Source: Streptomyces griseus (GTDB lineage Bacteria; Actinomycetota; Actinomycetes; Streptomycetales; Streptomycetaceae). From it: 64,000 bases of DNA. The DNA is taken from assembly GCF_900460065.1 (NCBI RefSeq), contig NZ_UAVD01000005.1, forward strand, positions 62,001 to 126,000, written 5' to 3'. The position numbers were made by a program, and so were the translations under genes. Each line of letters starts with the position of its first letter. The first letter of the stretch is position 1. The notes under the pieces were generated by a model. It saw only the letters and a list, made by a program, of their open reading frames with translations, was not told the origin of the DNA and did no database searches. This document shows, one piece after another, positions 1 through 64,000 of this stretch.

Positions 1-1
1 T

Positions 2-604
2 TCCTGCGGCATGGCGGTCGTCGGGGCCCTGGAGGTCGCCAAGCGGCTCGGCCCCGATGACGTCGTCGTGGTGCTGCTCCCCGACAGCGGGCGCGGCTAC
101 CTGAGCAAGATCTTCAACGACGAGTGGATGGCCGACTACGGCTTCCTGGAGAACACCGGCACCTCCGCCAACGTCGGCGCGGTCCTGGACTTCAAGGAGG
201 GCCCGATGCCCTCGCTCGTCCACATGCACCCGGAGGAGACGGTCGGCGAGGCCATCGAGGTGCTGCGCGAGTACGGCGTCTCCCAGATGCCGATCGTGAA
301 GCCGGGCGCCGGTCACCCGGACGTGATGGCCGCGGAGGTCATCGGATCGGTCGTGGAGCGGCAGCTGCTGGACGCGCTGTTCACCCAGCGCGCCTCGCTG
401 TCCGACCCGCTGGAGAAGCACATGTCGGCTCCGCTGCCGCAGGTCGGCTCCGGCGAACCGGTCGAGGACCTGATGGCCGTGCTCAGCGGCACGGACGGGG
501 CCGACGCGGCGATCGTGCTCGTCGAGGGCAAGCCCAAGGGCGTCGTGAGCAGGCAGGACCTGCTGGCGTTCCTCGCCGAGGACGCGGGCACGGCGAAGGC
601 CTGA
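2..604 (+). CDS. cbs: cystathionine beta-synthase, C-terminal part (5' end outside window)
   Basis: This is the 3' part of a PLP-dependent cystathionine beta-synthase, which condenses serine or O-acetylserine with homocysteine in transsulfuration. The reading frame is already open at the first codon (SCGMAVVGAL), so the start lies upstream of the window. The first 60 residues are the end of the fold-II PLP catalytic domain (VVVLLPDSGRGYLSKIFNDE, typical of OASS/CBS enzymes). They are followed by a tandem CBS-domain pair: the first from MHPEETVGEAIEVLREYGVS, the second from HMSAPLPQV to near the C-terminus. CBS pairs usually bind adenosyl ligands and regulate the catalytic domain. The gene ends in a TGA and is followed by 446 bp without a gene. 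Confidence 0.9.
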   Translation, partial: SCGMAVVGALEVAKRLGPDDVVVVLLPDSGRGYLSKIFNDEWMADYGFLENTGTSANVGAVLDFKEGPMPSLVHMHPEETVGEAIEVLREYGVSQMPIVKPGAGHPDVMAAEVIGSVVERQLLDALFTQRASLSDPLEKHMSAPLPQVGSGEPVEDLMAVLSGTDGADAAIVLVEGKPKGVVSRQDLLAFLAEDAGTAKA

Positions 605-915
605 CGGGTCGGCCGCCGGGGCCGGTCCGGGGCGGCTCACGGGTCGGCCGCGGGCCTTCGCGAAAACGGTACGAGCGCGTCACGTCCGCGCAGCACCCGC
701 TTAACACGGCTCCGGCACATTGGTGGGTGTCGGCAGGGAAACCCGCCGGCACCCAGAACGGCGACACCGGACTACGGAGCGGCTCCCGGACCTCCACCGT
801 CGCCCGGACGCGGGCAACCGGCCCTGACCCGGACCGCGTCCCTCGCGGGGACCGCCGTCGTCCCGCCCCCCGGGCGACCGGGGGTGCGGCGGTCCCCGCG
901 ACAGACTTCGCACGC
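605..915. other. gene-free spacer with a strong hairpin at 725-754
   Basis: No credible gene is seen between cbs and the convergent membrane-protein gene. The spacer contains a hairpin at 725-754: left arm GGGTGTCGGCAGGG, loop AAA, right arm CCCGCCGGCACCC, paired throughout apart from one G-U pair and one bulged A. The spacer ends in the long hairpin at 916-961. The pair of structures leaves open a small structured transcript or a long 3' UTR of cbs. Confidence 0.35.
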
Positions 916-961
916 ACGACAGCGCGGCCGGACTCCCCCGTGGGTCCGGCCGCGCTGTCGT
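916..961. terminator. bidirectional intrinsic terminator-type hairpin
   Basis: A perfect 18-bp inverted repeat with a 10-nt loop: the left arm begins ACGACAGCGCGGCCGGAC and the right arm mirrors it to CTGTCGT. It lies between the plus-strand cbs gene and the minus-strand gene ending at 1051, as expected for a terminator shared by convergent genes. There is no real U tract, which is common for Streptomyces terminators. Confidence 0.75.
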
Positions 962-1050
962 TCCCGGGGCCGGCCGCGCTCCGCGAGGCTCGCGCCCGCG
1001 CGTGACCGCGGCGGCGCTCAGCCCCGCCGGCCGGACGGCCTCGGCGGCGC

Positions 1051-1467
1051 TCAGTCCCGCCAGTCGGACGGCGCGCGATCTTCCCGGCGGCGGAACAGGC
1101 CGCCGCCCCGCGCCGCCTGGAACGCGTTGACGCCGACGATGCCGAGCCAGGCCACGACCAGCCCCTCGACATCGGCGTTCGCGACACCGATCGCGGACAG
1201 CGGGATGGCCAGGATCAGCGAGACGATGCCCAGACCGTGCCGCTCCCCGAAGCTCCAGGACTCCGCCGGACGCGCCCCCCGGGCGGCGGACATCTGCTGC
1301 TCGGCGAGCTGACGGCGGACCCGGCGGTCGAGCGTGGTGTCGAGCCGCTGCTCGACCTTCTCCAGGAACGAGTCGATGAGGGCGGTCTCGTACTCCGCGC
1401 CCAGCTCGCCACGGGCCTGGAGGGTGGCGGCGAGCTCCTTCTTGAGCTCGTGGTCACGGGCTTCCAT
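1051..1467 (-). CDS. small two-helix integral membrane protein, function unknown
   Basis: A 138-residue protein starting MEARDHELKKEL at 1467. The N-terminal half is charged and helical (residues 1-60, with EKVEQRLDTTLDRRVRRQLAEQQ). It is followed by two hydrophobic segments (about GLGIVSLILAIPLSAIGVA and LVVAWLGIVGVNAFQAA) and a basic tail, suggesting a membrane anchor with a cytoplasmic coiled N-terminus. The start at the second in-frame Met was preferred because the longer reading adds a Pro/Gly-rich stretch without membrane or domain features. Two palindromic boxes lie 38-71 nt upstream of the start. I do not recognise a named family; conserved Streptomyces membrane proteins of this kind are common. 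Confidence 0.7.
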   Translation of the reverse strand: MEARDHELKKELAATLQARGELGAEYETALIDSFLEKVEQRLDTTLDRRVRRQLAEQQMSAARGARPAESWSFGERHGLGIVSLILAIPLSAIGVANADVEGLVVAWLGIVGVNAFQAARGGGLFRRREDRAPSDWRD

Positions 1468-1504
1468 GGCTACGACGGTACGGAGCCCGGGCCCCGGTGA
1501 CAGT

Positions 1505-1538
1505 GGGGCTAGCCCCCGCATTCCTTAGGGCTAACCCC
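1505..1538 (-). promoter_or_regulatory. two tandem palindromic boxes upstream of the 1467 gene
   Basis: GGGGCTAGCCCC (1505-1516) is a perfect palindrome. GGGCTAACCCC (1528-1538) is a near copy. Their centres are 22 bp apart, two helical turns, so both face the same side of the DNA. They lie just upstream of the membrane-protein start and look like a dimeric-regulator operator. The regulator is unknown. Confidence 0.5.
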
Positions 1539-1741
1539 CCTTCGGGGCGGCCGGGTTCAGCCCGCCCCCGACGGCCGGCCCCCTTCCGGGCAGCGGTCCG
1601 GCCGGGAACCGTCGCGTCGTCCGTGGTGTGGAACGACGGAGACGGCGGCGCGCCAGCAGCCCAGGTCAGTAGCGGGGCAGCACGACGTGCGGCTCGGACA
1701 CCGTCCGCGCTGCGGACGTCCACCGGCCCGGCGGTCAAAGG

Positions 1742-2260
1742 TCAGCCGGTGACGCGCAGTTCGACCAAGGTTGTCATCGGCTTGCCAAGCCCCTGGCCGA
1801 CGGTCTTGAAGTCGTCCTTGTCGACGTTGACGGTCTCGGAGGCACCGGCGTCGGTGGTCAGCTTCGCCGACACCGGGTGGTCGGCGGTCTCGATGTAGAA
1901 CACCCTCGGCACCTCGAGCGTGAGGAAACCGGACTTGGCGGTTGCCCGGAAACAAAAGAGCTTGGGCTTGTTCTGCTCGTCCGGGCCACGGGTGACCTGA
2001 ACCTTGATCTGAGTCTTGTCGGAGTTGTCGCATTCGGCGAGGACGATGTGGCCGTCGCCGCGGATCAACTTAATCGACTTCTCTTCGAGGACCTGCTCGG
2101 CACCCGGGTAGTCGTACGTCTCCACTGTGTGCGGCATCGACGCGTCGGCGACGGACGATTGGGCGCTGGGCGACGAGGCCAGGGCGGGCACGGCGACGGC
2201 CAAGGCGGCGGCACCGACAAGTGCGGTGCCGGCAATCAGCTTGGGGGCATGCGTGAACAC
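1742..2260 (-). CDS. small secreted protein of unknown function next to the polymorphic toxin
   Basis: A 172-residue protein with a clear Sec signal peptide (MFTHAPKLIAGTALVGAAAL followed by AVAVPALASS; cleavage near residue 30). The mature part has two cysteines, in LAECDN and LFCFRA, that could form a disulfide outside the cell. Beta-strand-like segments and a C-terminal VTTLVELRV-type strand suggest a small beta domain. It is transcribed divergently from the polymorphic toxin gene at 2660, across a 399-bp intergenic region with a BldD-like box. I recognise no family. Proximity to the toxin may be functional (accessory or target protection) or incidental. Confidence 0.7.
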   Translation of the reverse strand: MFTHAPKLIAGTALVGAAALAVAVPALASSPSAQSSVADASMPHTVETYDYPGAEQVLEEKSIKLIRGDGHIVLAECDNSDKTQIKVQVTRGPDEQNKPKLFCFRATAKSGFLTLEVPRVFYIETADHPVSAKLTTDAGASETVNVDKDDFKTVGQGLGKPMTTLVELRVTG

Positions 2261-2659
2261 CTGGTGGCGTCCTTCCGGGAAGCGGGTACGGCTCAGCCGC
2301 GATTCGAGCGGTCAGGAAACTCGCAGCGCCACACGCGGAGTCAGGCACTGATCAGCGAACCTCAGTTGCAAAGAAACAGCTCGCTCACGAGGCCTGTCAA
2401 GGTGAAATAAAGTGAAGTGGATCACCGTATCCCGGAGTGTGGGCCTTTGGTGGGCCAGAGTAATGTGCGAGCGAACTCGGTATGTGTGCAACTTGTCGCC
2501 TTCTTTGGCGATCTGTCCTGGCGTCTCGCGCCGCGCACGCCGAGCGGGGGCGGGTCGCGTTCGATGTCTGAAACGCGAACATACGAACTTTTTCGGCTTT
2601 TTGGCCGCTCCCTCGATCCAGATTCCGGCGATGGCATGTCGCCGACGATGAGATGAGCG
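2261..2659. other. divergent promoter region, secreted protein / polymorphic toxin
   Basis: No gene is visible. The stretch is less GC-rich than most of the window and must hold the promoters of both divergent genes. The one motif I can point to is the BldD-like inverted repeat at 2411-2426. Confidence 0.5.
2411..2426. promoter_or_regulatory. BldD-box-like inverted repeat
   Basis: AGTGA, six bases, TCACC matches the published BldD consensus AGTGA(n)TCACC at every defined position. BldD is the c-di-GMP-responsive repressor of Streptomyces development. The site sits 250 nt upstream of the toxin start and 151 nt upstream of the divergent secreted protein. A match of this length can occur by chance. 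Confidence 0.4.
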
Positions 2660-5600
2660 ATGTTGAGGCGAAAACTGCGTGCACCTCGGCACGCGAGAAG
2701 GGCGTCGAGCACCCTGCGGGCGCTGCTGGTGAGCCTGCTGCCGGTTGCGCTGGTCATGGGGTTGATGGGATCCGCTCCGGTTTTTGCTGATGACGGGTTC
2801 GACGACGACGAGAGCCCTGTCAGCGCGATACCGGCGACCGACCGCGGGAGGGTTGTCGAGCTCTGGAAAGAAGGCGGACCCGGCGTCAAGGCTGCTGCCG
2901 AGGTGGCCCTCACCGGCAGCGATGCCGAGGTGAAGAACTTCCTGGACAAGGTGGCCCCCGGCCTCCAGGCCGACGACGACCGCGTCTCCGTGGCGCAGAT
3001 CGCCACGGTGGGCGGGGTCAACGTCCAGGAAGCGGCTCGCACGGCGCTGTCGGCGTCGAACGCGGAACTGCAGGTGTTTCTCAAGGACGGATGGAAGCAT
3101 CCGCTCGAGGAGGACCAAAGGCTTCGTGTCGCCCAGATCATGGACGCCGGAGGCTTCGGGGTCCAGGAGGCAGGCAAGGCGGCGCTCAATGGTTCCGCCG
3201 CCGACGTCCAGGCGTTCCTCAACAAGGGGCAGCACACGGCCCGCGAGGATGATGAACGGCTGCAACTGGCTCAGATCCTGAGCACCGGCGGGCCGAACAT
3301 TCGAGCCGCGGGCAAGATCGCCATGAACGGTAGTCCGGCCGATGTCCGGGAGTTCCTGGAAGTGGGCCAGCACATCGCCCGCGACCGGGACCGGGAACAC
3401 GCCACGATCGCTGAGCTCTCCGAGCAGGCAGTCGAGGCCGGACGCCAGGCGCTGGTGGAGACCAAGGCTGCCGAGGTGACCTCCAAGCGCGCCATCACGG
3501 CCGCGGCACTGGCCAAGACGGCAGCCGAGAAGGCCGCCCGGGAGACCGACCTCGCGCGCGACGACGCGCTCAGCGCCGCAGCTGCGGCCGGCCGTGCGGC
3601 CAAGGCCGCCGACCAAGCCGCTTCTGCGGCCCAGCAGGCCATCAGTGCTGCTCGGGCAGCCAACAACTCCGCCCGCATCGCCGCCAACGCCGCGGCCCAG
3701 GCCGCCTCGGCAGCCGCTGGCGCCGCCCAGGCCGCCTCCGCCGCACGTGGTGCGGCTGCCTCTGCCGCGGTCAACGCGGGCGACGCCTCCAAGGCGCGCG
3801 CTGCCGCAGAGAACGCGCGTGCAGCCGCCGAGGGGGCCGACAAGGCGGCCGAGGCATCCAACCAGGCTGGTATCGCGGCGGATCGTGCCGCGGATGCCGC
3901 TGACTCCGCAAGCAAGGCCGGCGCCGACGCGCAGAGTGCGGCGAGCTCTGCCAGGAGCGCCAGCAACTTCGCAGACCAGGCCGGTGTGCACTCGCAGACG
4001 GCCCGGAATGCCGCCGCCCGCGCCGAGCGGCAGGCCAACGAGGCCTCTCGCGCCGCCCAGGAGGCCCGGAACCTGGCCCGCAAGTCAGCTCAGGCAGCCC
4101 GTGATGCGCGTGACGACGCCCGGTCGGCGGCCACGCACGCGCGCAACGCGGCCAAGGCGGCGGACGAGGCGGCGGACCACGCCGGTGAGGCCGCCGCGGC
4201 CGCCGCGCAGTCCACCGCTCACGCCAAGGCCGCACAGGATGCAGCCACCCGTGCGTCCGCGGCGGTCGCCAAGTCGGTCAAGACGCACGAGCTCGCGCTG
4301 CAGATCGAGAAGGAAGGGCGCACCGAACGCGCGAACATCGGCATGGAGAAGGCGATCGCCCTGGCCGACTCCACCGCCGCCTTCGATCAGGCGCGCGAGA
4401 GTGCGGCCAAGGAGGCGCAGGACCTGGAGGCGGAGGCCGAGAAGCTGGCCGCGGAGGCGAATGCTCCCGGCGCCGAGCCCGCGGATGTCGCCCTCAAGGC
4501 CCGCACGGTTGCCATCGGTGCGATGAAGGTCCGGGGTCCCTGGAGCCGTACGGCAGCCGAAGTCGCCCTCGCGGGCACGGACAAGGACCTCATCGACTAC
4601 ATCCGTACCGGATGGACGCAGGCCGCCGAGCAGGACGATCGCGCCCGCGTCGAGAACCTCGCCCTCCTCTCGGAGATCGAGCCGGTCCGGATCCAGGCGG
4701 TGACCGCGCTCTCCGGGGATGCCGCCAAAATCACTTCATTCCTGGAGACGGGCCAGTACGTGGCCGCCTCCGACGACTTCCGCCTGCAGATCGCGCAGAT
4801 CATCAGCAACGGCGGTCCCAACGTCCAGGAGAGCGGTCGCGCTGCACTGAACTCGGGCTCGGAGGACAAGTACCGCCAGTTCCTCGTCACCGGACAGTTC
4901 ACCGCGCAGTACGACGACGACCGTCTCATCGCCGCGGGTCTCGCGGACGGGGGGTCCACGGCCCCCGACAAGTGTTCCGTCAGCGAAGTGACGGTGGCCG
5001 CCTGCATCGCTCTCAAGGCCCCGGCTCAGGCCCTGCACGAGTTCTCAGTCTCCGGCCAGTTCAAGGCCAAGCGCAAGGATCTGCTCGCGGCCACTCATGA
5101 CCTGCAGATCCGCAAGCTGATTCTGGACGCCTCCAAGGTCGCCGCGACGGCGCAGGAGAACGCCGACCGGGCCCAGGCCGTCGCAGCCGACGCCCGCAAG
5201 GCCGCCGCTGAGGCCGACAAGTACCGCAAGGAAGCCGAGGCTTCGAAGAACAAGGCCCAGGGATACGCCAATCAGGCGGCCGAGTCGGCCAAGCAGGCAA
5301 CCGAGTCCGCCAATCGCGCGGCCGAGTCGGCGAAGAAGGCCACTGAGGCCGAGGCGCAGGCCCGGCAGTCCGCTCGCGAGGCCGGCCACTCCGCGGCCCT
5401 TGCGGAGTCGTCCGCGACCGCCGCGCGTGGTTCGGCCGACGCGGCCTGGTCGTACGCCAATGAGGCCAAGCAGTCCGCGATCGCGGCCGGCAAGGACGCC
5501 GACGCGGCCGACAAGGCCGCGAAGGACGCGCTCGCCGCGTGGGTGACGAAGTCCCGCGAAGAGGCCGAGGCCGCACGGAAGGAAGAGAACCGCACCAACC

Positions 5601-6298
5601 TTGCGGCGCTGCAGGAGATGGAGGAAGCCCTCGCCGATGCGGCGGCCGACGATGACATCAGCGTCTGGGACGTGCTGTCCGGCGTCGGGCACACGGTGCT
5701 GGACGTCGCCGGGCTGGTCCCGGGCGTCGGCGAGATCGCGGACCTGGCGAACGCGGGATGGTACGGACTCGAAGGCGACGCGCTCAACGCCTCCCTCTCC
5801 GCGGCCTCAGCGATCCCGTTCGTCGGCTGGGGGGCCACCGGCGCCAAGTGGGGCAAGAACATGTTCCGCGGCGCGGAAGCTTTCATGAAGGCCGAACGGG
5901 CCAGCGGATCCGTGGCCCACATCTGGGCGAGCAATAAGAAATTTCCTAGCGTCAAGAACGCTCTGGAACACTTTAAGAGCCACCGCGGTGAATTTCCCGA
6001 GCTGCAGAACGCTAAACAGTACGTGGAAATGGCCCACTTTTACCGGCAGGCGGCAAATAGCCCCAAGCCTCCTGCCGGTTATCGCGTCTGGGATCGTCTG
6101 GACAAGAGCGGCAACCTCAACGGTTACGCCGTGTACGAGAAGAAGTCCAATACTCTCGTCTCCTATGACGGTGGTGGCGTGCCTAAGACGATGAATCGGC
6201 CAGCTCCTAGGAGTCCTGACAACCCGCGCGGCTTCGACACTAACAGGTGGCCTACGCTAGAGGACTACCTTAAGGCGCAAGGTCAGCGAGAGCGCTGA
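2660..6298 (+). CDS. secreted polymorphic toxin: ALF repeats, coiled coils, pre-toxin and C-terminal nuclease-like toxin domain
   Basis: A 1212-residue secreted protein. Residues 1-43 form a long basic signal peptide ending near PVFADD. Residues 45-250 hold about four ALF-type repeats (pattern: V-QEAGKAAL-GS-ADVQAFL--G, DD-R--VAQI). Residues 255-640 are an Ala-rich heptad-like coiled coil, residues 645-860 carry more ALF repeats, and residues 870-990 a second Ala-rich coil. Residues about 1000-1080 resemble a pre-toxin membrane-associated domain (VAGLVPGVGEIADLANAGWY, then IPFVGWGATG). Residues 1085-1212 form a toxin module (NAKQYVEMAHFY, then YAVYEKKSNTLVSYDGGGVP and KTMNRP) with the pattern of BECR-fold RNase toxins found at CdiA C-termini. 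Catalytic residues cannot be fixed by eye. The module is visibly AT-richer, with rare codons (CTA, AGG, AAT), as for exchangeable toxin tips. A putative immunity gene follows. Confidence 0.8.
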   Translation: MLRRKLRAPRHARRASSTLRALLVSLLPVALVMGLMGSAPVFADDGFDDDESPVSAIPATDRGRVVELWKEGGPGVKAAAEVALTGSDAEVKNFLDKVAPGLQADDDRVSVAQIATVGGVNVQEAARTALSASNAELQVFLKDGWKHPLEEDQRLRVAQIMDAGGFGVQEAGKAALNGSAADVQAFLNKGQHTAREDDERLQLAQILSTGGPNIRAAGKIAMNGSPADVREFLEVGQHIARDRDREHATIAELSEQAVEAGRQALVETKAAEVTSKRAITAAALAKTAAEKAARETDLARDDALSAAAAAGRAAKAADQAASAAQQAISAARAANNSARIAANAAAQAASAAAGAAQAASAARGAAASAAVNAGDASKARAAAENARAAAEGADKAAEASNQAGIAADRAADAADSASKAGADAQSAASSARSASNFADQAGVHSQTARNAAARAERQANEASRAAQEARNLARKSAQAARDARDDARSAATHARNAAKAADEAADHAGEAAAAAAQSTAHAKAAQDAATRASAAVAKSVKTHELALQIEKEGRTERANIGMEKAIALADSTAAFDQARESAAKEAQDLEAEAEKLAAEANAPGAEPADVALKARTVAIGAMKVRGPWSRTAAEVALAGTDKDLIDYIRTGWTQAAEQDDRARVENLALLSEIEPVRIQAVTALSGDAAKITSFLETGQYVAASDDFRLQIAQIISNGGPNVQESGRAALNSGSEDKYRQFLVTGQFTAQYDDDRLIAAGLADGGSTAPDKCSVSEVTVAACIALKAPAQALHEFSVSGQFKAKRKDLLAATHDLQIRKLILDASKVAATAQENADRAQAVAADARKAAAEADKYRKEAEASKNKAQGYANQAAESAKQATESANRAAESAKKATEAEAQARQSAREAGHSAALAESSATAARGSADAAWSYANEAKQSAIAAGKDADAADKAAKDALAAWVTKSREEAEAARKEENRTNLAALQEMEEALADAAADDDISVWDVLSGVGHTVLDVAGLVPGVGEIADLANAGWYGLEGDALNASLSAASAIPFVGWGATGAKWGKNMFRGAEAFMKAERASGSVAHIWASNKKFPSVKNALEHFKSHRGEFPELQNAKQYVEMAHFYRQAANSPKPPAGYRVWDRLDKSGNLNGYAVYEKKSNTLVSYDGGGVPKTMNRPAPRSPDNPRGFDTNRWPTLEDYLKAQGQRER

Positions 6299-6318
6299 CA
6301 GGGATGAAAGGTGACTCC

Positions 6319-6603
6319 ATGCCACCAGAAGACCTCGATCCCCCCGGTCCAGACGAGGAATCTGTCTGCCGGGTGTGCGGACACGACGACGGCGACCTCT
6401 TCTGGGAAGGTGGATGGCCCACAGCGCTGATCTGTGTGTGCTGCGGCAACGAGTCAGATGTTTCCGACACCAGCCTCATGGGGGTCCGCAACTACCGTGG
6501 CTACTGGACGGGGAACGGTGCGGGATGGCACTGCCCCTCCTTCAAGCCTCAGGACTGGGACATACTTGAGCAGTTGTCCCGCATTCCAGTGGAATGGCGG
6601 TAG
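6319..6603 (+). CDS. candidate immunity protein with four-cysteine zinc-binding motif
   Basis: A 94-residue acidic protein beginning 20 nt after the toxin stop. It has CRVC and CVCC motifs about 20 residues apart, a likely zinc ribbon, then a conserved-looking GVRNYRGYW segment and a C-terminal EQLSRIPVEW. Small CxxC proteins of this pattern often sit behind polymorphic toxins, and immunity genes usually follow the toxin on the same strand. An in-frame ATG at 6304 would add five residues, but ATG 6319 was chosen because AAAGGTG at 6307-6313 gives a Shine-Dalgarno site at proper spacing. Binding to the toxin is inferred from position only. Confidence 0.7.
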   Translation: MPPEDLDPPGPDEESVCRVCGHDDGDLFWEGGWPTALICVCCGNESDVSDTSLMGVRNYRGYWTGNGAGWHCPSFKPQDWDILEQLSRIPVEWR

Positions 6604-6638
6604 TGGTGGTTGGCCATGTGTCATCCGTGATGGCATAT

Positions 6639-6670
6639 ATTCTTGATCGATTGTGTCGTTGATCGAGAAT
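6639..6670. terminator. AT-rich hairpin downstream of the toxin/immunity pair
   Basis: ATTCTTGATC (6639-6648) can pair with GATCGAGAAT (6661-6670) with one G-U pair, leaving a 12-nt loop. Its position 36 nt after the immunity stop suggests a terminator or 3' stabiliser. The octamer TTGATCGA is also directly repeated here. Confidence 0.4.
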
Positions 6671-6887
6671 CTGGAGTGAAGGGCGGCGGGCGTACGTCGG
6701 TCCGGGCTCGTCCGGACTGACGCATGCAACTGGTCACCGAGTTCACTGCGGTTAGCCTCGACGACCGGGGTGCTTCGAGGGCGAGGCGCACCGGCATGCC
6801 GGAACCGGCAATACACCGCCGCCGCAGGCAAGGGGCGCCACCTGCCGGAGGGGGACTTGCTGAACCTGGTCTCCGCCGCAGGTGAAA

Positions 6888-6919
6888 AGGCCCCTACTCC
6901 TGATCAGGAGTAGGGGCCT
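6888..6919. terminator. perfect 32-bp palindrome, terminator-like
   Basis: A 32-bp perfect palindrome centred on TGATCA at 6903/6904, with half-site AGGCCCCTACTCCTGA. It would form a very strong hairpin flanked by AAAA upstream and a T/C-rich stretch downstream, so it could terminate from either strand. Confidence 0.6.
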
Positions 6920-6937
6920 CTATCTCCCCCAGGGGTA

Positions 6938-6958
6938 ACCGGGCCAACGTGGCCCGGT
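6938..6958. repeat. hairpin, 9-bp arms
   Basis: ACCGGGCCA (6938-6946) is complementary to TGGCCCGGT (6950-6958) with a 3-nt loop. It is the middle one of three hairpins spaced within 125 bp. Confidence 0.5.
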
Positions 6959-6978
6959 CAACCGGGTACTGCATGGCT

Positions 6979-7012
6979 GCCCAGGTGCCACGTTGGGACG
7001 TGGCACCTGGGC
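6979..7012. repeat. hairpin, 15-bp perfect arms
   Basis: GCCCAGGTGCCACGT (6979-6993), loop TGGG, then the exact complement ACGTGGCACCTGGGC (6998-7012). A terminator or structured element; no coding gene is adjacent. Confidence 0.55.
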
Positions 7013-7271
7013 CTTGGCGTGATCGACCACATGGCGGTCCGGGGTATCGATGTGCGCCAGACATGGCCGACGGCGGGCTACCGGTGCACTGCTGGCTGGG
7101 TGGCTCCCGGTCAGCACGAGCGCGTGCGGCTAGACGACTGGCGCGCTACGCGCAAACCCGACTGCGGTCAGGTTTCTCCGCCTGTTGGGCTTCGGCTCTC
7201 GAACCGGTACGGCCCTTCTCGCACTGCCCCGGCCTACCCCCTGCATATGGACATACAGCGACCTTCCTGGC

Positions 7272-7278
7272 TGAATAG
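7272..7278. promoter_or_regulatory. half-site TGAATAG upstream of the RpiR gene
   Basis: TGAATAG, 48 nt upstream of the RpiR start, matches one arm of the palindrome on the hutU promoter (12285-12313). It could be an autoregulatory half-site. The same heptamer also occurs in reverse at 27195-27201, so alone it is weak evidence. Confidence 0.3.
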
Positions 7279-7325
7279 AACGGTCGGCGCCGGTCGTGGC
7301 ACGACGGATCCAGCAAGGGGACAGC

Positions 7326-8171
7326 ATGAGTGGGAGCGGCCCCGCCGCACGGTTGCAGCGGCTTTTCGAGGGGCACCGGCTCACGCCCACCCAGCGGCGC
7401 ATCGCGCACTGCATGGTCCGCAGGGCCGCCGACGCTCCCTTCCTCTCCAGCGTCGAACTGGCCGAGCTGGCCGGGGTCAGCCAGCCCTCCGTCACCCGCT
7501 TCGCCGTCGCGCTCGGCTTCGACGGCTACCCGGCGCTGCGCAGGCACCTGCGCGAGGTCGCGCCCGCCGACGTGGAGCAGGAGGACGCCGGGGAGACGTA
7601 CAACGAGTACCAGCAGGCCGTCCGCGCCGAGATCGAGAACCTCCAGCACCTCTCCGACATGCTCGCCGACCCCGCGCCCGTCGAGCGGGCCGGCCGGCTG
7701 CTCGCGGGCTCCCGGCCGCTGCCGGTGCTGGGGTTGCGCGCAGCCTCCTCGCAGGCGCGCGGCTTCGGGTACTTCGCCGCCAAGGTGCACCCCGACGTCC
7801 GGGTCCTCGACGAGGGCGGCAGCATGCTCGCCGACCGGATCGACTCCGCCCGGCGGGCCGGGGCCACCGCCCTGATGTGCTTCGCGCTGCCGCGCCACCC
7901 CAAGGAGAGCGTGGACGCGCTCGCCTACGCCCGGGACCAGGGGCTGACCGTGGTGACCGTCGCCGACTCCGCCTTCGCGCCGGTAGCCAAACACAGCGAC
8001 CTGCTGCTCCCGGCGGCCATCGGCTCCGGGCTCTCCTTCGACACCGTCTGCGCGCCGATGCTGCTCGGCCGGGTGCTTCTGGAGGCGATGTGCGACGGAC
8101 TCCCCGACGCCCAGGCCCGGTTGGAGGAGTTCGACACCCGCGCGGCGGCACGCGCTCTCTTCGTGGAGTGA
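7326..8171 (+). CDS. MurR/RpiR-family transcriptional regulator (HTH + SIS)
   Basis: A 281-residue regulator. Residues 1-80 form an RpiR-type helix-turn-helix (LTPTQRRIAHCMVRRAADAP, then SSVELAELAGVSQPSVTRFA). Residues about 125-260 form a SIS sugar-isomerase-like ligand domain (VLGLRAASSQARGFGYF, and ALPRHPKESVDALAYARDQG). Start at ATG 7326, with AAGGGG at 7315-7320. SIS domains normally sense phosphosugars, but RpiR-type proteins next to hut genes can control histidine utilisation. The hut operon lies 4 kb downstream and shares a half-site motif. Control of hut is therefore inferred; control of the nearby permease or an unlinked gene is possible. Confidence 0.85.
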   Translation: MSGSGPAARLQRLFEGHRLTPTQRRIAHCMVRRAADAPFLSSVELAELAGVSQPSVTRFAVALGFDGYPALRRHLREVAPADVEQEDAGETYNEYQQAVRAEIENLQHLSDMLADPAPVERAGRLLAGSRPLPVLGLRAASSQARGFGYFAAKVHPDVRVLDEGGSMLADRIDSARRAGATALMCFALPRHPKESVDALAYARDQGLTVVTVADSAFAPVAKHSDLLLPAAIGSGLSFDTVCAPMLLGRVLLEAMCDGLPDAQARLEEFDTRAAARALFVE

Positions 8172-8426
8172 GGGCGGGCTCCCGGCCCGCGCGGAATTCT
8201 CAGCCGCCGCTCGTCTGCGGCCGTTGACCTCCGCGCCCGGAAGCACCGCGGGCGACGCGGGGGCACGGCGAGAGGGGTACGGACGTGGGGCGCGGAGGGC
8301 AAGCGGGTGCGGGCGCACCGGACGACGGGTCCGGAGGCGGGGGACGCCGCGCCGGGCGGGGCGCGGCGTCGCCGCCGGTGAGGCGGGGCCTGCGGGGCCG
8401 GACCGAAGACCTCGCGGCGGCCGGGG

Positions 8427-8801
8427 TCAGACCTCCAGGCCCGCCTCGATCTTCTTCAACTGGTGGCGGGCCATCGCCAGGTTCGCCCGGCCGGCGTCCA
8501 GCACCAGGTAGAGGAACAGACCGTTGTTGCCACGGGTCTTGAGGAGCCGGATCAGGTGGTACTGGGTGCCGAGCGTGATCAGGATGTCCTCGATCTCGTC
8601 CTTGATGCCCAGGTGCTCCATGGTGCGGAGCTTGGCGCGGACCACGTCGGTGTTGCCCGCGGCGGCGACCTCCAGGTTGAAGTCCTTGCCGCCGCCGAGC
8701 GTGCCCAGGGCCATCCCGCTCGTGTAGTCGACGAGGGCGACACCCGTGGCGCCCTCGATCGAGCTCATCGCGTCCTTCAGTGTCGTCTCGGTGTTCGCCA
8801 T
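8427..8801 (-). CDS. roadblock/LC7-domain protein
   Basis: A 124-residue protein that is essentially one roadblock/LC7 domain ([31 protein letters not shown], then [16 protein letters not shown] and [20 protein letters not shown]). In bacteria these domains dimerise and act with Ras-like GTPases, as in MglB or the conservon CvnB proteins. It is the last gene of a minus-strand cluster of four, 141 bp after its neighbour. No GTPase or CvnA-type kinase is adjacent, so its partner may be encoded elsewhere. It is cytoplasmic, with no signal peptide or membrane segment. Confidence 0.85.
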
Positions 8802-8942
8802 GGAGGCTCGTTTCCTTTCCCTGGCCGGTCGCGGTGACCGGGGCCGTTTCTGTGGTGGCTGTCGTGCGGGCCGGTGCGCGGGCTTCTGCGTGATGGCGTG
8901 AGTCCCGGTGGTGGTGACGTCGCGGGTGGGGGATCGTGCCGG

Positions 8943-9407
8943 TTACGTGGGGCGTTGCGGCAGGGTGCGGTCGGGCGCGGTGCCGGGGCGCGGGGGCGCG
9001 GCGGTCGAGGGGCGCTCCGTGCGCCGCAGCCCGGCGGCGACGAGTTCGCCGATACGGGCGCCCGCGCGGCGGCCCTCCAGATGGAGTCGGCCGACGTTGA
9101 TGCGGTCCTCGGCCAGCAGGGTCAGGACGGCCGACGAGCCCGCGGCGTAGGTGGCGATGTAGCCGTCGTCGCCGCGGACCAGCAGCTCGCGGAAGCCGCC
9201 CCGCCCGGTGGCGTCGGTCATCCGGACGGAGACGCCGAGGGCCGCCGCGGTGAGGGCGGCCACGCCCTCCGCCTCGACGCCCGGGGTGTCGTGGGCCAGG
9301 ACCAGCCCGTCGGTGGAGGCGGCCAGCGCCCCGGAGAGCAGGGGGACCCGGGCGCGTAACCGCTGGAGCTCGGCGAGGACATCACGCGCTTCGGCCTCGG
9401 GCACCAT
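8943..9407 (-). CDS. roadblock/LC7-domain protein, second copy
   Basis: A 154-residue protein. Residues 1-115 are roadblock-like (VLAELQRLRARVPLLSGALA, STDGLVLAHDTPGVEAEGVA, then LLVRGDDGYIATYAAGSSAV and LTLLAEDRINVGRLHLEGRR). The last 35 residues are Pro/Thr/Arg-rich and probably unstructured. The start was set at ATG 9407 because GGGAGGAG lies at normal spacing upstream; a longer frame to 9449 lacks this. It sits between the DUF4388 gene (38 bp upstream) and the 124-residue roadblock gene. Divergence from the other copies suggests heterodimers rather than redundancy; this is inference. Confidence 0.75.
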   Translation of the reverse strand: MVPEAEARDVLAELQRLRARVPLLSGALAASTDGLVLAHDTPGVEAEGVAALTAAALGVSVRMTDATGRGGFRELLVRGDDGYIATYAAGSSAVLTLLAEDRINVGRLHLEGRRAGARIGELVAAGLRRTERPSTAAPPRPGTAPDRTLPQRPT

Positions 9408-9445
9408 CAGCTGTCTCCTCCCGGCACGCTGTCTGAGCGCGCGTA

Positions 9446-10255
9446 TCACAGGGCCTCCAATGCGTCTCGGAGCCGGCGCAACAGGGCGATGTCGGGGTCG
9501 GCCGTCACCTCGGGGAGCGCGATCCGGCCGGCCGGGGAGGAGGCCGGCAGGGGCTGGGCGCGGACCGCCTCCACCAGGCCGGCCGCCGCGAGGCGTCGCA
9601 GGTCGACCAGGACGTGGAACGCCGAACGGCCCAGCGTCCGCGCGATGTCCGAGGCCGTACGGACCCCGTCCGCCAGCTCCAGGAGCCGGCGCTGCCGGGC
9701 CGGGACCGGGGCGTCGGACGGATGCGCCGACGTCCGCAGCAGCGGAGCGCCGTCACAGGCGGGGTCGGGCCAGATCCGGTCCAGGAACTCCCGTCTGCGC
9801 AGCGTCTCGCGCTCCACGGCGGCCACCGGGACCGGCCGCACCGGACCGATCCAGTGCGCTACCCCGTAACGGAAGCGGGCGGGCGTCCCGGTCGGGGCGA
9901 GCGCGAAGAACGCGGCGTCGTACAGCGCGCCGAGATGGCACAACTCCAGTGCGCCGCCCGGCACATGGCCGCCCTCCACGAGATAGCGGCCGACCCGGCG
10001 GTGCGCCCCGGCCTGCGCCACGGCGTCCCACCAGCCCTCGTGCCGCAGGGCCCCGCCGGCGGTGAGCAGGACGTCGATGCCGGGGGTGGCGGGACTCTCG
10101 GCGTGCACCACCTGGCCGTCGGCGAGGTAGAGGGTGCCGCGGTCGCGCATCAGGGCGCCGGTGGCGCGTTCGGCGGCGAGGCGCCGGAGCATCGGGGAGA
10201 GCACCGGGGGCCGGTCGGTGCCGGGGGCGTCGGGGTCGGCCGCTATCGCGCTCAT
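9446..10255 (-). CDS. DUF4388-like (PATAN-type) regulator with C-terminal winged helix
   Basis: A 269-residue protein. The N-terminal third carries the DUF4388 signature (LAAERATGALMRDRGTLYLA, DGQVVHAESPATPGIDVLLT), a module often linked to two-component and GTPase signalling. Residues about 195-255 look like a winged helix (LLELADGVRTASDIARTLGR, then HVLVDLRRLAAAGLVEAVRA). Start ATG 10253-10255 overlaps the stop of the upstream roadblock gene as ATGA, so the two are translationally coupled and probably act together. Role inferred: an output or scaffold element of a roadblock-based signalling set. Very long open frames on the same strand run past this start but have no coding character there. 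Confidence 0.75.
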   Translation of the reverse strand: MSAIAADPDAPGTDRPPVLSPMLRRLAAERATGALMRDRGTLYLADGQVVHAESPATPGIDVLLTAGGALRHEGWWDAVAQAGAHRRVGRYLVEGGHVPGGALELCHLGALYDAAFFALAPTGTPARFRYGVAHWIGPVRPVPVAAVERETLRRREFLDRIWPDPACDGAPLLRTSAHPSDAPVPARQRRLLELADGVRTASDIARTLGRSAFHVLVDLRRLAAAGLVEAVRAQPLPASSPAGRIALPEVTADPDIALLRRLRDALEAL

Positions 10256-10665
10256 GCCAGCACCAGGCGCTCGGCCAGCTCGCCCAGACGCATCCGGGCG
10301 AGCGCGAGATTGCCCTCGGAGCGGTCCAGCCACAGGTGGAGGAAGACGCTGCTGTCGAAAGCCGTCTCGACGAACCGGAGCATGTGGTATCCGTCGTGGG
10401 TGGTGACGATGACGTCCTCGACGGGGGTGCCGGGCGCCTCTCCCCGGTCCTGTGGGCCGCCGTCCGGGGCGAGGTGGGCGAAGGCCGGCTGCTCGGCGGT
10501 CATCCGGGCGACCTCCGCGGTCTCGGCGGCGGTGGCCTCGTGGTCGCCGTTGGGGGATTCGCCGATGGTGCCGAGGGCGAGACCGCTCGTCCAGTCGACC
10601 ACCGAGGCGCCCCGGGCGCCGGGCAGCCTCATGACTTCGAGCAGGCACTCGTCGATTCCGGGCAC
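10252..10665 (-). CDS. roadblock/LC7-domain protein, third copy
   Basis: A 137-residue roadblock protein (LLEVMRLPGARGASVVDWTS, GLALGTIGESPNG, then VIVTTHDGYHMLRFVETAF and FLHLWLDRSEGNLALARMRL). GTG start at 10665 with GGAGGGGAG six bases upstream, the best ribosome site in this operon. It is the first gene of the four-gene minus-strand cluster and is coupled by ATGA to the DUF4388 gene. It resembles the 124-residue copy more than the 154-residue one, in its WTSGLALG and DxGxxNLAxAR motifs. Confidence 0.8.
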   Translation of the reverse strand: MPGIDECLLEVMRLPGARGASVVDWTSGLALGTIGESPNGDHEATAAETAEVARMTAEQPAFAHLAPDGGPQDRGEAPGTPVEDVIVTTHDGYHMLRFVETAFDSSVFLHLWLDRSEGNLALARMRLGELAERLVLA

Positions 10666-10823
10666 GCGGATCTCCCCTCCCGACGTGGCGTACGGCTGTA
10701 ACGCTGAGGCTACGCATCGTGCTCACGGCCGGTGGGGGTTCTGGCATTTTCCCTTGGTACATGCGGCCCGCGGTGTAAAGGAGCGGCCGGAAAGGCGGTG
10801 GCGGATGCGTCGGCCCCGTCCGG

Positions 10824-12206
10824 TCAGGCGCCCGGGGCGCCCGACTTCTCGCGGGCCGTCATCACCGCCCTGTTGAGCGCCCACAGCCCGATCCCGATCA
10901 GCAGCAGGACCCCGGCCCGGACGTACACGTCGGAGCCCCGGTCGGCCAGCGGGCTCGCCAGGATCAGCGAGGTGAGCGCGCCGAGCACCGGAAGGGCCGT
11001 GGGGGTACGGAAGTGGTGGTGGTCCACCCGGTCCCCGCGCAGCACCAGCACGGCGATGTTGACCACGCCGAAGACGCAGAGCAGCAGGAACGAGGTGGTG
11101 TCGCCGAGCCCTTCGATCTCGCCGGTGGAGACCAGGCCGATGGCCAGCAGCGAGACGAAGACGATGCCGACCCAGGGGGTGCGGCGGCCGGCCAGCACCT
11201 TGCCCATCGCGGGCGGCAGGATGCGCTCGTTGGCCATGCCGTAGCAGAGCCGCGAGGCCATCATGATGTTGATCAGTGCCGAGTTGGTGACGGCGAACAG
11301 GGCGATCAGCGCGAAGAGTTTTGGCGGGAAATCGACGCCTCCGGCCTTCACCACCTCCAGCAGCGGGCCGCTGGAGCCCGCCAGGGTGCGGGAGTCGACC
11401 AGGAGCGAGGAGACCACGGCGACCAGGACGTAGACGGTGCCGGTGATGCCCACCCCGATGAAGATCGCGCGGGGGAAGGCGCGTGCGGGATTCCTGGTCT
11501 CCTCGGCCATGTTGACCGAGTCCTCGAATCCCACGAACGCGAAGAAGCCCAGGGCGGTGGCGCCGAGCACCCCGGTGATCAGCGCGTATCCGGTGCCGCC
11601 GGTCTCGATCCGGGTCAGCCGGGAGGGGTCGCCCCCACCGCTGAACACGGCGTACGCGCCGATCGCCAGGATCACCGCGAGCCCGCTGACCTCGACCAGG
11701 GTCAGGACGACGTTCGCCTTCACCGACTCGGCGACCCCGCGGAGGTTGATCGCGGCGAGGGCGAGGACGAAGAGGATCGCGATCAGGGTCGGCGGCACGG
11801 CGTCGGTGAACTCTCCCAGGTAGTCGCCGCTGAACGCCCGCGCGGCCGCGCTCGCCGAGGAGAGGCCCGAGCACATCACCATGAAGGCGACGACGAAGGT
11901 CAGGAAAGGGGTCTTGAACGCCTTCTGGGTGTAGAGCGCGGCCCCGGCCGCCTTCGGGTACTTCCCGACGAGTTCCACGTAGGAGGCCGCCGTCAGCAGG
12001 GCGACGGCGAAGCCGATCGCGAACGGCAGCCACAGCGCGCCGCCGACCTTGCCCGCCACGTTCCCGGTGGTCGCGTAGATGCCGGTGCCCAGGATGTCGC
12101 CGACGACGAAGAGGATCAGCAGCTTGGTGCCGAGGGCGCGCTTGAGCGGCGGCGATCCCGTGGGGCTCCGGGGATCGCCGGTCGTGGGGGATTCGGCTGT
12201 GCTCAT
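10824..12206 (-). CDS. APC-family amino acid permease
   Basis: A 460-residue permease with about 12 membrane segments, starting in the classic APC motif ([20 protein letters not shown]) and keeping the conserved [20 protein letters not shown] loop that follows membrane helix 6. Start at ATG 12206: GGAGG lies five bases upstream, and 54 further in-frame upstream residues have no coding character. It is divergent from hutU with only 134 bp between starts, so both are likely controlled from the same region, including the operator at 12285-12313. That context suggests uptake of histidine, urocanate or a related amino acid; the substrate is inferred, not shown. Confidence 0.85.
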
Positions 12207-12275
12207 CGACGCCTCCGGTCCATGCCGCGCATCACTGGCAGGACCTGTTCCCGGCCGCGGCGCGAACCGCACCTG

Positions 12276-12313
12276 TTGACTACGACTATTCAGAGCATCA
12301 GGATGTGAATAGT
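12276..12313 (+). promoter_or_regulatory. hutU promoter with overlapping palindromic operator
   Basis: A plausible sigma-70-like promoter is TTGACT (12276-12281), 17 bp, CAGGAT (12299-12304). A perfect inverted repeat overlaps it: ACTATTCA (12285-12292), 13 bp, TGAATAGT (12306-12313). It lies between the start of the divergent permease and hutU, so one repressor here could shut off both. The regulator may be the RpiR protein encoded at 7326. Confidence 0.5.
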
Positions 12314-12340
12314 TTTTCACCGTCGCGAGGAGGCACCGCC

Positions 12341-13999
12341 ATGTCAGGACCCCGCCCCGTACGGGCACCGCGCGGCAGCGCGCTGACCGCCCTGGGATGG
12401 CAGCAGGAAGCCGCCCTGCGGATGCTCCAGAACAACCTCGACCCCGAGGTCGCCGAGCACCCCGACAAGCTCGTCGTCTACGGCGGCACCGGCAAGGCGG
12501 CCCGCGACTGGCGCTCGTTCGACGCGATGGTCCGCACCCTTCAGACGCTCAAGCAGGACGAGACGATGCTCGTCCAGTCCGGGCGGCCGGTCGGCGTCAT
12601 GCAGACCCACGAGTGGGCGCCCCGTGTGCTCATCGCCAACTCCAACCTGGTCGGCGACTGGGCCAACTGGGAGGAGTTCCGCCGCCTGGAGGCGCTCGGA
12701 CTCACCATGTACGGCCAGATGACCGCGGGGTCCTGGATCTACATCGGCACCCAGGGCATCCTCCAGGGCACCTACGAGACCTTCGCCGCCGTCGCCGCCA
12801 AGAAGTTCGGCGGGACGCTGGCCGGGACGATCACCCTGACCGCCGGGCTCGGCGGCATGGGCGGCGCCCAGCCGCTCGCCGTCACCATGAACGACGGCGT
12901 CGCGATCTGCATCGACGTCGACCCGCGCGCCATCGAGCGCCGCATCGAGCACCGCTACCTGGACGTGAAGGCCGACAGCCCGGAGCACGCCCTCCAGCTG
13001 GCCGTCGAGGCCCGCGACGCCCGCCGCCCGCTCTCCATCGGCCTCCTCGGCAACGCGGCCGAACTGCTTCCCCGGATGCTCGCCGAGAGCGCGCCCATCG
13101 ACATCGTCACCGACCAGACCAGCGCCCACGACCCGCTGGCCTACCTCCCCCTCGGCGTCGACTTCGACGACATGGCCGGCCTCGCCGCCGAGAAGCCCGC
13201 CGACTTCACCCGGCGCGCCCGCGAGTCGATGGCCCGCCACGTCGAGGCCATGGTCGGCTTCATGGACGCCGGGGCCGAGGTCTTCGACTACGGCAACTCC
13301 ATCCGCGGCGAGGCCCGGCTGGCCGGGTACGACCGTGCCTTCGACTTCCCCGGATTCGTCCCCGCCTACATCCGCCCCCTCTTCTGCGAGGGCAAGGGCC
13401 CCTTCCGCTGGGCGGCGCTCTCCGGCGAGGCCTCCGACATCCACAAGACCGACAAGGCGATGCTGGAGCTGTTCCCGGAGAACGAGTCGCTGCACCGCTG
13501 GATCAGGATGGCCGGCGAGCGCGTCCACTTCCAGGGCCTGCCCGCCCGCATCTGCTGGCTCGGCTACGGCGAGCGCGACAAGGCCGGCGAGCGCTTCAAC
13601 GACATGGTCGCGAGCGGCGAACTGGCCGCCCCGCTGGCCATCGGCCGCGACCACCTCGACTGCGGCTCGGTCGCCTCCCCGTACCGCGAGACCGAGGCCA
13701 TGCTCGACGGCTCCGACGCCATCGCCGACTGGCCGCTGCTCAACGCCATGGTCAACGTCGCCTCCGGCGCCTCCTGGGTCTCCCTCCACCACGGCGGCGG
13801 CGTCGGCATGGGCCGCTCCATCCACGCGGGCCAGGTCTCCGTCGCGGACGGCACGAAGCTCGCGGGCGAGAAGATCCGCCGGGTGCTGACGAACGACCCG
13901 GGCATGGGCGTCATCCGCCACGTGGACGCCGGATACGACATCGCCGAGAACGTCGCCGCCGACCAGGGCGTACGCGTCCCCATGACGGAGGGCAACTGA
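12341..13999 (+). CDS. hutU: urocanate hydratase (urocanase)
   Basis: A 552-residue enzyme that converts urocanate to imidazolone propionate, the second step of histidine catabolism, using tightly bound NAD+ as electrophile. The sequence follows the family from end to end: [20 protein letters not shown] near the N-terminus, the glycine-rich NAD site GLGGMGGAQ around residue 169, and the active-site region [14 protein letters not shown] with Cys near 405 (equivalent to Cys410 of the Pseudomonas enzyme). Start ATG 12341 follows GAGGAGG; it is the first gene of a four-gene operon and overlaps the next by one base (TGATG). Normal length for the family. Confidence 0.97.
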
Positions 14000-15285
14000 T
14001 GCCCACGGGCACCTCGGGGCAGGGCCCGGCCGGTCCGGGACGGCAGCCGTGGCGTGCCGGTGACTCCTTCCTCGCCATGTGGCGGGAGCTGGCCCCCATC
14101 GGGCGCCACCCCGACAGCGGCGGCTACCGGCGCCACGCCTGGTCACCGGCGGACCTCGACTGCCGGGCCTGGTTCCGCGCGCAGGCCGAGGCGCGCGGTC
14201 TCGCGTACGAGAGCGACCGCAACGGCAACCAGTGGGCCTGGCTCGGCGACCCGCTGGCCGGGGACGCCGTCGTCACCGGTTCGCACCTGGACTCCGTCCC
14301 GGACGGCGGCGCCTTCGACGGACCGCTCGGCGTGGTGTCCTCCTTCGCCGCGCTCGACGAACTCCACCGCAGGGGAGTGGAGTTCACCCGGCCGCTGGCG
14401 ATCACCAACTTCGGTGACGAGGAGGGCGCACGCTTCGGCCTCGCCTGCGTCGGATCCCGGCTGACCGCGGGACAGCTCGCCGTCGCCGACGCCCACCGCC
14501 TGAGGGACGCGGACGGGACCACCCTGCCCGCCGCCATGGAGGCCGCCGGATACGACCCCGGCACCATCGGCCCCGACCCGGAACGGCTCGCCCGGATCGG
14601 CGCGTTCGTCGAACTCCACGTCGAGCAGGGCCGGGCCCTCGACCTGACCGGGGACCCCGTCGGCATCGCCTCCGCCATCTGGCCGCACGGCCGCTGGCGG
14701 TTCGACTTCCGGGGCGAGGCCAACCACGCCGGCACCACCCGCCTCGCCGACCGCCGCGACCCGATGCTCACGTACGCCGAGACCGTGCTCGCCGCCCGCC
14801 GCGAGGCCGAACTGACCGGCGCCCTCGCCACCTTCGGCAAGATCGCGGTCGAGCCCAACGGGGTCAACGCCATCCCCTCGCTCGTCCGCGGCTGGCTCGA
14901 CTCCCGCGCCGCCGACCAGGTGACCCTGGACGCCGTGGTCACCGGAATCGAGCGGGCCGCCCGCGAGCACGCCGAGCGGGCCGGGATCGACCTCGACGTC
15001 GTCCGCGAATCGTTCACGCCCGTCGTCGAGTTCGAGCACGCCCTGCGCGACGAGCTGGCCAAGATCCTCGAAGGCGCCGGCGACACGGGGCGGCCCGTGC
15101 CCGTCCTCGGCACCGGCGCGGGCCACGATGCGGGTATTTTGTCCGCCTCGGCGCCCACCGCCATGCTCTTCGTACGCAACCCCACCGGCATCTCGCACTC
15201 ACCCGCCGAGCACGCCGCCGAGGACGACTGCACGGCCGGGGTCGAGGCACTCGCCGACGTACTGGAAGGTCTCGCGTGCAGCTGA
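13999..15285 (+). CDS. M20-family amidohydrolase of the hut operon (allantoate amidohydrolase-like)
   Basis: A 428-residue metal-dependent hydrolase of the M20 / allantoate amidohydrolase - N-carbamoylase family. Metal and substrate motifs are visible: TGSHLDSVPDGGAFDGPLGV, TNFGDEEGARFG, VELHVEQGRALD, GEANHAGTTRLADRRD, GTGAGHDAGIL. It starts at the TGATG junction with hutU and its end overlaps hutF by 10 nt, so it belongs to the hut operon. The pathway here makes N-formyl-glutamate via HutF, and no classical HutG is seen, so the likely role is hydrolysis of N-formyl-L-glutamate to glutamate and formate. The family name 'allantoate amidohydrolase' is probably misleading in this context. Confidence 0.85.
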   Translation: MPTGTSGQGPAGPGRQPWRAGDSFLAMWRELAPIGRHPDSGGYRRHAWSPADLDCRAWFRAQAEARGLAYESDRNGNQWAWLGDPLAGDAVVTGSHLDSVPDGGAFDGPLGVVSSFAALDELHRRGVEFTRPLAITNFGDEEGARFGLACVGSRLTAGQLAVADAHRLRDADGTTLPAAMEAAGYDPGTIGPDPERLARIGAFVELHVEQGRALDLTGDPVGIASAIWPHGRWRFDFRGEANHAGTTRLADRRDPMLTYAETVLAARREAELTGALATFGKIAVEPNGVNAIPSLVRGWLDSRAADQVTLDAVVTGIERAAREHAERAGIDLDVVRESFTPVVEFEHALRDELAKILEGAGDTGRPVPVLGTGAGHDAGILSASAPTAMLFVRNPTGISHSPAEHAAEDDCTAGVEALADVLEGLACS

Positions 15286-16643
15286 CACACCGGACGACGG
15301 GCGCACCCGTCACCGCGACCTACTGGATGGACCACGCCTGGCTCGGCACCCACGTCGAGCCGGGCGTCACCCTGGACGTCGCGGACGGCCGCGTCGCCGG
15401 GATCAGGACCGGGGTGCCGACCCCGCCGCCCGGTGCGACCGCGCTGCGCGGCCTGACCCTCCCCGGCCTCGCCAACACCCACTCCCACGCCTTCCACCGG
15501 GCCCTGCGCGCCACCGTCCAGGTCGGCTCGGGCACCTTCTGGACCTGGCGCGAGCTGATGTACCGGACGGCGTCCCTCCTCACCCCGGACACCTATTTCG
15601 ACCTGGCCCGCGCCACCTACGCCGAGATGGCCCTGGCCGGCATCACGTCCGTCGGTGAATTCCACTACCTGCACCACGCCCCCGGCGGCACCCCCTACGC
15701 CAACCCGAACGCCATGGGCGAAGCGCTGATCGCGGCCGCCGCCGAGGCCGGGATCCGGATCACCCTGCTGGACACCGCCTACCTCGCCGCCGGATTCGGC
15801 GAGAAGCCCAACCGGCACCAACTGCGCTTCTCCGACACCACCGCGGAGGCCTGGGCGGAGCGCGCCTCCCTCCTCAAGGGCGACGACCACACCCTCATCG
15901 GCGCGGCGATCCACTCCGTCCGGGCGGTCCCGGCCGGGCAACTGGGCACCGTCGCACAGTGGGCCGAGGAGCGGAACGCCCCGCTCCATGTGCACCTCTC
16001 CGAGCAGACGGCGGAGAACGACGCCTGCCGGGCCGCGCACGGCCGCACTCCCACCCGGCTGCTGGCCGACCACGGGGTCCTCGGCCCGCGCACCACCGGC
16101 ATCCACAACACCCACCTGACCGAGGCGGACATCGCACTGCTGGGCTCCTCGGCCACGGGCACCTGCATGTGCCCCACCACCGAACGCGACCTGGCCGACG
16201 GCATCGGCCCCGCCGCCGCCCTCCAGAAGGCGGGCTCGCCGCTCTCGCTGGGCAGCGACAGCCACGCCGTGATCGACCTCTTCGAGGAGGCGCGGGCGAT
16301 GGAGCTCAACGAGCGGCTGCGCACGCACGTCCGGGGCCACTGGACGGCCGCCGCCCTGCTCCGGGCGGCATCGGCCGACGGGCACGCCGCACTCGGCCGC
16401 CCCGACGCGGGCGTGCTGGAGCCGGGCGCCCCCGCCGACCTGACCACCGTCGCCCTGGACTCCGTCAGGACGGCCGGACCGGTGCCCCGACTGGCAGCGG
16501 AGACCGCCGTATTCGCCGCCTCCGCCGCTGATGTGCGGCACACGGTCGTGGCAGGGCGGCACATCGTCCGGGACGGCCGTCACACACGGATCGAGGACGT
16601 GCCCCGGGCGCTCGCCGAGGCCGTGGCCGCCCTGCACCCCTGA
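15276..16643 (+). CDS. hutF: formimidoylglutamate deiminase
   Basis: A 455-residue amidohydrolase-superfamily enzyme that deiminates N-formimino-L-glutamate to N-formyl-L-glutamate and ammonia. Motifs: metal-binding [20 protein letters not shown], the FHYLHH loop, [20 protein letters not shown], and the C-terminal [20 protein letters not shown]. The closest family pattern is HutF rather than cytosine or guanine deaminase, and its neighbours agree. GTG start at 15276 with GGAAGG six bases upstream, overlapping the previous gene by 10 nt. About 146 bp of GC-rich, Pro-coding-like DNA separate it from hutI. Confidence 0.92.
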
Positions 16644-16789
16644 CCCCGGACCCGCCGGACACCCCGGGCCGCCCGCCCGGGCCCCCGGACCCGCCGGACA
16701 CGCCCGGCCCCCCGGGCCGGCCCGGGACCACGGTCAGCACCCCGCCCGCAGAACCGGACCCTCCGGAACGCAAGGAGAACACTCTCCAG

Positions 16790-17962
16790 ATGACGACCAC
16801 CGCCGTCACCCACATCGCCAGCCTGGTCACCAATGACCCCTCCCTCGGCAACGGGACCCCCCTGGGCCTGATCCAGGACGCGGCCGTCGTCATCGACGGC
16901 GACCGCATCGTCTGGACCGGTGAATCCAGCAAAGCACCCGCCACTGACAACGTCCTCGACGCGGCCGGCCGCGCGGTGGTCCCGGGCTTCGTCGACTCCC
17001 ACTCCCACCTGGTCTTCGCGGGCGACCGCACCCAGGAGTTCAACGCCCGCATGTCCGGGCAGCCCTACCGCGCGGGCGGCATCCGCACCACCGTCGCCGC
17101 CACCCGGGCCGCCTCCGACGAGGAGCTCTCCGCCAACGTCGCCCGCTACCTCGCCGAGGCCCTGCGCCAGGGCACCACCACCTTCGAGACCAAGTCCGGC
17201 TACGGCCTCACCGTCGAGGACGAGGCCCGCGCCCTGCGCATCGCGGGCCGTCACACCGACGAGGTCACCTACCTCGGCGCCCACATCGTCTCCCCCGACT
17301 ACGCCGACGATCCCGCCGGATACGTCGACCTGGTCACCGGCCCGATGCTGGAGGCCTGCGCCCCGCACGCCCGCTGGATCGACGTCTTCTGCGAGCAGGG
17401 CGCCTTCGACGGCGACCAGGCCCGCGCCATCCTCACGGCGGGCCGCGCCAAGGGGCTGCACCCGCGCATCCACGCCAACCAGCTGACCTACGGGCCCGGT
17501 GTCCAGCTCGCCGTCGAACTCGACGCCGCGTCGGCCGACCACTGCACCCACCTCACCGACGCGGACGTCGACGCGCTCGGCCAGGGCGACACGGTGGCCA
17601 CCCTGCTCCCGGGCGCGGAGTTCTCCACCCGCGCCACCTGGCCGGACGCCCGCCGACTCCTCGACGCGGGAGCCACCGTCGCGCTCTCCACGGACTGCAA
17701 CCCCGGCTCGTCGTTCACCTCGTCCGTGCCCTTCTGCATCGCGCTGGCCGTACGCGACATGGGGATGACGCCCGACGAGGCGATCTGGTCCGCCACCGCG
17801 GGCGGGGCCGCCGCCCTGCGCCGTACCGACATCGGCCGGATCACCCCCGGCGCCCGCGCCGACCTGGTCCTCCTCGACGCCCCGAGCCACGTCCACCTCG
17901 CCTACCGCCCGGGCGTCCCACTGGTCAGCGCGGTGTGGCGGAGCGGACAGCGCGTGGTGTGA
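16790..17962 (+). CDS. hutI: imidazolonepropionase
   Basis: A 390-residue zinc/iron amidohydrolase that opens 4-imidazolone-5-propionate to N-formimino-L-glutamate, the third step of histidine breakdown. Signatures: [20 protein letters not shown] (metal HxH), [64 protein letters not shown]. Start ATG 16790 has AAGGAG 12 nt upstream. It is the last gene of the hut operon, followed by the hairpin at 18003-18049. hutH (histidine ammonia-lyase) is not in the window, which is usual in Streptomyces, where hutH maps apart from hutU. Confidence 0.95.
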
Positions 17963-18002
17963 GGGGCGCCCCCGCCCGGGTGCGGCCGGGGCGCACCCCG
18001 GC

Positions 18003-18049
18003 ACGCGGAAGGACCCGCTCCCGGCGATCCGGGGCGGGTCCTTCCGCGT
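18003..18049. terminator. bidirectional terminator between hutI and the sigma-factor gene
   Basis: Perfect 16-bp arms: ACGCGGAAGGACCCGC at 18003-18018 and its complement at 18034-18049, with additional pairing possible inside the 15-nt loop. It lies between two convergent genes. Confidence 0.8.
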
Positions 18050-18101
18050 TACGCCCGAGCGGCCCGTGGAGCCCCCTCGGGGGCGGCGGGCCGGGCCGGG
18101 G

Positions 18102-19073
18102 TCACTCCTCCAGGGTCAGACCCTTGCGGAGCTTGGTCAGCGTGCGGGAGAGCAGCCGGGAGACGTGCATCTGCGAGATGTTCAGCTCCTCGCCGATCTC
18201 CGACTGGGTCATGTTGCTGACGAAGCGGAGCGAGAGGATCATCCGGTCCCGGGCGGGCAGCGCGGCGATCAGCGGCTTCAGCGACTCGACGTACTCGATG
18301 CCTTCGAGGCTGTGGTCCTCGTAGCCGATGCGGTCCGCGAGGGCGCCCTCGCCGTCGTCCTCCTCGGGCTTGGCGTCCAGCGAGCTCGCGGTGTACGCGT
18401 TGCTCGCCGACATGCCCTCGACGACCTCCTCCGGGCTGATGCCGAGGCGCTCGGACAGCTCCGCCACGGTGGGCGCGCGGTCCAGCTGCTGGGAGAGCTC
18501 GTCGCCGGCCTTCGCCAGGTCCAGCCGCAGCTCCTGGAGCCGCCGCGGTACGCGCACGGACCAGCTGGTGTCACGGAAGAAGCGCTTGATCTCGCCGACG
18601 ATCGTCGGCATCGCGAACGTGGGGAACTCCACGCCGCGGCTCAGTTCGAACCGGTCGATCGCCTTGATCAGGCCGATGGTGCCGACCTGGACGATGTCCT
18701 CCATGGGTTCGCTGCGGGAGCGGAACCGGGCGGCGGCGAACTTGACGAGCGCGAGGTTGAGCTCGACGAGGGTGTTGCGGACGTAGCTGTACTCGTGGGT
18801 GCCCTCTTCGAGGCACTCCAGCCGCTCGAAGAGCGTCTTCGACAGGGCCCTGGCGTCCAGAGCGCCCACTTCGGCGTAGGGCGGGATCTCGGGAAGTCCT
18901 TCGAGGCCCTCGCCGGCCGCGCCGGAGAAGTCTGAGGTGGTGCGGGTCGTGCTGGTCGTGCCGGTGCGCGGGCCGGGAACGGCGCTCGCGGCGGGGGAGT
19001 CGGAATGGGTCGGTCCCTGAGGACATGCCGACGGCGCGTTGTGGGTACGCGCTTCGTCGAGCCGGGGTGACAT
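18102..19073 (-). CDS. RNA polymerase sigma factor, SigB/SigF/SigG family
   Basis: A 323-residue sigma-70-family stress or developmental sigma factor. The first 75 residues are low-complexity Ser/Thr/Pro-rich. Region 2 follows (VELNLALVKFAAARFRSRSE, VGTIGLIKAIDRFELSRGVE), with VRVPRRLQELRLDLAKAGDE starting region 3, and region 4.2 is TQSEIGEELNISQMHVSRLL. The acidic insert PEEDDGEGA between regions 3 and 4 is typical of Streptomyces paralogues. Start ATG 19073 has GGAGGAG in place. A STAS and a HATPase gene lie divergently upstream, the usual partner-switching regulators. S. coelicolor has a sigma gene (sigI) close to hut, but I cannot assign orthology by eye. Confidence 0.9.
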   Translation of the reverse strand: MSPRLDEARTHNAPSACPQGPTHSDSPAASAVPGPRTGTTSTTRTTSDFSGAAGEGLEGLPEIPPYAEVGALDARALSKTLFERLECLEEGTHEYSYVRNTLVELNLALVKFAAARFRSRSEPMEDIVQVGTIGLIKAIDRFELSRGVEFPTFAMPTIVGEIKRFFRDTSWSVRVPRRLQELRLDLAKAGDELSQQLDRAPTVAELSERLGISPEEVVEGMSASNAYTASSLDAKPEEDDGEGALADRIGYEDHSLEGIEYVESLKPLIAALPARDRMILSLRFVSNMTQSEIGEELNISQMHVSRLLSRTLTKLRKGLTLEE

Positions 19074-19358
19074 GGGTCTCCTCCATCGTTCTCGGCATAT
19101 GGCTGCCGATGCCCATACGTGTGCCTGCGGTGAAGCGGCGCCTCCAAAGCCGGTCGTGTTTCTGGTGTCCCTCTACCCATACCCGGTCCTGGCCAGCAGT
19201 GACAAGCGCCAATTGCCGCCATATGTCCGGTTTGTTGAGGTCTCCGACTACCGCGTGGCGAACGGAACGCGTAATGTTCCAGGAACGTCGGCGGTAGCTC
19301 TGCATACAGCCGCACAGGCAGTGACGCGCACAGTGACGAACGGCGAAGAGGGACAGGC

Positions 19359-19727
19359 ATGGACCGCGGGACGGTCGGCAGTGCTAACCGGGGTCGACTT
19401 CAGGTCGAGGCCCGGACCGAGGGGCGCAGCGAGGTCGTGACGCCGGTGGGTGAGCTCGACCACCACACCGCCGATCTGCTGCGTGAGCCCCTGGAAAGTG
19501 CCGTGGAGCAGGGGCGCTCACGCCTGGTGGTCGACTGCTCCCGGCTGGATTTCTGCGATTCCACCGGGCTGAACGTGCTGCTCGGCGCCCGCCTCAAGGC
19601 GGAGGCGGTCGGCGGCGGGGTCCATCTGGCCGGAATGCTGCCCGTTGTGGCGAGGGTCTTCGAGATCACCGGCGCCGAGGCGGTTTTCACCGTCCACGCC
19701 ACGCTCGAAGAGGCCCTGGCCACCTGA
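19359..19727 (+). CDS. STAS-domain anti-sigma factor antagonist
   Basis: A 122-residue single STAS domain of the SpoIIAA/RsbV/BldG type: VVTPVGELDHHTADLLREPL, LVVDCSRLDFCDSTGLNVLL, then VHLAGMLPVVARVFEITGAE. The phosphorylatable serine is Ser68 in CDSTGLN. In the unphosphorylated state such proteins sequester an RsbW-like anti-sigma kinase and free the sigma factor. ATG 19359 has GAGGGAC upstream. It is divergent from the SigB/F-type sigma gene and followed 200 bp later by a HATPase gene, which completes the set. Confidence 0.9.
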   Translation: MDRGTVGSANRGRLQVEARTEGRSEVVTPVGELDHHTADLLREPLESAVEQGRSRLVVDCSRLDFCDSTGLNVLLGARLKAEAVGGGVHLAGMLPVVARVFEITGAEAVFTVHATLEEALAT

Positions 19728-19929
19728 CCCGGCACGAGCGCGCGACCGCTGACGCCCCCGGTGTCCGGCGTGTCACGCGATCGTGTGCCTCAAGTGGGTG
19801 TTGTTGCGACACGGCAGGGCAGGAGACACCCCGGCGGTGCCCCGCAAAGGCCCCGACACACTCGGTAACTGATCACTATCTGTTCGAAGGCGACATGGCG
19901 ACATGGCGAATCGGTGAGGTGAAGCGCTG

Positions 19930-20421
19930 ATGAGCACCACCCGGCAGCATCCGCCGGGCGACCTCGGTCGCGAGCCGGACGGAGCGGGCGCAGTCCCGCC
20001 CGACCCGGCCGGGCGGCAGTGGCGCACCCTCTCACTCGCGCAGGCCAGCGGCATCGTGCCGACTGCTCGTGACTTCGCCCGGCAGGCGCTGCACGACTGG
20101 GGCTGGCTCCCGGCGTCCACCGCGGACCGCAGAGCCGCGGCCGAGGACGTCCTGCTGGTCGTCTCCGAGCTGGTGACGAACGCCTGCCTGCACGCGGAGG
20201 GTCCCGAGGAGCTCCGGATCGGCCACACCCCCAAGGTGCTGCGGGTGGAGGTCGTCGACCGGGGGGCGGGCCAGCCCGCACCCCGTACGCCGCACCGCGC
20301 CGGCCGGCCCGGCGGGCACGGCATGTTCATCGTCCAGCGCCTCTGCCTCGACTGGGGTGTCCTGCGCACCCCGGACGCCCCCGGCAAGACCGTCTGGGCG
20401 GAGCTCGCCGCCCCCGCGTAG
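19930..20421 (+). CDS. RsbW-like ATP-binding protein (HATPase_c), putative anti-sigma kinase
   Basis: A 163-residue protein with one GHKL ATPase fold: N box DVLLVVSELVTNACLHA, G1 box VEVVDRGAGQPAP, and a G2 segment GRPGGHGMFIVQRLCLDWGV ending in the KTVWAEL strand. This is the Streptomyces single-domain HATPase type related to SpoIIAB/RsbW serine kinases. The first 35 residues are disordered. With the STAS and sigma genes nearby it could hold the sigma factor inactive and phosphorylate Ser68 of the STAS protein. The family is very large in Streptomyces, so partner specificity is inferred from proximity only. Followed by a T-rich terminator. Confidence 0.85.
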   Translation: MSTTRQHPPGDLGREPDGAGAVPPDPAGRQWRTLSLAQASGIVPTARDFARQALHDWGWLPASTADRRAAAEDVLLVVSELVTNACLHAEGPEELRIGHTPKVLRVEVVDRGAGQPAPRTPHRAGRPGGHGMFIVQRLCLDWGVLRTPDAPGKTVWAELAAPA

Positions 20422-20660
20422 GCCCTGTCGTCAACCTGCCGCCTGCCCTGCGGGGCCGCCCTTCGGGCGACGACGGCGGTCTGACGGCAGAACCTGGGCC
20501 GTGACCGCGCAGTCTCGTCCGGCCCGACGGGCGGCCGACGATGCTTCGCGGGCGCTGCCTGGCGCGCCCGCCGCCGGCCCTCCTCGCCCGGCCCCTCATC
20601 CGTACGCCTCAGGAGTGCGCCGGGCGGGCGTCTCGGGGGCGTCCCCACCCGCACCGACAG

Positions 20661-20690
20661 GAGCGCGCCGGATCGGCGCGCTCTTTGTCT
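20661..20690 (+). terminator. intrinsic terminator after the HATPase gene
   Basis: GAGCGCGCC (20661-20669), loop GGATC, GGCGCGCTC (20675-20683), then TTTGTCTTCCC. The T-rich tail on the plus strand makes it one of the most classical terminators in the window. It lies 240 bp after the HATPase stop. Confidence 0.7.
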
Positions 20691-20729
20691 TCCCTCCATC
20701 AGGCCCCGGGCGTACCTTGAGCGCCCAAT

Positions 20730-20744
20730 CTGATGTGCCGTCAG
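20730..20744 (+). promoter_or_regulatory. near-palindrome upstream of the cell-surface operon
   Basis: CTGATG, three bases, CGTCAG, with one mismatch, lies 60 nt upstream of the first gene of the surface-protein operon and just after a TTGAGC (20717-20722) that could be a -35 element. It could be an operator or part of the promoter. Confidence 0.35.
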
Positions 20745-20803
20745 TAATGAGCGCCCGTACGGGTCGTGGCGCGCGGCGGCGTCCGGCATGAGGGGAACAC
20801 GAG

Positions 20804-21526
20804 GTGTCGAACCAGAAGCGGACCACTCTCGCGCTGGCGGCTGCGCTGGCGGGCTCGGTCGTGGTGGCGGGCGCGCCCGCCGCCCACGCCGAGGTCGTGG
20901 ACGTCAACTACCAGTGCGTGACGCCCATCGGGCCCAAAGGGGCGGTCTCGCCCATCGACATCAAGAGCGTCGAGAGCGGCGACGGCCACAAGCTCACCAT
21001 GTCCTTCCGAAAGGGCGTCTCCTCCAGCCCGGTCGAGCTGGGCAAAGGGGCCATGAACCCCAGCGCCGTGATCGAGCTGGGCGGCGCGGAGCAGGGGAAG
21101 GTCCAGGTCACCGGCCCGGCGAACAACGAGGCGATCCCCGCCAACACACCGATCAAGATCAGCGACCTGTCGGGGACGTACACCCCGAAGAAGAGCGGCA
21201 AGGTCACCTTCACCGCCGGGGTCCTCACCATCAAGGCCCTCGGCACGACCACCACCTGCACCCCCAAGAACAACCCCGGACCCTCCCTCGAACTCGACGT
21301 CCAAGCGGCGGGCGGTTCATCGGACGGCGGCTCCACCGACGGCGGTTCGCCGGGCGGCGCGGCCACCGGCGGCTCGACCGGCGGCGCCTCGGGAGGCGGT
21401 GAGCTGCCCCGCACCGGCCCGCTGGACTCGGCGGCGGCGCTCGGCACGCTCGGCGGCACCGTGCTGCTGAGCGGGGCGGCCGGAGTGCTCTGGCTGACCC
21501 GGCGAGGACAGCGCTCCGCTGGCTGA
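20804..21526 (+). CDS. secreted cell-wall protein with LPxTG-type sorting signal
   Basis: A 240-residue protein. Signal peptide 1-29 (TLALAAALAGSVVVAGAPAA then HAE). Residues 30-165 form a beta-rich domain with two cysteines (YQCVTPIGPKG and TTTTCTPKN) likely disulfide-bonded. Residues 168-200 are a Gly/Ser/Thr linker. LPRTG at 201-205, a hydrophobic span and an RRGQR basic tail complete a sortase sorting signal. The folded domain is clearly homologous to the C-terminal domain of the protein at 23787 (shared SGTYTPKKSGK / TGTYKPGASGK and GTTTTCTP motifs). GTG start with GAGGGG upstream. First gene of a four-gene operon; probably a wall-anchored surface protein of unknown ligand. Confidence 0.8.
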   Translation: MSNQKRTTLALAAALAGSVVVAGAPAAHAEVVDVNYQCVTPIGPKGAVSPIDIKSVESGDGHKLTMSFRKGVSSSPVELGKGAMNPSAVIELGGAEQGKVQVTGPANNEAIPANTPIKISDLSGTYTPKKSGKVTFTAGVLTIKALGTTTTCTPKNNPGPSLELDVQAAGGSSDGGSTDGGSPGGAATGGSTGGASGGGELPRTGPLDSAAALGTLGGTVLLSGAAGVLWLTRRGQRSAG

Positions 21527-21577
21527 GACCGGCCCGGTCCAGCGCAGCATCGCCGCCGGCAGGCAGAGGAGCCGCCC

Positions 21578-22657
21578 ATGTCGCCACCCACTCCGCGCCT
21601 CCGCCGGGCGCTGCTCGTCCTCACGGCGGTGCTCGCCGCGCAGCTGTGCGTGCTCACACCGCTCCCGGCCGCCGCCGCTCGGGCCGCCGCGGACGCTCCG
21701 GCCGACACCGCCCGGGCCGACACCGACACCGCCGCGGACGGCCCGGCGGGCTGGACGGCCAGGCCCGCCGGACCGGGCGCGGGCCGGGACGCCCGGCCGT
21801 ACCTCTATCTGGAGGGCACTCCCGGCCAGGCCCTCCAGGACCGTCTCGCGGTGACCAACTCCGGCCGGGCCCCGCTGACCGTACGACTGCGGGGCGACGG
21901 CCGGGCCGGGGCCTGGATCGGCTTCGCCGCGGACTCCGTCACCGTCCCGGCCCGGACCCGAGCCGAGGTGCCGCTCGCCCTCACGGTGCCGCCCGACGCG
22001 GTGCCCGGCGACGCTTCCGGGGAGGTGGTGGCCGCCGACGGGGACGAGGAGATCCGGGTGCCGGTCCGGGTCCGGATCGGCGGTCCGACGCTGGCGGCGC
22101 TCACCGTCGAGGACGTCGAGATTTCCGGCGGGACCATCCGCTACGCCCTGGTCAACCGGGGCAACGCGGTGCTGGAGCCCCGGCTCGCGGTACGCGCCGA
22201 GGGAATGTTCGGCACGCTGCTGGACCGCCCGGAGCGGCCCCTGCCGCTGGAGCTGGCCCCCGGCCGACGGGTGGAGCGGACCGAACCCTGGCCCGACGCC
22301 CCGGCCCTGGACGCGGTCACCGTACGGCTGCGGGTCACCGCCCCCGGGGGCGCCCGGGACGAGGCCGAGGCCTCCGCGACGTACGTACCGGTGGCCCCGG
22401 CCGTCGGCGGCGGGCTGCTGGTCCTCGGCGGCCTGGCCCTGCTCGGCTCCGGCGCGTTCCGGCGGCGACGTGCCCGGCGGGGCGACCCCGAACCGCCGGG
22501 CGCGGAGACAGGCCGAGCGGAACCGCCGGGCGCGGAGACGGGGGGCACCGGCACGGAACCGCCGGGCGCCGACTCGGCGGACGACGGGCAACCGACCACA
22601 GAGACGAGGCCCTTGGTGAAGACGGGACCCCTGGTGAAGTCGGGAGCGGGATCGTGA
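21578..22657 (+). CDS. membrane-anchored DUF916/WxL-interacting-like protein
   Basis: A 359-residue protein. Signal peptide 1-40 (LLVLTAVLAAQLCVLTPLPA). Residues 70-260 contain two immunoglobulin-like repeats (LEGTPGQALQDRLAVTNSGR, VPARTRAEVPLALTVPPDAV, then VNRGNAVLEPRLAVRAEGMF) of the COG1470/DUF916 type, known from WxL-interacting surface proteins of Firmicutes. One membrane helix around residues 272-292 (VGGGLLVLGGLALLGSGAF) is followed by an RRRRARRG stop-transfer and a Pro/Glu/Thr-rich cytoplasmic tail. Start ATG 21578 has GAGGAG. It overlaps the next gene as GTGA. It probably organises the neighbouring secreted proteins at the membrane; this is inference. Confidence 0.7.
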   Translation: MSPPTPRLRRALLVLTAVLAAQLCVLTPLPAAAARAAADAPADTARADTDTAADGPAGWTARPAGPGAGRDARPYLYLEGTPGQALQDRLAVTNSGRAPLTVRLRGDGRAGAWIGFAADSVTVPARTRAEVPLALTVPPDAVPGDASGEVVAADGDEEIRVPVRVRIGGPTLAALTVEDVEISGGTIRYALVNRGNAVLEPRLAVRAEGMFGTLLDRPERPLPLELAPGRRVERTEPWPDAPALDAVTVRLRVTAPGGARDEAEASATYVPVAPAVGGGLLVLGGLALLGSGAFRRRRARRGDPEPPGAETGRAEPPGAETGGTGTEPPGADSADDGQPTTETRPLVKTGPLVKSGAGS

Positions 22658-23790
22658 CGCGGCAGCCCGGCCCCCGAGCCCCCCGGCGCAGCGCGCCGCC
22701 CGTCCTCCTGTTCCTGGCCGCCCTCCTGGCGCTCCTGCCGGCCCTGTCCGTCCTGGCTCCCCAGGGCGCGCGGGCGGCCGACGGCGACCCCACCGTGAGC
22801 CTGTCCAAGAAGGAGGCGGGCAAGGGCGGAGAGATCACCGTCAGCGGCAGCGGCTGGCGCGCCGAGGCGCTGCTGATGCTGCTGATCTGCGGTCAGTCCA
22901 CGCCGGAGCGCGGCGTGATCGGCGGCACCAACGCCTGTGCCAACGCCGACGGCCGCGCCGTCACGACCGACGAGAAGGGCGCCTTCAGCAAGAAGCTGCC
23001 GGTCACCGAACCGCCGAAGCCGTGCCCCTGTGTGGTGCACGTCGCCACGGTGACCGGCGAACAGGCGCTGGCCGACGCGGTGTTCACGGTGGCGGGCCAC
23101 CCCACCGCGGACCTGCCGGAGCAGACCGGCGGCGGAAGGCTCGCGGTGCTGGCCACCACCCGCCTGGAGGGAGACAGCTCCCTGCTCACCTGGTTCGGAG
23201 CCCCGCCGGCCCGCAGGCTCGTCTTCACCGTGGGCAATCTCGGGTCCGCGCCCGTCAAGGACCCCGTCTTCGAGATCGGCACCGCGCACGGCGTCTACGC
23301 GCCGCAGTGGGAGGAACGCCAGTGGCGCGGCACGGTCGCCCCCGGCGCCAAGGCCCGGATCAAGCTGCCCCTCGAACTGTCCGCGGGCGCGCACGGCGAC
23401 TACCAGGTCTCCCTGCGGTACGGGCGGAAAGTGCTGGCCGAGCAGCCGTGGGGGGTCGCCCGCCCCTGGGGCGTCACGGTCTTCTGGGTGCTGCTCTGCC
23501 TGGTCGTACCGGCAGCCGTCTTCCGTATCGGCATGGCGGTCGTGGACAAGGTCCGGCCGCGTCCCGCCGGCGCGCACCGTACGCGTACGCCGGCCGCGCG
23601 ACACAGGCCGGAGCGGCGCGGGCGCACGGGCGTGGGCCGGGACGCGGCCACGGCCCCGGGCGCGACCACTGGAGCGACCACGAGCGCCGCCACGACTCCC
23701 GATGCGACCACGGCCGTGCTGCCGTGGTTCACCCCGGATTCCGCACCGTCCGAGAACCGATCCCGACCCACGACGAAGGGACAAGCGTGA
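22654..23790 (+). CDS. secreted/membrane protein of the surface operon, function unknown
   Basis: A 378-residue protein with signal peptide (LLFLAALLALLPALSVLAPQ) and a mature part starting as an adhesin-like beta domain (TVSLSKKEAGKGGEITVSGS, then GWRAEALLML). It has a cysteine pair in KPCPCVV, plus LLICGQ and TNACAN, so two disulfides are possible outside the cell. A second beta domain covers residues 155-260 (LVFTVGNLGSAPVKDPVFEI). A membrane helix near 275-297 (WGVTVFWVLLCLVVPAAVFR) and an Ala/Thr-rich basic tail follow. GTG start overlaps the preceding stop (GTGA), and its own stop overlaps the next GTG the same way, so all three are co-translated. No named family recognised. Confidence 0.7.
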   Translation: MTRQPGPRAPRRSAPPVLLFLAALLALLPALSVLAPQGARAADGDPTVSLSKKEAGKGGEITVSGSGWRAEALLMLLICGQSTPERGVIGGTNACANADGRAVTTDEKGAFSKKLPVTEPPKPCPCVVHVATVTGEQALADAVFTVAGHPTADLPEQTGGGRLAVLATTRLEGDSSLLTWFGAPPARRLVFTVGNLGSAPVKDPVFEIGTAHGVYAPQWEERQWRGTVAPGAKARIKLPLELSAGAHGDYQVSLRYGRKVLAEQPWGVARPWGVTVFWVLLCLVVPAAVFRIGMAVVDKVRPRPAGAHRTRTPAARHRPERRGRTGVGRDAATAPGATTGATTSAATTPDATTAVLPWFTPDSAPSENRSRPTTKGQA

Positions 23791-25184
23791 GCACGCAACG
23801 GAGGATGAGCGCGGCCGGAGTCGCGCTGATGCTCGGCGGCGCGGGCATCCTGATGGCCGCGAGTCCGGCCCAGGCCGCCGAGGTCAGTTACGCGACGGAG
23901 TGCGTTCCGCCGCCGATCTCGGGACTGCCCGCGGTGCAGGGCACCACGAAGGTGGAGCTGACCGCTCCGGCCGAGGCGAAGGTGGGCGACGAGATCGAGG
24001 TCGTCTGGAAGACGGTGGCGGCCGCGTCCAAGAACCCGGACGTGCTGGACCTGGGCGCGGACACGGTCAAGCCGACCGGGACGATCACCCTGGGCGGTTC
24101 GGCGAGCGGCGAACTGAAGCTGGAGGGCCCCCGGCAGAACCCGCCGATTCCCAAGAACAGCCCGATGGTGCTGCCCGACATGAAGGGCACGCTGAAGCTG
24201 GAGAAGGCCGGGGAGATCACCCTGACGCCGGGCGCGTACAACATCAACGTGTCCAAGCCGATCTCCACGGACACCAAGTGCGCGCCGAAGGAGGAGGTGA
24301 AGGCGGGCGCCACGATCAAGGTCACCGAGGGCGGCGGCTCCACCACGGGCGGCACGACGTCCGGCGGCACGGACGCCGGAGGCGCCACGTCGGGCGGCGG
24401 TGACACCGGAGGCACCACGTCCGGCGGCACGGACTCCGGCGGTACGACGTCGGGCGGCTCGGACGGCGGTGCGGACGCCGGAGGCGCCTCGTCCGGCGGC
24501 GGCACCGGCGGCGGGGGCGGGGAGACCGACTTCCCCGGCAAGGAGGTCTCCGTCGCCTACGCGTGCAAGACCCCGATCGGGGACAAGAACGCCACGTCGC
24601 CGGTCCGGATCAGCGCCAAGAAGAGCGGCGGCGACTACGGCCTCACGGTGGAGTTCAGCACGTCCGTGATGGACAGCCCGATCGACATTCCGGCGGGCCA
24701 GGTGAAGCCGTCCATGGACGTCAGGCTCGGCGGGGCGGACAAGGGCACGGTCAAGGTCGAGGGGCCGGTGAACAAGGAGGTCATCAAGACCGGCGCCCCG
24801 ATCGAGATCCCCGACCTCACCGGCACGTACAAGCCCGGCGCGAGCGGCAAGTCCACGCTCAGCCCCGGCGTCCTCACCGTGATGGCCGCCGGTACGACGA
24901 CGACCTGCACCCCGCCCGCGGGCGTGGCGGTCTCCCTGGAGCTGGACACCTCCGCCCAGCCGGGCGGCGCGTCCGGCGGCGGCAGCGGGAGCGGCGGCGC
25001 GGCGGGCTCCGGCGGAGCCGCGGCGTCCGGCGGCGGCACGGACTCCGGCGGCGGCCTGGCCGCCACCGGGGCCGAGGACGACGGTGCGCTCAGGGCGCTC
25101 GGCCTGGTCGCCGGCACGGCGATCCTGCTGGGCGGCGCGGTGTTCACGTTCACCCCGTGGCGGAGGCTGCGCGGCACCCGCTGA
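23787..25184 (+). CDS. two-domain cell-wall protein with LAxTG sortase signal
   Basis: A 465-residue protein. Signal peptide 1-31 (VALMLGGAGILMAASPAQAA). Residues 32-175 form a first beta domain (YATECVPPPISG ... TDTKCAPKEE). Residues 180-250 are a Gly/Thr/Ser repeat linker built from TTSGG and DAGG units. Residues 253-395 hold a second domain nearly matching the one in the protein at 20804. A second Gly/Ser linker is followed by LAATG at 424-428, a hydrophobic span and the RRLRGTR tail. LAxTG is the signal used by class E sortases in Streptomyces, so covalent attachment to peptidoglycan is expected. GTG start coupled to the gene before; AAGGG precedes it. No sortase gene is in the window. 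Confidence 0.8.
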   Translation: MSTQRRMSAAGVALMLGGAGILMAASPAQAAEVSYATECVPPPISGLPAVQGTTKVELTAPAEAKVGDEIEVVWKTVAAASKNPDVLDLGADTVKPTGTITLGGSASGELKLEGPRQNPPIPKNSPMVLPDMKGTLKLEKAGEITLTPGAYNINVSKPISTDTKCAPKEEVKAGATIKVTEGGGSTTGGTTSGGTDAGGATSGGGDTGGTTSGGTDSGGTTSGGSDGGADAGGASSGGGTGGGGGETDFPGKEVSVAYACKTPIGDKNATSPVRISAKKSGGDYGLTVEFSTSVMDSPIDIPAGQVKPSMDVRLGGADKGTVKVEGPVNKEVIKTGAPIEIPDLTGTYKPGASGKSTLSPGVLTVMAAGTTTTCTPPAGVAVSLELDTSAQPGGASGGGSGSGGAAGSGGAAASGGGTDSGGGLAATGAEDDGALRALGLVAGTAILLGGAVFTFTPWRRLRGTR

Positions 25185-25228
25185 GCCGGTACCGCTCGGA
25201 GCGCACCGCTGAGCCGGTACCGCTCGGA
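25178..25228. repeat. 23-bp direct repeat at the operon 3' end
   Basis: The string CCGCTGAGCCGGTACCGCTC followed by GGA occurs at 25178-25200, spanning the stop codon of the LAxTG gene, and again at 25206-25228, five bases further on. It looks like a recent tandem duplication or slippage product. Confidence 0.8.
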
Positions 25229-25233
25229 CCGAA

Positions 25234-25276
25234 CGACAGCGGGTCCGCACGAAGTGATCGTGCGGACCCGCTGTCG
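25234..25276. terminator. bidirectional terminator, surface operon / POT transporter
   Basis: Perfect 19-bp arms: CGACAGCGGGTCCGCACGA at 25234-25252, a 5-nt AGTGA loop, and the complement at 25258-25276. It lies between convergent genes. Confidence 0.85.
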
Positions 25277-25299
25277 GACCCCGGAAGGGACCGGAACTG

Positions 25300-26799
25300 C
25301 TACTTGACGTCGCCCATGAGCGCGCGGATCTTGCGTCCGGCCACTATGAAGGCGATGCCCGCCGCGACGGCCACGACCGCCTGCAACGTGTAGTACGCGG
25401 CGTCGCCGAGCGGGGCGTTGAGCTTCGTGGTCCAGCCGTTCAGGGCGTTGCCCGTCGACGTGGCCAGGAACCACAGGCCCATGATCTGGCCGATGAACAT
25501 CTTGGGCGCCAGCTTCGTGGACAGCGACAGGCCGACCGGGGAGAGGCACATCTCACCCATGGTCTGCGCCAGGTAGACGGCGAGCAGCCAGAAGACGGTG
25601 ACCTTGCCGGTCTCGCTGTTCGCGGCGGCCGCGCCCGCCAGGCCCATGATGCCGAAGGAACCGCCGATGAGGAGCATCGCCAGCGCGAACTTCATCGGGG
25701 TGCTGGGCTCCCGGTTGCGCGTGGCCAGCTTGACCCAGAGCCCGGCGAAGATCGGGGCCAGGATGATGACCATGGCGGGGTTGACCGACTGGAGCCAGGA
25801 GGCCGGGAACTCCCAGCCGCCGATGAAGCGGTCCGTCTTGTTGTCCGCGAAGATCGTCAGCAGCGAACCGGACTGGTCGTAGATCATCCAGAAGAGCACG
25901 GCCGTGATGAAGAACCACACGTACGCCTTGATCTTCGGCCGGTCCTCCTGGGTCAGCGCCGGGTTCCGGAAGATCGAGACGAAGTACACGATCGGCACGA
26001 CGACGCCGAGGACGGCCAGGACGTTGACGATGTGCTCGATGTCGTACGTGCCGAGCGCCAGGTCGATCAGCAGTGCGGCGACCGCGACGCCGGACCACAG
26101 GCCGACCTTGCGCAGCATCTGCCGCCGCTCCTCGGGCGAGGCGGGCTTCGCGGGCAGCTTGCCGACGTCGCCGAGGTGCTTGGAGCCCAGCGCGTACTGG
26201 ATGACCGCGAAGGTCATACCGACACCGGCGACACCGAAGCCGAGGTGCCAGTTGACGTTCTCGCCGAGGTAGCCGACCAGCAGCGGGGCGGCGAGCCCAC
26301 CGATGTTGATCGCCATGTAGAAGAGGGTGAACCCGGCGTCACGGCGGGAGCTGGGCTGGCCCTCGTAGAGAGCGCCCACCATCGCCGAGATGTTCGGCTT
26401 CAGCAGACCCGTACCGGCCGCGATCAGCGCCAGACCGATGAAGAACGCGATGTCACTCGGAAGGGCCAGGGTGAAGTGGCCCAGCGCGATGACGATGCCG
26501 CCGACCAGAACGGCCTTGCGGGCGCCCCAGAGGCGGTCGGCGACCCAGCCGCCGGGCATCGCGGCCATGTAGACGACGGCGTTGTAGACACCGTAGATGG
26601 AGGCGGCGAGCGCCTCCCGGCCCTCGAGGGGGCCGTCGAGCACAGCGGCCACCAAGTACAGGGTGAGGATGGCGCGCATCCCGTACCAGGAGAAGCGTTC
26701 CCACATCTCCGTCATGAACAGGGTGGCCATACCGCGGGGGTGGCCGAAGAAGGTCTTCTCGCCGGAATTCGGCGAGTCCTTCGTCAGGCTGGACGCCAT
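25300..26799 (-). CDS. POT-family (PTR2) proton-coupled oligopeptide transporter
   Basis: A 499-residue major-facilitator transporter of the POT/PTR family. Family signatures: MTEMWERFSWYGMRAILTLY at the first helix (the ExxER-type proton-coupling motif), then GYLGENVNWHLGFGVAGVGM and FTLFYMAINIGGLAAPLLVG (PTR2 signature FYxxINxG). About 14 membrane segments. The start at ATG 26799 (MASSLTKD) has AAGGA upstream; the frame is open for 66 more codons without coding character. It imports di- and tripeptides. The divergent two-component system starts 488 bp away, so common control is possible but not shown. Confidence 0.93.
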   Translation of the reverse strand: MASSLTKDSPNSGEKTFFGHPRGMATLFMTEMWERFSWYGMRAILTLYLVAAVLDGPLEGREALAASIYGVYNAVVYMAAMPGGWVADRLWGARKAVLVGGIVIALGHFTLALPSDIAFFIGLALIAAGTGLLKPNISAMVGALYEGQPSSRRDAGFTLFYMAINIGGLAAPLLVGYLGENVNWHLGFGVAGVGMTFAVIQYALGSKHLGDVGKLPAKPASPEERRQMLRKVGLWSGVAVAALLIDLALGTYDIEHIVNVLAVLGVVVPIVYFVSIFRNPALTQEDRPKIKAYVWFFITAVLFWMIYDQSGSLLTIFADNKTDRFIGGWEFPASWLQSVNPAMVIILAPIFAGLWVKLATRNREPSTPMKFALAMLLIGGSFGIMGLAGAAAANSETGKVTVFWLLAVYLAQTMGEMCLSPVGLSLSTKLAPKMFIGQIMGLWFLATSTGNALNGWTTKLNAPLGDAAYYTLQAVVAVAAGIAFIVAGRKIRALMGDVK

Positions 26800-27287
26800 G
26801 GTCGATCCTTGCTGGTCGGGACGCGACGCCTCGTGAGCTGTACGCGCCCGGTGGGGGGCAGCCGGCACCGGCGCGGCGTACCCCGCCCCCACGCCTGAGG
26901 GGGGACGTGCTCCGTGCGGCCGGACTCCTGACGGAGGTGCGGCGGCGGAGCGGGGAGAAACCGCGTCGGGATCCACGCCCGTCGCGCGTCCTCGCACTCC
27001 GGGCCCGGCTCACAGGTCGTTCACTCAGGAGCCGGCGGGAACCGGCCCCGCACACAAAAGAGACCCTTGGCGCTCATGGCTGCCCAAAGGTCCTTGAGTA
27101 GTGCAACAGGCGTTGGGACACCATACGACACGACACGGCGGGATATGAAAGGACTTGAGACATGGATCACAGGTCCCGGTGGAACCACACTCCCCTATTC
27201 AAAGGCCCCCGTCCGCTTTATGGCGCTGACCCGCAGGTGGCGTCGTGGGCCTCACCTCGGACCCTCCGTCCGGACTACCATCAGTCC
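26800..27287. other. divergent intergenic region, POT transporter / two-component system
   Basis: No gene seen. The half nearer the transporter is very GC-rich; the half nearer the response regulator (27060-27210) is AT-richer and probably holds its promoter. A CTATTCA heptamer at 27195-27201 equals one arm of the hutU palindrome but has no partner arm. Confidence 0.5.
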
Positions 27288-27965
27288 ATGACCCGTGTAC
27301 TGCTCGCCGAGGACGACGCATCCATCTCGGAGCCACTGGCCCGCGCACTGCGTCGGGAGGGTTACGAGGTCGAGGTCCGCCAGGACGGTCCGACCGCGCT
27401 CGACGCCGGACTCCAGGGCGGCATCGACCTGGTCGTCCTCGACCTGGGGCTGCCCGGGATGGACGGTCTCGAAGTCGCCCGCAGGCTCCGGGCCGGCGGC
27501 CACACCATCCCGATCCTGGTGCTGACGGCCCGCGCCGACGAGGTCGACACGGTCGTCGGCCTGGACGCGGGCGCCGACGACTACGTCACCAAGCCGTTCC
27601 GGCTCGCCGAGCTCCTCGCCCGGGTCCGCGCCCTGCTGCGCCGCGGGGCCTCCGAGCCCGTCGCGCAGCCCGCCACCCACGGGGTCAGGATCGACGTCGA
27701 GTCGCACCGCGCCTGGATGGGCGAGGAGGAACTCCAGCTCACCGCGAAGGAGTTCGACCTCCTGCGGGTCCTGGTCCGGGACGCCGGCCGGGTCGTCACC
27801 CGCGACCAGCTGATGCGTGAGGTCTGGGACACCACCTGGTGGTCGTCCACCAAGACCCTCGACATGCACATCTCCTGGCTCCGCAAGAAGCTCGGCGACG
27901 ACGCCGCCAATCCGCGCTACATCGCCACCGTCCGGGGCGTCGGCTTCCGGTTCGAGAAGAGCTGA
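27288..27965 (+). CDS. OmpR/PhoB-family response regulator
   Basis: A 225-residue DNA-binding response regulator. The receiver domain (1-120) has the acidic pair AEDDAS, the phospho-acceptor Asp52 in VVLDLGLPGMDGLE, and TKPF near residue 103. The C-terminal winged helix (130-222) ends in the usual WLRKKLGDDAANPRYIATVR and GVGFRFE. Start at ATG 27288 (MTRVLLAEDD) matches the family start exactly. Its kinase follows 55 bp downstream, so they form one operon. Targets unknown; the divergent peptide transporter is a candidate. Confidence 0.93.
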   Translation: MTRVLLAEDDASISEPLARALRREGYEVEVRQDGPTALDAGLQGGIDLVVLDLGLPGMDGLEVARRLRAGGHTIPILVLTARADEVDTVVGLDAGADDYVTKPFRLAELLARVRALLRRGASEPVAQPATHGVRIDVESHRAWMGEEELQLTAKEFDLLRVLVRDAGRVVTRDQLMREVWDTTWWSSTKTLDMHISWLRKKLGDDAANPRYIATVRGVGFRFEKS

Positions 27966-28020
27966 CGTACGAAGCACCCATGCACCCTGAGAACGGCCCC
28001 CGCGGCCCCCTGAGGCCGGT

Positions 28021-29286
28021 ATGCGCCGCCGGCTGATCAGCTCCACGCTCGCCGTGGTGCTCGTCGTCATCGCCGTCTTCGGCGTCTCCCTGGTGATCGT
28101 CGAGACGCGCACCATCAGCGCCAGCGCCCAGGAGAGCGTCGAGTCCGAGGCGCTCCGGCTGATCAGCGTGGTCGACAGCCGGCTGCTGGGCGCGGAGCGG
28201 ATCAACCCCGGGGTGCTGGCCGAGCAGATCGACCCCAAGCGGTACGCCCTGGTCGAGATCCCCGGCCGCGAGCCCATCGCCGTCGGCGAACGCCCCGTCG
28301 GCAGCGTCCTGCGCGCCATCGAGACCGGCGAGCAGGGCGAGACCGTCACCGTCGAGGAGTCCCGTTCGGCCGTCACCCGCGAGGTCGGGCGCACGCTCCT
28401 GATCATCGGTGCGGTGGCGCTGCTGGCGATCGTCTCGGCCGTGCTGCTCGCCGTGCGCCAGGCGAACCGGCTGGCCTCCCCGCTCACCGACCTCGCCGAG
28501 ACGGCGGAGCGCCTCGGCTCCGGGGACCCCCGCCCGCGCCACAAGCGGTACGGGGTGCCCGAGCTGGACCGGGTCGCCGATGTCCTGGACTCCTCGGCCG
28601 AGCGGATCGCCCGGATGCTGACCGCCGAACGCCGGCTCGCCGCGGACGCCTCGCACCAGCTGCGGACGCCGCTGACCGCCCTCTCCATGCGGATCGAGGA
28701 GATCTCCGTCACCGACGACCCCGACACGGTGAAGGAGGAGGCGAACATCGCCCTCACCCAGGTCGAGCGCCTCACCGACGTCGTGGAGCGGCTCCTGACG
28801 AACTCCCGCGACCCGCGCACCGGCTCCGCCGTCGTCTTCGACCTCGACGAGATCGTCAAGCAGCAGATCGAGGAGTGGCGGCCCGCCTACCGCAGCGCCG
28901 GCCGGGCGCTGGTCTGCTCCGGCAAGCACGGGCTGAAGGCCGTCGGCACCCCGGGCGCGGTGGCCCAGGTCCTGGCGGCCCTGATCGAGAACTCCCTCAT
29001 GCACGGCGGCGGCACCGTCGCCCTGCGCACCCGGGTCACCGGCAACCAGGCGGTCATCGAGGTCACCGACGAGGGCCCGGGCGTCCCCGCCGAACTGGGG
29101 GCGCGGATCTTCGAGCGGACCATCAGCGGGCGCAACTCCACCGGCATCGGCCTGGCCGTCGCCCGCGACCTCGCGGAGGCGGACGGCGGCCGGCTGGAAC
29201 TGCTCCAGCAGCACCCGGCGGTCTTCGCGCTCTTCCTCAGCCGGGTTCCGGTCGACCGGAAGACCCCCGAGCGCCCGGTGCGCTGA
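28021..29286 (+). CDS. two-component sensor histidine kinase
   Basis: A 421-residue membrane kinase partner of the OmpR-type regulator upstream. A first membrane helix is followed by an extracytoplasmic sensor of about 95 residues (ISASAQESVESEALRLISVV onward). A second helix near 123-145 (LLIIGAVALLAIVSAVLLAV), a HAMP linker, and a dimerisation H-box with His212 (ADASHQLRTPLTALSMRIEE) come next. The ATPase domain has the N box (LAALIENSLMHGGGTVALRT), G1 box (VTDEGPGVPAE) and G2 box (STGIGLAVARDLAEADGGRL). ATG start at 28021. The sensor shows no recognisable ligand-binding domain. Confidence 0.92.
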   Translation: MRRRLISSTLAVVLVVIAVFGVSLVIVETRTISASAQESVESEALRLISVVDSRLLGAERINPGVLAEQIDPKRYALVEIPGREPIAVGERPVGSVLRAIETGEQGETVTVEESRSAVTREVGRTLLIIGAVALLAIVSAVLLAVRQANRLASPLTDLAETAERLGSGDPRPRHKRYGVPELDRVADVLDSSAERIARMLTAERRLAADASHQLRTPLTALSMRIEEISVTDDPDTVKEEANIALTQVERLTDVVERLLTNSRDPRTGSAVVFDLDEIVKQQIEEWRPAYRSAGRALVCSGKHGLKAVGTPGAVAQVLAALIENSLMHGGGTVALRTRVTGNQAVIEVTDEGPGVPAELGARIFERTISGRNSTGIGLAVARDLAEADGGRLELLQQHPAVFALFLSRVPVDRKTPERPVR

Positions 29287-29397
29287 ACGACGACGGGCCC
29301 GCGCCGGACGCGCTCCCGTACGGGCACGACCGGCCGGTTCCGTCCGGGCCGCGGTCGGTTCGGGCGCCGGAGCGGTTCCCGTACGGCCGGGCCGCGG

Positions 29398-29919
29398 TCA
29401 GTTCCGTACGGGGTCGGGCGTCACCCGTTCCTCCGCCGGCCTGCGCTGTTCCAGAAACCGTTCCGCGTTCAGCACGGCCTCCTTGGCGGGCAGGGTCTTG
29501 AAGACCCAGGTCCGGTAGGACCAGAAGCGGAACAGAGTGGCGACCCCGATGCCGACGATCTTGAAGACGTTGCTCTGCACCGGGGTGTTCCAGCCGAAGC
29601 CGTACGTCGCCAGGTACAGCACACCGGTCTCGATCACCGCGCCCGCCGCGCTGAACAGCAGGAAGAGGGCCAGCTCACGGGTCCGGCCGGTCTTGTCGCG
29701 GTCCCGGTAGGTCCAGTAGCGGAACCCCACGTAGTTGAAGAGGATCGCCACGAACGTCGCGATCACGCTTGCCCGGACCACCTGGAGGTCCGTGGTGTGC
29801 CGCAGCAGGTTGAAGACCGCGATGTTGACCAGCAGGCCGAAAGCGCCGACCGCGCCGAACTTGGCGACCTCCCGGGCCAGCAGCTCAAGCCGGGTCCGCA
29901 GTGCGCCCCGTTCGCTCAT
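29398..29919 (-). CDS. GtrA-family membrane protein
   Basis: A 173-residue protein with four membrane helices in the GtrA pattern (FGAVGAFGLLVNIAVFNLLR, VIATFVAILFNYVGFRYWTY, LALFLLFSAAGAVIETGVLY, then FRFWSYRTWVFK). GtrA proteins help translocate or handle undecaprenyl-linked sugars for cell-surface polysaccharides. The start at ATG 29919 (MSERGALR) was preferred; the frame is open 19 codons further, but neither start has a strong ribosome site. It is convergent with the kinase gene and divergent from purK, not part of either operon. The exact sugar lipid is unknown. Confidence 0.85.
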   Translation of the reverse strand: MSERGALRTRLELLAREVAKFGAVGAFGLLVNIAVFNLLRHTTDLQVVRASVIATFVAILFNYVGFRYWTYRDRDKTGRTRELALFLLFSAAGAVIETGVLYLATYGFGWNTPVQSNVFKIVGIGVATLFRFWSYRTWVFKTLPAKEAVLNAERFLEQRRPAEERVTPDPVRN

Positions 29920-30096
29920 GGTGATCGCTGGCCCCGTCCGTCGGAAGGCGTCTGGAAGACGTGTCGACGCAACCACGTCAACTCCGCCATGCTAACCAGC
30001 CCACCCGTGTGACGCCCGTGAGTCCGCAGGGGTCGTGACCGTACGGCATCCGTACGGCCGTCCGGGGAGCCCCGGCGTGGCGGATACCCTGGAGGC

Positions 30097-31248
30097 GTGA
30101 CGTTCCCGGTAGTCGGCATGGTCGGCGGCGGTCAGCTCGCCCGCATGACCCACGAGGCGGGCATCCCCCTCGGCCTGAAATTCAAGCTGCTCAGTGACAC
30201 CCCCCAGGATTCGGCGGCCCAGGTGGTGAGCGAGGTCGTCATCGGCGACTATCGCGACCTGGACACGCTGCGCGCCTTCGCGCAGGGCTGTGACGTGATC
30301 ACCTTCGATCACGAGCACGTCCCGACCGAGCATCTGCGGGCCCTGGAGGCGGACGGCATCCCCGTGCGCCCCGGCCCCGATGCCCTGGTGCACGCCCAGG
30401 ACAAGGGGGTGATGCGCGCCAGGCTCCTGGAGATCGGCGCACCCTGCCCCCGCCACCGCATCGTGAGCGATCCGGCCGACGCCGCCGCGTTCGCCGAGGA
30501 GGTCGGGGGCTTCCCCGTCATCCTCAAGACCGTGCGCGGCGGCTACGACGGCAAGGGCGTGTGGGTGGTCCGCTCCGAGGCGGACGCGGCCGATCCGTTC
30601 CGCGCCGGGGTGCCGGTCCTCGCGGAGGAGAAGGTCGACTTCGTACGGGAGCTGGCGGCGAACATCGTCCGCTCGCCGCACGGCCAGGCCGTCGCCTACC
30701 CGGTCGTCGAGTCGATCCAGGTGGACGGCGTCTGCGACACCGTGATCGCCCCGGCCCCGGAGCTGGACGAGGAACTGGCCGGCGAGGCCCAGCAGCTCGC
30801 GCTGCGCATCGCCGCCGAGCTGGGCGTCGTCGGACACCTCGCGGTCGAGCTGTTCGAGACGCGCGGCCCCGACGGGAAGCCCGGCATCCTCGTCAACGAG
30901 CTGGCCATGCGCCCGCACAACTCGGGCCACTGGACCATGGACGGCGCGATCACCTCCCAGTTCGCCAACCACGTGCGGGCGGTCCTCGACCTCCCCCTCG
31001 GCGACCCGCGCCCGCGCGCCCCCTGGACGGTCATGTGCAACGTCCTGGGCGGCGACTACCCGGACATGTACCAGGCGTACCTGCACTGCATGGCCCGCGA
31101 CCCGCAGCTCAAGATCCACATGTACGGCAAGGACGTGAAGCCCGGCCGCAAGGTCGGACACGTCAACACCTACGGCGATGACCTGGCGGACGTGCGGGAG
31201 CGCGCCCGGCACGCGGCCGACTACCTGCGAGGAACGATCACCGAATGA
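30097..31248 (+). CDS. purK: N5-carboxyaminoimidazole ribonucleotide synthase
   Basis: A 383-residue ATP-grasp enzyme of purine synthesis that carboxylates AIR to N5-CAIR using ATP and bicarbonate. Motifs: [53 protein letters not shown] (ATP loop), and [20 protein letters not shown] near the metal site. GTG start with GGAGG just ahead. It is coupled to purE by an ATGA overlap, the standard PurK-PurE pairing. Confidence 0.96.
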
Positions 31249-31793
31249 CTTCCCCCGGCACCGGATCCCCCGTCGCCCCCCTCGTCGGCATCGTCATGGG
31301 CTCGGACTCCGACTGGCCCGTCATGGAGGCCGCCGCCAAGGCGCTCGACGAGTTCGAGATCCCCTACGAGGTCGACGTCGTCTCCGCCCACCGGATGCCG
31401 CGCGAGATGATCGCGTACGGCGAGGAGGCCGCGGGCCGCGGCCTGAAGGCGGTCATCGCGGGCGCGGGTGGGGCCGCCCACCTGCCCGGGATGCTGGCCT
31501 CGGTCACCCCGCTGCCGGTCATCGGCGTTCCGGTGCCGCTGAAGTACCTGGACGGCATGGACAGCCTGCTCTCCATCGTCCAGATGCCGGCCGGGGTCCC
31601 CGTCGCCACCGTCTCCGTCGGCGGCGCGCGCAACGCGGGGCTGCTGGCCGCCCGGATCCTCGCCGCGGCCGACCCCGTGCTCCAGGAGCGGATGCAGGAG
31701 TTCCTGCAGGAGCTGAACGACCAGGCCACGGAGAAGGGCAAGCGCCTGCGCTCCAAGGTCCAGGGCGCGGACTCCTTCGGCTTCGGAAAGTAG
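31245..31793 (+). CDS. purE: N5-carboxyaminoimidazole ribonucleotide mutase
   Basis: A 182-residue class I PurE that converts N5-CAIR to 4-carboxy-AIR. The family signatures are complete: [60 protein letters not shown], and [20 protein letters not shown]. Start ATG 31245 overlaps the purK stop. A dipeptidase gene follows after 11 nt, so the three are likely one transcript. Confidence 0.96.
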
Positions 31794-31804
31794 GGACCGG
31801 ACCC

Positions 31805-33001
31805 GTGGACCACCTCGCCCGCGCGCACGAGCTCCTCGCCGTCCACCCCGTCGTCGACGGCCACAACGACCTCCCCTGGGCCCTGCGCGAACAGGTCGGC
31901 TACGACCTCGACGCCCGGGACATCGCCGCCGACCAGCGCGGCCTGCTCCACACCGATCTGAACCGGCTGCGGGCCGGCGGGGTCGGCGGCCAGTTCTGGT
32001 CGGTGTACGTCCGCACCGACCTGACCGGCGACGCGGCCGTCAGCGCCACCCTGGAGCAGATCGACATCGTCGGCGAGCTGATCGCCCGCTACCCGACGCA
32101 CCTGCGCCGGGCGCTCACCGCCGACGACCTGGAGAAGGCCCGCGCGGAGGGCCGGATCGCCTCCCTGATGGGCGCCGAGGGCGGCCACTCCATCAACAAC
32201 TCCCTGGGCACCCTGCGCGCCCTGTACGACCTCGGCGTCCGCTACATGACGCTCACCCACAACGACAACATCGACTGGGCCGACAGCGCGACGGACCTGC
32301 CGCGCCTCGGCGGCCTCTCCGCCTTCGGCCACGAGGTCGTCCGCGAGATGAACCGCGTCGGCATGCTGGTCGACCTCAGCCACGTCGCGGACGGCGTCAT
32401 GCGCGACGCGCTCGCCACCAGCACCGCGCCGGTGATCTTCTCGCACTCCTCGGCCCGCGCCGTCTGCGACCACCCGCGCAACATCCCCGACGACGTGCTC
32501 GCGGCCCTCCCGGCCAACGGCGGCGTCGCGATGGTGACCTTCGTCCCGAAGTTCGTGCTGCCCGAGGCCGTCGCCTGGACCCTGGCCGCCGACCGGAACA
32601 TGCGCGAGCACGGCCTGCACCACCTCGACACCACCCCGACCGCGATGCGCATCCACGAGGACTTCGAGGCGGCCCACCCGCGCCCCGAGGCCACCGTCTC
32701 GACCATCGCGGACCACCTCGACCACATGCGCGCGGTCGCGGGCGTCGACCACATCGGCATCGGCGGCGACTACGACGGCACGGCGTTCACCCCGCGCGGC
32801 CTGGACGACGTCTCCGGCTACCCGAACCTCATCGCCGAGCTGCTGCGGCGCGGCTGGTCCGAGGGCGATCTCGCCAAGCTGACCTGGCAGAACTCCCTAC
32901 GGGTGCTGCGCGACACGGAAGCCGTGGCCCGCGACGAGCAGAGCGGGCGCGGCCCGTCCCACGCGACGATCACGGAGCTGGACGGGCAGCGGCCGCGCTG
33001 A
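31805..33001 (+). CDS. membrane dipeptidase (renal dipeptidase family, M19)
   Basis: A 398-residue zinc dipeptidase of family M19. Metal ligands and motifs: [20 protein letters not shown] (HxD), [53 protein letters not shown], and [20 protein letters not shown]. Family members cleave dipeptides including D-amino-acid-containing ones. The GTG at 31805 was chosen because it lies 11 nt after purE and starts the conserved part; an upstream frame overlaps purE and has no coding bias. No signal peptide, so it is probably cytoplasmic despite the family name. Confidence 0.93.
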
Positions 33002-33113
33002 CCCGAGCGTGCCTCGTGACGACACGGAAGATTCGGGCAATCATCCACAGTTCCTACGCAACCTCGTGTTAGGGATAGCGGGCAGGATTTCCCTCAACAG
33101 GAGGTACGCAACG

Positions 33114-33440
33114 ATGCGCACGAATCTTCTCCGCGTCACGGCCGCGCTCGGTACCGCGGTCGTCCTGGCCGTCGGCGGCGCGGGCGTGGCCGCCGCCGAC
33201 GGTCTGGGCAACGCGGGCATCGGGAACAAGGGCGTCGGCAACGCGGGCATCGCGAACACGGGCCTGGGCAACGCGGGCGGCTTCAACGGTGGCGTCGGCA
33301 ACGCCGGCCTCGGCAACTGGGGCTGGGGCAACGCCGGCATCGGCAACACGGGCGTCGGCAGCCACGGCTTCGGCAACTCGGGCCTCGGCAGCTCCGGCAT
33401 CGGCAACACCGGCGTGGGCAGCTCCGGCATCGGCAACTGA
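33114..33440 (+). CDS. small secreted pentapeptide-repeat protein (MPTR-like, GxGNx units)
   Basis: A 108-residue protein: signal peptide 1-28 (LLRVTAALGTAVVLAVGGAG, cleavage after AAA) and a mature part made almost wholly of about sixteen five-residue units of the form G-(I/V/L/F)-G-(N/S)-x, for example GIGNK, GVGNA, GLGNW, GVGSH. This is the XNXGX pattern of Pfam Pentapeptide_2, best known from the MPTR repeats of mycobacterial PPE proteins. Start ATG 33114 with AGGAGGT upstream; a longer reading begins at 33009 but lacks a ribosome site. Nothing else in the protein but repeats; function unknown. Followed by a hairpin at 33481-33513. Confidence 0.85.
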   Translation: MRTNLLRVTAALGTAVVLAVGGAGVAAADGLGNAGIGNKGVGNAGIANTGLGNAGGFNGGVGNAGLGNWGWGNAGIGNTGVGSHGFGNSGLGSSGIGNTGVGSSGIGN

Positions 33441-33480
33441 ACCGCCTCGCGCGCCCGGTCCGCACCGGGCAGGCGCCCCC

Positions 33481-33513
33481 GGGCCGGCCGCACGCTCCAC
33501 CGGCGGCCGGCCC
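33481..33513. terminator. terminator between pentapeptide-repeat gene and ugd
   Basis: GGGCCGGCCGC (33481-33491), 11-nt loop, GCGGCCGGCCC (33503-33513): 11-bp perfect arms between convergent genes. No U tract. Confidence 0.6.
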
Positions 33514-33613
33514 GCGTGCGTGCGGGCCGGGCGTTCGCCCGTGCGGCGGTGGGCGGCGGCGTCCGGGGGAGCCGGTCGGCCGGTTCCCCGAAGCCGGCCC
33601 CCGGACGTGTGGA

Positions 33614-34957
33614 TCAGGCCTTCGGGCGGCCCATCGCCCGGTACGTCCACCCGGCCTCGCGCCACACCGCGCTGTCCAGGGCGTTGCGGCCGTCCAGGAT
33701 GATCCGGCGGGCCGCCACCTCGCCCAGCTCCGCCGGGTCCAGCTCACGGAACTCGCGCCACTCCGTCAGGTGCAGCACCACGTCCGCCCCGCGCACGGCC
33801 TCCAGCGCGGAGTCCGCGTAGCCGAGCGTCGGGAACAGCCGCCGGGCGTTGTCCATCCCCTTCGGGTCGAACACGGTCACCTGGCCGCCCTGGAGGTGGA
33901 TCTGCCCGGCGACGTTGAGCGCGGGGGAGTCGCGTACGTCGTCGGAGTCGGGCTTGAACGCGGCGCCCAGCACCGCCACCCGCCTGCCGAGGAACGAGCC
34001 GCCGCCCACCGCCTCCCGGGCGAGCTCCACCATGTGGCCGCGGCGGCGCATGTTGATCGAGTCGACCTCGCGGAGGAAGGTGAGCGCCTGGTCCGCGCCC
34101 AGCTCCCCGGCGCGCGCCATGAAGGCGCGGATGTCCTTGGGCAGGCAGCCGCCGCCGAAGCCGATCCCGGCCCGCAGGAACTTCTTCCCGATGCGGTCGT
34201 CGTGCCCGATGGCCTCCGCGAGCTTCACGACGTCCCCGTCGGCCGCCTCGCACACCTCGGCCATCGCGTTGATGAAGGAGATCTTGGTGGCCAGGAAGGA
34301 GTTGGCGGAGGTCTTCACCAGCTCGGCGGTCGGGAAGTCGGTCACCACGAACGGGGAGCCCTCGGCGACCGGCACGGCGTACACCTCGCGCAGCAGCTTC
34401 TCGGCCCCCTCGCTCGCGACGCCGACGACGATCCGGTCGGGGTGCAGGGTGTCGTTCACGGCGAAGCCCTCGCGGAGGAACTCCGGGTTCCAGGCCAGCT
34501 CGGCACCGGCCCCCGCCGGAGCCAGCTCGGCGAGCCGGGCCGCGAGGCGGGCGGCGGAGCCCACCGGGACGGTCGACTTGCCGACGACCAGGGCGGGCCG
34601 GGTCAGGTGCGGGGCCAGCGAGTCGAAGGCGCTGTCGACGTAACTCATGTCGCACGCGTACTCGCCGTGCTTCTGCGGGGTGTTCACGCAGACGAAGTGG
34701 ACGTCGCCGAACTCCCCCACCTCCTCCCAGGAGGTGGTGAAGCGCAGCCGCCCGGTGGAGCCCTCGATCCCGGCGACGTGCCGCTGGAGCATCTCCTCCA
34801 GACCCGGCTCGTACATCGGCACGCGGCCGGTGGAGAGCAGCTCGATCTTCTCCGGCACGACATCGAGCCCCAGGACCTCGAAGCCCAGCTCGGCCATGGC
34901 CGCGGCATGGGTGGCGCCGAGATAGCCGGTGCCGATCACAGTGATCCTGAGGGCCAT
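33614..34957 (-). CDS. ugd: UDP-glucose/GDP-mannose-type 6-dehydrogenase
   Basis: A 447-residue NAD-dependent sugar dehydrogenase, most likely UDP-glucose 6-dehydrogenase making UDP-glucuronate for envelope glycans. Rossmann motif VIGTGYLGATHAAAMAELGF, catalytic-cysteine motif GFGGGCLPKDIRAF, C-terminal NAD-like domain VAVLGAAFKPDSDDVRDSPA and LHLTEWREFRELDP. Start ATG 34957 with AGGAG seven bases upstream. The family also includes GDP-mannose and UDP-ManNAc dehydrogenases, but the sequence pattern (PEFLREG, NSFLATKISFINAMAEVCEA) fits Ugd best. Confidence 0.93.
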   Translation of the reverse strand: MALRITVIGTGYLGATHAAAMAELGFEVLGLDVVPEKIELLSTGRVPMYEPGLEEMLQRHVAGIEGSTGRLRFTTSWEEVGEFGDVHFVCVNTPQKHGEYACDMSYVDSAFDSLAPHLTRPALVVGKSTVPVGSAARLAARLAELAPAGAGAELAWNPEFLREGFAVNDTLHPDRIVVGVASEGAEKLLREVYAVPVAEGSPFVVTDFPTAELVKTSANSFLATKISFINAMAEVCEAADGDVVKLAEAIGHDDRIGKKFLRAGIGFGGGCLPKDIRAFMARAGELGADQALTFLREVDSINMRRRGHMVELAREAVGGGSFLGRRVAVLGAAFKPDSDDVRDSPALNVAGQIHLQGGQVTVFDPKGMDNARRLFPTLGYADSALEAVRGADVVLHLTEWREFRELDPAELGEVAARRIILDGRNALDSAVWREAGWTYRAMGRPKA

Positions 34958-35131
34958 GGGGTGCTCCTGGAAGATACGGACGGAGGTGCGGACCGAGCAT
35001 AGTCGGGGACCGGAAGGCCGGAATTCACCGCTCCTTCCGTCCGCTCCACCGCATATGTCCCACCCCTGTCGGGAAGCTCACGTACACGGCACGTATGCCG
35101 CCGGGCGGTCGGCGGACTAAAATTGAGTTAC

Positions 35132-35145
35132 TTAACGGTAGTTAG
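35132..35145. promoter_or_regulatory. operator-like repeat upstream of the acyl-CoA dehydrogenase
   Basis: TTAACGGTAGTTAG contains the inverted pair TAAC-GGTA-GTTA. It lies 20 nt before the TTG start and just after TAAAAT (35118-35123), a possible -10 element, so a bound regulator would block transcription or initiation. A TetR-type fatty-acid or branched-acid regulator is a guess. Confidence 0.4.
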
Positions 35146-35164
35146 CATCTGGGGAGTGAGCGTC

Positions 35165-36322
35165 TTGGCGGGTTCGACCGATTTCGACCTGTACCGTCCG
35201 GCCGAGGAGCACGACATGCTCCGCGAGACCATCCGCGCCCTCGCCGAGACGAAGATCGCCCCCTTCGCCGCCGAGGTCGACGAGGAGGGCCGCTTCCCGC
35301 AGGAGGCGCTGGACGCCTTGGTCGCCTCGGACCTGCACGCCGTCCACGTCCCGGAGGAGTACGGCGGCGCCGGCGCCGACGCGCTCGCCACGGTCATCGT
35401 GATCGAGGAGGTGGCCCGCGCCTGCGCCTCCTCCTCCCTGATCCCGGCCGTCAACAAGCTCGGCTCGCTCCCGGTGATCCTCTCCGGCTCCGAGGAGCTG
35501 AAGGCCAAGTACCTGGGCCCGCTCGCCAAGGGCGACGCGATGTTCTCCTACGCCCTCTCCGAGCCGGACGCCGGTTCGGACGCGGCCGGCATGAAGACGA
35601 AGGCCGTGCGCGACGGCGACTTCTGGGTCCTCAACGGCGTGAAGCGCTGGATCACCAACGCGGGCGTCTCCGAGTTCTACACGGTCATGGCCGTCACCGA
35701 CCCGGCCAAGCGCTCCAAGGGCATCTCCGCCTTCGTCGTCGAGAAGTCCGACGAGGGCGTCTCCTTCGGCGCCCCGGAGAAGAAGCTCGGCATCAAGGGC
35801 TCTCCGACCCGCGAGGTCTACTTCGACAACGTGCGCATCCCCGCCGACCGGATGATCGGCGAGGAGGGCACCGGCTTCGCCACCGCGATGAAGACCCTGG
35901 ACCACACCCGCATCACCATCGCGGCCCAGGCCCTCGGCATCGCCCAGGGCGCGCTGGACTACGCCAAGGGGTACGTCCAGGAGCGCAAGCAGTTCGGCAA
36001 GCCGATCGCGGACTTCCAGGGCATCCAGTTCATGCTCGCCGACATGGCGATGAAGCTGGAGGCGGCCCGCCAGCTCACCTACTCCGCCGCCGCCAAGTCC
36101 GAGCGGGTCGACGGCGACCTCACCTTCTTCGGCGCCGCGGCCAAGTGCTTCGCCTCCGACGTCGCCATGGAGGTCACCACGGACGCCGTCCAGCTGCTCG
36201 GCGGCTACGGCTACACGCGGGACTACCCGGTCGAGCGCATGATGCGCGACGCCAAGATCACCCAGATCTACGAGGGCACCAACCAGGTCCAGCGCATCGT
36301 CATGGCCAGGAACCTGCCGTAG
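35165..36322 (+). CDS. acyl-CoA dehydrogenase
   Basis: A 385-residue FAD-dependent acyl-CoA dehydrogenase. Signatures: MFSYALSEPDAGSDAAGMKT (FAD/substrate), TDPAKRSKGISAFVVEK, and the C-terminal VQLLGGYGYTRDYPVERMMR followed by AKITQIYEGTNQVQR with the catalytic Glu in YEGT. Closest in pattern to short/branched-chain or butyryl-CoA dehydrogenases such as the Streptomyces AcdH type. The start is probably TTG 35165, giving MAGSTDFDLYRP, with GGGGAG eight bases upstream; a GTG at 35156 lacks spacing for a ribosome site. A palindrome sits directly upstream. No ETF or CoA-ligase gene is adjacent. Confidence 0.93.
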   Translation: MAGSTDFDLYRPAEEHDMLRETIRALAETKIAPFAAEVDEEGRFPQEALDALVASDLHAVHVPEEYGGAGADALATVIVIEEVARACASSSLIPAVNKLGSLPVILSGSEELKAKYLGPLAKGDAMFSYALSEPDAGSDAAGMKTKAVRDGDFWVLNGVKRWITNAGVSEFYTVMAVTDPAKRSKGISAFVVEKSDEGVSFGAPEKKLGIKGSPTREVYFDNVRIPADRMIGEEGTGFATAMKTLDHTRITIAAQALGIAQGALDYAKGYVQERKQFGKPIADFQGIQFMLADMAMKLEAARQLTYSAAAKSERVDGDLTFFGAAAKCFASDVAMEVTTDAVQLLGGYGYTRDYPVERMMRDAKITQIYEGTNQVQRIVMARNLP

Positions 36323-36401
36323 CGGAGTGCCGCAATAGGCCCCCGGGCCGGGAGCCGCCTCAGGGCGCCGGCCGCCCGGGAGACAGCTGAACCGCACGTG
36401 A

Positions 36402-36439
36402 CACGACTGCCCCCGGCGGCCCCGCCGAGGGCAGTCGTG
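36402..36439. terminator. terminator after the acyl-CoA dehydrogenase
   Basis: CACGACTGCCC (36402-36412) pairs with GGGCAGTCGTG (36429-36439), and CGGCGG with CCGCCG inside, giving a nearly continuous hairpin between convergent genes. Confidence 0.75.
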
Positions 36440-36526
36440 CCCGGCCGCGCGGCCGGCAGCCGACCCGGGCCGGGAGGGCGGTCGCCCGCTTCCCGCCGCC
36501 CCGTGTCACGGCCGGCGGAGACGGTC

Positions 36527-37105
36527 CTACCGCGGCGCGACGACCGCCATCTCCCCCCGCACGGCCGTTCCGTCCGGCCAGGTCCACCCGGCGACGAGAC
36601 GGCCCGGCGCCCCCGCCTCGGCCTCCGAGGCCCGCAGGACGCGGTTGAGCCGGACGTCGGACCCCTCGGCGACGCCGGGCCCGTGCACGATGACGGTCGG
36701 GTCGGGGGTGTCGCTCACGCTCTGCTGCTGCGGCTTCGCCTCGCCGCGCAGCAGGGCCCGCAACTGCGCCAGGACCACCGGGTCGTGGGCGCCGTCGTAG
36801 ATCCACCGGGTGCCGAGCACCCCGTGCTCGGAGGTGCCGATCAGCGCCTCGTCGGGAGCGCCCTCCAGCGCCGCGCCGCGGTAGCCCAGCGGCACCAGAT
36901 ACGCCACCGGCTCCCGCCCGGACGCGTCGGCCACGACCATGAACTCGATCCCGACCTCCCCTTCCGGGTCGTCCAGCCGGAACCCGCCGGCCTTGACCAG
37001 GTCGGGCGTCTCCCCGGAGCCCGCGTACCAGCTCTGCTCGGGCAGCCAGCCGGAGAGCAGTTCCAGCTTGGTGGGCGTCATGGTGGTGCGGTGGATGGAT
37101 GCCAT
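36527..37105 (-). CDS. maltokinase N-terminal cap-like domain protein
   Basis: A 192-residue cytoplasmic protein starting MASIHRTTMTPTKLELLSGW. The pattern (LLSGWLPEQSWYAGSG; FRLDDPEGEVGIEFMVVADA; YLVPLGYRGAALEG; HGVLGTRWIYDGAHDPVV) matches the small N-terminal cap domain found on mycobacterial and Streptomyces maltokinases, here as a stand-alone protein without the kinase part. GGGAG five bases upstream of ATG 37105. Such stand-alone proteins occur in actinobacteria with no established role. It is divergent from a P-loop kinase-like gene. Confidence 0.6.
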   Translation of the reverse strand: MASIHRTTMTPTKLELLSGWLPEQSWYAGSGETPDLVKAGGFRLDDPEGEVGIEFMVVADASGREPVAYLVPLGYRGAALEGAPDEALIGTSEHGVLGTRWIYDGAHDPVVLAQLRALLRGEAKPQQQSVSDTPDPTVIVHGPGVAEGSDVRLNRVLRASEAEAGAPGRLVAGWTWPDGTAVRGEMAVVAPR

Positions 37106-37213
37106 GCGGGCTCCCTGCTGAGGTGGATCCGGCCCCGTCCTCACGACGGGCGACTCCGAACCTATAGAGAACAATCCTGCACAGGCCAGGAGTTCCGCTC
37201 CTAGGGTGGAGAG

Positions 37214-37741
37214 ATGATCATCTGGCTGAACGGAACCTTCGGCGCGGGCAAGACCACCACCGCGAAGGAGGTGATCGCGCTCCTCCCGGACTCCCGGCTG
37301 TTCGACACCGAGAAGGTCGGCGAGATGCTCTGGCATGTGCTCGGAGTGCCGGAGAGGGACTTCCAGGACTTCCCGCCCTGGCGGGGCCTGGTGGTGGAGA
37401 CCGCGCGCCAGGTGCTCGACCACGTGGGCGGAACGCTGGTGGTCACGCAGACCGTACTCGTGGAGTCGTACTGGCGGGAGATCCACGACGGTCTGACCCG
37501 GGCCGGCATCCCCGTGCACCATGTCCTGCTCCACACGGACCGGGACACGCTCGTCGAACGCATCGAGACCGACGAGGAACCCTGGAACGTGGCCGCCCGG
37601 CAGTGGCGGCTGGACCACCTGGACGACTACGAGCGGGCCCTGCCGTGGCTCCTCCGCAAGGCCCGGATGGTCGACACGACGGACGTCGCGCCCGCCGAGG
37701 TGGCGGAGACCGTCCTGCGAGAGGCACGCCCCGGCTCGTAG
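37214..37741 (+). CDS. TmrB-like P-loop ATP-binding protein / small kinase
   Basis: A 175-residue P-loop NTPase: Walker A LNGTFGAGKTTTAKEVIALL, then FDTEKVGEMLWHVLG, a second half with VVTQTVLVESYWREIHDGL and HHVLLHTDRDTLVERIETDE, and the C-terminal WRLDHLDDYERALPWLL lid-like segment. This is the pattern of TmrB/tunicamycin-resistance-like and shikimate-kinase-like AAA_18 proteins. The substrate is unknown. ATG start with GGTGGAGAG upstream. Convergent with the dihydrofolate-reductase-like gene, 32 bp apart. Confidence 0.75.
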   Translation: MIIWLNGTFGAGKTTTAKEVIALLPDSRLFDTEKVGEMLWHVLGVPERDFQDFPPWRGLVVETARQVLDHVGGTLVVTQTVLVESYWREIHDGLTRAGIPVHHVLLHTDRDTLVERIETDEEPWNVAARQWRLDHLDDYERALPWLLRKARMVDTTDVAPAEVAETVLREARPGS

Positions 37742-37773
37742 GAGCCACGGCGCCGGCCGCCCGGTCCCGGGCG

Positions 37774-38346
37774 TCAGCGGACGACGTCGAAGACGTTCTT
37801 CTGGATGCCGTTGGCGTACGCCTCGTGCTCGACCAGCCTCAGCTTCTGGGCGTCCTTGTCCGTGTCGCTGAACAGCCGCTTGCCCGCGCCGAGCAGGAGC
37901 GGGAAGACGAGCAGGTGGTACCGGTCGATCAGGTCGGCGTCCGCGAGGCTCCGGTTCAGCTCGGTGCTGCCGTGGACGATGATCGGGCCGCCCTCGGTCT
38001 CCTTCAGGGCGGCGACCTCGTCGAGCGAGCGCAGGATCGTGGTCGCGCCCCAGTCGGACACCAGGTCGCCGTCGGTCAGCCGGGTGGAGACGACGTACTT
38101 CGGCATGGACTTGTACCGGGCGAACTCCTCCATGCCCGGCCAGACCGGGCTGAACGCCTCGTAGCTGTTACGGCCCATCATCAGGGCGGCGGCCTCCTCC
38201 TGCTCCCGGCCCTTGAGCTCGTACGCCTCCGGAAGGAACTCCACGTCCTTGAACGTCCACCCCGAGTTCCGGTAGCCGGGCTCGCCGCCCGGGGCCTCCA
38301 TGACGCCGTCGAGCGAAACGAAGGCGGTGCTGATCAGGGTGCGCAT
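37774..38346 (-). CDS. dihydrofolate reductase-family protein (RibD C-terminal type)
   Basis: A 190-residue protein of the RibD C-terminal / YyaP dihydrofolate reductase-like family: TAFVSLDGVMEAPGGEPGYR, AALMMGRNSYEAFSPVWPGM, PKYVVSTRLTDGDLVSDW, IIVHGSTELNRSLADADLID, then LLVFPLLLGAGKRLFSD. NADPH binding is expected from the family; the physiological substrate is not known. It is not a canonical DHFR (FolA). ATG 38346 with AGGAG. Confidence 0.88.
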   Translation of the reverse strand: MRTLISTAFVSLDGVMEAPGGEPGYRNSGWTFKDVEFLPEAYELKGREQEEAAALMMGRNSYEAFSPVWPGMEEFARYKSMPKYVVSTRLTDGDLVSDWGATTILRSLDEVAALKETEGGPIIVHGSTELNRSLADADLIDRYHLLVFPLLLGAGKRLFSDTDKDAQKLRLVEHEAYANGIQKNVFDVVR

Positions 38347-38507
38347 CAGGTCTCCTGGCTGTGTCGTGGCGGGCCCCGGCCGGTGTGCCCGGCGTCGCCT
38401 CCCAGTCTTACGGAGGTTCAGACCGCGCACCTCGCGAAAACTCATCGGTCCCGCGTCGCCCACCGCCCCCGACCTCATCCCGGACCCGGCCGGTAGCCTC
38501 CGTCCCC

Positions 38508-38987
38508 ATGACCGAACTCGACAGGCTGACCGCCCTCTTCGACGCCCTGGGCGCGGACGACGACGCCCGTGACTGGGCCGAGTCCGAGGCCGAGGAGGGG
38601 CTGCCGCAGCTCGCCCGCTACCGCCTCCTGCGGACGGTGTGGCAGGACGTCGACGCCTGGAGCACGGCCGCCCCGCGGTGGATCGACGCCTATCGCACCG
38701 ACGGGGCGGCCGCCGACGCCGTCGACCGGGCCCTCGCGGCCGGGCTCACCCCCGAGGACCTCGGCGCGCTGGCCCGCGAGATCGCCAGGGAGACCGCGTA
38801 CGGGGTGCTGTGCGCCCTCGCGGACCCGGCGGACGGGTCGCTCTCCGCGGACGTCGAGGCGCAGCTGCCCGGCTGGCGGCTGGCGGAGCTGACCCCGGCC
38901 GGCGCACCGACCGGCCGCCATCTCGACGCCCTCCACGAGGACTTCGCCGAGCTCGAACCGAAGGGGATCGTGTCAGGACCGGGGTGA
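38508..38987 (+). CDS. hypothetical protein of 159 residues
   Basis: An acidic, mostly helical cytoplasmic protein (TELDRLTALFDALGADDDAR, LARYRLLRTVWQDVDAW, GLTPEDLGALAREIARETAY). It has good Streptomyces codon bias and no membrane or signal segment. Its stop overlaps GTG 38984 of a degraded methyltransferase gene as GTGA, so the two were once one operon; it may have served that enzyme. No family recognised. Confidence 0.7.
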   Translation: MTELDRLTALFDALGADDDARDWAESEAEEGLPQLARYRLLRTVWQDVDAWSTAAPRWIDAYRTDGAAADAVDRALAAGLTPEDLGALAREIARETAYGVLCALADPADGSLSADVEAQLPGWRLAELTPAGAPTGRHLDALHEDFAELEPKGIVSGPG

Positions 38988-39164
38988 CCGAGCGGGCCAC
39001 CCCCTTCGACCGCGCCGAACGGCGCATCTGGTCCGGCCAGGCCGAGGCGTACGCCCGCACCTGCGCCCGGCTCCGTGCCCACCCGGCGGGCGTACGACGA
39101 GCTGTGCGGCGAATTCCGCTCGGAGGACGGGCTGTTGGCGCTGCCGGCGCGCGGGAGAGCGTGA
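38984..39164 (+). pseudogene. methyltransferase pseudogene with large internal deletion
   Basis: The GTG coupled to the preceding stop begins a normal Streptomyces SAM-methyltransferase N-terminus (TERATPFDRAERRIWSGQAE, then AYARTCARLRAHP). After about 34 codons this breaks off. From 39090, in another frame, comes a typical C-terminus of the same family (AYDELCGEFRSEDGLLALPA) ending in TGA at 39164. The SAM-binding core of roughly 190 residues is absent. The remains fit one deletion with a frame change. The first frame also runs on to 39214 without homology. Confidence 0.7.
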
Positions 39165-39290
39165 CGGGAAGACCGGTCCGACGCGCGGAGGCCGGGGCCT
39201 GCGCGTTCGCCTGACACCGGCTCCGGTCGGCGGGAGCCCTTCGCGACGGAAAGCCCTGACATCGGCACCCCCCTTCGGCACACTGAGTGC

Positions 39291-40337
39291 ATGGATGCTC
39301 ACCGGGAGGGATCGCCGGATCACCTCACGATCAACATCACCCGTCGCGAGGACCCGGTATCCGAGGTTACCGAGGCGGACGCGTCCGCCTCGGTCCGCAG
39401 ATATCCGAACATCGTCGTCCGGGGGCCCCTGTTCGGGCTCGCCGAGCAGCGGCGCGGCGATCGGCCGCGCTGGCGGCTCCTGGGCGAACTGGACTGCGGA
39501 TTCCCGCAGATGGCCCGGGACGAGCTCAACTCGCTCCTCTGGTTCAGGGCGCGGGACGACACCGGGGACCCGGTGGTGCGGAGGTCCCTGCTGGACGCCG
39601 TGGCGCGGCTGGAGGTCGAGGCGACCGACGAGGTGTCGGCGGACGGCGTCCGCTACCGGGTCGTGCGGGCCGACGAGTTCGCCCGGATCGGCGACGGCCG
39701 TCTGGAGCCGCCCCGGGCGACCGACCCGGACGAGGACAGCTGGGATCCCGACGCGCCCGACCCCTGCCGGACCGAGGGCTTCGTCGTCGACCACGCGGCG
39801 GCCGTCGGGCTGACCGAGGGGATCGACCGGGCCGGGCTGCTGGGGCTCTCCTACACCGCCGCCCGCTTCCCCGAGGACGTACGGGCCGACTCCCGACGGG
39901 CGTTGACCACCCATCCCGGGGTCGTGCTGCTCCCGACGACGTTCCGGGTGGTCGAGCGGAAGGAGGCGACCTGGTCGATGGTGACGGGGCAGTACTCGAC
40001 CCCGCAGGGCGCCCGCCGCGCCCTCGTCCACCACCTCACCCGGCCCGTTCCCCGGCTGCCGGATCTGCCGGACATGCCGGAGCTGCCGGCCTGGATGAAG
40101 GTGGACGAGAAGGAGGCGGCCCTCGACGCGCGGGCGGCGAAGGAGTTCGCCTCGCGCCGGAGGCCCGACGAACTCGTGGTGCGGGGGCGCCGGTTCGAGG
40201 TGATCCGGGTCGAGCGGGTGATGCGGATCGGGCCCGACGGGCCGGAGGGGTCGCGCCCGTCCGACGTGGACGACTACGGCCCCTCCCGGATCCACCCCCT
40301 CATGGACGAGGAGGGGAACATCGCCTACGGCACGTAG
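39291..40337 (+). CDS. DUF5954-family protein
   Basis: A 348-residue Streptomyces-specific protein with features of DUF5954: NIVVRGPLFGLAEQRRGDRP, GFPQMARDELNSLLWFRARD, YRVVRADEFARIGDGRLEPP, and the repeat VRGRRFEVIRVERVMRIGPD near the C-terminus, giving two similar halves. No signal peptide or transmembrane helix. The family has no known role; some members relate to morphological differentiation loci. Good codon bias; single-gene unit ended by the hairpin at 40351. Confidence 0.7.
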   Translation: MDAHREGSPDHLTINITRREDPVSEVTEADASASVRRYPNIVVRGPLFGLAEQRRGDRPRWRLLGELDCGFPQMARDELNSLLWFRARDDTGDPVVRRSLLDAVARLEVEATDEVSADGVRYRVVRADEFARIGDGRLEPPRATDPDEDSWDPDAPDPCRTEGFVVDHAAAVGLTEGIDRAGLLGLSYTAARFPEDVRADSRRALTTHPGVVLLPTTFRVVERKEATWSMVTGQYSTPQGARRALVHHLTRPVPRLPDLPDMPELPAWMKVDEKEAALDARAAKEFASRRRPDELVVRGRRFEVIRVERVMRIGPDGPEGSRPSDVDDYGPSRIHPLMDEEGNIAYGT

Positions 40338-40350
40338 GGTCCGGCACGCG

Positions 40351-40383
40351 GAAGGGCGCCGGGCGACGGGCCCGGCGCCCTTC
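40351..40383. terminator. bidirectional terminator
   Basis: GAAGGGCGCCGGGC (40351-40364), loop GACGG, perfect complement at 40370-40383. Lies between the convergent DUF5954 and LCP genes. Confidence 0.8.
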
Positions 40384-40402
40384 AACGGTCCCGTGCGCGC
40401 CC

Positions 40403-41722
40403 TCAGTCGCCCTTGACCGTGACCTTCTCGTCGTTGTTGAGCTGCTCCACCAGCTGCTTCACCTTGGCCTTGTCCCAGACCAGGTTGCCGCCGATGCTGC
40501 CCGAGATCGGGATGTTCATCGAGGTGCCCTCGCCGCCCGTGACGCCCTTCATCGCGAAGAACATGTTGCCCAGCGCCCAGAGCGACATGTCCTTGTCCAC
40601 GATCAGCGTGTCCAGGCCCGCGCCCATCGTCGGGTACAGCTTGAACGGGTTGATGATCGTGGACGGGGTCGCCGTCTGGCTCGCCAGCGCCGCGAGGAAC
40701 TTCTGCTGGTTCTTCGTACGGTCCAGGTCGCTGCCCGCGAACGCGTAGCGGGTCCGGACGAAGGCCAGGGACTGCTCGCCGTTCAACGTCTGCTTGCCGG
40801 CCTGGAAGTCGGCGCCGGACTTCTTGTCCTTGAAGGCCTTCGGGATGTCCAGCTCGACCCCGCCGATCGCGTCCACGATCTTCGCGAAGCCGCCGAAGCC
40901 GATCTCGACGTAGTGGTCGATGTGCAGGCCGGTGTTGAACTCGACCGTACGGACGAGGAGTTCGGGTCCGTCCTCGGCGTAGGCGGCGTTCAGCTTCACC
41001 TGCCGGCCGGTGCCCTCGAACTTCTTCCCGGACTCGGACCCCACGAAGGACGGGATCTCGACGTTGGAGTCGCGGGGCAGCGAGATCAGCGTCGGGCCGT
41101 TGGAGCCGTCGTGCAGGATCATCATCGAGTCGGTCCGCTTGCCCTCGGCGGAACCGGTGCGCAGCCGCTTCTTCTCCTCGGCCGACATGCCCTCGCGGCT
41201 GTCCGACCCGACGATCAGGTAGTTCGTGCCGTCGCCGGACTCCGGGCGTTCGATGACCTTGGAGAGGTCGACCTCGCGCTTGAGCTTCGAGTCGGCCCAG
41301 AAGTACGTCGAGATCGAGACCGCGAGCACCACGACCACCAGGGTCAGCGCGCCGAGCTTGATCCGGCGGCGCCAGTCCGGGGCCGGGCTGCCCTGGACGT
41401 AACCCCCGTCGCCGCCGCGACGGCCGCCTCCGCCGCCCCGGCCGTTCGATCCGGCGCCGCCCGAGCCGTAGACCTGGCCCGTGTTGTAGCCGCTGTCGTA
41501 CCCGGGGCCGTCGCCGTAGCCGCCGTCCTGGTAGCGGTCGTCGTACCCCTGGCCCTGCGGCGGCACCTGGGGTCGCTGCGGAGGGGACTGCGGCCTCTGC
41601 GGCGGGGTCGGGCGGCGCTGGATGTGGGGCATCGCCCGCGCGCTCTCCGGCCGGGCGCTGTCGCTGCCCCGCCCGTAGCGCTCGTTGCGGTCGCCGGTCC
41701 GTCGATCGGGCCAATCGTTCAT
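40403..41722 (-). CDS. LytR-CpsA-Psr (LCP) family protein 1
   Basis: A 439-residue membrane protein. Residues 1-115 form a Pro/Gln/Gly/Tyr-rich cytoplasmic tail, a single helix at about 120-140 (LGALTLVVVVLAVSISTYFW) follows, and the rest lies outside. The LCP domain carries the conserved motifs TNYLIVGSDSR, RTDSMMILHDGSNGPTLISL, PRDSNVEIP, VKLNAAYAEDGPELLVRTVE, the IDHYVEIGFGGFAKIVDAIG helix, and FVRTRYAFAGSDLDRTKNQQ. LCP enzymes transfer undecaprenyl-phosphate-linked glycopolymers to peptidoglycan. No LytR_C domain. It is the only one of the five with a QQ-rich tail and is divergent from a thioesterase. Confidence 0.92.
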   Translation of the reverse strand: MNDWPDRRTGDRNERYGRGSDSARPESARAMPHIQRRPTPPQRPQSPPQRPQVPPQGQGYDDRYQDGGYGDGPGYDSGYNTGQVYGSGGAGSNGRGGGGGRRGGDGGYVQGSPAPDWRRRIKLGALTLVVVVLAVSISTYFWADSKLKREVDLSKVIERPESGDGTNYLIVGSDSREGMSAEEKKRLRTGSAEGKRTDSMMILHDGSNGPTLISLPRDSNVEIPSFVGSESGKKFEGTGRQVKLNAAYAEDGPELLVRTVEFNTGLHIDHYVEIGFGGFAKIVDAIGGVELDIPKAFKDKKSGADFQAGKQTLNGEQSLAFVRTRYAFAGSDLDRTKNQQKFLAALASQTATPSTIINPFKLYPTMGAGLDTLIVDKDMSLWALGNMFFAMKGVTGGEGTSMNIPISGSIGGNLVWDKAKVKQLVEQLNNDEKVTVKGD

Positions 41723-41839
41723 TCGCTCAGTGTGCCGCGCCGCCCTACAGCCTTCACAGGGTGTATGGGGATTTGGGCCGCGGCTGTTGCCAAGCTGATG
41801 CATTCTGCGGGATCCGGGTCCCCGCATAAGGTGGACTGT

Positions 41840-42409
41840 ATGACAGATCAGGCCACCGGCGTAACAGATCAGGCCAACCGCTCGGAAGGCGAGATTCCGG
41901 GCAAGCCGACCGCGGCGTCCCGGACCACCCTCAGCCACATCATGACCGGCAGCGACACCAACCTCCTCGGCACGGTGCACGGTGGCGTGATCATGAAACT
42001 GGTGGACGACGCCGCCGGCGCGGTGGCCGGCCGGCACTCCGGCGGGCCCGCGGTGACCGCGTCGATGGACGAGATGGTCTTCCTGGAGCCGGTCAGGGTC
42101 GGTGACCTCGTCCACGTACGCGCACAGGTCAACTGGACCGGCCGCTCCTCGATGGAGGTCGGGGTCCGGGTGATGGCCGAGCGCTGGAACGAGTCGACCC
42201 CCGCCCAGCAGGTCGGCAGCGCCTATCTGGTCTTCGCCGCCGTGGACGGGGACGGCAAGCCGCGTCCGGTACCGCAGGTGATCCCCGAGACCGAGCACGA
42301 CAAGCGGCGCTACCAGGAGGCGCAGATCCGGCGCACCCACCGGCTCGCCCGCCGCCGCGCGATCAAGGAGCTGCGCGAGAAGCGCGCCGCCGACGGCATC
42401 GACGACTGA
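41840..42409 (+). CDS. acyl-CoA thioesterase (hot-dog fold, BACH/YciA-like)
   Basis: A 189-residue hot-dog thioesterase: SHIMTGSDTNLLGTVHGGVI, MKLVDDAAGAVAGRHSGGPA, VTASMDEMVFLEPVRVGDLV, QVNWTGRSSMEVGVRVMAER. The N(x)LGTVHGG core is the 4HBT/BACH acyl-CoA hydrolase signature. The C-terminal 40 residues are basic (RRTHRLARRRAIKELREKRA). Start ATG 41840 has AAGGTGG. Monocistronic between two LCP genes; no evidence that it functions with them. Confidence 0.9.
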   Translation: MTDQATGVTDQANRSEGEIPGKPTAASRTTLSHIMTGSDTNLLGTVHGGVIMKLVDDAAGAVAGRHSGGPAVTASMDEMVFLEPVRVGDLVHVRAQVNWTGRSSMEVGVRVMAERWNESTPAQQVGSAYLVFAAVDGDGKPRPVPQVIPETEHDKRRYQEAQIRRTHRLARRRAIKELREKRAADGIDD

Positions 42410-42458
42410 GGCCGCGAGCGGCACGCGTCAAGGGTTCCACGAGCACCGCCCGGCTCCG

Positions 42459-42487
42459 GGGGCCACGCGCGGCTCCCGCGCGGCCCC
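42459..42487. terminator. terminator-like hairpin between convergent genes
   Basis: GGGGCC and CGCGCG-type arms pair with CCGCGCGGCCCC, leaving a 2-nt bulge and a three-base loop. It lies between thioesterase and LCP gene 2. Confidence 0.45.
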
Positions 42488-42551
42488 ACCGGACCGCGCG
42501 CGTCCGCGTACGCCGCTGCACAGGCGCCACGAGCGGCTTCGCGCGCAGGAC

Positions 42552-44057
42552 CTAGGGGCAGACCACCTCGTCGCCCCGCACCGTGGAGAACTCGCCCGCC
42601 TGCCGGCTCTCCGCCCGCACCCGCCGCACCTCCGTGAAGTCCGAGCCCACCGTCACCTTCAACTGCGGTCCCTGGCCCTTCACCGCCTTCAGTTCGCTCC
42701 CGGGCAGCGCCGCGGCCAGGGACTTGGCCGACCGGTCCCAGCGCGGGTCGTACTCCACGAGGGTCCGCTTCAGCTCCCGCGCCTCCCCGTTGAGCGGGGC
42801 CTCGGTGGTGGCGAAGCCGGTCGCCCGCAGTGCCTGGTCCACTGTCCGGCCGAGGCCGTCCTTCGGGGTCCCGTTGTAGACCTGCACCCGGACCTGCTCC
42901 GGCGCCACGTCCACGAGCGTGGCCGCCGGCTCCTTCGGGCCGGCCGCGGGCTTCGGCTCCGCCGGGGCCAGCGGCTTGTCCTCGCGCAGGGCCTGGAACA
43001 GCTTCTTCGCCTTCGCGGCATCCCACCGCACCGTCGAGCCGATGCCCTTGACCGGGAAGCTGGGGTTGCCGACCGGTACGGAGGCGAACTCCGACGAGGC
43101 CGGCCCGAAGCCCTTCATCGCCTTGCCGAGCGCCAGCATCTGCTCCGTGCCGAAGCCCTCGTCGGCCCGGACCGAGCCGAGCGCCGACGCCGAGACCTGC
43201 TGGAACTTCACCGGGTTCAGGAGCACCCCGCTGCTCGTCACCTGCTTGATCAGCGCCGCCAGGAACTTCTGCTGGCGCTGCATCCTTCCCAGGTCGGAGC
43301 CGACGTCCACATGGCGCGAGCGCACGTACTGGAGCGCCCGGCCGCCGTCCAGCTCGTGCGAGCCCGCGGGGAGGTTCAGACCGGTGTACGAGTCCTTCAT
43401 CGGCCGCGCCGTGCAGATCTTCACCCCGCCCACCGCGTCGACCGTCTTCATGAAGCTGGTGAAGTCGACCTCCAGATAGTGGTCGATCTTGACCTTGGTC
43501 ATGTTCTCGACGGTCCGCACGGTCAGCGTGGGCCCGCCCTCCGCGTACGCGGCGTTCAGCTTCACCGGGTGGCTCTCGTGGTGCTTGCCCGTGGTGCGGT
43601 CGGTGTGCGCGGGCATCTCCGCGTAACTGTCCCGGGGGAGGCTCACGACGCTCGCCCGCTGCCGGTCGGCCGACAGATGGACCAGCATGATCGTGTCGGT
43701 GCAGTGGCAGGGGGCGCCGCCCAGCCGGTACTTCTTCCTCTCGGCCTCGGTGATCGTGTCCCGGCCGTCGGTGCCGACGAGCAGCAGGTTCGTGCCGTGG
43801 CCCCCCTGGGGGCGGTTCTTCATGTCCTTGAACGGATCGACCCGGCCGATCCCGCCCTCCAGGCTGGTCACCACGGCGTGCCCGATCCCGCCGGCCCCCA
43901 GCACCAGCACCGACAGGCCCGTGGCCACCCGCATGCCCCAGCGGGGCCGCTCGTCCTGCGTGCGGCGGCGGACCGGCCGGGTGCCCTCGGGCGGACGGCG
44001 TCGCGGGGGAGTGGTGCGGGGCTGCGGCGGACGCTGCGGTCGTTGCGGTGCGGGCAC
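42552..44057 (-). CDS. LytR-CpsA-Psr family protein 2, with LytR_C domain
   Basis: A 501-residue LCP protein. A 35-residue Pro/Arg-rich N-terminus, membrane helix around 38-60 (TGLSVLVLGAGGIGHAVVTS), then the LCP domain: TNLLLVGTDGRDTITEAERK, ASVVSLPRDSYAEMP, VKLNAAYAEGGPTLTVRTVE, KIDHYLEVDFTSFMKTVDAV, YVRSRHVDVGSDLGRMQRQQ. The C-terminus holds a LytR_C domain (VQVYNGTPKDGLGRTVDQAL). The GTG start at 44057 was chosen because GGAGGTG lies upstream and the extra codons beyond overlap the promoter of the divergent glycosyltransferase; the exact start is uncertain. A tandem 22-bp repeat sits directly upstream. Confidence 0.88.
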   Translation of the reverse strand: MPAPQRPQRPPQPRTTPPRRRPPEGTRPVRRRTQDERPRWGMRVATGLSVLVLGAGGIGHAVVTSLEGGIGRVDPFKDMKNRPQGGHGTNLLLVGTDGRDTITEAERKKYRLGGAPCHCTDTIMLVHLSADRQRASVVSLPRDSYAEMPAHTDRTTGKHHESHPVKLNAAYAEGGPTLTVRTVENMTKVKIDHYLEVDFTSFMKTVDAVGGVKICTARPMKDSYTGLNLPAGSHELDGGRALQYVRSRHVDVGSDLGRMQRQQKFLAALIKQVTSSGVLLNPVKFQQVSASALGSVRADEGFGTEQMLALGKAMKGFGPASSEFASVPVGNPSFPVKGIGSTVRWDAAKAKKLFQALREDKPLAPAEPKPAAGPKEPAATLVDVAPEQVRVQVYNGTPKDGLGRTVDQALRATGFATTEAPLNGEARELKRTLVEYDPRWDRSAKSLAAALPGSELKAVKGQGPQLKVTVGSDFTEVRRVRAESRQAGEFSTVRGDEVVCP

Positions 44058-44060
44058 GGG

Positions 44061-44104
44061 GGAGACACCTCCGGGGTGCAAGGGAGACACCTCTGCGGTG
44101 CAAG
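44061..44104. repeat. tandem 22-bp repeat upstream of LCP gene 2
   Basis: GGAGACACCTCCGGGGTGCAAG at 44061-44082 is followed at once by a copy at 44083-44104 with two substitutions. Each unit has the palindromic core GGAG-ACAC-CTCC or a near match. The unit length equals two turns of DNA, as for a tandem operator; alternatively it is slippage that duplicated the ribosome-binding site. Confidence 0.7.
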
Positions 44105-44277
44105 GGGACCATCGCACGTTAGGCCCATACGATCTCCGTCCCGGCCCACGACCCGGCCGCGCGCACCGGTATCCCCCATTCGCGGTAACGTGGCGGCCGA
44201 ATGACGCCACTTCCCCGGGGCGCCCGCCTCCCGCGGCGCGGTGCCCCCGGCGCCCCCGAGGACCACCCGAGGACCAC

Positions 44278-45306
44278 ATGTCTGCCGCGCAGTACCCCGC
44301 CGTCTCCGTGATCATGCCGGTGCTCAACGAGGAACGTCATCTCAGGAACTCGGTCCGGCACATCCTGGAGCAGGAGTACCCCGGTGAGATGGAGGTCGTG
44401 ATCGCGCTCGGCCCCTCCGCCGACCGTACGGACGAGATCGCCGCCGAACTGGTCGCCGAGGACCCCCGGGTCCACACCGTGCCCAACCCCACCGGCCGCA
44501 CCCCCGCCGCCCTCAACGCGGCGATCAAGGCCTCCCGCCACCCCGTCGTCGTACGGGTCGACGGCCACGGCATGCTCTCGCCGAACTACATCGCGACCGC
44601 CGTCCGCCTCCTGGAGGAGACCGGCGCGCAGAACGTCGGCGGCATCATGCACGCCGAGGGCGAGAACGCCTGGGAGGACGCCGTCGCCGCCGCGATGACC
44701 TCGAAGATCGGCGTCGGCAACGCCGCCTTCCACACCGGCGGCCAGGCGGGCCCGGCCGAGACCGTCTACCTGGGCGTCTTCCGCCGCGAGGCCCTGGAGC
44801 GCGCGGAGGGCTACAACGTCGAGTTCATCCGCGCCCAGGACTGGGAGCTGAACTTCCGCATCCGCGAGGCCGGCGGACTGATCTGGTTCTCGCCCGAGCT
44901 GAAGGTCCAGTACCGCCCGCGCCCCACGGTGAAGGCGCTCGCCAAGCAGTACAAGGACTACGGCCGCTGGCGCCACGTCGTCGCCCGCTACCACTCCGGC
45001 TCGATCAACCTGCGCTACCTGGCCCCGCCGACCGCCGTCGTCGCCATCGCGGCGGGCCTGGTCGTGGGCGCGGCGGTCACCCCGTGGGCGCTGATCGTCC
45101 CCGGTGGTTACGTCGCCGCGATCGTCGCCGGATCGCTGCCCGCGGGCAGGGGCCTCTCGCTGAAGGCCCGCGCACAGATCCCGGTCGCGCTGGCGACGAT
45201 GCACATGTGCTGGGGCTTCGGCTTCCTCACCAGCCCCCGGTCCCTGGCCAAGCGGGTCATCGCCAGCCGCCGCCCGGCGCTGAACGGCAGCAGCGAGACC
45301 GTCTGA
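44278..45306 (+). CDS. glycosyltransferase family 2 (ExoA-like)
   Basis: A 342-residue membrane-anchored GT2 enzyme: VSVIMPVLNEERHLRNSVRH, VVIALGPSADRTDEIAAELV, VVRVDGHGMLSPNYIATAVR, then FIRAQDWELNFRIREAGGLI with the ED/QDW acceptor motif. Two or three hydrophobic segments at 240-300 hold it at the membrane. Pattern is that of succinoglycan-type ExoA glycosyltransferases that act on lipid-linked sugars. ATG 44278 has GAGGACCAC. It lies between LCP genes, so it may build the glycopolymer that LCP proteins attach; this is inference. Confidence 0.88.
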   Translation: MSAAQYPAVSVIMPVLNEERHLRNSVRHILEQEYPGEMEVVIALGPSADRTDEIAAELVAEDPRVHTVPNPTGRTPAALNAAIKASRHPVVVRVDGHGMLSPNYIATAVRLLEETGAQNVGGIMHAEGENAWEDAVAAAMTSKIGVGNAAFHTGGQAGPAETVYLGVFRREALERAEGYNVEFIRAQDWELNFRIREAGGLIWFSPELKVQYRPRPTVKALAKQYKDYGRWRHVVARYHSGSINLRYLAPPTAVVAIAAGLVVGAAVTPWALIVPGGYVAAIVAGSLPAGRGLSLKARAQIPVALATMHMCWGFGFLTSPRSLAKRVIASRRPALNGSSETV

Positions 45307-45325
45307 CCCCGGGCTCCCGACGCGT

Positions 45326-45362
45326 GCGAAGGGCCCCACCGCCCGGCGGTGGGGCCCTTCGC
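45326..45362. terminator. bidirectional terminator
   Basis: GCGAAGGGCCCCACCGCC (45326-45343) pairs with its exact complement (45345-45362). Allowing a loop, the stem is at least 16 bp. It lies between the convergent GT2 and LCP genes. Confidence 0.85.
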
Positions 45363-45382
45363 GTACACGTGTCGTTACGGCG

Positions 45383-47107
45383 TCACCAGGTGTAGTTCGG
45401 GTTCACCTTCATGCAGGCCTTGTCGTCGTCGCCGTTGAGGGCGCCCGCCGACTCCGGGGTCTTCTCCTTGCCCTTCGACACCGGGAAGGCGCCCTCGTCG
45501 CGCCAGTCCGCGCCCACGGCGAGCGAGATCCCCGAGACCTCCGTGGACTTCTTCACCTGCGACAGCGGAACCCCGAGCGCCTTGGCCACCGCCTGCGCGT
45601 CGCCCTCCAGATCCGCGCTCGGATACAGGATCGACGTCCGCGCCACCCCGGTCACGTTGCCCGGGTCGACGGTGGTCTTCGCGAAACCCGCGTCCTTCAA
45701 CGCGTCCGCCACGTGGCCGGCGCGCCCCGCGGCCGGCCCCAGCGCGTCCGTGGCGGTCCCGTTCCGCACGGCGACCGAGATCTCGCCGACCGGCGCCGAC
45801 GGGTCCTTCGTGGCCTCCGGCTTCTTCCGCTTCGACGCCTTGCCGTCCAGCGGTACGTCGTCGCGGACCATCCGGAACAACTGCTCCGCGTCGCCCGCCT
45901 TCGGGTAGACCCGGCCGTTGTTCGCGCCGGTGCCGTACACGTTGGGCATGGTCGACATCGTGATGCGCTTCGTGGGGACCTTCTTGAACTCCTCGGCCAG
46001 GTCGTAGAGCTTCTTGACCGTGTCGAGGCCCTTGTCGACCGTCAGCGCCTCGGTGGCCGCCTCGGCGAGGTTCATCAGCTTCGCCGGGTCGGTGAGCTTG
46101 GTGCCCTTGCGCAGCTCGCGCACCATCGCGTTCATGTACTGGTGCTGGGCCTTCGCCCGCCCCAGGTCGGTGTTGTCCTCGAAGCCGTACCGGGTGCGCA
46201 GCCACTGGAGGGCCTGCTCGCCCTTGACGTAGGTGGTGCCCTTCTCCAGCTTCAGCCCGGAGCCCTTGCCGTCCCGGCCGCGGGAGTTGATGTTGGCGTC
46301 GACACAGACCGGGACGCCGCCGATCGCGTCGGCCATCGACACCACGCCGGCGAAGTCGATCATCATGAAGTGGTCGATCCGGATGCCGGTCAGCTCGTAC
46401 CAGGTCGCCACCGTGCACCCCGGACCACCGCGGCCCAGGCTCTCGTTGGTCTGCACGTCCCCCGTACTGGCCGGGAAGACCTCGCCGTCCGGGGCCGTGC
46501 ACTTGGGCATCTTCAGCATGGTGTCGCGCGGCATGCTGATCACGGAGAGGTTGCTGCGGTCCGCGGAGATGTGGAGCAGCATCTGCACATCGGCCAGCGG
46601 CGGTGCGCCGAAGGTCTCCTTCGCCCCGCCCAGCTTCTGGTTGGCCTTGGAGTCCCGGGCGTCGGAACCGATGAGCAGGATGTTGAGGGGGGTCTGCCCG
46701 GCGGAGTTGGCCTTGTGATCGGCCATCTGCTTGTCGCCGAGGGTCAGATCCTCCTTCTTGATGTTGCCGTTGAGGTGCTCGTAGTAGAGGTAACCGGCGC
46801 CGCCGGTGCCGAGTATCAGCAGGGCGAGCACGCAGGCGCTCCAGCGCACCACCCGACGCTTGGCGCTCTTGGGCGCACGGCGGCTGCTGCGGGCCCGCGC
46901 GCCGCCGGCGTTTGCGGGCCGGCCCGGGGCGGCCCGGCGACCGCCCCCCGACGTCTCACGGCCCCCCGGCCCGTCGCCGTCGCCCTGACGGGCGCCCTCC
47001 TGCGGGCTCTCGTCAGGGCTCTCGTCCCAGCCGAGCCGATCGGCGCCGCGGACGCGTGATCTCGTCCGCCCCCCGGGCGTGCTGCTCCGTCCCACCGGAC
47101 CCCCCAT
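45383..47107 (-). CDS. LytR-CpsA-Psr family protein 3, with LytR_C domain
   Basis: A 574-residue LCP protein. Residues 1-85 are Gly/Arg-rich cytoplasmic tail; membrane helix about 90-108 (WSACVLALLILGTGGAGYLY). The LCP domain has LNILLIGSDARDSKANQKLG, LSVISMPRDTMLKMPKCTAP, GCTVATWYELTGIRIDHFMM, and WLRTRYGFEDNTDLGRAKAQ. It has extra cysteines (MPKCTAP, GPGCTVA, VPVCVDAN, DKACMKV) that could make disulfides outside. The LytR_C domain is VAVRNGTATDALGPAAGRAG. Start ATG 47107, 37 bp after the stop of LCP gene 4, in the same direction, so likely co-transcribed. Confidence 0.92.
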   Translation of the reverse strand: MGGPVGRSSTPGGRTRSRVRGADRLGWDESPDESPQEGARQGDGDGPGGRETSGGGRRAAPGRPANAGGARARSSRRAPKSAKRRVVRWSACVLALLILGTGGAGYLYYEHLNGNIKKEDLTLGDKQMADHKANSAGQTPLNILLIGSDARDSKANQKLGGAKETFGAPPLADVQMLLHISADRSNLSVISMPRDTMLKMPKCTAPDGEVFPASTGDVQTNESLGRGGPGCTVATWYELTGIRIDHFMMIDFAGVVSMADAIGGVPVCVDANINSRGRDGKGSGLKLEKGTTYVKGEQALQWLRTRYGFEDNTDLGRAKAQHQYMNAMVRELRKGTKLTDPAKLMNLAEAATEALTVDKGLDTVKKLYDLAEEFKKVPTKRITMSTMPNVYGTGANNGRVYPKAGDAEQLFRMVRDDVPLDGKASKRKKPEATKDPSAPVGEISVAVRNGTATDALGPAAGRAGHVADALKDAGFAKTTVDPGNVTGVARTSILYPSADLEGDAQAVAKALGVPLSQVKKSTEVSGISLAVGADWRDEGAFPVSKGKEKTPESAGALNGDDDKACMKVNPNYTW

Positions 47108-47144
47108 GCTGTTCAGATTTCCGCTGCGGCGCGGTGACCGGGTG

Positions 47145-48932
47145 TCACTGGGCGCATACCGCCTTGTCGGCGCTTGCCTTCTCGATGTCCTTCGGCGGCT
47201 TCGCCGGTCCGGTGATGAGCTGGCCCGCGCCCTTGAAGTCCGCCCCCAGCGTGAGCACCATCGCCTCGAGTCCCTCGGCGTCGGTGGTGCCCTGCTTCAT
47301 GGCCGTTGCGGGAAGTCCCATCATCTCGGCGAGCGCCCGGGCCTGGTCGGCCTGGTTGGGCGCGTACTCCAGCGTCGTCTTCTTGATCTTCTCGGGTGCG
47401 TTGGCCTTGTTGGTGGACTTCGGCACCCCCTGCACGTTCTGGAGCCAGTTGACGGTCGAGCCCGCGGCGCCGGGGATCTCACCGCCGTTGAGGACGTCCA
47501 CGCGTACGTCGGCGGCCTCGGCCTTCGGGCCCTTGAGCAGGGCCGCCTGCTTGCCCTTGGCGGCCTTCTCCTTCTGCTTCACCTCGGTCAGCGAGGTGTC
47601 GGAGCGCATCATCGCGAACAGCTGCTCGCCCTTGACCGGGTCCACGACCACGGTGATGGGCTTCGGCTCGGCCGGGTTGTCTATGACCGGCATCGTGAGG
47701 AAGCTGATGTTCTTCGTGTCGACCTTGCCGATCTCCTGGGCGAGCGTCATCAGCTTCTGCGCGTCGCCGATGGCGGTGTCGACGGTCAGCGCCTTGGTGG
47801 CCGCGTCGGCCAGCTTGTACAACTTCTTCGGGTTGGTCAGGGTGTCGCTCGACTTCATCTCCCGGATCATGGAGCCGAGGAACTGCTGCTGCACCTTGAT
47901 CCGGTCGAGGTCGCTCCGGTTGCCGAAGCTGTCGCGGGTGCGCAGCAGGGCCAGCGCCTGCTCGCCCTCGACCTTCGACTCGCCCTCGGGCAGCTTCAGA
48001 TGCGACTTCGGGTCGTCGATCGGCTTCGCCATGCAGACCTTGACGCCGCCGACCGCCGACGTCAGGGCCTTGACGGCGTTGAAGTCGACCATCATGAAGT
48101 GGTCGGGCTTGAGGCCGGTGATGTTCTCGACCGTCTGCATCGTGCAACCGGGGTTGCGGCCGTTCTGGCCGAGGCTGGTGTTGAAGCGTTCGTTCGCGGT
48201 GCCGGGGATGACCGTGGTGGTGCCGTCCTCGTTCTTCGTCTCGCACTCGGGGATCTCGGTCACCAGGTCGCGCGGGATGCTCATCGCCGTCGCGTTGGTC
48301 CGGTCCTCGGAGACGTGGAACAGGATCGTGGTGTCGGCGTGGCCCTCGCTGCCCTTGTCGCCGTACCCCTCGTTGCCCTTGCCGGTGCGCTTGTCGGTGC
48401 CGATGATCAGGATGTTCATCGGGCCGTCCGTGACGACGTTCTTGCTGCCGGCGTCGCCCACGTCGATGGCGTCGATGTTCCCGTTGAGCTTCTGGTAGAG
48501 CGCGTACGCGCCGGCCGAGCCGGCGACCACGACGAACGCCATGACCCCGCCCGTCCACAGCAGCGCCTTCTTCTTGCGCGACTTCTGGGGCTTGCGCTTC
48601 CGGCGGCCGGCCGCGGGCGGTTCGGCGGCCCCGCGGCGCTCCCCCTGGGAGCTGCGGCGGCTGCGCTGGCCGGGCACCTCGCGGCGCGGCCCGTCCGGGG
48701 CGCCCTCGCGCTCACGGGAACCGGCCCCGCGGCGCCCCGAACCCTCGCGGGACGAACCGGTCCGGGAGCCGCCCCGGCGACCGGTTTCCTCGGCCGTAGC
48801 CGTACGCGAAGGGCTGCTCGACTCCCCAGTGGAGTGATCCAGTCGCAATTCGTAATTGCCGGTCTGCGGGTTGAGTACCCACTGGTCGGCGGGGTCGATA
48901 TCGTCCGCCCGTCCACGACTGTGCGCGTCCAC
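47145..48932 (-). CDS. LytR-CpsA-Psr family protein 4, with LytR_C-like domain
   Basis: A 595-residue LCP protein. Residues 1-120 are a charged, Arg/Gly/Ser-rich cytoplasmic region beginning with DDIDPADQWVLNPQTGNYEL, a motif that also begins other Streptomyces LCP proteins. Membrane helix 127-147 (LLWTGGVMAFVVVAGSAGAY). LCP motifs: MNILIIGTDKRTGKGNEG, DTTILFHVSEDRTNATAM, SIPRDLVTEIPECE, PGCTMQTVENITGLKPDHFM, LLRTRDSFGNRSDLDRIKVQ. The C-terminal LytR_C-like domain is VDVLNGGEIPGAAGSTVNWL. GTG start at 48932. It is upstream of LCP gene 3 in the same direction and 224 bp after LCP gene 5. Confidence 0.92.
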   Translation of the reverse strand: MDAHSRGRADDIDPADQWVLNPQTGNYELRLDHSTGESSSPSRTATAEETGRRGGSRTGSSREGSGRRGAGSREREGAPDGPRREVPGQRSRRSSQGERRGAAEPPAAGRRKRKPQKSRKKKALLWTGGVMAFVVVAGSAGAYALYQKLNGNIDAIDVGDAGSKNVVTDGPMNILIIGTDKRTGKGNEGYGDKGSEGHADTTILFHVSEDRTNATAMSIPRDLVTEIPECETKNEDGTTTVIPGTANERFNTSLGQNGRNPGCTMQTVENITGLKPDHFMMVDFNAVKALTSAVGGVKVCMAKPIDDPKSHLKLPEGESKVEGEQALALLRTRDSFGNRSDLDRIKVQQQFLGSMIREMKSSDTLTNPKKLYKLADAATKALTVDTAIGDAQKLMTLAQEIGKVDTKNISFLTMPVIDNPAEPKPITVVVDPVKGEQLFAMMRSDTSLTEVKQKEKAAKGKQAALLKGPKAEAADVRVDVLNGGEIPGAAGSTVNWLQNVQGVPKSTNKANAPEKIKKTTLEYAPNQADQARALAEMMGLPATAMKQGTTDAEGLEAMVLTLGADFKGAGQLITGPAKPPKDIEKASADKAVCAQ

Positions 48933-49156
48933 GGTTGCCTGCGTCCTCCGTCGGTGCCACGCGAGGCGCCCTCCCCCGGCAAGGCGCTCGTTCCTTCGCT
49001 CCAGCAGTGCACGACCTGACGGCCGGAAGCACCGGATCGCGTCACACTATCCGGCCGATTCCGCGTCGAGCGACGTGCGTGACACATTCCACGCCCTTTA
49101 CAACCGGGCATTCTTCCCATTAGCCGTCGATTGCGTTCTATGTCTTGGCAATTGCT

Positions 49157-50788
49157 TTACTGCTTGCACAGGTCGTCCGCCGCGCTCGAACCCGAATAGG
49201 TGGGCGTGGGCGTCGGACTCTCGGACCCCGCGTCGTCCGGCTTCCCGTCCTGCTTCCCCTCCTGCTCCCGCCGCGCTTCCTCCAGTTCGTCGGCCGGGAC
49301 CACGGCGACGGGCCGGTCCTCGCGGAGTTGCTCGAACAGGTCACCCGCGTCCGGTTCGACGAGTTCGTCCCGGTTCGCGTTGTTGCGGTACGGCTGCCGG
49401 GGCACGGTCAGGAACTGCACCTGCTCGGTCGGTACGTTCCGCATCCCGCGCACCAGGTCGTACAGGTCGCGCAGCGAGTCCAGCCCCGGGTCCGTGGTCA
49501 GCGACTTGGTCGCCGCGTCCAGCACCGGGTAGAGGCGCGTCGGATTGAGCAGGACGCCGTTGCTCTGCATCTTGTTCACCAGGGCGCCCAGGAACTGCTG
49601 CTGGCGCTCCATGCGTTCGGTGTCGCTGCCGTTGCCGAGGGTCTTGCGCGCCCGTACGTAGCCGAGGGCCTCCTCGCCGTCCAGCGTCTGCCGGCCGGCC
49701 GGAAGCTCCAGGTGCGCGTCCTTGTCGTCGATCGGCTCCTTGAGGCAGATCTCGACCCCGTCCACGGCGTCGACCATGTCCTTGAAGCCGTTGAAGTCGA
49801 CGACCATGTGGTGATCGACGCGGATGCCGGTCATCTTCTCCACGGTGCGGATCGTGCAGGCGGTGCCGCCGAGCTCGAACGCCGTGTTGAACTGGGTGAA
49901 CTGCTTCCGCGTCTCCTTGTCGTCCGCGGTGCGGCAGCTGGGGATCTCCACCATGAGGTCGCGGGGGAGGGACACGGCGGTCGCGCTTTTCCGGTCCGCC
50001 GCCAGGTGCAGCAGGATCGTGGTGTCGGAGCGCTGGCTGCCGCCGTCGTCCCGGCCGTACTTCCGGTTGTCCCCGGCCCGGCTGTCGGACCCGATGAGCA
50101 GGATGTTCTGGGCGTCCATGACGACCGGGGCCGGCCGCTCCTTCTCGTACGCCTTGAGCTCGGCGGCGGCGCTCGTGTCGGTGGTGATGTTCCCGTCGAG
50201 CTTCTGGTACATCCACCAGCCCACACCCGCGGCGACCAGCACGAGGAACGACGCGCCGAGCGCGGTCCAGCGCAGCCAGTGCCTCTTGGGGGCGGCCGTG
50301 CCGCCGTCCTTGGGCCGCTCGGCCCAGGTCTGCACCCCGGCGCCCCCGGCCCCGGCGGGCTCGGGGGCCTCGGTGGCGGGCTCGGTCGCGGGGTCGGGCT
50401 CGGCGGTCAGCGCGGCCGCCGGCCCGGAATCCGCCTCGGTCGTGGCCCCGGGCCCGGCGTCGGCCGCGGGCCCGGAGCCCGCCTCGGCCTCGGTCTCGTT
50501 CCCGGAGCCGGCCCCGGTCCCGGGCTCCGCGGCGGCCGGGGTCTCCGCCCCCGCCGCCGCGTCCTTCGCGGTCCGAGGGGAGTCCGCGGGCCCCTGGGCG
50601 TCCCCGGCCGCCGGGCTCCCGTCCGAACCGCCCCGCGGCGAACCGCTCCCGGGGGCCCCGCCCCCGGCGTTCGCGCCCTCGGGCCCGGACTCCTCCTGCG
50701 ACCTGCCCGGTGAGCCCTGTGGCTTGTCCCCGGCCGGGTGGTCCGGGTCGGACGGCGGGCCAGCACTGTCGGTCACGTCTGCGTCCAT
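49157..50788 (-). CDS. LytR-CpsA-Psr family protein 5
   Basis: A 543-residue LCP protein with an unusually long cytoplasmic low-complexity tail (residues 1-165: Gly, Ala, Pro, Glu, Asp), helix 175-194 (TALGASFLVLVAAGVGWWMY), then the LCP domain: QNILLIGSDSRAGDNRKYGR, ATAVSLPRDLMVEIPSCR, GTACTIRTVEKMTGIRVDHH, MVVDFNGFKDMVDAVDGVEI, YVRARKTLGNGSDTERMERQ. No LytR_C domain; ends in a Thr/Pro/Ser linker with SSAADDLCKQ. It is the first of three consecutive minus-strand LCP genes. A GC-poor 224-bp spacer between this and LCP gene 4 probably holds a promoter. Confidence 0.92.
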   Translation of the reverse strand: MDADVTDSAGPPSDPDHPAGDKPQGSPGRSQEESGPEGANAGGGAPGSGSPRGGSDGSPAAGDAQGPADSPRTAKDAAAGAETPAAAEPGTGAGSGNETEAEAGSGPAADAGPGATTEADSGPAAALTAEPDPATEPATEAPEPAGAGGAGVQTWAERPKDGGTAAPKRHWLRWTALGASFLVLVAAGVGWWMYQKLDGNITTDTSAAAELKAYEKERPAPVVMDAQNILLIGSDSRAGDNRKYGRDDGGSQRSDTTILLHLAADRKSATAVSLPRDLMVEIPSCRTADDKETRKQFTQFNTAFELGGTACTIRTVEKMTGIRVDHHMVVDFNGFKDMVDAVDGVEICLKEPIDDKDAHLELPAGRQTLDGEEALGYVRARKTLGNGSDTERMERQQQFLGALVNKMQSNGVLLNPTRLYPVLDAATKSLTTDPGLDSLRDLYDLVRGMRNVPTEQVQFLTVPRQPYRNNANRDELVEPDAGDLFEQLREDRPVAVVPADELEEARREQEGKQDGKPDDAGSESPTPTPTYSGSSAADDLCKQ

Positions 50789-50965
50789 CCTTCACGTTCG
50801 GCGGCGCGAGGGGCCGCCGGTCGCAGGAGTAGACGGCTGAAACTCACGCTTGGTTGTGCACGGCCAGGAGAGTGGTCTGTACCGCCCGATCATCTACCCG
50901 CTCCGGAGCCGATTACCGAGGACTCGGCCCGCTGTGGGCCGGACGAGTGCACCTCAGGGCGCTTG

Positions 50966-51718
50966 TCATACCGCGGTGTTGGTGACCCGCTCGCTCCTGG
51001 TCCGCTCGGCCAGCCCCGCCGCGTCGAGCTGCCCGAGGTGGCGGCAGAGCACCACGGACCCGCCGGCCGCCAGTGGCGCGAAGAGTCCGGCGCTCAGCCC
51101 GTCCCAGCTGTCGTACGAACGCCCGGTGAGCAGCCGGGATCCCGGCGCGAGTCCGAGGGCGTCGGCGTCCTCACGGGCCCGGGCGACGAGCTGCGCGCCC
51201 GTCAGCCCGATCCCGCCGACGGCCAGCGCCGGCGCCTCCGGGTCCACCGGGGCGAAGGGCGCGAAGCGGTCCCCCTGTCCCGGCACCTCCACCGCGTAGT
51301 CCGCGAACCCCTCGGGCGTCCGCGGGAACCGGCCACCCATCGGACGCAGCGCGAGGGCCACCCGCTCGCCCCGGCAGGCCCGCGCCCGCTCCAGCGTGTC
51401 CGGACCGGTCACGACGAGATCGGCGGCGGCCGGGTCGCCCTGGACCTCGGCGACGACCCCGACGGAGGAGCAGGCGAGCAGCCACACCGCGGACTGCCAG
51501 TGCGCGGGGAGCAGCAGGGCGAGCCGGTCGCCCGGCTCCGCCGCGAGGTCGCCCTGGAGCAGATTGGCGGTCTTGGCCACCCAATTGGCGAAGGTGGCCA
51601 CCGACAGTTCGACGCGTTCTCCGGTGGCGTCGTCGTAGAAGGTGACCAGGGGGCGTGCCGGGTCCGCGGCGAGGGCGGATCGCAGCAGGTCGGCAGGGGT
51701 ACGGTCGCTGGAGTTCAT
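50966..51718 (-). CDS. TIGR03089-family protein (truncated AMP-binding-like)
   Basis: A 250-residue protein of TIGR03089, an actinobacterial family related to the N-terminal part of AMP-dependent acyl-CoA ligases but lacking the C-terminal catalytic lobe: LVTFYDDATGERVELSVATF, NWVAKTANLLQGDLAAEPGD, LALLLPAHWQSAVWLLACSS, and GLSAGLFAPLAAGGSVVLCR. No function is established. In mycobacteria a family member also lies next to an LCP gene. 177 bp separate it from LCP 5; it starts at ATG 51718. Confidence 0.85.
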   Translation of the reverse strand: MNSSDRTPADLLRSALAADPARPLVTFYDDATGERVELSVATFANWVAKTANLLQGDLAAEPGDRLALLLPAHWQSAVWLLACSSVGVVAEVQGDPAAADLVVTGPDTLERARACRGERVALALRPMGGRFPRTPEGFADYAVEVPGQGDRFAPFAPVDPEAPALAVGGIGLTGAQLVARAREDADALGLAPGSRLLTGRSYDSWDGLSAGLFAPLAAGGSVVLCRHLGQLDAAGLAERTRSERVTNTAV

Positions 51719-51837
51719 CCGCGCAAGCGTACGCGGGGCCGCCGTGCGGGGCGGGCTGAACGGGTGTCACGTCCACCGGTTCGGCCGACGGCGCGTCACG
51801 TCGGGGCAGACGCCCGGGTCGCCGGACTCATCACCAT

Positions 51838-53403
51838 ATGGCCAGGATCATGCGTATGCGTGCACTATTGGTCACCTCAGTCGGCGTCACCTGCGCGGCA
51901 GCCCTCACCCTGCCGCTCGCCGCCCCCGCCCTGTCCGTCCCGGCCGCGCACTCCGCCTCGGCCCGGCCTCCCTCCCTGTCACCCGGGTCCGGCCCGCCGT
52001 CGGCCCGGACCGCAGCCGCCCCCGACCGCGCGAACGAAGCCGACGAGGTCGGCGAAGAGGGCTCGGGGCGCGTCCTCGGCGACCCCGGAGCAGCCACCCC
52101 GCGCACCGGCGAGCCCCGTTCGGCCGGGCTCGCCGGCTCGACGCAGTCCCTGCCCCTGGAACCCCTCGCCGCACCGTCCGACCGGTCCATGGGCCCCGCG
52201 ACGGCCGGCCAGGGGCTGGACCGGCGGACCGCCCGCCCGTTCTCCCTGGTCGGCGTGGTCTGGGACGACGCCGACGCCGAACTCCACGGCACGGTCCAGG
52301 TCCGCACCCGGGCGACCGGTTCCGCGGACTGGTCGCACTGGCAGGACGTCGAGACCCACAACGCCGAGCACGCCGCCGACCCGGGCAGCGCCGAGCGGGA
52401 GTCCGGCGCCGTGCGCGGATCGACCGCCCCGCTCTGGGTCGGCGACTCGGACGGCGTGGAGGTACGCGTACGCCCGGAAGCGGCCGATCCGCAGCACGGG
52501 TCCGCCGCGCCGCTCCCCGAGGGGCTGCGCCTCGAACTCGTCGACCCCGGCGAGGACCCCGCGCCCCGAACCGCCCCCGACGCCACGGCCGGCGGGCACG
52601 TCACCCGGGCGACGTTCGCGGGCAGCCCGGTGCCGCCGGCGACGACGGCGGTCGTGCCGGAGGCGCTCACCGCCGAATCCGCCGCGACCTCGGCCGTCAA
52701 CGCGGACCTCGCGCCCCTCGGCGCCGCCGTCATCCCCGCGCTGACCAAGGCGCAGACGGAGGCGGAGGCGACGATCGTCGCGGCCGGCGCGAAGCCGTAC
52801 ATCGGGCCCCGCCCGAAGATCGTCACCCGCAAGGGCTGGGGCGCGGACGAGAAGCTCCGCGAGCGGAACTTCGCGTACACCAAGTCCGTCAAGGCCGCCT
52901 TCGTGCACCACAGCGCGACCGGGAACAACTACACCTGCAAGCAGGCCCCTTCGGTCCTCCGCTCCATCTACCGCTACCACGTCAAGAGCAGCGGCTGGCG
53001 CGACTTCGGCTACAACTTCGCCGTCGACAAGTGCGGAAACATCTACGAGGGCCGCGCCGGAGGCGTCTCCAAGGCCGTCCTGGGCGCCCACACGCTGGGC
53101 TTCAACACCAACACCATGGGGGTCGCCGTGCTCGGCACGTACTCCTCCACCAACCCGCCCGCCGCCGCGGTGACCGCCGTCTCCAAGCTCACCGCCTGGA
53201 AGCTCGGACTGTTCGGGGCCAACCCCAAGGGCAAGGTCACCCTCGTCTCCGGCGGCAGCGGCAAGTACGCGAAGGGCAAGAAGGTCAAGATGAACGTCAT
53301 CTCGGGCCATCGCAACGCCTTCGCAACCGAATGCCCCGGAGCGCGTCTCTACAAGAAGCTCGGCAAGGCCCGGACCAGCTCCGCCAAACTGCAGGGCCGC
53401 TGA
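51838..53403 (+). CDS. secreted N-acetylmuramoyl-L-alanine amidase (PGRP / Amidase_2)
   Basis: A 521-residue exported peptidoglycan amidase. Signal peptide (LLVTSVGVTCAAALTLPLAA), a long disordered Ala/Pro region, and a beta-rich domain (residues 130-260: RTARPFSLVGVVWDDADAEL, STAPLWVGDSDGVEVRVRPE). The C-terminal PGRP domain covers residues 320-510, with zinc ligands in VHHSATGNNY (His about 356) and SGHRNAFATECPGARLY (His about 489, Cys about 498), plus the RDFGYNFAVDKCGNIYEGRA motif. It cleaves the lactyl amide of peptidoglycan. ATG 51838 was kept, but ATG 51856 (MRALLVTS) with AGGA eight bases ahead may be the true start. Confidence 0.92.
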   Translation: MARIMRMRALLVTSVGVTCAAALTLPLAAPALSVPAAHSASARPPSLSPGSGPPSARTAAAPDRANEADEVGEEGSGRVLGDPGAATPRTGEPRSAGLAGSTQSLPLEPLAAPSDRSMGPATAGQGLDRRTARPFSLVGVVWDDADAELHGTVQVRTRATGSADWSHWQDVETHNAEHAADPGSAERESGAVRGSTAPLWVGDSDGVEVRVRPEAADPQHGSAAPLPEGLRLELVDPGEDPAPRTAPDATAGGHVTRATFAGSPVPPATTAVVPEALTAESAATSAVNADLAPLGAAVIPALTKAQTEAEATIVAAGAKPYIGPRPKIVTRKGWGADEKLRERNFAYTKSVKAAFVHHSATGNNYTCKQAPSVLRSIYRYHVKSSGWRDFGYNFAVDKCGNIYEGRAGGVSKAVLGAHTLGFNTNTMGVAVLGTYSSTNPPAAAVTAVSKLTAWKLGLFGANPKGKVTLVSGGSGKYAKGKKVKMNVISGHRNAFATECPGARLYKKLGKARTSSAKLQGR

Positions 53404-53482
53404 CCGGGGCGTTTCCGACCGGTCTGCTTAGACTGGCCAGCCACAACCAGGCCAGGCCCCAGCAGGAAGCAGAGACGGTGCT

Positions 53483-54574
53483 GTGACAGAGGCAAAAGAA
53501 GCGATCCTCCTGGTCGGTGGCAGAGGCACCCGGCTGCGCCCGCTCACGGTGCACACCCCGAAGCCGATGGTCCCGGCGGCGGGGGTCCCCTTCCTCACCC
53601 ACCAGCTGGCGCGGGCCAGGGCGGCCGGGGTGGAGCACATCGTGCTCGCCACGTCCTACCTGGCGGAGGTCTTCGAACCGTACTTCGGCGACGGGTCCTC
53701 GCTCGGCCTGCACATCGAGTACGTCACCGAGCAGGAACCGCTCGGCACCGGCGGAGCCATCCGCAACGTCGCGCCGAAGCTGTCCTCGGGGCCGGACGAA
53801 CCGGTCCTGATCTTCAACGGCGACATCCTGACCGGGCTCGACATCCGGGCCCTGGTCACCTCGCACACCGTCTCCGGGGCGGATGTCTCCCTGCACCTGA
53901 CCCGGGTCGAGGACCCGCGCGCCTTCGGCCTCGTGCCGACCGACGCGACGGGCCGGGTCACGGCGTTCCTGGAGAAGCCGCAGACGCCGGAAGAGATCGT
54001 CACCGACCAGATCAACGCCGGTGCGTACATCTTCCGGCGCTCGGTCATCGACACCATCCCGGCCGGCCGCCCCGTCTCCGTCGAACGCGAGACCTTCCCC
54101 GGACTGCTCGCCTCCGGCGCCCACCTCCAGGGCATGGTCGACTCCACGTACTGGCTGGACCTGGGCACCCCGCAGGCGTTCGTACGCGGCTCCGCCGACC
54201 TCGTCCTGGGCCGTGCCCCCTCCCCGGCGGTCCCCGGCCGATGCGGCGACCGCCTGGTCCTGGAGACGGCCACGGTGGCGGCCGACGCCAAGCTCACCGG
54301 CGGCACGGTGGTCGGCGCCGACGCGGTGATCGGCGCGGGCGCGAGAATAGACGGCTCGACGATCCTGGCCGGAGCGGTCGTCGAGGCGGGCGCGGTCATC
54401 ACGGACTCCCTCGTCGGGGCCGGCGCCAGGATCGGCGACCGTACGGTGCTGGCGGGCGCGGTGATCGGCGACGGGGCACACGTGGGCGCGGACAACGAAC
54501 TGCGGGACGGGATCAGGATCTGGTGCGGCGCGGTCCTGCCGGACGCCTCGGTCCGCTTCTCCTCGGACCAGTAG
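53483..54574 (+). CDS. manC: NDP-sugar pyrophosphorylase, mannose-1-phosphate guanylyltransferase type
   Basis: A 363-residue nucleotidyltransferase with a C-terminal left-handed beta-helix. Catalytic motifs: ILLVGGRGTRLRPLTVHTPK (the GxGTRLRPLT...PKPM loop), EQEPLGTGGAIRNV, LIFNGDILTGLD, RAFGLVPTDATGRVTAFLEK, and STYWLDLGTPQAFVRGSADL. Residues 250-350 are hexapeptide repeats (TGGTVVGADAVIGAGARIDG, TILAGAVVEAGAVITDSLVG). Its position between the envelope genes and fbiAB and the family type match actinobacterial GDP-mannose pyrophosphorylases, so the product is probably GDP-mannose for glycoproteins or lipid sugars. GTG start at 53483, 80 bp after the amidase. Glucose-1-phosphate specificity cannot be ruled out. 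Confidence 0.85.
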   Translation: MTEAKEAILLVGGRGTRLRPLTVHTPKPMVPAAGVPFLTHQLARARAAGVEHIVLATSYLAEVFEPYFGDGSSLGLHIEYVTEQEPLGTGGAIRNVAPKLSSGPDEPVLIFNGDILTGLDIRALVTSHTVSGADVSLHLTRVEDPRAFGLVPTDATGRVTAFLEKPQTPEEIVTDQINAGAYIFRRSVIDTIPAGRPVSVERETFPGLLASGAHLQGMVDSTYWLDLGTPQAFVRGSADLVLGRAPSPAVPGRCGDRLVLETATVAADAKLTGGTVVGADAVIGAGARIDGSTILAGAVVEAGAVITDSLVGAGARIGDRTVLAGAVIGDGAHVGADNELRDGIRIWCGAVLPDASVRFSSDQ

Positions 54575-54665
54575 CCCGAACCCGCCTCCCGGGACCGGTG
54601 GCCCCGGAGCCACCCCCGTACCCTCGAAGGGACCGACCTCTCACCCCCAGAACCCCGAGGCCCCC

Positions 54666-55685
54666 GTGGCAGGACGATTCGCCCCCCGCACCGCGCGGGA
54701 CACCGCGCGAGCGGCGCTGCCGCACCAGGCCGCCGCCCCGGCCCGCCGGACGGCTCCGGCCGCGCCCGAGGGGCCGCCGCTGACCCGGGAGTGGACCCCG
54801 CCCGGGCCCCTGGACCTCCGCCTCGTCCTCGGTCCCCTGCGGCGGGGTCCGGCGGACCCCACGTTCCGGATGGTCGCGGACGGTACGTTCTGGCGGGCCA
54901 CCCGCACGCCCGAGGGCCCCGGCACCCTGCGTCTCGCCGCGCGCGGCGAACGGATCGAGGCGGCGGCCTGGGGCCCCGGCGCGGACTGGCTGCTGGCGGG
55001 CGTCCCCGCGCTCCTGGGCGCCGACGACGCCCCGGAGGCCTTCGTCCCCCGCCACCGCCTGCTGGCCCTGACCCGCCACCGCCGCCCCGGGCTGCGCCTC
55101 CTCCGCACGGGGCTGGTCATGGAGTCGCTGATCCCGTCGGTCCTGGAGCAGAAGGTCACCACGGACGAGGCGTACCGCGCCTGGCGCCACCTGGTCCGCC
55201 GCTTCGGCACCCCGGCCCCCGGCCCCACCGCCGAGCTGGGCCTGCACGTCATGCCGGACCCGCGCGGCTGGGCGATGATCCCGTCCTGGGAATGGCACCG
55301 GGCGAACGTCGACGCCAAGCGGTCGTCCACCATCCTGCGCGCGGTCCGCGTGGCCCGCCGACTGGAGGAGGCGGCGACGATGGACCTCCCCGAGGCACTG
55401 ACCCGCCTGCAACTGATCCCCGGCATCGGCCCCTGGACCTCGGCCGAGACCCTCCAGCGCTCGAACGGCGCACCGGACGCGGTCACCGTCGGCGACCTGC
55501 ACCTCCCGGGCATCGTGGGACACGCCCTCGCGGACAACCGGGACGCGGACGACGAGGAGATGCTCGCCCTGCTGACCCCGTACGAGGGCCAGCGCCACCG
55601 GGCGACCCGTCTGATCCTGCTCTCGGGCCGCACCCCGGAACGCCGGGCGCCCCGGATGACCCCGGGCAACATCGTGAACCTCTGA
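54666..55685 (+). CDS. DNA-3-methyladenine glycosylase (AlkA-like)
   Basis: A 339-residue HhH-GPD superfamily base-excision enzyme. After a basic 45-residue N-terminus and an AlkA-type beta domain (RMVADGTFWRATRTPEGPGT), the helical part has LMVMESLIPSVLEQK-like helices (sequence VMESLIPSVLEQKVTTDEAY), the helix-hairpin-helix LQLIPGIGPWTSAETLQRSN, and the catalytic Asp region DAVTVGDLHLPGIVGHALAD. It excises alkylated bases. GTG start. It ends 15 bp from the convergent transporter with no room for a hairpin. Confidence 0.88.
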   Translation: MAGRFAPRTARDTARAALPHQAAAPARRTAPAAPEGPPLTREWTPPGPLDLRLVLGPLRRGPADPTFRMVADGTFWRATRTPEGPGTLRLAARGERIEAAAWGPGADWLLAGVPALLGADDAPEAFVPRHRLLALTRHRRPGLRLLRTGLVMESLIPSVLEQKVTTDEAYRAWRHLVRRFGTPAPGPTAELGLHVMPDPRGWAMIPSWEWHRANVDAKRSSTILRAVRVARRLEEAATMDLPEALTRLQLIPGIGPWTSAETLQRSNGAPDAVTVGDLHLPGIVGHALADNRDADDEEMLALLTPYEGQRHRATRLILLSGRTPERRAPRMTPGNIVNL

Positions 55686-55700
55686 CCGGCCGCCCCGGCC

Positions 55701-57653
55701 TCAGTCCAGATCGGGCAGCCGGTCCGCCTCCAGTGCCCTGATGGCGTGCGAGGCGTTGAACGGCAGGATCGTCACCGAGACGTGGGGCAGCTGCTCCAGG
55801 GTCCGGGCCATGGTCTCGCCGGTGCCCCGGTGCAGGAGCTTGCCGAGGGCGTTGGCGTACATCCGCCGCGGCACGATCACCGTCAGGGCGCTCCGCCCGT
55901 CCTCGGTGGTGCGGACGGCGAGCTCCTTCATCGCGTGGCGCAGCCGACGGTCCGGGCACGCCACCAGCTCCAGCTCGACGGAGGTCGCGGAGGTCGACTC
56001 CCACACGGCGGCGAGCCGTTGCGCGCGCTCCTCGTCGATGGCGAAGTGCACGGCCCGGACGGAGTCGGGCCGCAGCTCGTGCGCGTGGCGCAGGGCCTTC
56101 AAGGTGGCCAGGTCCAGAGTCTCGACGAGGACGAAGACCTGGTGGCGGCGGGTCCGGGGCCGGTCCGCGCCCGCCGGCAGGCGCTCCAGGGCGGCGGCCT
56201 CGCGCCGGTACTCCCGGTTGATCCGGATCAGCGCCCAGACGCCGAGCGGGAAGACCACGACGACCAGCCAGGCGCCCTCGGTGAACTTCGTGACGGCGAA
56301 GATCAGGACGACGGCGGCGGAGATGACGGCCGCGAGCGCGTTGACCGCGATCTTGACCCGGCGGAGCGGGCCCTGCCGCCGCAGGTGGTAGACGGCGAGT
56401 CCGGCCCCGGCCATGGTGAAGGCGGTGAACACGCCGATCGCGTACAGGGCCACGAGGCGGTCCACGCGGGCGCCTGTGACGAGCAGCAGGGCCAGCGAGA
56501 GGGCCGTGAGCGCGATGATCCCGTTGGAGAACGCCAGCCGGTGCCCGCGCCGGGTGAGCAGCCGGGGCAGGAACCGGTCCCGGGCGACGAAGCTGGCGAG
56601 GAAGGGGAACCCGGTGAAGGGGGTGTTGGCGCCGGTGTAGAGGACGAGCGCGGTGGCCAGCTGGACGAGGACGAGCCCGACCGTTCCCAGGGATCCGTTC
56701 CCGAACGCGAGCCGGGCCTCCTGGGCGATGACGGTCGGGGTGCCGTCCGTGTACGGGACGGCATGCGTGTAGTGGGCCAGCGTGGAGACGCCCAGGACCA
56801 GCACCGCGAGGACGCAGCTCATGGTGATCAGCGTGCGACGGGCGTTGCGGCCCTGCGGCTCGCGGAAGGCGGAGATGCCGTTGGAGATCGCCTCCAGCCC
56901 GGTGAGGGACGAGCCGCCGTTGGCGAAGGCCCGCAGCACGATGAAGATCGACGCACCGTGGAGCCAGCCGTCGCCGGGGTCCCCGAGCGGCACGACGCCG
57001 GGAGCGTTCAGATCGGCCCGCGGCAGGTCACCCGCCAGGGCGCGGACCGAGGCCACGAGGAAGACGAGGCCCATGGCGGCCATGAACAGATAGGCGGGCA
57101 ACGCGAAGGTCCGGCCCGCCTCCCGCACCCCGCGCAGATTCCCGTAGGCGAGCAGCACGATGACCGCCACGCAGACCGGTACCTGCAGATGGTCCAGGCC
57201 CGTCCAGCCGTTGCCGACCAGATGGGCCAGGGAGATCAGCGCGTTCGTACCGGCGGAGACCTGCACGGCGACGGTGACGACGTAGTCGACGAGCAGCGCG
57301 ACCGCGGCGATCTGCGCGATATTGGGCCCGAAGTTCTCCCGGGCGACCACATAGGAGCCGCCGGCCCGTGTGTAGATGCTGACGACGTCGCTGTAGCAGA
57401 GGGTGAGGAGCAGCAGCACCAGCAGGATCGCGCCGGTCACCGGCATGACCACCGTGAAGGCCGCCGCCCCGACGACCGGCACGAGCACCCGGAGCATCTG
57501 TTCGGACCCGTAGGCGGACGAACTGATGCAGTCGGAGGCGAGCACGCCGAGGGCGGTCCGGTTGTCCAGCTTCTCCTCGGCGACGCGCTCGGTGGTGAGC
57601 GGCTTGCCCAGGAGCCTTCGCTTGACGCGGTACATCGGCCGATCAAGGGTCAT
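55701..57653 (-). CDS. KimA-like APC-family potassium transporter with cytoplasmic domain
   Basis: A 650-residue protein: KRRLLGKPLTTERVAEEKLD then LASDCISSSAYGSEQMLRVL, YTRAGGSYVVARENFGPNIA and VALLVDYVVTVAVQVSAGTN, which follow Bacillus subtilis KimA closely (the SSVAYG...GGGAYIVSKENLG...VDYILTVAVSISAGT series). About 12 membrane helices, then a C-terminal cytosolic domain of about 170 residues (HQVFVLVETLDLATLKALRH) with a UspA-like look. KimA is a high-affinity K+ importer inhibited by c-di-AMP in B. subtilis; that control here is inferred. Start at ATG 57653 (MTLDRPMYRV); 7 codons upstream is another ATG. No riboswitch-like structure in the 90 bp upstream. Confidence 0.85.
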   Translation of the reverse strand: MTLDRPMYRVKRRLLGKPLTTERVAEEKLDNRTALGVLASDCISSSAYGSEQMLRVLVPVVGAAAFTVVMPVTGAILLVLLLLTLCYSDVVSIYTRAGGSYVVARENFGPNIAQIAAVALLVDYVVTVAVQVSAGTNALISLAHLVGNGWTGLDHLQVPVCVAVIVLLAYGNLRGVREAGRTFALPAYLFMAAMGLVFLVASVRALAGDLPRADLNAPGVVPLGDPGDGWLHGASIFIVLRAFANGGSSLTGLEAISNGISAFREPQGRNARRTLITMSCVLAVLVLGVSTLAHYTHAVPYTDGTPTVIAQEARLAFGNGSLGTVGLVLVQLATALVLYTGANTPFTGFPFLASFVARDRFLPRLLTRRGHRLAFSNGIIALTALSLALLLVTGARVDRLVALYAIGVFTAFTMAGAGLAVYHLRRQGPLRRVKIAVNALAAVISAAVVLIFAVTKFTEGAWLVVVVFPLGVWALIRINREYRREAAALERLPAGADRPRTRRHQVFVLVETLDLATLKALRHAHELRPDSVRAVHFAIDEERAQRLAAVWESTSATSVELELVACPDRRLRHAMKELAVRTTEDGRSALTVIVPRRMYANALGKLLHRGTGETMARTLEQLPHVSVTILPFNASHAIRALEADRLPDLD

Positions 57654-57743
57654 GCCACCATCAGAGCGGGCCACCGCTCCAGGACGGCGCAGACACCCCG
57701 CCCGGGTCGGTCTCCCGGCCCGTCCGCGCGCCCCGCCCCCACC

Positions 57744-59084
57744 TCACCGCACGGTGAGAAACGCCTCCGCGTCCCGAGCGCCCCGCTCCCGCGGCGCCCC
57801 CGCCGGATGCCCGACAGCCACCGCCCCGAGCGGATCCCAGGACGACGGCAGGGACAGCACCTCCCGCACCACGGACCGGCAGAACATCGTCGAGGACACC
57901 CACGCCGACCCCAGCCGCTCACCCGCCAGCGCGACCAGGAAGTTCTGCACGCCGGCGCCCGCCGCGACGACGAACATCTCGCGCTCCGCGGCGTCGCGCC
58001 GCTCGTCCCCGTACGTGTGCGAGCCGTCCATCACCAGGCACGGCACCGCCAGATACGGCGCGTTGCGCAGGACGTCCCCGCGCCGCACCCGCTTGGCGAT
58101 CGACTCCTCGCTCTTGCCGTCGCGCCGCAGGTCCTCGATCCACGCGTCGCGCATCGCGTCGAGCAGCCGGGTCCGCGACCCGGCGGACTCCAGCAGCACG
58201 AACCGCCACGGCGTCGTGTGATGAGGGGCCGGGGCGGTCACCGCGGCGGCCACGGCCCGCCGCACGGCACCGGGGTCCACCGGATCGTCGGTGAACTCGC
58301 GCACCGTACGCCGCAGCGTCACCGCTTCACGGATCGCCTCCGACGTCCCGAGGCGGAACATGTCGTCGGCCGCACTCCGTACGAGCGCACGCGCGCCCGG
58401 GGATTCCGCGTCGGCGGACACCGCGTGCGCCAGCCCCCGCACCACGGCGACCGGCAGCCCCTCCGCCTTGCCCTTGACCAGGTCCCCGGCCGAGGCCAGC
58501 TCGTCCGCCGTGGCCACGACCGTGGCGCTGAGCGGATTGCCGTACGCGTCCGTCCCGCCGCGCAGATCGTCCAGCACCCGCACTCCGGCCGCCCCGATCG
58601 CGACATCGGTCAGCCCGTTGCGCCAGGGCCGCCCGAACGTGTCCGTGACGACGACGCCCACCCGCACGCCGAGGGCGTCCCGCAGCCCGTCCCGGATGGC
58701 CCGGGCGGAGGCGTCCGAGTCCTCCGGCAGCAGCAGGACGGTCCCGGCCGGCGTGTTCGACGCGTCGACCCCGGCGGCGGCCATGACCAGACCCTGCCGG
58801 TTCTCCACGATGCGCAGCGGACCGCGCCGGGCCACGACCCGCACGGTCTCGGCGTCGATGGCGGCCTCGCGGTCGGCGGCCCGGACGACCCGGCCCTCGG
58901 CCTTGGAAACGATCTTCGAGGTGACGAGCAGGATGTCCCCGTCGACCAGTCCGGGCTCGGCCGCGGCGATCAGCTTGGCGAGATCGTCACCGGCCCGCAC
59001 CTCGGGCATCCCGCCCACCGCCCAGACCCGGAAGGAGGGCGCACCGGAAGGAGCGGTCCCACCGCCACCAGCAGAACCGCTCAC
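57744..59084 (-). CDS. fbiB: coenzyme F420-0:L-glutamate ligase with C-terminal nitroreductase domain
   Basis: A 446-residue bifunctional FbiB. Residues 1-245 are the CofE-type F420-0:gamma-glutamyl ligase ([80 protein letters not shown]). Residues 255-440 are the FMN-binding nitroreductase-like domain ([40 protein letters not shown]) that reduces dehydro-F420-0. GTG start at 59084 overlaps the stop of fbiA as GTGA, the standard gene order in actinobacteria. Confidence 0.95.
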
Positions 59085-60037
59085 GCCCGGACCTCCTCGG
59101 CCAGCTCCAGCGCCTGCCGGGCCATCGCCGCGGTCGCGTCCACGTCCGTCATCATCAGCGGCACCGCCCGGCAGCGGATCCCCGCCGCCTCGACCTCCTC
59201 GACCGCGCCCGCGTCGACCGTGTCCACCAGCCACCCGTCCAGCAGCCCCGAACCGTAGTGCCGGGCCACGGCAGCGGCCGTCGACTCGACGCCCACCGCG
59301 GCGAGCACCTTGTCCGCCATACCCCGCACGGGCGCGTCCCCGACGATGGGGGAGAGGCCGACGACCGGCACCCCGGCCTCGGCGATGGCCTCCCTGATCC
59401 CGGGCACGGCGAGGATCGTGCCGATGGACACCACCGGGTTCGACGGCGGGAAGACGATCACATCGGCCGAGCCGATGGCCTCCAGCACCCCCGGAGCCGG
59501 CTTGGCCTGCTCCGCGCCGACCGGCACGATCGCCTGCGCCTCGACGGAGGCGCGCAGCTTCACCCAGTACTCCTGGAAGTGGATCGCCTTGCTCTCGCCG
59601 TCCGTCTCGACGGCGACATGCGTCTCGACCCGGTCGTCGGACATGGGGAGCAGCCGCACGCCCGGCTGCCACCGGGCGCAGAGCGCCTCGGTGACCGCGC
59701 TCAGCGGATAGCCCGCGCCGAGCATCTGCGTCCGGACGATGTGGGTCGCGAAGTCGCGGTCGCCGAGCCCGAACCACCCGGGGCCCACCCCGTACGCCGC
59801 GAGCTCCTCCTTGACCTGGAAGGTCTCGTCGGTCCGCCCCCAGCCCTGCTCCTCGTTGATGCCACCGCCGAGGGTGTACATCACGGTGTCGAGGTCGGGG
59901 CAGACCTTCAGCCCGAACAGATGGATGTCATCACCCGTGTTGCCGATCACCGTGATGTCCGCGTCGGGCGCGGCCTGCTTGAGGCCGCGAAGGAAGCGGG
60001 CACCGCCGATGCCACCGGCCAGAACAACAATGCGCAT
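59081..60037 (-). CDS. fbiA: 2-phospho-L-lactate transferase (F420 biosynthesis)
   Basis: A 318-residue CofD/FbiA enzyme that joins the lactyl/enolpyruvyl moiety to Fo, making (dehydro-)F420-0. Signatures: [98 protein letters not shown]. Normal length; start ATG 60037. The pair fbiA-fbiB is coupled by GTGA, with a cysteine dioxygenase 13 bp upstream in the same direction, so the three may share a transcript. Confidence 0.96.
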
Positions 60038-60050
60038 GCACAGCAGTTTG

Positions 60051-60551
60051 TCAGGCGGGTACGACGTCCACGGCCGTCGGGGCGCTTTGCGTGGCGTGCA
60101 TCGGCATCTCGGTCAGACCCGGGTAGTAGACGTGCAGGCTGACCGCCGGTTCGAGCGAGTCGTTGACCACCTCGTGGACGTACCCCGGGCCGAAGGCACG
60201 CTGCGCCCCGGCGCCGAGCGACCGCGCCCCGCTCTCGGTGCGCTCGGTCAACCGGCCCTCCAGCACCGTCAGTACGCCGGCGGAGAGGCCGTGGTCGTGG
60301 AGCCCGCTGCCCTGGCCGGGCACCCAGCTGAGCAGCCACACCTCGTAGCCGGGGCCCTGGTGCAGGCGGTGGTACCAGCGGGAGGCGGAGTCGTACTGGA
60401 CGATTCCGGCCCACTGCGCGCGGTCGGCCGCGATGGAGCGGGCGAGGCCGACGAACTCGGAGACGGTGGAGGGGTGCTCGCGGGCGGGCTGCAGGAGGTG
60501 CTGCACCTCAAGGATGTCGCCGGCGATCTGAAGGTCGCTGTCGCTGTTCAT
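60051..60551 (-). CDS. cysteine dioxygenase (cupin type I)
   Basis: A 166-residue cupin that oxidises cysteine to cysteine sulfinate with non-heme iron. Metal motif: WVPGQGSGLHDHGLSAGVLT (His-x-His) followed by VLEGRLTERTESG, and the third His in GYVHEVVNDS. WYHRLHQGPGYEVWLLSWVP and the aromatic YHRL match bacterial type I enzymes. ATG 60551 with GAGGAACC upstream. It precedes fbiA by 13 bp; a biochemical link to F420 is not obvious. Specificity for cysteine versus 3-mercaptopropionate cannot be settled by eye. Confidence 0.88.
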   Translation of the reverse strand: MNSDSDLQIAGDILEVQHLLQPAREHPSTVSEFVGLARSIAADRAQWAGIVQYDSASRWYHRLHQGPGYEVWLLSWVPGQGSGLHDHGLSAGVLTVLEGRLTERTESGARSLGAGAQRAFGPGYVHEVVNDSLEPAVSLHVYYPGLTEMPMHATQSAPTAVDVVPA

Positions 60552-61260
60552 GGCTGCGGTGGTTCCTCGGCATGGGGGGTGCGCGTGCGGGGAGTCGCGG
60601 AGAGCGTCGGCAGCCCGGAAACGGGCCGCGGGAAGTGCGAGGCGTGGGGGAGGAGCGGGAGGAGACGAAGAGAGACGCTCGACCGGAGAGGCTGGATCAG
60701 AGCTGGAGCGCTAGGGCATCAACAGCTGTGACAGCTGGAACAGCAACAGCGGGCCTGGACAGCGCTACGGAACCCACGGATGTGGGTGACGTGCATGGCT
60801 GAGGTCGCTGGCATGGGATCAAGGAGACCGGTTCAGCCGTCCGCTGTCAACCCAATGCCCGATATGGGGGCAATGTTTCACCCCTTTCGGTTGTCGGGTT
60901 TGAAGAAAGGTTTATGCGCGCCAGGGCGGGACACGTGGCGCATCATCCGCGCCCTCAAACGCGGCTGACGCTCCGTGACCTGACTGTGATCTTGATCGCT
61001 TCAGTGATCGAATCGCAACACAAGGGAGCTTTCGCTCGTCTCTCCCGAGGAAGGGCGTGGGGTCGTGGGGCCAGTGGCATATGTCAGGTTTTTGCTGATT
61101 TGAACACTTTCTGCATACGCTTGGTTCCGCAGAGTGAATCCCTGGGCCAATAGCAGATCCTCGCTTGACTGGCCCGGAGCTACACACTTGTAATTTCACT
61201 CGTGTCGTTCAGCCGCAAACGGCTGCATCACGGGACGCAAGAGACAGACGAGGGGCGCAC
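60552..61260. other. long regulatory spacer upstream of whiB
   Basis: About 710 bp without a gene. The part near the cysteine dioxygenase is GC-rich; from about 60850 the DNA becomes markedly AT-richer, as usual for developmental promoters. A TTGATCGCTTCAGTGATCGA-type repeat (60992-61011) and the promoter at 61165-61194 are the only motifs I can point to. Confidence 0.6.
61165..61194 (+). promoter_or_regulatory. sigma-70-like whiB promoter
   Basis: TTGACT (61165-61170), 18 bp, TGTAAT (61189-61194). Transcription would start near 61201, about 60 nt before the whiB ATG. whiB of S. coelicolor is known to have a constitutive and a developmental promoter; this looks like the vegetative-type one. 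Confidence 0.5.
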
Positions 61261-61524
61261 ATGACCGAGCTGTTCCAGCAACTGCTGGTCGAGGACGCGG
61301 ACGAGGAACTCGGCTGGCAGGAGCGCGCACTGTGCGCCCAGACCGATCCCGAGTCCTTCTTTCCCGAAAAGGGCGGATCCACCCGCGAGGCCAAGAAGGT
61401 CTGCCTCGCCTGCGAGGTGCGCTCGGAATGCCTTGAGTACGCCCTCTCCAACGACGAACGCTTCGGCATCTGGGGCGGGCTCTCCGAGCGGGAACGGCGA
61501 CGCCTCAAGAAGGCCGCCATCTGA
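61261..61524 (+). CDS. whiB: sporulation regulator WhiB
   Basis: An 87-residue WhiB-like iron-sulfur regulator, practically the canonical Streptomyces WhiB (begins MTELFQQLLVEDADEELGWQ). Four cysteine ligands at 25, 48, 51 and 57 (RALCAQTDPESFFPEKGGST; VCLACEVRSECLEYAL) bind [4Fe-4S]; the GIWGG turn (69-73) and the basic tail RERRRLKKAA bind DNA. With WhiA it controls the switch from aerial growth to sporulation septation. Start ATG 61261 with GAGGGG upstream; upstream in-frame codons belong to the 5' leader. It is a single-gene unit with a long promoter region. Confidence 0.97.
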   Translation: MTELFQQLLVEDADEELGWQERALCAQTDPESFFPEKGGSTREAKKVCLACEVRSECLEYALSNDERFGIWGGLSERERRRLKKAAI

Positions 61525-61640
61525 CGCCCACCCCCGGCCGGCCGCGCCACAGGGCGCGTCGACCACCGCACCACCGCACCACCGCATCCGGAGAGACCCC
61601 GGGCGCATCCCGCACCACACCCGGACCGGACCCGCTCCCG

Positions 61641-61777
61641 GGCGCACCCCGAACCGCCCCGGACCGGACCCGCCCCCGGGCGCACCCCGAACACGCCCCA
61701 CCGGAGCGGGCGCACCCCGGGTTTCCCCGCCGGGCCCCGGCGCACCCCTGGGCCCCCACCGGGCCCCGGCGCACCCC
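61641..61777. repeat. degenerate tandem repeat, ~30-bp period
   Basis: The decamer GGCGCACCCC occurs at 61641, 61679, 61709, 61739 and 61768. The last four are spaced 30, 30 and 29 bp, giving a tandem array of about 30-bp units with degenerate C/G-rich filler. A related GGGCGCATCC lies at 61601. Confidence 0.65.
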
Positions 61778-62001
61778 GAACGACCACGGGGCGCCGCCGC
61801 TCTCGCGAGCAGCCGCAGAGCGACCCGCACCCGACCGCACCCCCGCACACCCCACCCCCATTTCACCCCCACCCCCACCCCTCACTCCCGGTACTCCACT
61901 TCCCCCGCGCCCCGCGCCTCCGGCCGAGGCCGCGACGCCTGTCCGGCAGGCCCCGGCTCCTCCGGTTCCCCGGCAGGCCCCGGACCCGCTCGGCCACCCC
62001 C

Positions 62002-62050
62002 GACGGCCCGTCCGCCGCCCCCTTCCCCGGGGCTCGGCGGACGGGCCGTC
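62002..62050. terminator. 16-bp hairpin downstream of whiB
   Basis: GACGGCCCGTCCGCCG (62002-62017) pairs perfectly with 62035-62050 across a 17-nt loop. It is 480 bp from the whiB stop and 167 bp before the next start, so it may separate the two transcription units. Confidence 0.6.
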
Positions 62051-62216
62051 AGCACGTCCGCGCCCGCCCCCTTCACCGGCTCCGACCCCCGCCACCTGTC
62101 CGTACCGTTAGTGTGGGGCCCCGTCCGAGACGCGCCAACGCCCCGACGGCGCGCGCGTGTACACCGATGCAGCCCCCGGGGACGCCCCCGGACCCGGCCG
62201 GAGGGCCCGTACCTCG

Positions 62217-64000
62217 ATGTCCGTGCACAGCCACTCGGCGGCGCCGAACGCGGCCGCCGCCGCCCCAGAGTTCCCCCGGCACGTCGTCACCGCCGTGCTC
62301 GTCTCCCACGACGGCGCCCGCTGGCTGCCCGACGTGCTGGCCGGACTCCTCGGGCAGGAACGCCCCGTACAGAACGTCGTCGCCGCCGACACCGGCAGCG
62401 CCGACGACTCGGCCCGGCTGGTCACCGAGGCGCTCGGCGACGAACGCGTCCTGCACCTCGCACGCCGTACGAGCTTCGGCACCGCCGTCGACGAGGCGGC
62501 CCGCACGGCCGGAGTCCTGACCCCCGAGGACCTGCCGTACCTCAAGCGGCCCGGCGGCTGGGACCCGGCCACCCGCAGCTGGGTCGACGAGAACTACGAC
62601 CTCCCCGAGCTCCCCCACGGCGAACCGGTCCAGTGGCTCTGGCTGCTGCACGACGACTGCGCGCCCGAGCCGGACGCGCTCGCCGAGATGCTGCGCGTCG
62701 TCGACACCGACAAGCACGCCACGATCGTCGGCCCCAAACTGCGCGGCTGGTACGACCGCAAGCAGCTCCTCGAAGTCGGCGTCTCCATCGCCAACAGCGG
62801 ACGCCGCTGGACAGGGCTGGACCGCCGCGAGCAGGACCAGGGCCAGCACGACCAGGTCCGTACCGTCCTGTCCGTCTCCTCCGCCGGCATGCTCATCCGC
62901 CGCGACGTCTACGAGGAGCTCGGCGGCTTCGACCGCAGGCTCCCCCTGATGCGCGACGACGTCGACCTGTGCTGGCGCGCCCACCTGGCCGGCCACCGGG
63001 TCCTCGTCGCCCCGGACGCCGTCCTGCGGCACGCCGAGGCCTCCGCCCGCGAACGCCGCCCCATCGACTGCGCCGGCCGCTCCCTCGCCAGCCCGCACCG
63101 CGTCGACAAGGCGGGCGCGGTCTACACGATGCTCGTCAACGCCCGCGGCAAAGCCCTGCCCTGGGTCCTGCTCCGGCTCGTCGTCGGCACCCTCCTGCGC
63201 ACCCTCGCCTACCTCGTCGGCAAGGTGCCGGGGCAGGCGCTCGACGAGGTCACCGGGCTGCTCGGCACCCTGCTGCGCCCCGGCCGCATCCTCGCCGCCC
63301 GCCGCGACCGCGGCAAGGGCGCCGTCGACGCCGCCGAGCTGCGCGCCCTGTTCCCGCCGCCGGGCGCGACCGTCCGGGCCACCGTCGACCAGGTCGCGGG
63401 CAACTTCGGCGGACGCAGCGACGCCGACTCGGGCGGGTCACGGCACGGAGCCGTCGAATCCGGGCCCGGCGGCGACGACGCCGACTTCCTCGAAGTCGAC
63501 CAGTTCGCCCGCCTCAAGCGCATCGGCCGCAAACCGGGGCCCATCCTCTTCACCCTGCTCCTGGTCGTCTCCCTCATCGCCGGACGCAACCTCCTCAGCG
63601 GCGGCGTACTGGCGGGAGGCACCCTGCTGCCCGCCCCGGCCGAGGTCGGCGCGCTCTGGGGGCAGTACGCGGACGCCTGGCACACCGTCGGCACCGGCGG
63701 CACCCAGACCGCCCCGCCCTACCTCGCGCTGCTCGCCGCCCTGTCGGCCCTCTTCCTCGGCTCGACCGGCCTCGCCGTCAGCGTGCTGCTGGTCTGCTCG
63801 ATCCCCCTGGCCGGGCTCACCGCCTACTTCGCCTCCCGTCCGCTGCTGCCCTCGCGGCTGCTGCGGGCCTGGGCGAGCGTCGCGTACGCCTTCCTGCCCG
63901 CCGCGACCGGCGCCCTGGCCACCGGCCGCCTCGGCACCGCCGTCCTCCTCGTCCTCCTCCCGCTGATCGCCCGCGCCGGAGTCGCCGCCCACGGGCTGCG
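62217..64000 (+). CDS. large membrane glycosyltransferase, GT2 (3' end outside window)
   Basis: A GT2 glycosyltransferase fused to a multi-helix membrane domain, open through the window edge (594 codons seen). Residues 20-270 form the GT2 domain (VVTAVLVSHDGARWLPDVLA, VVAADTGSADDSARLVTEAL, WLWLLHDDCAPEPDALAEML with a DD metal site, LPLMRDDVDLCWRAHLAGHR). After a linker (residues 370-435), membrane helices begin (LFTLLLVVSLIAGRNLLSGG, ALLAALSALFLGSTGLAVSV, and more at the edge). Start ATG 62217 with GGAGGG upstream. It likely acts at the cytoplasmic membrane on lipid-linked sugars. Its place next to whiB is conserved in Streptomyces by memory, not checked. Confidence 0.85.
   Translation, partial: MSVHSHSAAPNAAAAAPEFPRHVVTAVLVSHDGARWLPDVLAGLLGQERPVQNVVAADTGSADDSARLVTEALGDERVLHLARRTSFGTAVDEAARTAGVLTPEDLPYLKRPGGWDPATRSWVDENYDLPELPHGEPVQWLWLLHDDCAPEPDALAEMLRVVDTDKHATIVGPKLRGWYDRKQLLEVGVSIANSGRRWTGLDRREQDQGQHDQVRTVLSVSSAGMLIRRDVYEELGGFDRRLPLMRDDVDLCWRAHLAGHRVLVAPDAVLRHAEASARERRPIDCAGRSLASPHRVDKAGAVYTMLVNARGKALPWVLLRLVVGTLLRTLAYLVGKVPGQALDEVTGLLGTLLRPGRILAARRDRGKGAVDAAELRALFPPPGATVRATVDQVAGNFGGRSDADSGGSRHGAVESGPGGDDADFLEVDQFARLKRIGRKPGPILFTLLLVVSLIAGRNLLSGGVLAGGTLLPAPAEVGALWGQYADAWHTVGTGGTQTAPPYLALLAALSALFLGSTGLAVSVLLVCSIPLAGLTAYFASRPLLPSRLLRAWASVAYAFLPAATGALATGRLGTAVLLVLLPLIARAGVAAHGL

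Follow-up and report, generated by a model that had tools for sequence, protein, structure and literature searches.

At 33114-33440 on the plus strand of the window, by which we mean the whole analysed stretch of 64,000 nucleotides from Streptomyces griseus, lies a small intact open reading frame. Its predicted product is a Sec-type signal peptide, judged as such by eye, followed by repeats only, about 80 amino acids in the mature form. The gene and the elements around it are arranged as follows.

33021-33025, plus strand: GACAC element, 93 nt upstream of the ATG and 46 nt upstream of the TGTTA box, identical to the WhiA-binding core
33067-33077, plus strand: TGTTAGGGATA box, possible promoter element of extended -10 type; TGYTA in 30 of 30 family members
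33100-33104, plus strand: GGAGG ribosome-binding site, conserved in 29 of 30 members
33114-33440, plus strand: whole open reading frame including the stop, 108 aa, intact
33114-33197, plus strand: predicted signal peptide of 28 codons, cleavage before Asp29 (AAA/D) inferred by eye
33198-33437, plus strand: mature repeat region, decapeptides [STWD]G[VIL]G[NS][ASH]G[I][GAF]N
33474-33520, plus strand: inverted repeat rich in G+C, with arms of 18 nt that are 89% complementary; likely terminator without a T-run

This arrangement agrees in most respects with an earlier note on the sequence, which had described a stand-alone protein without a PPE domain, with a mature part of about 80 residues made only of MPTR-type repeats and with a good ribosome site (GGAGG at 33100-33104). 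The export-type N-terminus also supports its claim of secretion, as a prediction; M1, R7, G22, A26 and A28 are invariant in the signal-peptide region of 28 aligned sequences. The Pfam family PF01469 (Pentapeptide_2, the MPTR repeat) matches the window protein at E 2.2e-9 with 37.5 bits, above its cut-off of 26.4, and the sole other Pfam family at E ≤ 10, Lamprin, scores 9.9 bits and falls under its own cut-off. No PPE family is found among the Pfam matches up to E 10 and, the N-terminus being a signal peptide, a PPE-MPTR protein is ruled out; NCBIfam returned zero families up to E 10. The codon-position GC of the open reading frame (0.65/0.61/0.94, GC3 thus 0.94) supports coding in this frame. 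On the opposite strand, a proline-rich open frame of 150 aa (33041-33493, minus strand) runs antisense to the gene; we judge it a by-product of the repeat and not coding.

Ten-residue register and flanking elements

Between residues 30 and 108 of the window protein, identity is 0.49 at a spacing of five residues and 0.65 at a spacing of ten. None of 20000 residue shuffles matched either value, so the periodicity is far above chance for this composition. When the register is counted from the C-terminus in 30 members (the 29 named loci and the window, giving 28 different proteins), ten-residue identity exceeds five-residue identity in every one of them, and the family unit reads [STWD]-G-[VIL]-G-[NS]-[ASH]-G-[I]-[GAF]-N. 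The earlier note was therefore right about the type of repeat but not about its length: it had given pentapeptide GxG(N/S)x units, whereas the true unit is a decapeptide. Positions 2, 4 and 7 are Gly in 179, 180 and 180 of 180 repeat cells and position 10 is Asn in 179 of 180, while position 1 varies between S, T, W, D, G and H. All 30 proteins end in GIGN. Near this end, 23 of them carry a GSHG motif, the His being replaced by Ala or Ser in the other seven, and Cys is absent from the mature part of all 30.

Protein size in the family ranges from 87 to 128 aa. Lengths of 88, 98, 108 or 128 aa account for 21 of the 30 members, the remaining nine being off by one residue or by a pentapeptide, or having an extended or divergent N-terminal part; most differences in copy number thus amount to whole decapeptides (30 bp each). 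PF01469 matches all 28 aligned members at E ≤ 1 (its curated cut-off being shown for the window protein only). The earlier note had named a decaying locus, with a repeat number changing through frameshifts, as the outcome that would contradict it. We found the opposite: the frame is intact in 30 of 30 members and changes of length are in frame, and seven further members (L011, L012, L014, L019, L020, L022, L080) are intact as well.

Conservation extends to the upstream region. TGYTA stands at -44 to -56 from the start in all 30 members, always with AT three bases beyond (TGYTANNNAT), and the full TGYTARRGATA is present in 21. In the 8.5-Mb genome of the window strain this full form occurs once, at the window gene, so the box marks no visible regulon. 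It is perhaps an extended -10-type promoter element; a scan of 32950-33650 gave no sigma-70 consensus promoter. GGAGG lies 14 or 11 nt 5' of the start in 29 of 30 members, the exception being L042. Farther upstream, 17 of 30 members have GACAC between -90 and -95, 46-48 nt 5' of the TGYTA box. Two papers describe this sequence as the core of WhiA target sites, occupied by WhiA chiefly when sporulation begins, and also as very common, with about 15,000 copies in one genome (PMC3781837; PMC4850268). Its presence hints at developmental control, against which stand the frequency of this 5-mer and the 13 of 30 members that lack it at that place.

Downstream, the inverted repeat at 33474-33520 is a likely transcription terminator by its sequence, and 23 of the 30 members have a perfect stem of at least 8 pairs within 120 nt past the stop, a count that lacks a shuffled control. 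No T-run terminator was detected in 32950-33650, nor any Rfam family at gathering score within 32900-33700.

Relatives and distribution of the family

In a sample of 295 genomes of the genus, 35 match at E ≤ 1e-4. Nineteen of these, the window's own included, are members with a best E ≤ 1.6e-15; the other 16 give weaker matches (best E from 8e-10 to 1e-4), and no family member was found among the frames of seven loci from them (L023, L024, L026, L027, L028, L030, L031). All of these seven except L027 contain a common repetitive frame of GVGTTGVGT type with a shared C-terminus and a codon-position-2 GC of 0.72-0.74 (computed for all but L026); this is probably a gene whose repeat tract varies, read in the wrong frame.

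A scan of genome contigs yielded 45 loci: 29 intact members, a further member truncated at the end of its contig (L073) and 15 loci from mycobacteria. Streptomyces is named in the titles of 28 of the intact members, the remaining one being 'Actinobacteria bacterium OV450'; among the species represented are S. globisporus, S. parvus, S. rubiginosohelvolus, S. lavendulae, S. virginiae, S. goshikiensis, S. microflavus, S. cyaneofuscatus, S. roseus and S. toxytricini. Of 394 genomes drawn across the class, 17 match the profile at E ≤ 1e-6, four from the same genus and 13 from others. Three of the former (G000, G056, G656) hold members and the fourth (G547) a frame of non-coding composition. Among the 13 others, ten have their best matches in frames of at least 456 residues. 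L086, L087 and L090 start like PPE proteins, judging by a motif; in L093 (G301), a short-framed match outside the genus, a clear signal peptide was not seen. The gene is carried by two of 37 same-genus genomes, own included, and by the 19 of 295 above, a patchy presence which argues that it is dispensable. Searches of plasmid and phage collections gave no match to the family at E ≤ 1e-5.

The closest known proteins are the mycobacterial PPE-MPTR proteins, the 15 mycobacterial loci matching the window family at 45-53% identity. They have hundreds to thousands of residues and a PPE domain, whereas the Streptomyces family has 87-128 aa and none; PPE proteins are exported by type VII secretion, in place of which the Streptomyces proteins have a signal peptide. 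All 15 matches begin at query residue 19 or later and none spans the whole signal peptide, as expected for repeats placed behind another domain. The repeat is that of PF01469, which is met chiefly in surface proteins of mycobacteria; the Streptomyces family differs in that the repeat makes up the whole mature protein and displays a clear ten-residue register. The earlier note presented the stand-alone form as a Streptomyces protein, but it is not confined to that genus: G615, from a PPE-bearing genus to which the genomes with L086, L087 and L090 also belong, encodes a secreted MPTR-like protein of 155 aa (L172, 1501-1968), with a signal peptide resembling that of the Streptomyces family, then Gly/Asn repeats only and no PPE-like part. 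It differs by its length, by more divergent repeats and by the absence of TGYTA from the 120 nt shown upstream. In that genus, 21 of 148 genomes match it at E ≤ 1e-10, and among the matches listed only G615 itself is full-length; G765 has a 163-aa frame in which a clear signal peptide was not seen. We are thus dealing with a discrete, real and conserved small family whose architecture is also seen outside Streptomyces.

Resemblances to other exported repeat proteins are looser. The curli subunit CsgA, which we mention as an analogy only, is an exported protein with a variable repeat number and an AlphaFold beta-solenoid (PMC10192328), but its curlin repeats have 23 residues on average and an N...Q motif at their core. 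Chaplins and rodlins are surface-sheath proteins of developing Streptomyces (PMC3781837). Neither curlin nor the chaplin and rodlin families figure among the three families matched by the 28 members at E ≤ 1. IcmE/DotG of the Dot/Icm system was also considered, since it matches the family profile at E 6.8e-13 over the whole chain, but its best single stretch gives E 0.0095 and only a ten-residue Ala-Gly rhythm is in common, so we regard this match as convergence. The MPTR repeat itself has been described as being of unknown structure, with 95% of its Pfam members mycobacterial (PMC4858275). The earlier note's statement that nothing is known of such proteins holds for the open-licence literature searched, in which we found no description of the family; it has to be qualified by one paper's mention of four repetitive S. 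avermitilis proteins, dismissed there as unspecific matches to PE/PPE (PMC1660551). From these searches the family appears undescribed, its kind of repeat being already known.

Chromosomal sites and selection

Members of the S. globisporus group (L034-L037, L039) have the gene flanked by a dipeptidase gene on one side and, on the other, by a hydrolase gene, of GDSL type by Pfam in L035, with a UDP-glucose dehydrogenase gene beyond. Of the hydrolase gene, which L035 and its sister loci have, the window retains a short remnant at 33531-33579, the window strain having lost the rest. On the S. durocortorensis contig (L034), a stretch 3' of the gene (5340-5760) contains long homopolymers and Ns and seems to be an assembly error. 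We searched 61 genomes, own included, with the window stretch and read the corresponding junction in G005, G019, G029 and G023: it is empty of the gene in all four. In G005, the dipeptidase stop meets the end of the hydrolase gene, and the gene is found elsewhere, beside an enolase-family gene, which is also its site in S. cyaneofuscatus, S. microflavus and strain CB00316. The gene tree separates the window clade (100/99) from the clade of this cyaneofuscatus site (90/93).

A third neighbourhood is common to L049 and L062. For 19 of the 29 named loci, no neighbour is in common with another locus, except one non-adjacent gene in L043 and L051; this comparison used a crude gene finder, and contig ends truncate some of the loci. 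Between species that carry the gene at different sites, DNA similarity rarely passes about 160 nt 5' or 120 nt 3' of the open reading frame, an extent based on 8 of the 29 query loci and on approximate gene starts; L042, L044 and L060 have longer flanks in common. The same unit thus occupies differing sites, at the other locus of G005 and beside clade-specific neighbours, and its site is empty in relatives. Taken together, the empty junctions (four of four), the second location in G005 and the differing neighbours indicate that the gene behaves like a one-gene cassette and not like a decaying locus, the direction of change being inferred.

At the window site we saw by eye no terminal repeat, target duplication or mobilising enzyme. 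At the enolase-side site no clean empty site was found: in the window's genome its upstream flank matches one contig, at only 72% and perhaps as a paralogue, and its downstream flank another. Streptomyces gene order changes fast near chromosome ends. In G134, G054, G232 and G038, the distance from the gene to a contig end, probably also the end of the chromosome, is 58-305 kb, and arm rearrangement may explain part of the site differences; in G005 and G225 it is interior to the contig. Beside L046, a flanking insertion sequence was considered for the segment 5' of the gene (3800-4690), which has further copies in the same genome at 98%, 92% and 89%. This idea was dropped: the longest open frame, on the minus strand, resembles a secreted domain protein, with what we take to be a lamin-tail-like domain.

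In the virginiae type, dN is below dS in six of six same-length pairs, with ratios of about 0.12 to 0.53, from L041/L046 (dN 0.043, dS 0.360, ratio about 0.12; 0.020 and 0.41 for the repeats alone) to L054/L058 (dN 0.089, dS 0.168, ratio 0.53). In the window clade, dN is at least as high as dS in five of six pairs and slightly lower in the remaining one. The window gene and L035 differ by 11 nonsynonymous and 4 synonymous changes, against 49:182 in four neighbouring genes (Fisher 5e-5); the same contrast with L036, L037 and L039 gives 2e-5 to 5e-4, and 0.001 to 0.03 for the repeats alone, these pairs not being independent of one another. Of the 11 nonsynonymous changes, five affect the signal peptide, and many of the 11 are conservative exchanges (V/I, A/T, L/V). 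From these counts, relaxed or diversifying selection looks like a better fit for the window clade than strict structural constraint, and this excess tempers any structural reading of the protein.

Predicted fold and possible roles

For each of the two proteins submitted, one AlphaFold2 model of five shows a beta-solenoid at moderate confidence, the other four being poor (means 26 to 56). For the window protein, the best model has a mean pLDDT of 69.4 (the others 54 to 39), with a three-residue strand every five residues across most of the repeat and a block pLDDT of 75-84 over residues 41-100. For the 100-residue mature L050 protein, the best model reaches 75.6 (the others 56 to 26), with a block pLDDT of 71-84 over residues 21-100 and three-residue strands every five residues from about residue 36, preceded by longer strands. 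Foldseek found no match to either model at E ≤ 0.001. VIA-align retrieved synthetic and pentapeptide solenoids and others with Z of at most 4.4, which is not significant; among the weak matches are four-sided pentapeptide-repeat proteins with their 20-residue square right-handed beta-helix (MfpA chains of 2bm5 at 3.1 and 3.0, HetL 3.9, AlbG 3.4) as well as springtail antifreeze and ice-binding chains. In the top four solenoid alignments, 95-97 model residues extend over about 190 chain residues. If these chains have 20 residues per turn, as we assume, the models have about ten, which suggests one turn of about ten residues in the decapeptide family. A beta-solenoid is thus plausible for the repeat part, as the earlier note had proposed in suggesting a beta-helix, with weak to moderate support from one model of five in each run.

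We tentatively favour, as a possible reading that falls somewhat short of probable, an exported structural solenoid, a surface or matrix element encoded by a relocating cassette. The mature part would fold as a thin beta-solenoid of roughly one decapeptide per turn, in which Gly at positions 2, 4 and 7 would permit tight packing and Asn at position 10 would sit at the turn. Stacked end to end, the secreted copies would probably make up a fibre or a film, either at the surface of hyphae or spores or within the matrix, the repeat number setting the length of the subunit. The gene would be driven by its own promoter, within a compact promoter-ORF-terminator cassette placed at chromosomal sites that differ between clades. 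Such a role accords with the 30 intact frames, the GIGN ends, the Gly/Asn register, the stepwise lengths and the invariant export-type N-terminus, and also with the best AlphaFold2 models, dN below dS in the virginiae type, the upstream elements (TGYTA in 30/30, GACAC in 17/30) and the empty sites. Against it weigh the four poor models out of five, the non-significant fold matches, the patchiness of the family and the nonsynonymous changes of the window clade. A bolder version, in which the gene is a one-gene cassette without transposase, mobile among Streptomyces, whose product is an exceptionally thin solenoid with ten-residue turns, exported at sporulation and polymerising into an undescribed surface fibre, and in which mycobacterial PPE-MPTR tails are long versions of this solenoid, seems to us a long shot.

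The main rival is ligand binding, which we hold to be unlikely, if worth keeping in mind: a secreted solenoid whose side-chain ladders, formed by the variable position 1, the Asn ladder and one His, would bind a ligand, for instance heme, metal, sugar or ice, and form no fibres. PPE62, an MPTR protein whose repeats are predicted to form a beta-helix, binds heme, but in the available part of that report the binding is not mapped to the repeats (PMC5263243). The GSHG motif kept in 23 of 30 members, the variability of position 1 and the antifreeze and ice-binding chains among the fold matches speak for binding; the replacement of His by Ala or Ser in seven members, the absence of Cys from the mature parts and the lack of significance of those same matches speak against it. 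Quite improbable, in our estimation, is a secreted competition or signalling peptide, bacteriocin-like and spread between strains as a one-gene cassette. A small, Gly-rich, apparently exported and patchily distributed product found at different sites, with a high nonsynonymous share in the window clade, would suit such a role, but no constant partner or immunity gene adjoins it, 19 of 29 loci being without a common neighbour according to the crude gene finder. As for a product without function, either an open frame driven by the repeat or the decaying remnant of a mycobacterial MPTR gene, low-complexity G+C-rich repeats readily yield open frames and similar repeat-like frames elsewhere in Streptomyces look non-coding. 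We nevertheless give this very little credence, in view of the 30 intact frames, the conservation of start, ribosome site, upstream box and C-terminus, and dN below dS in all six virginiae-type pairs.

A repeat-only protein of 80 residues from non-pathogens would offer a practical route to the fold of this repeat and to its role at the bacterial surface. To Streptomyces biology, the family would contribute a structural-protein candidate as well as a compact gene that relocates.
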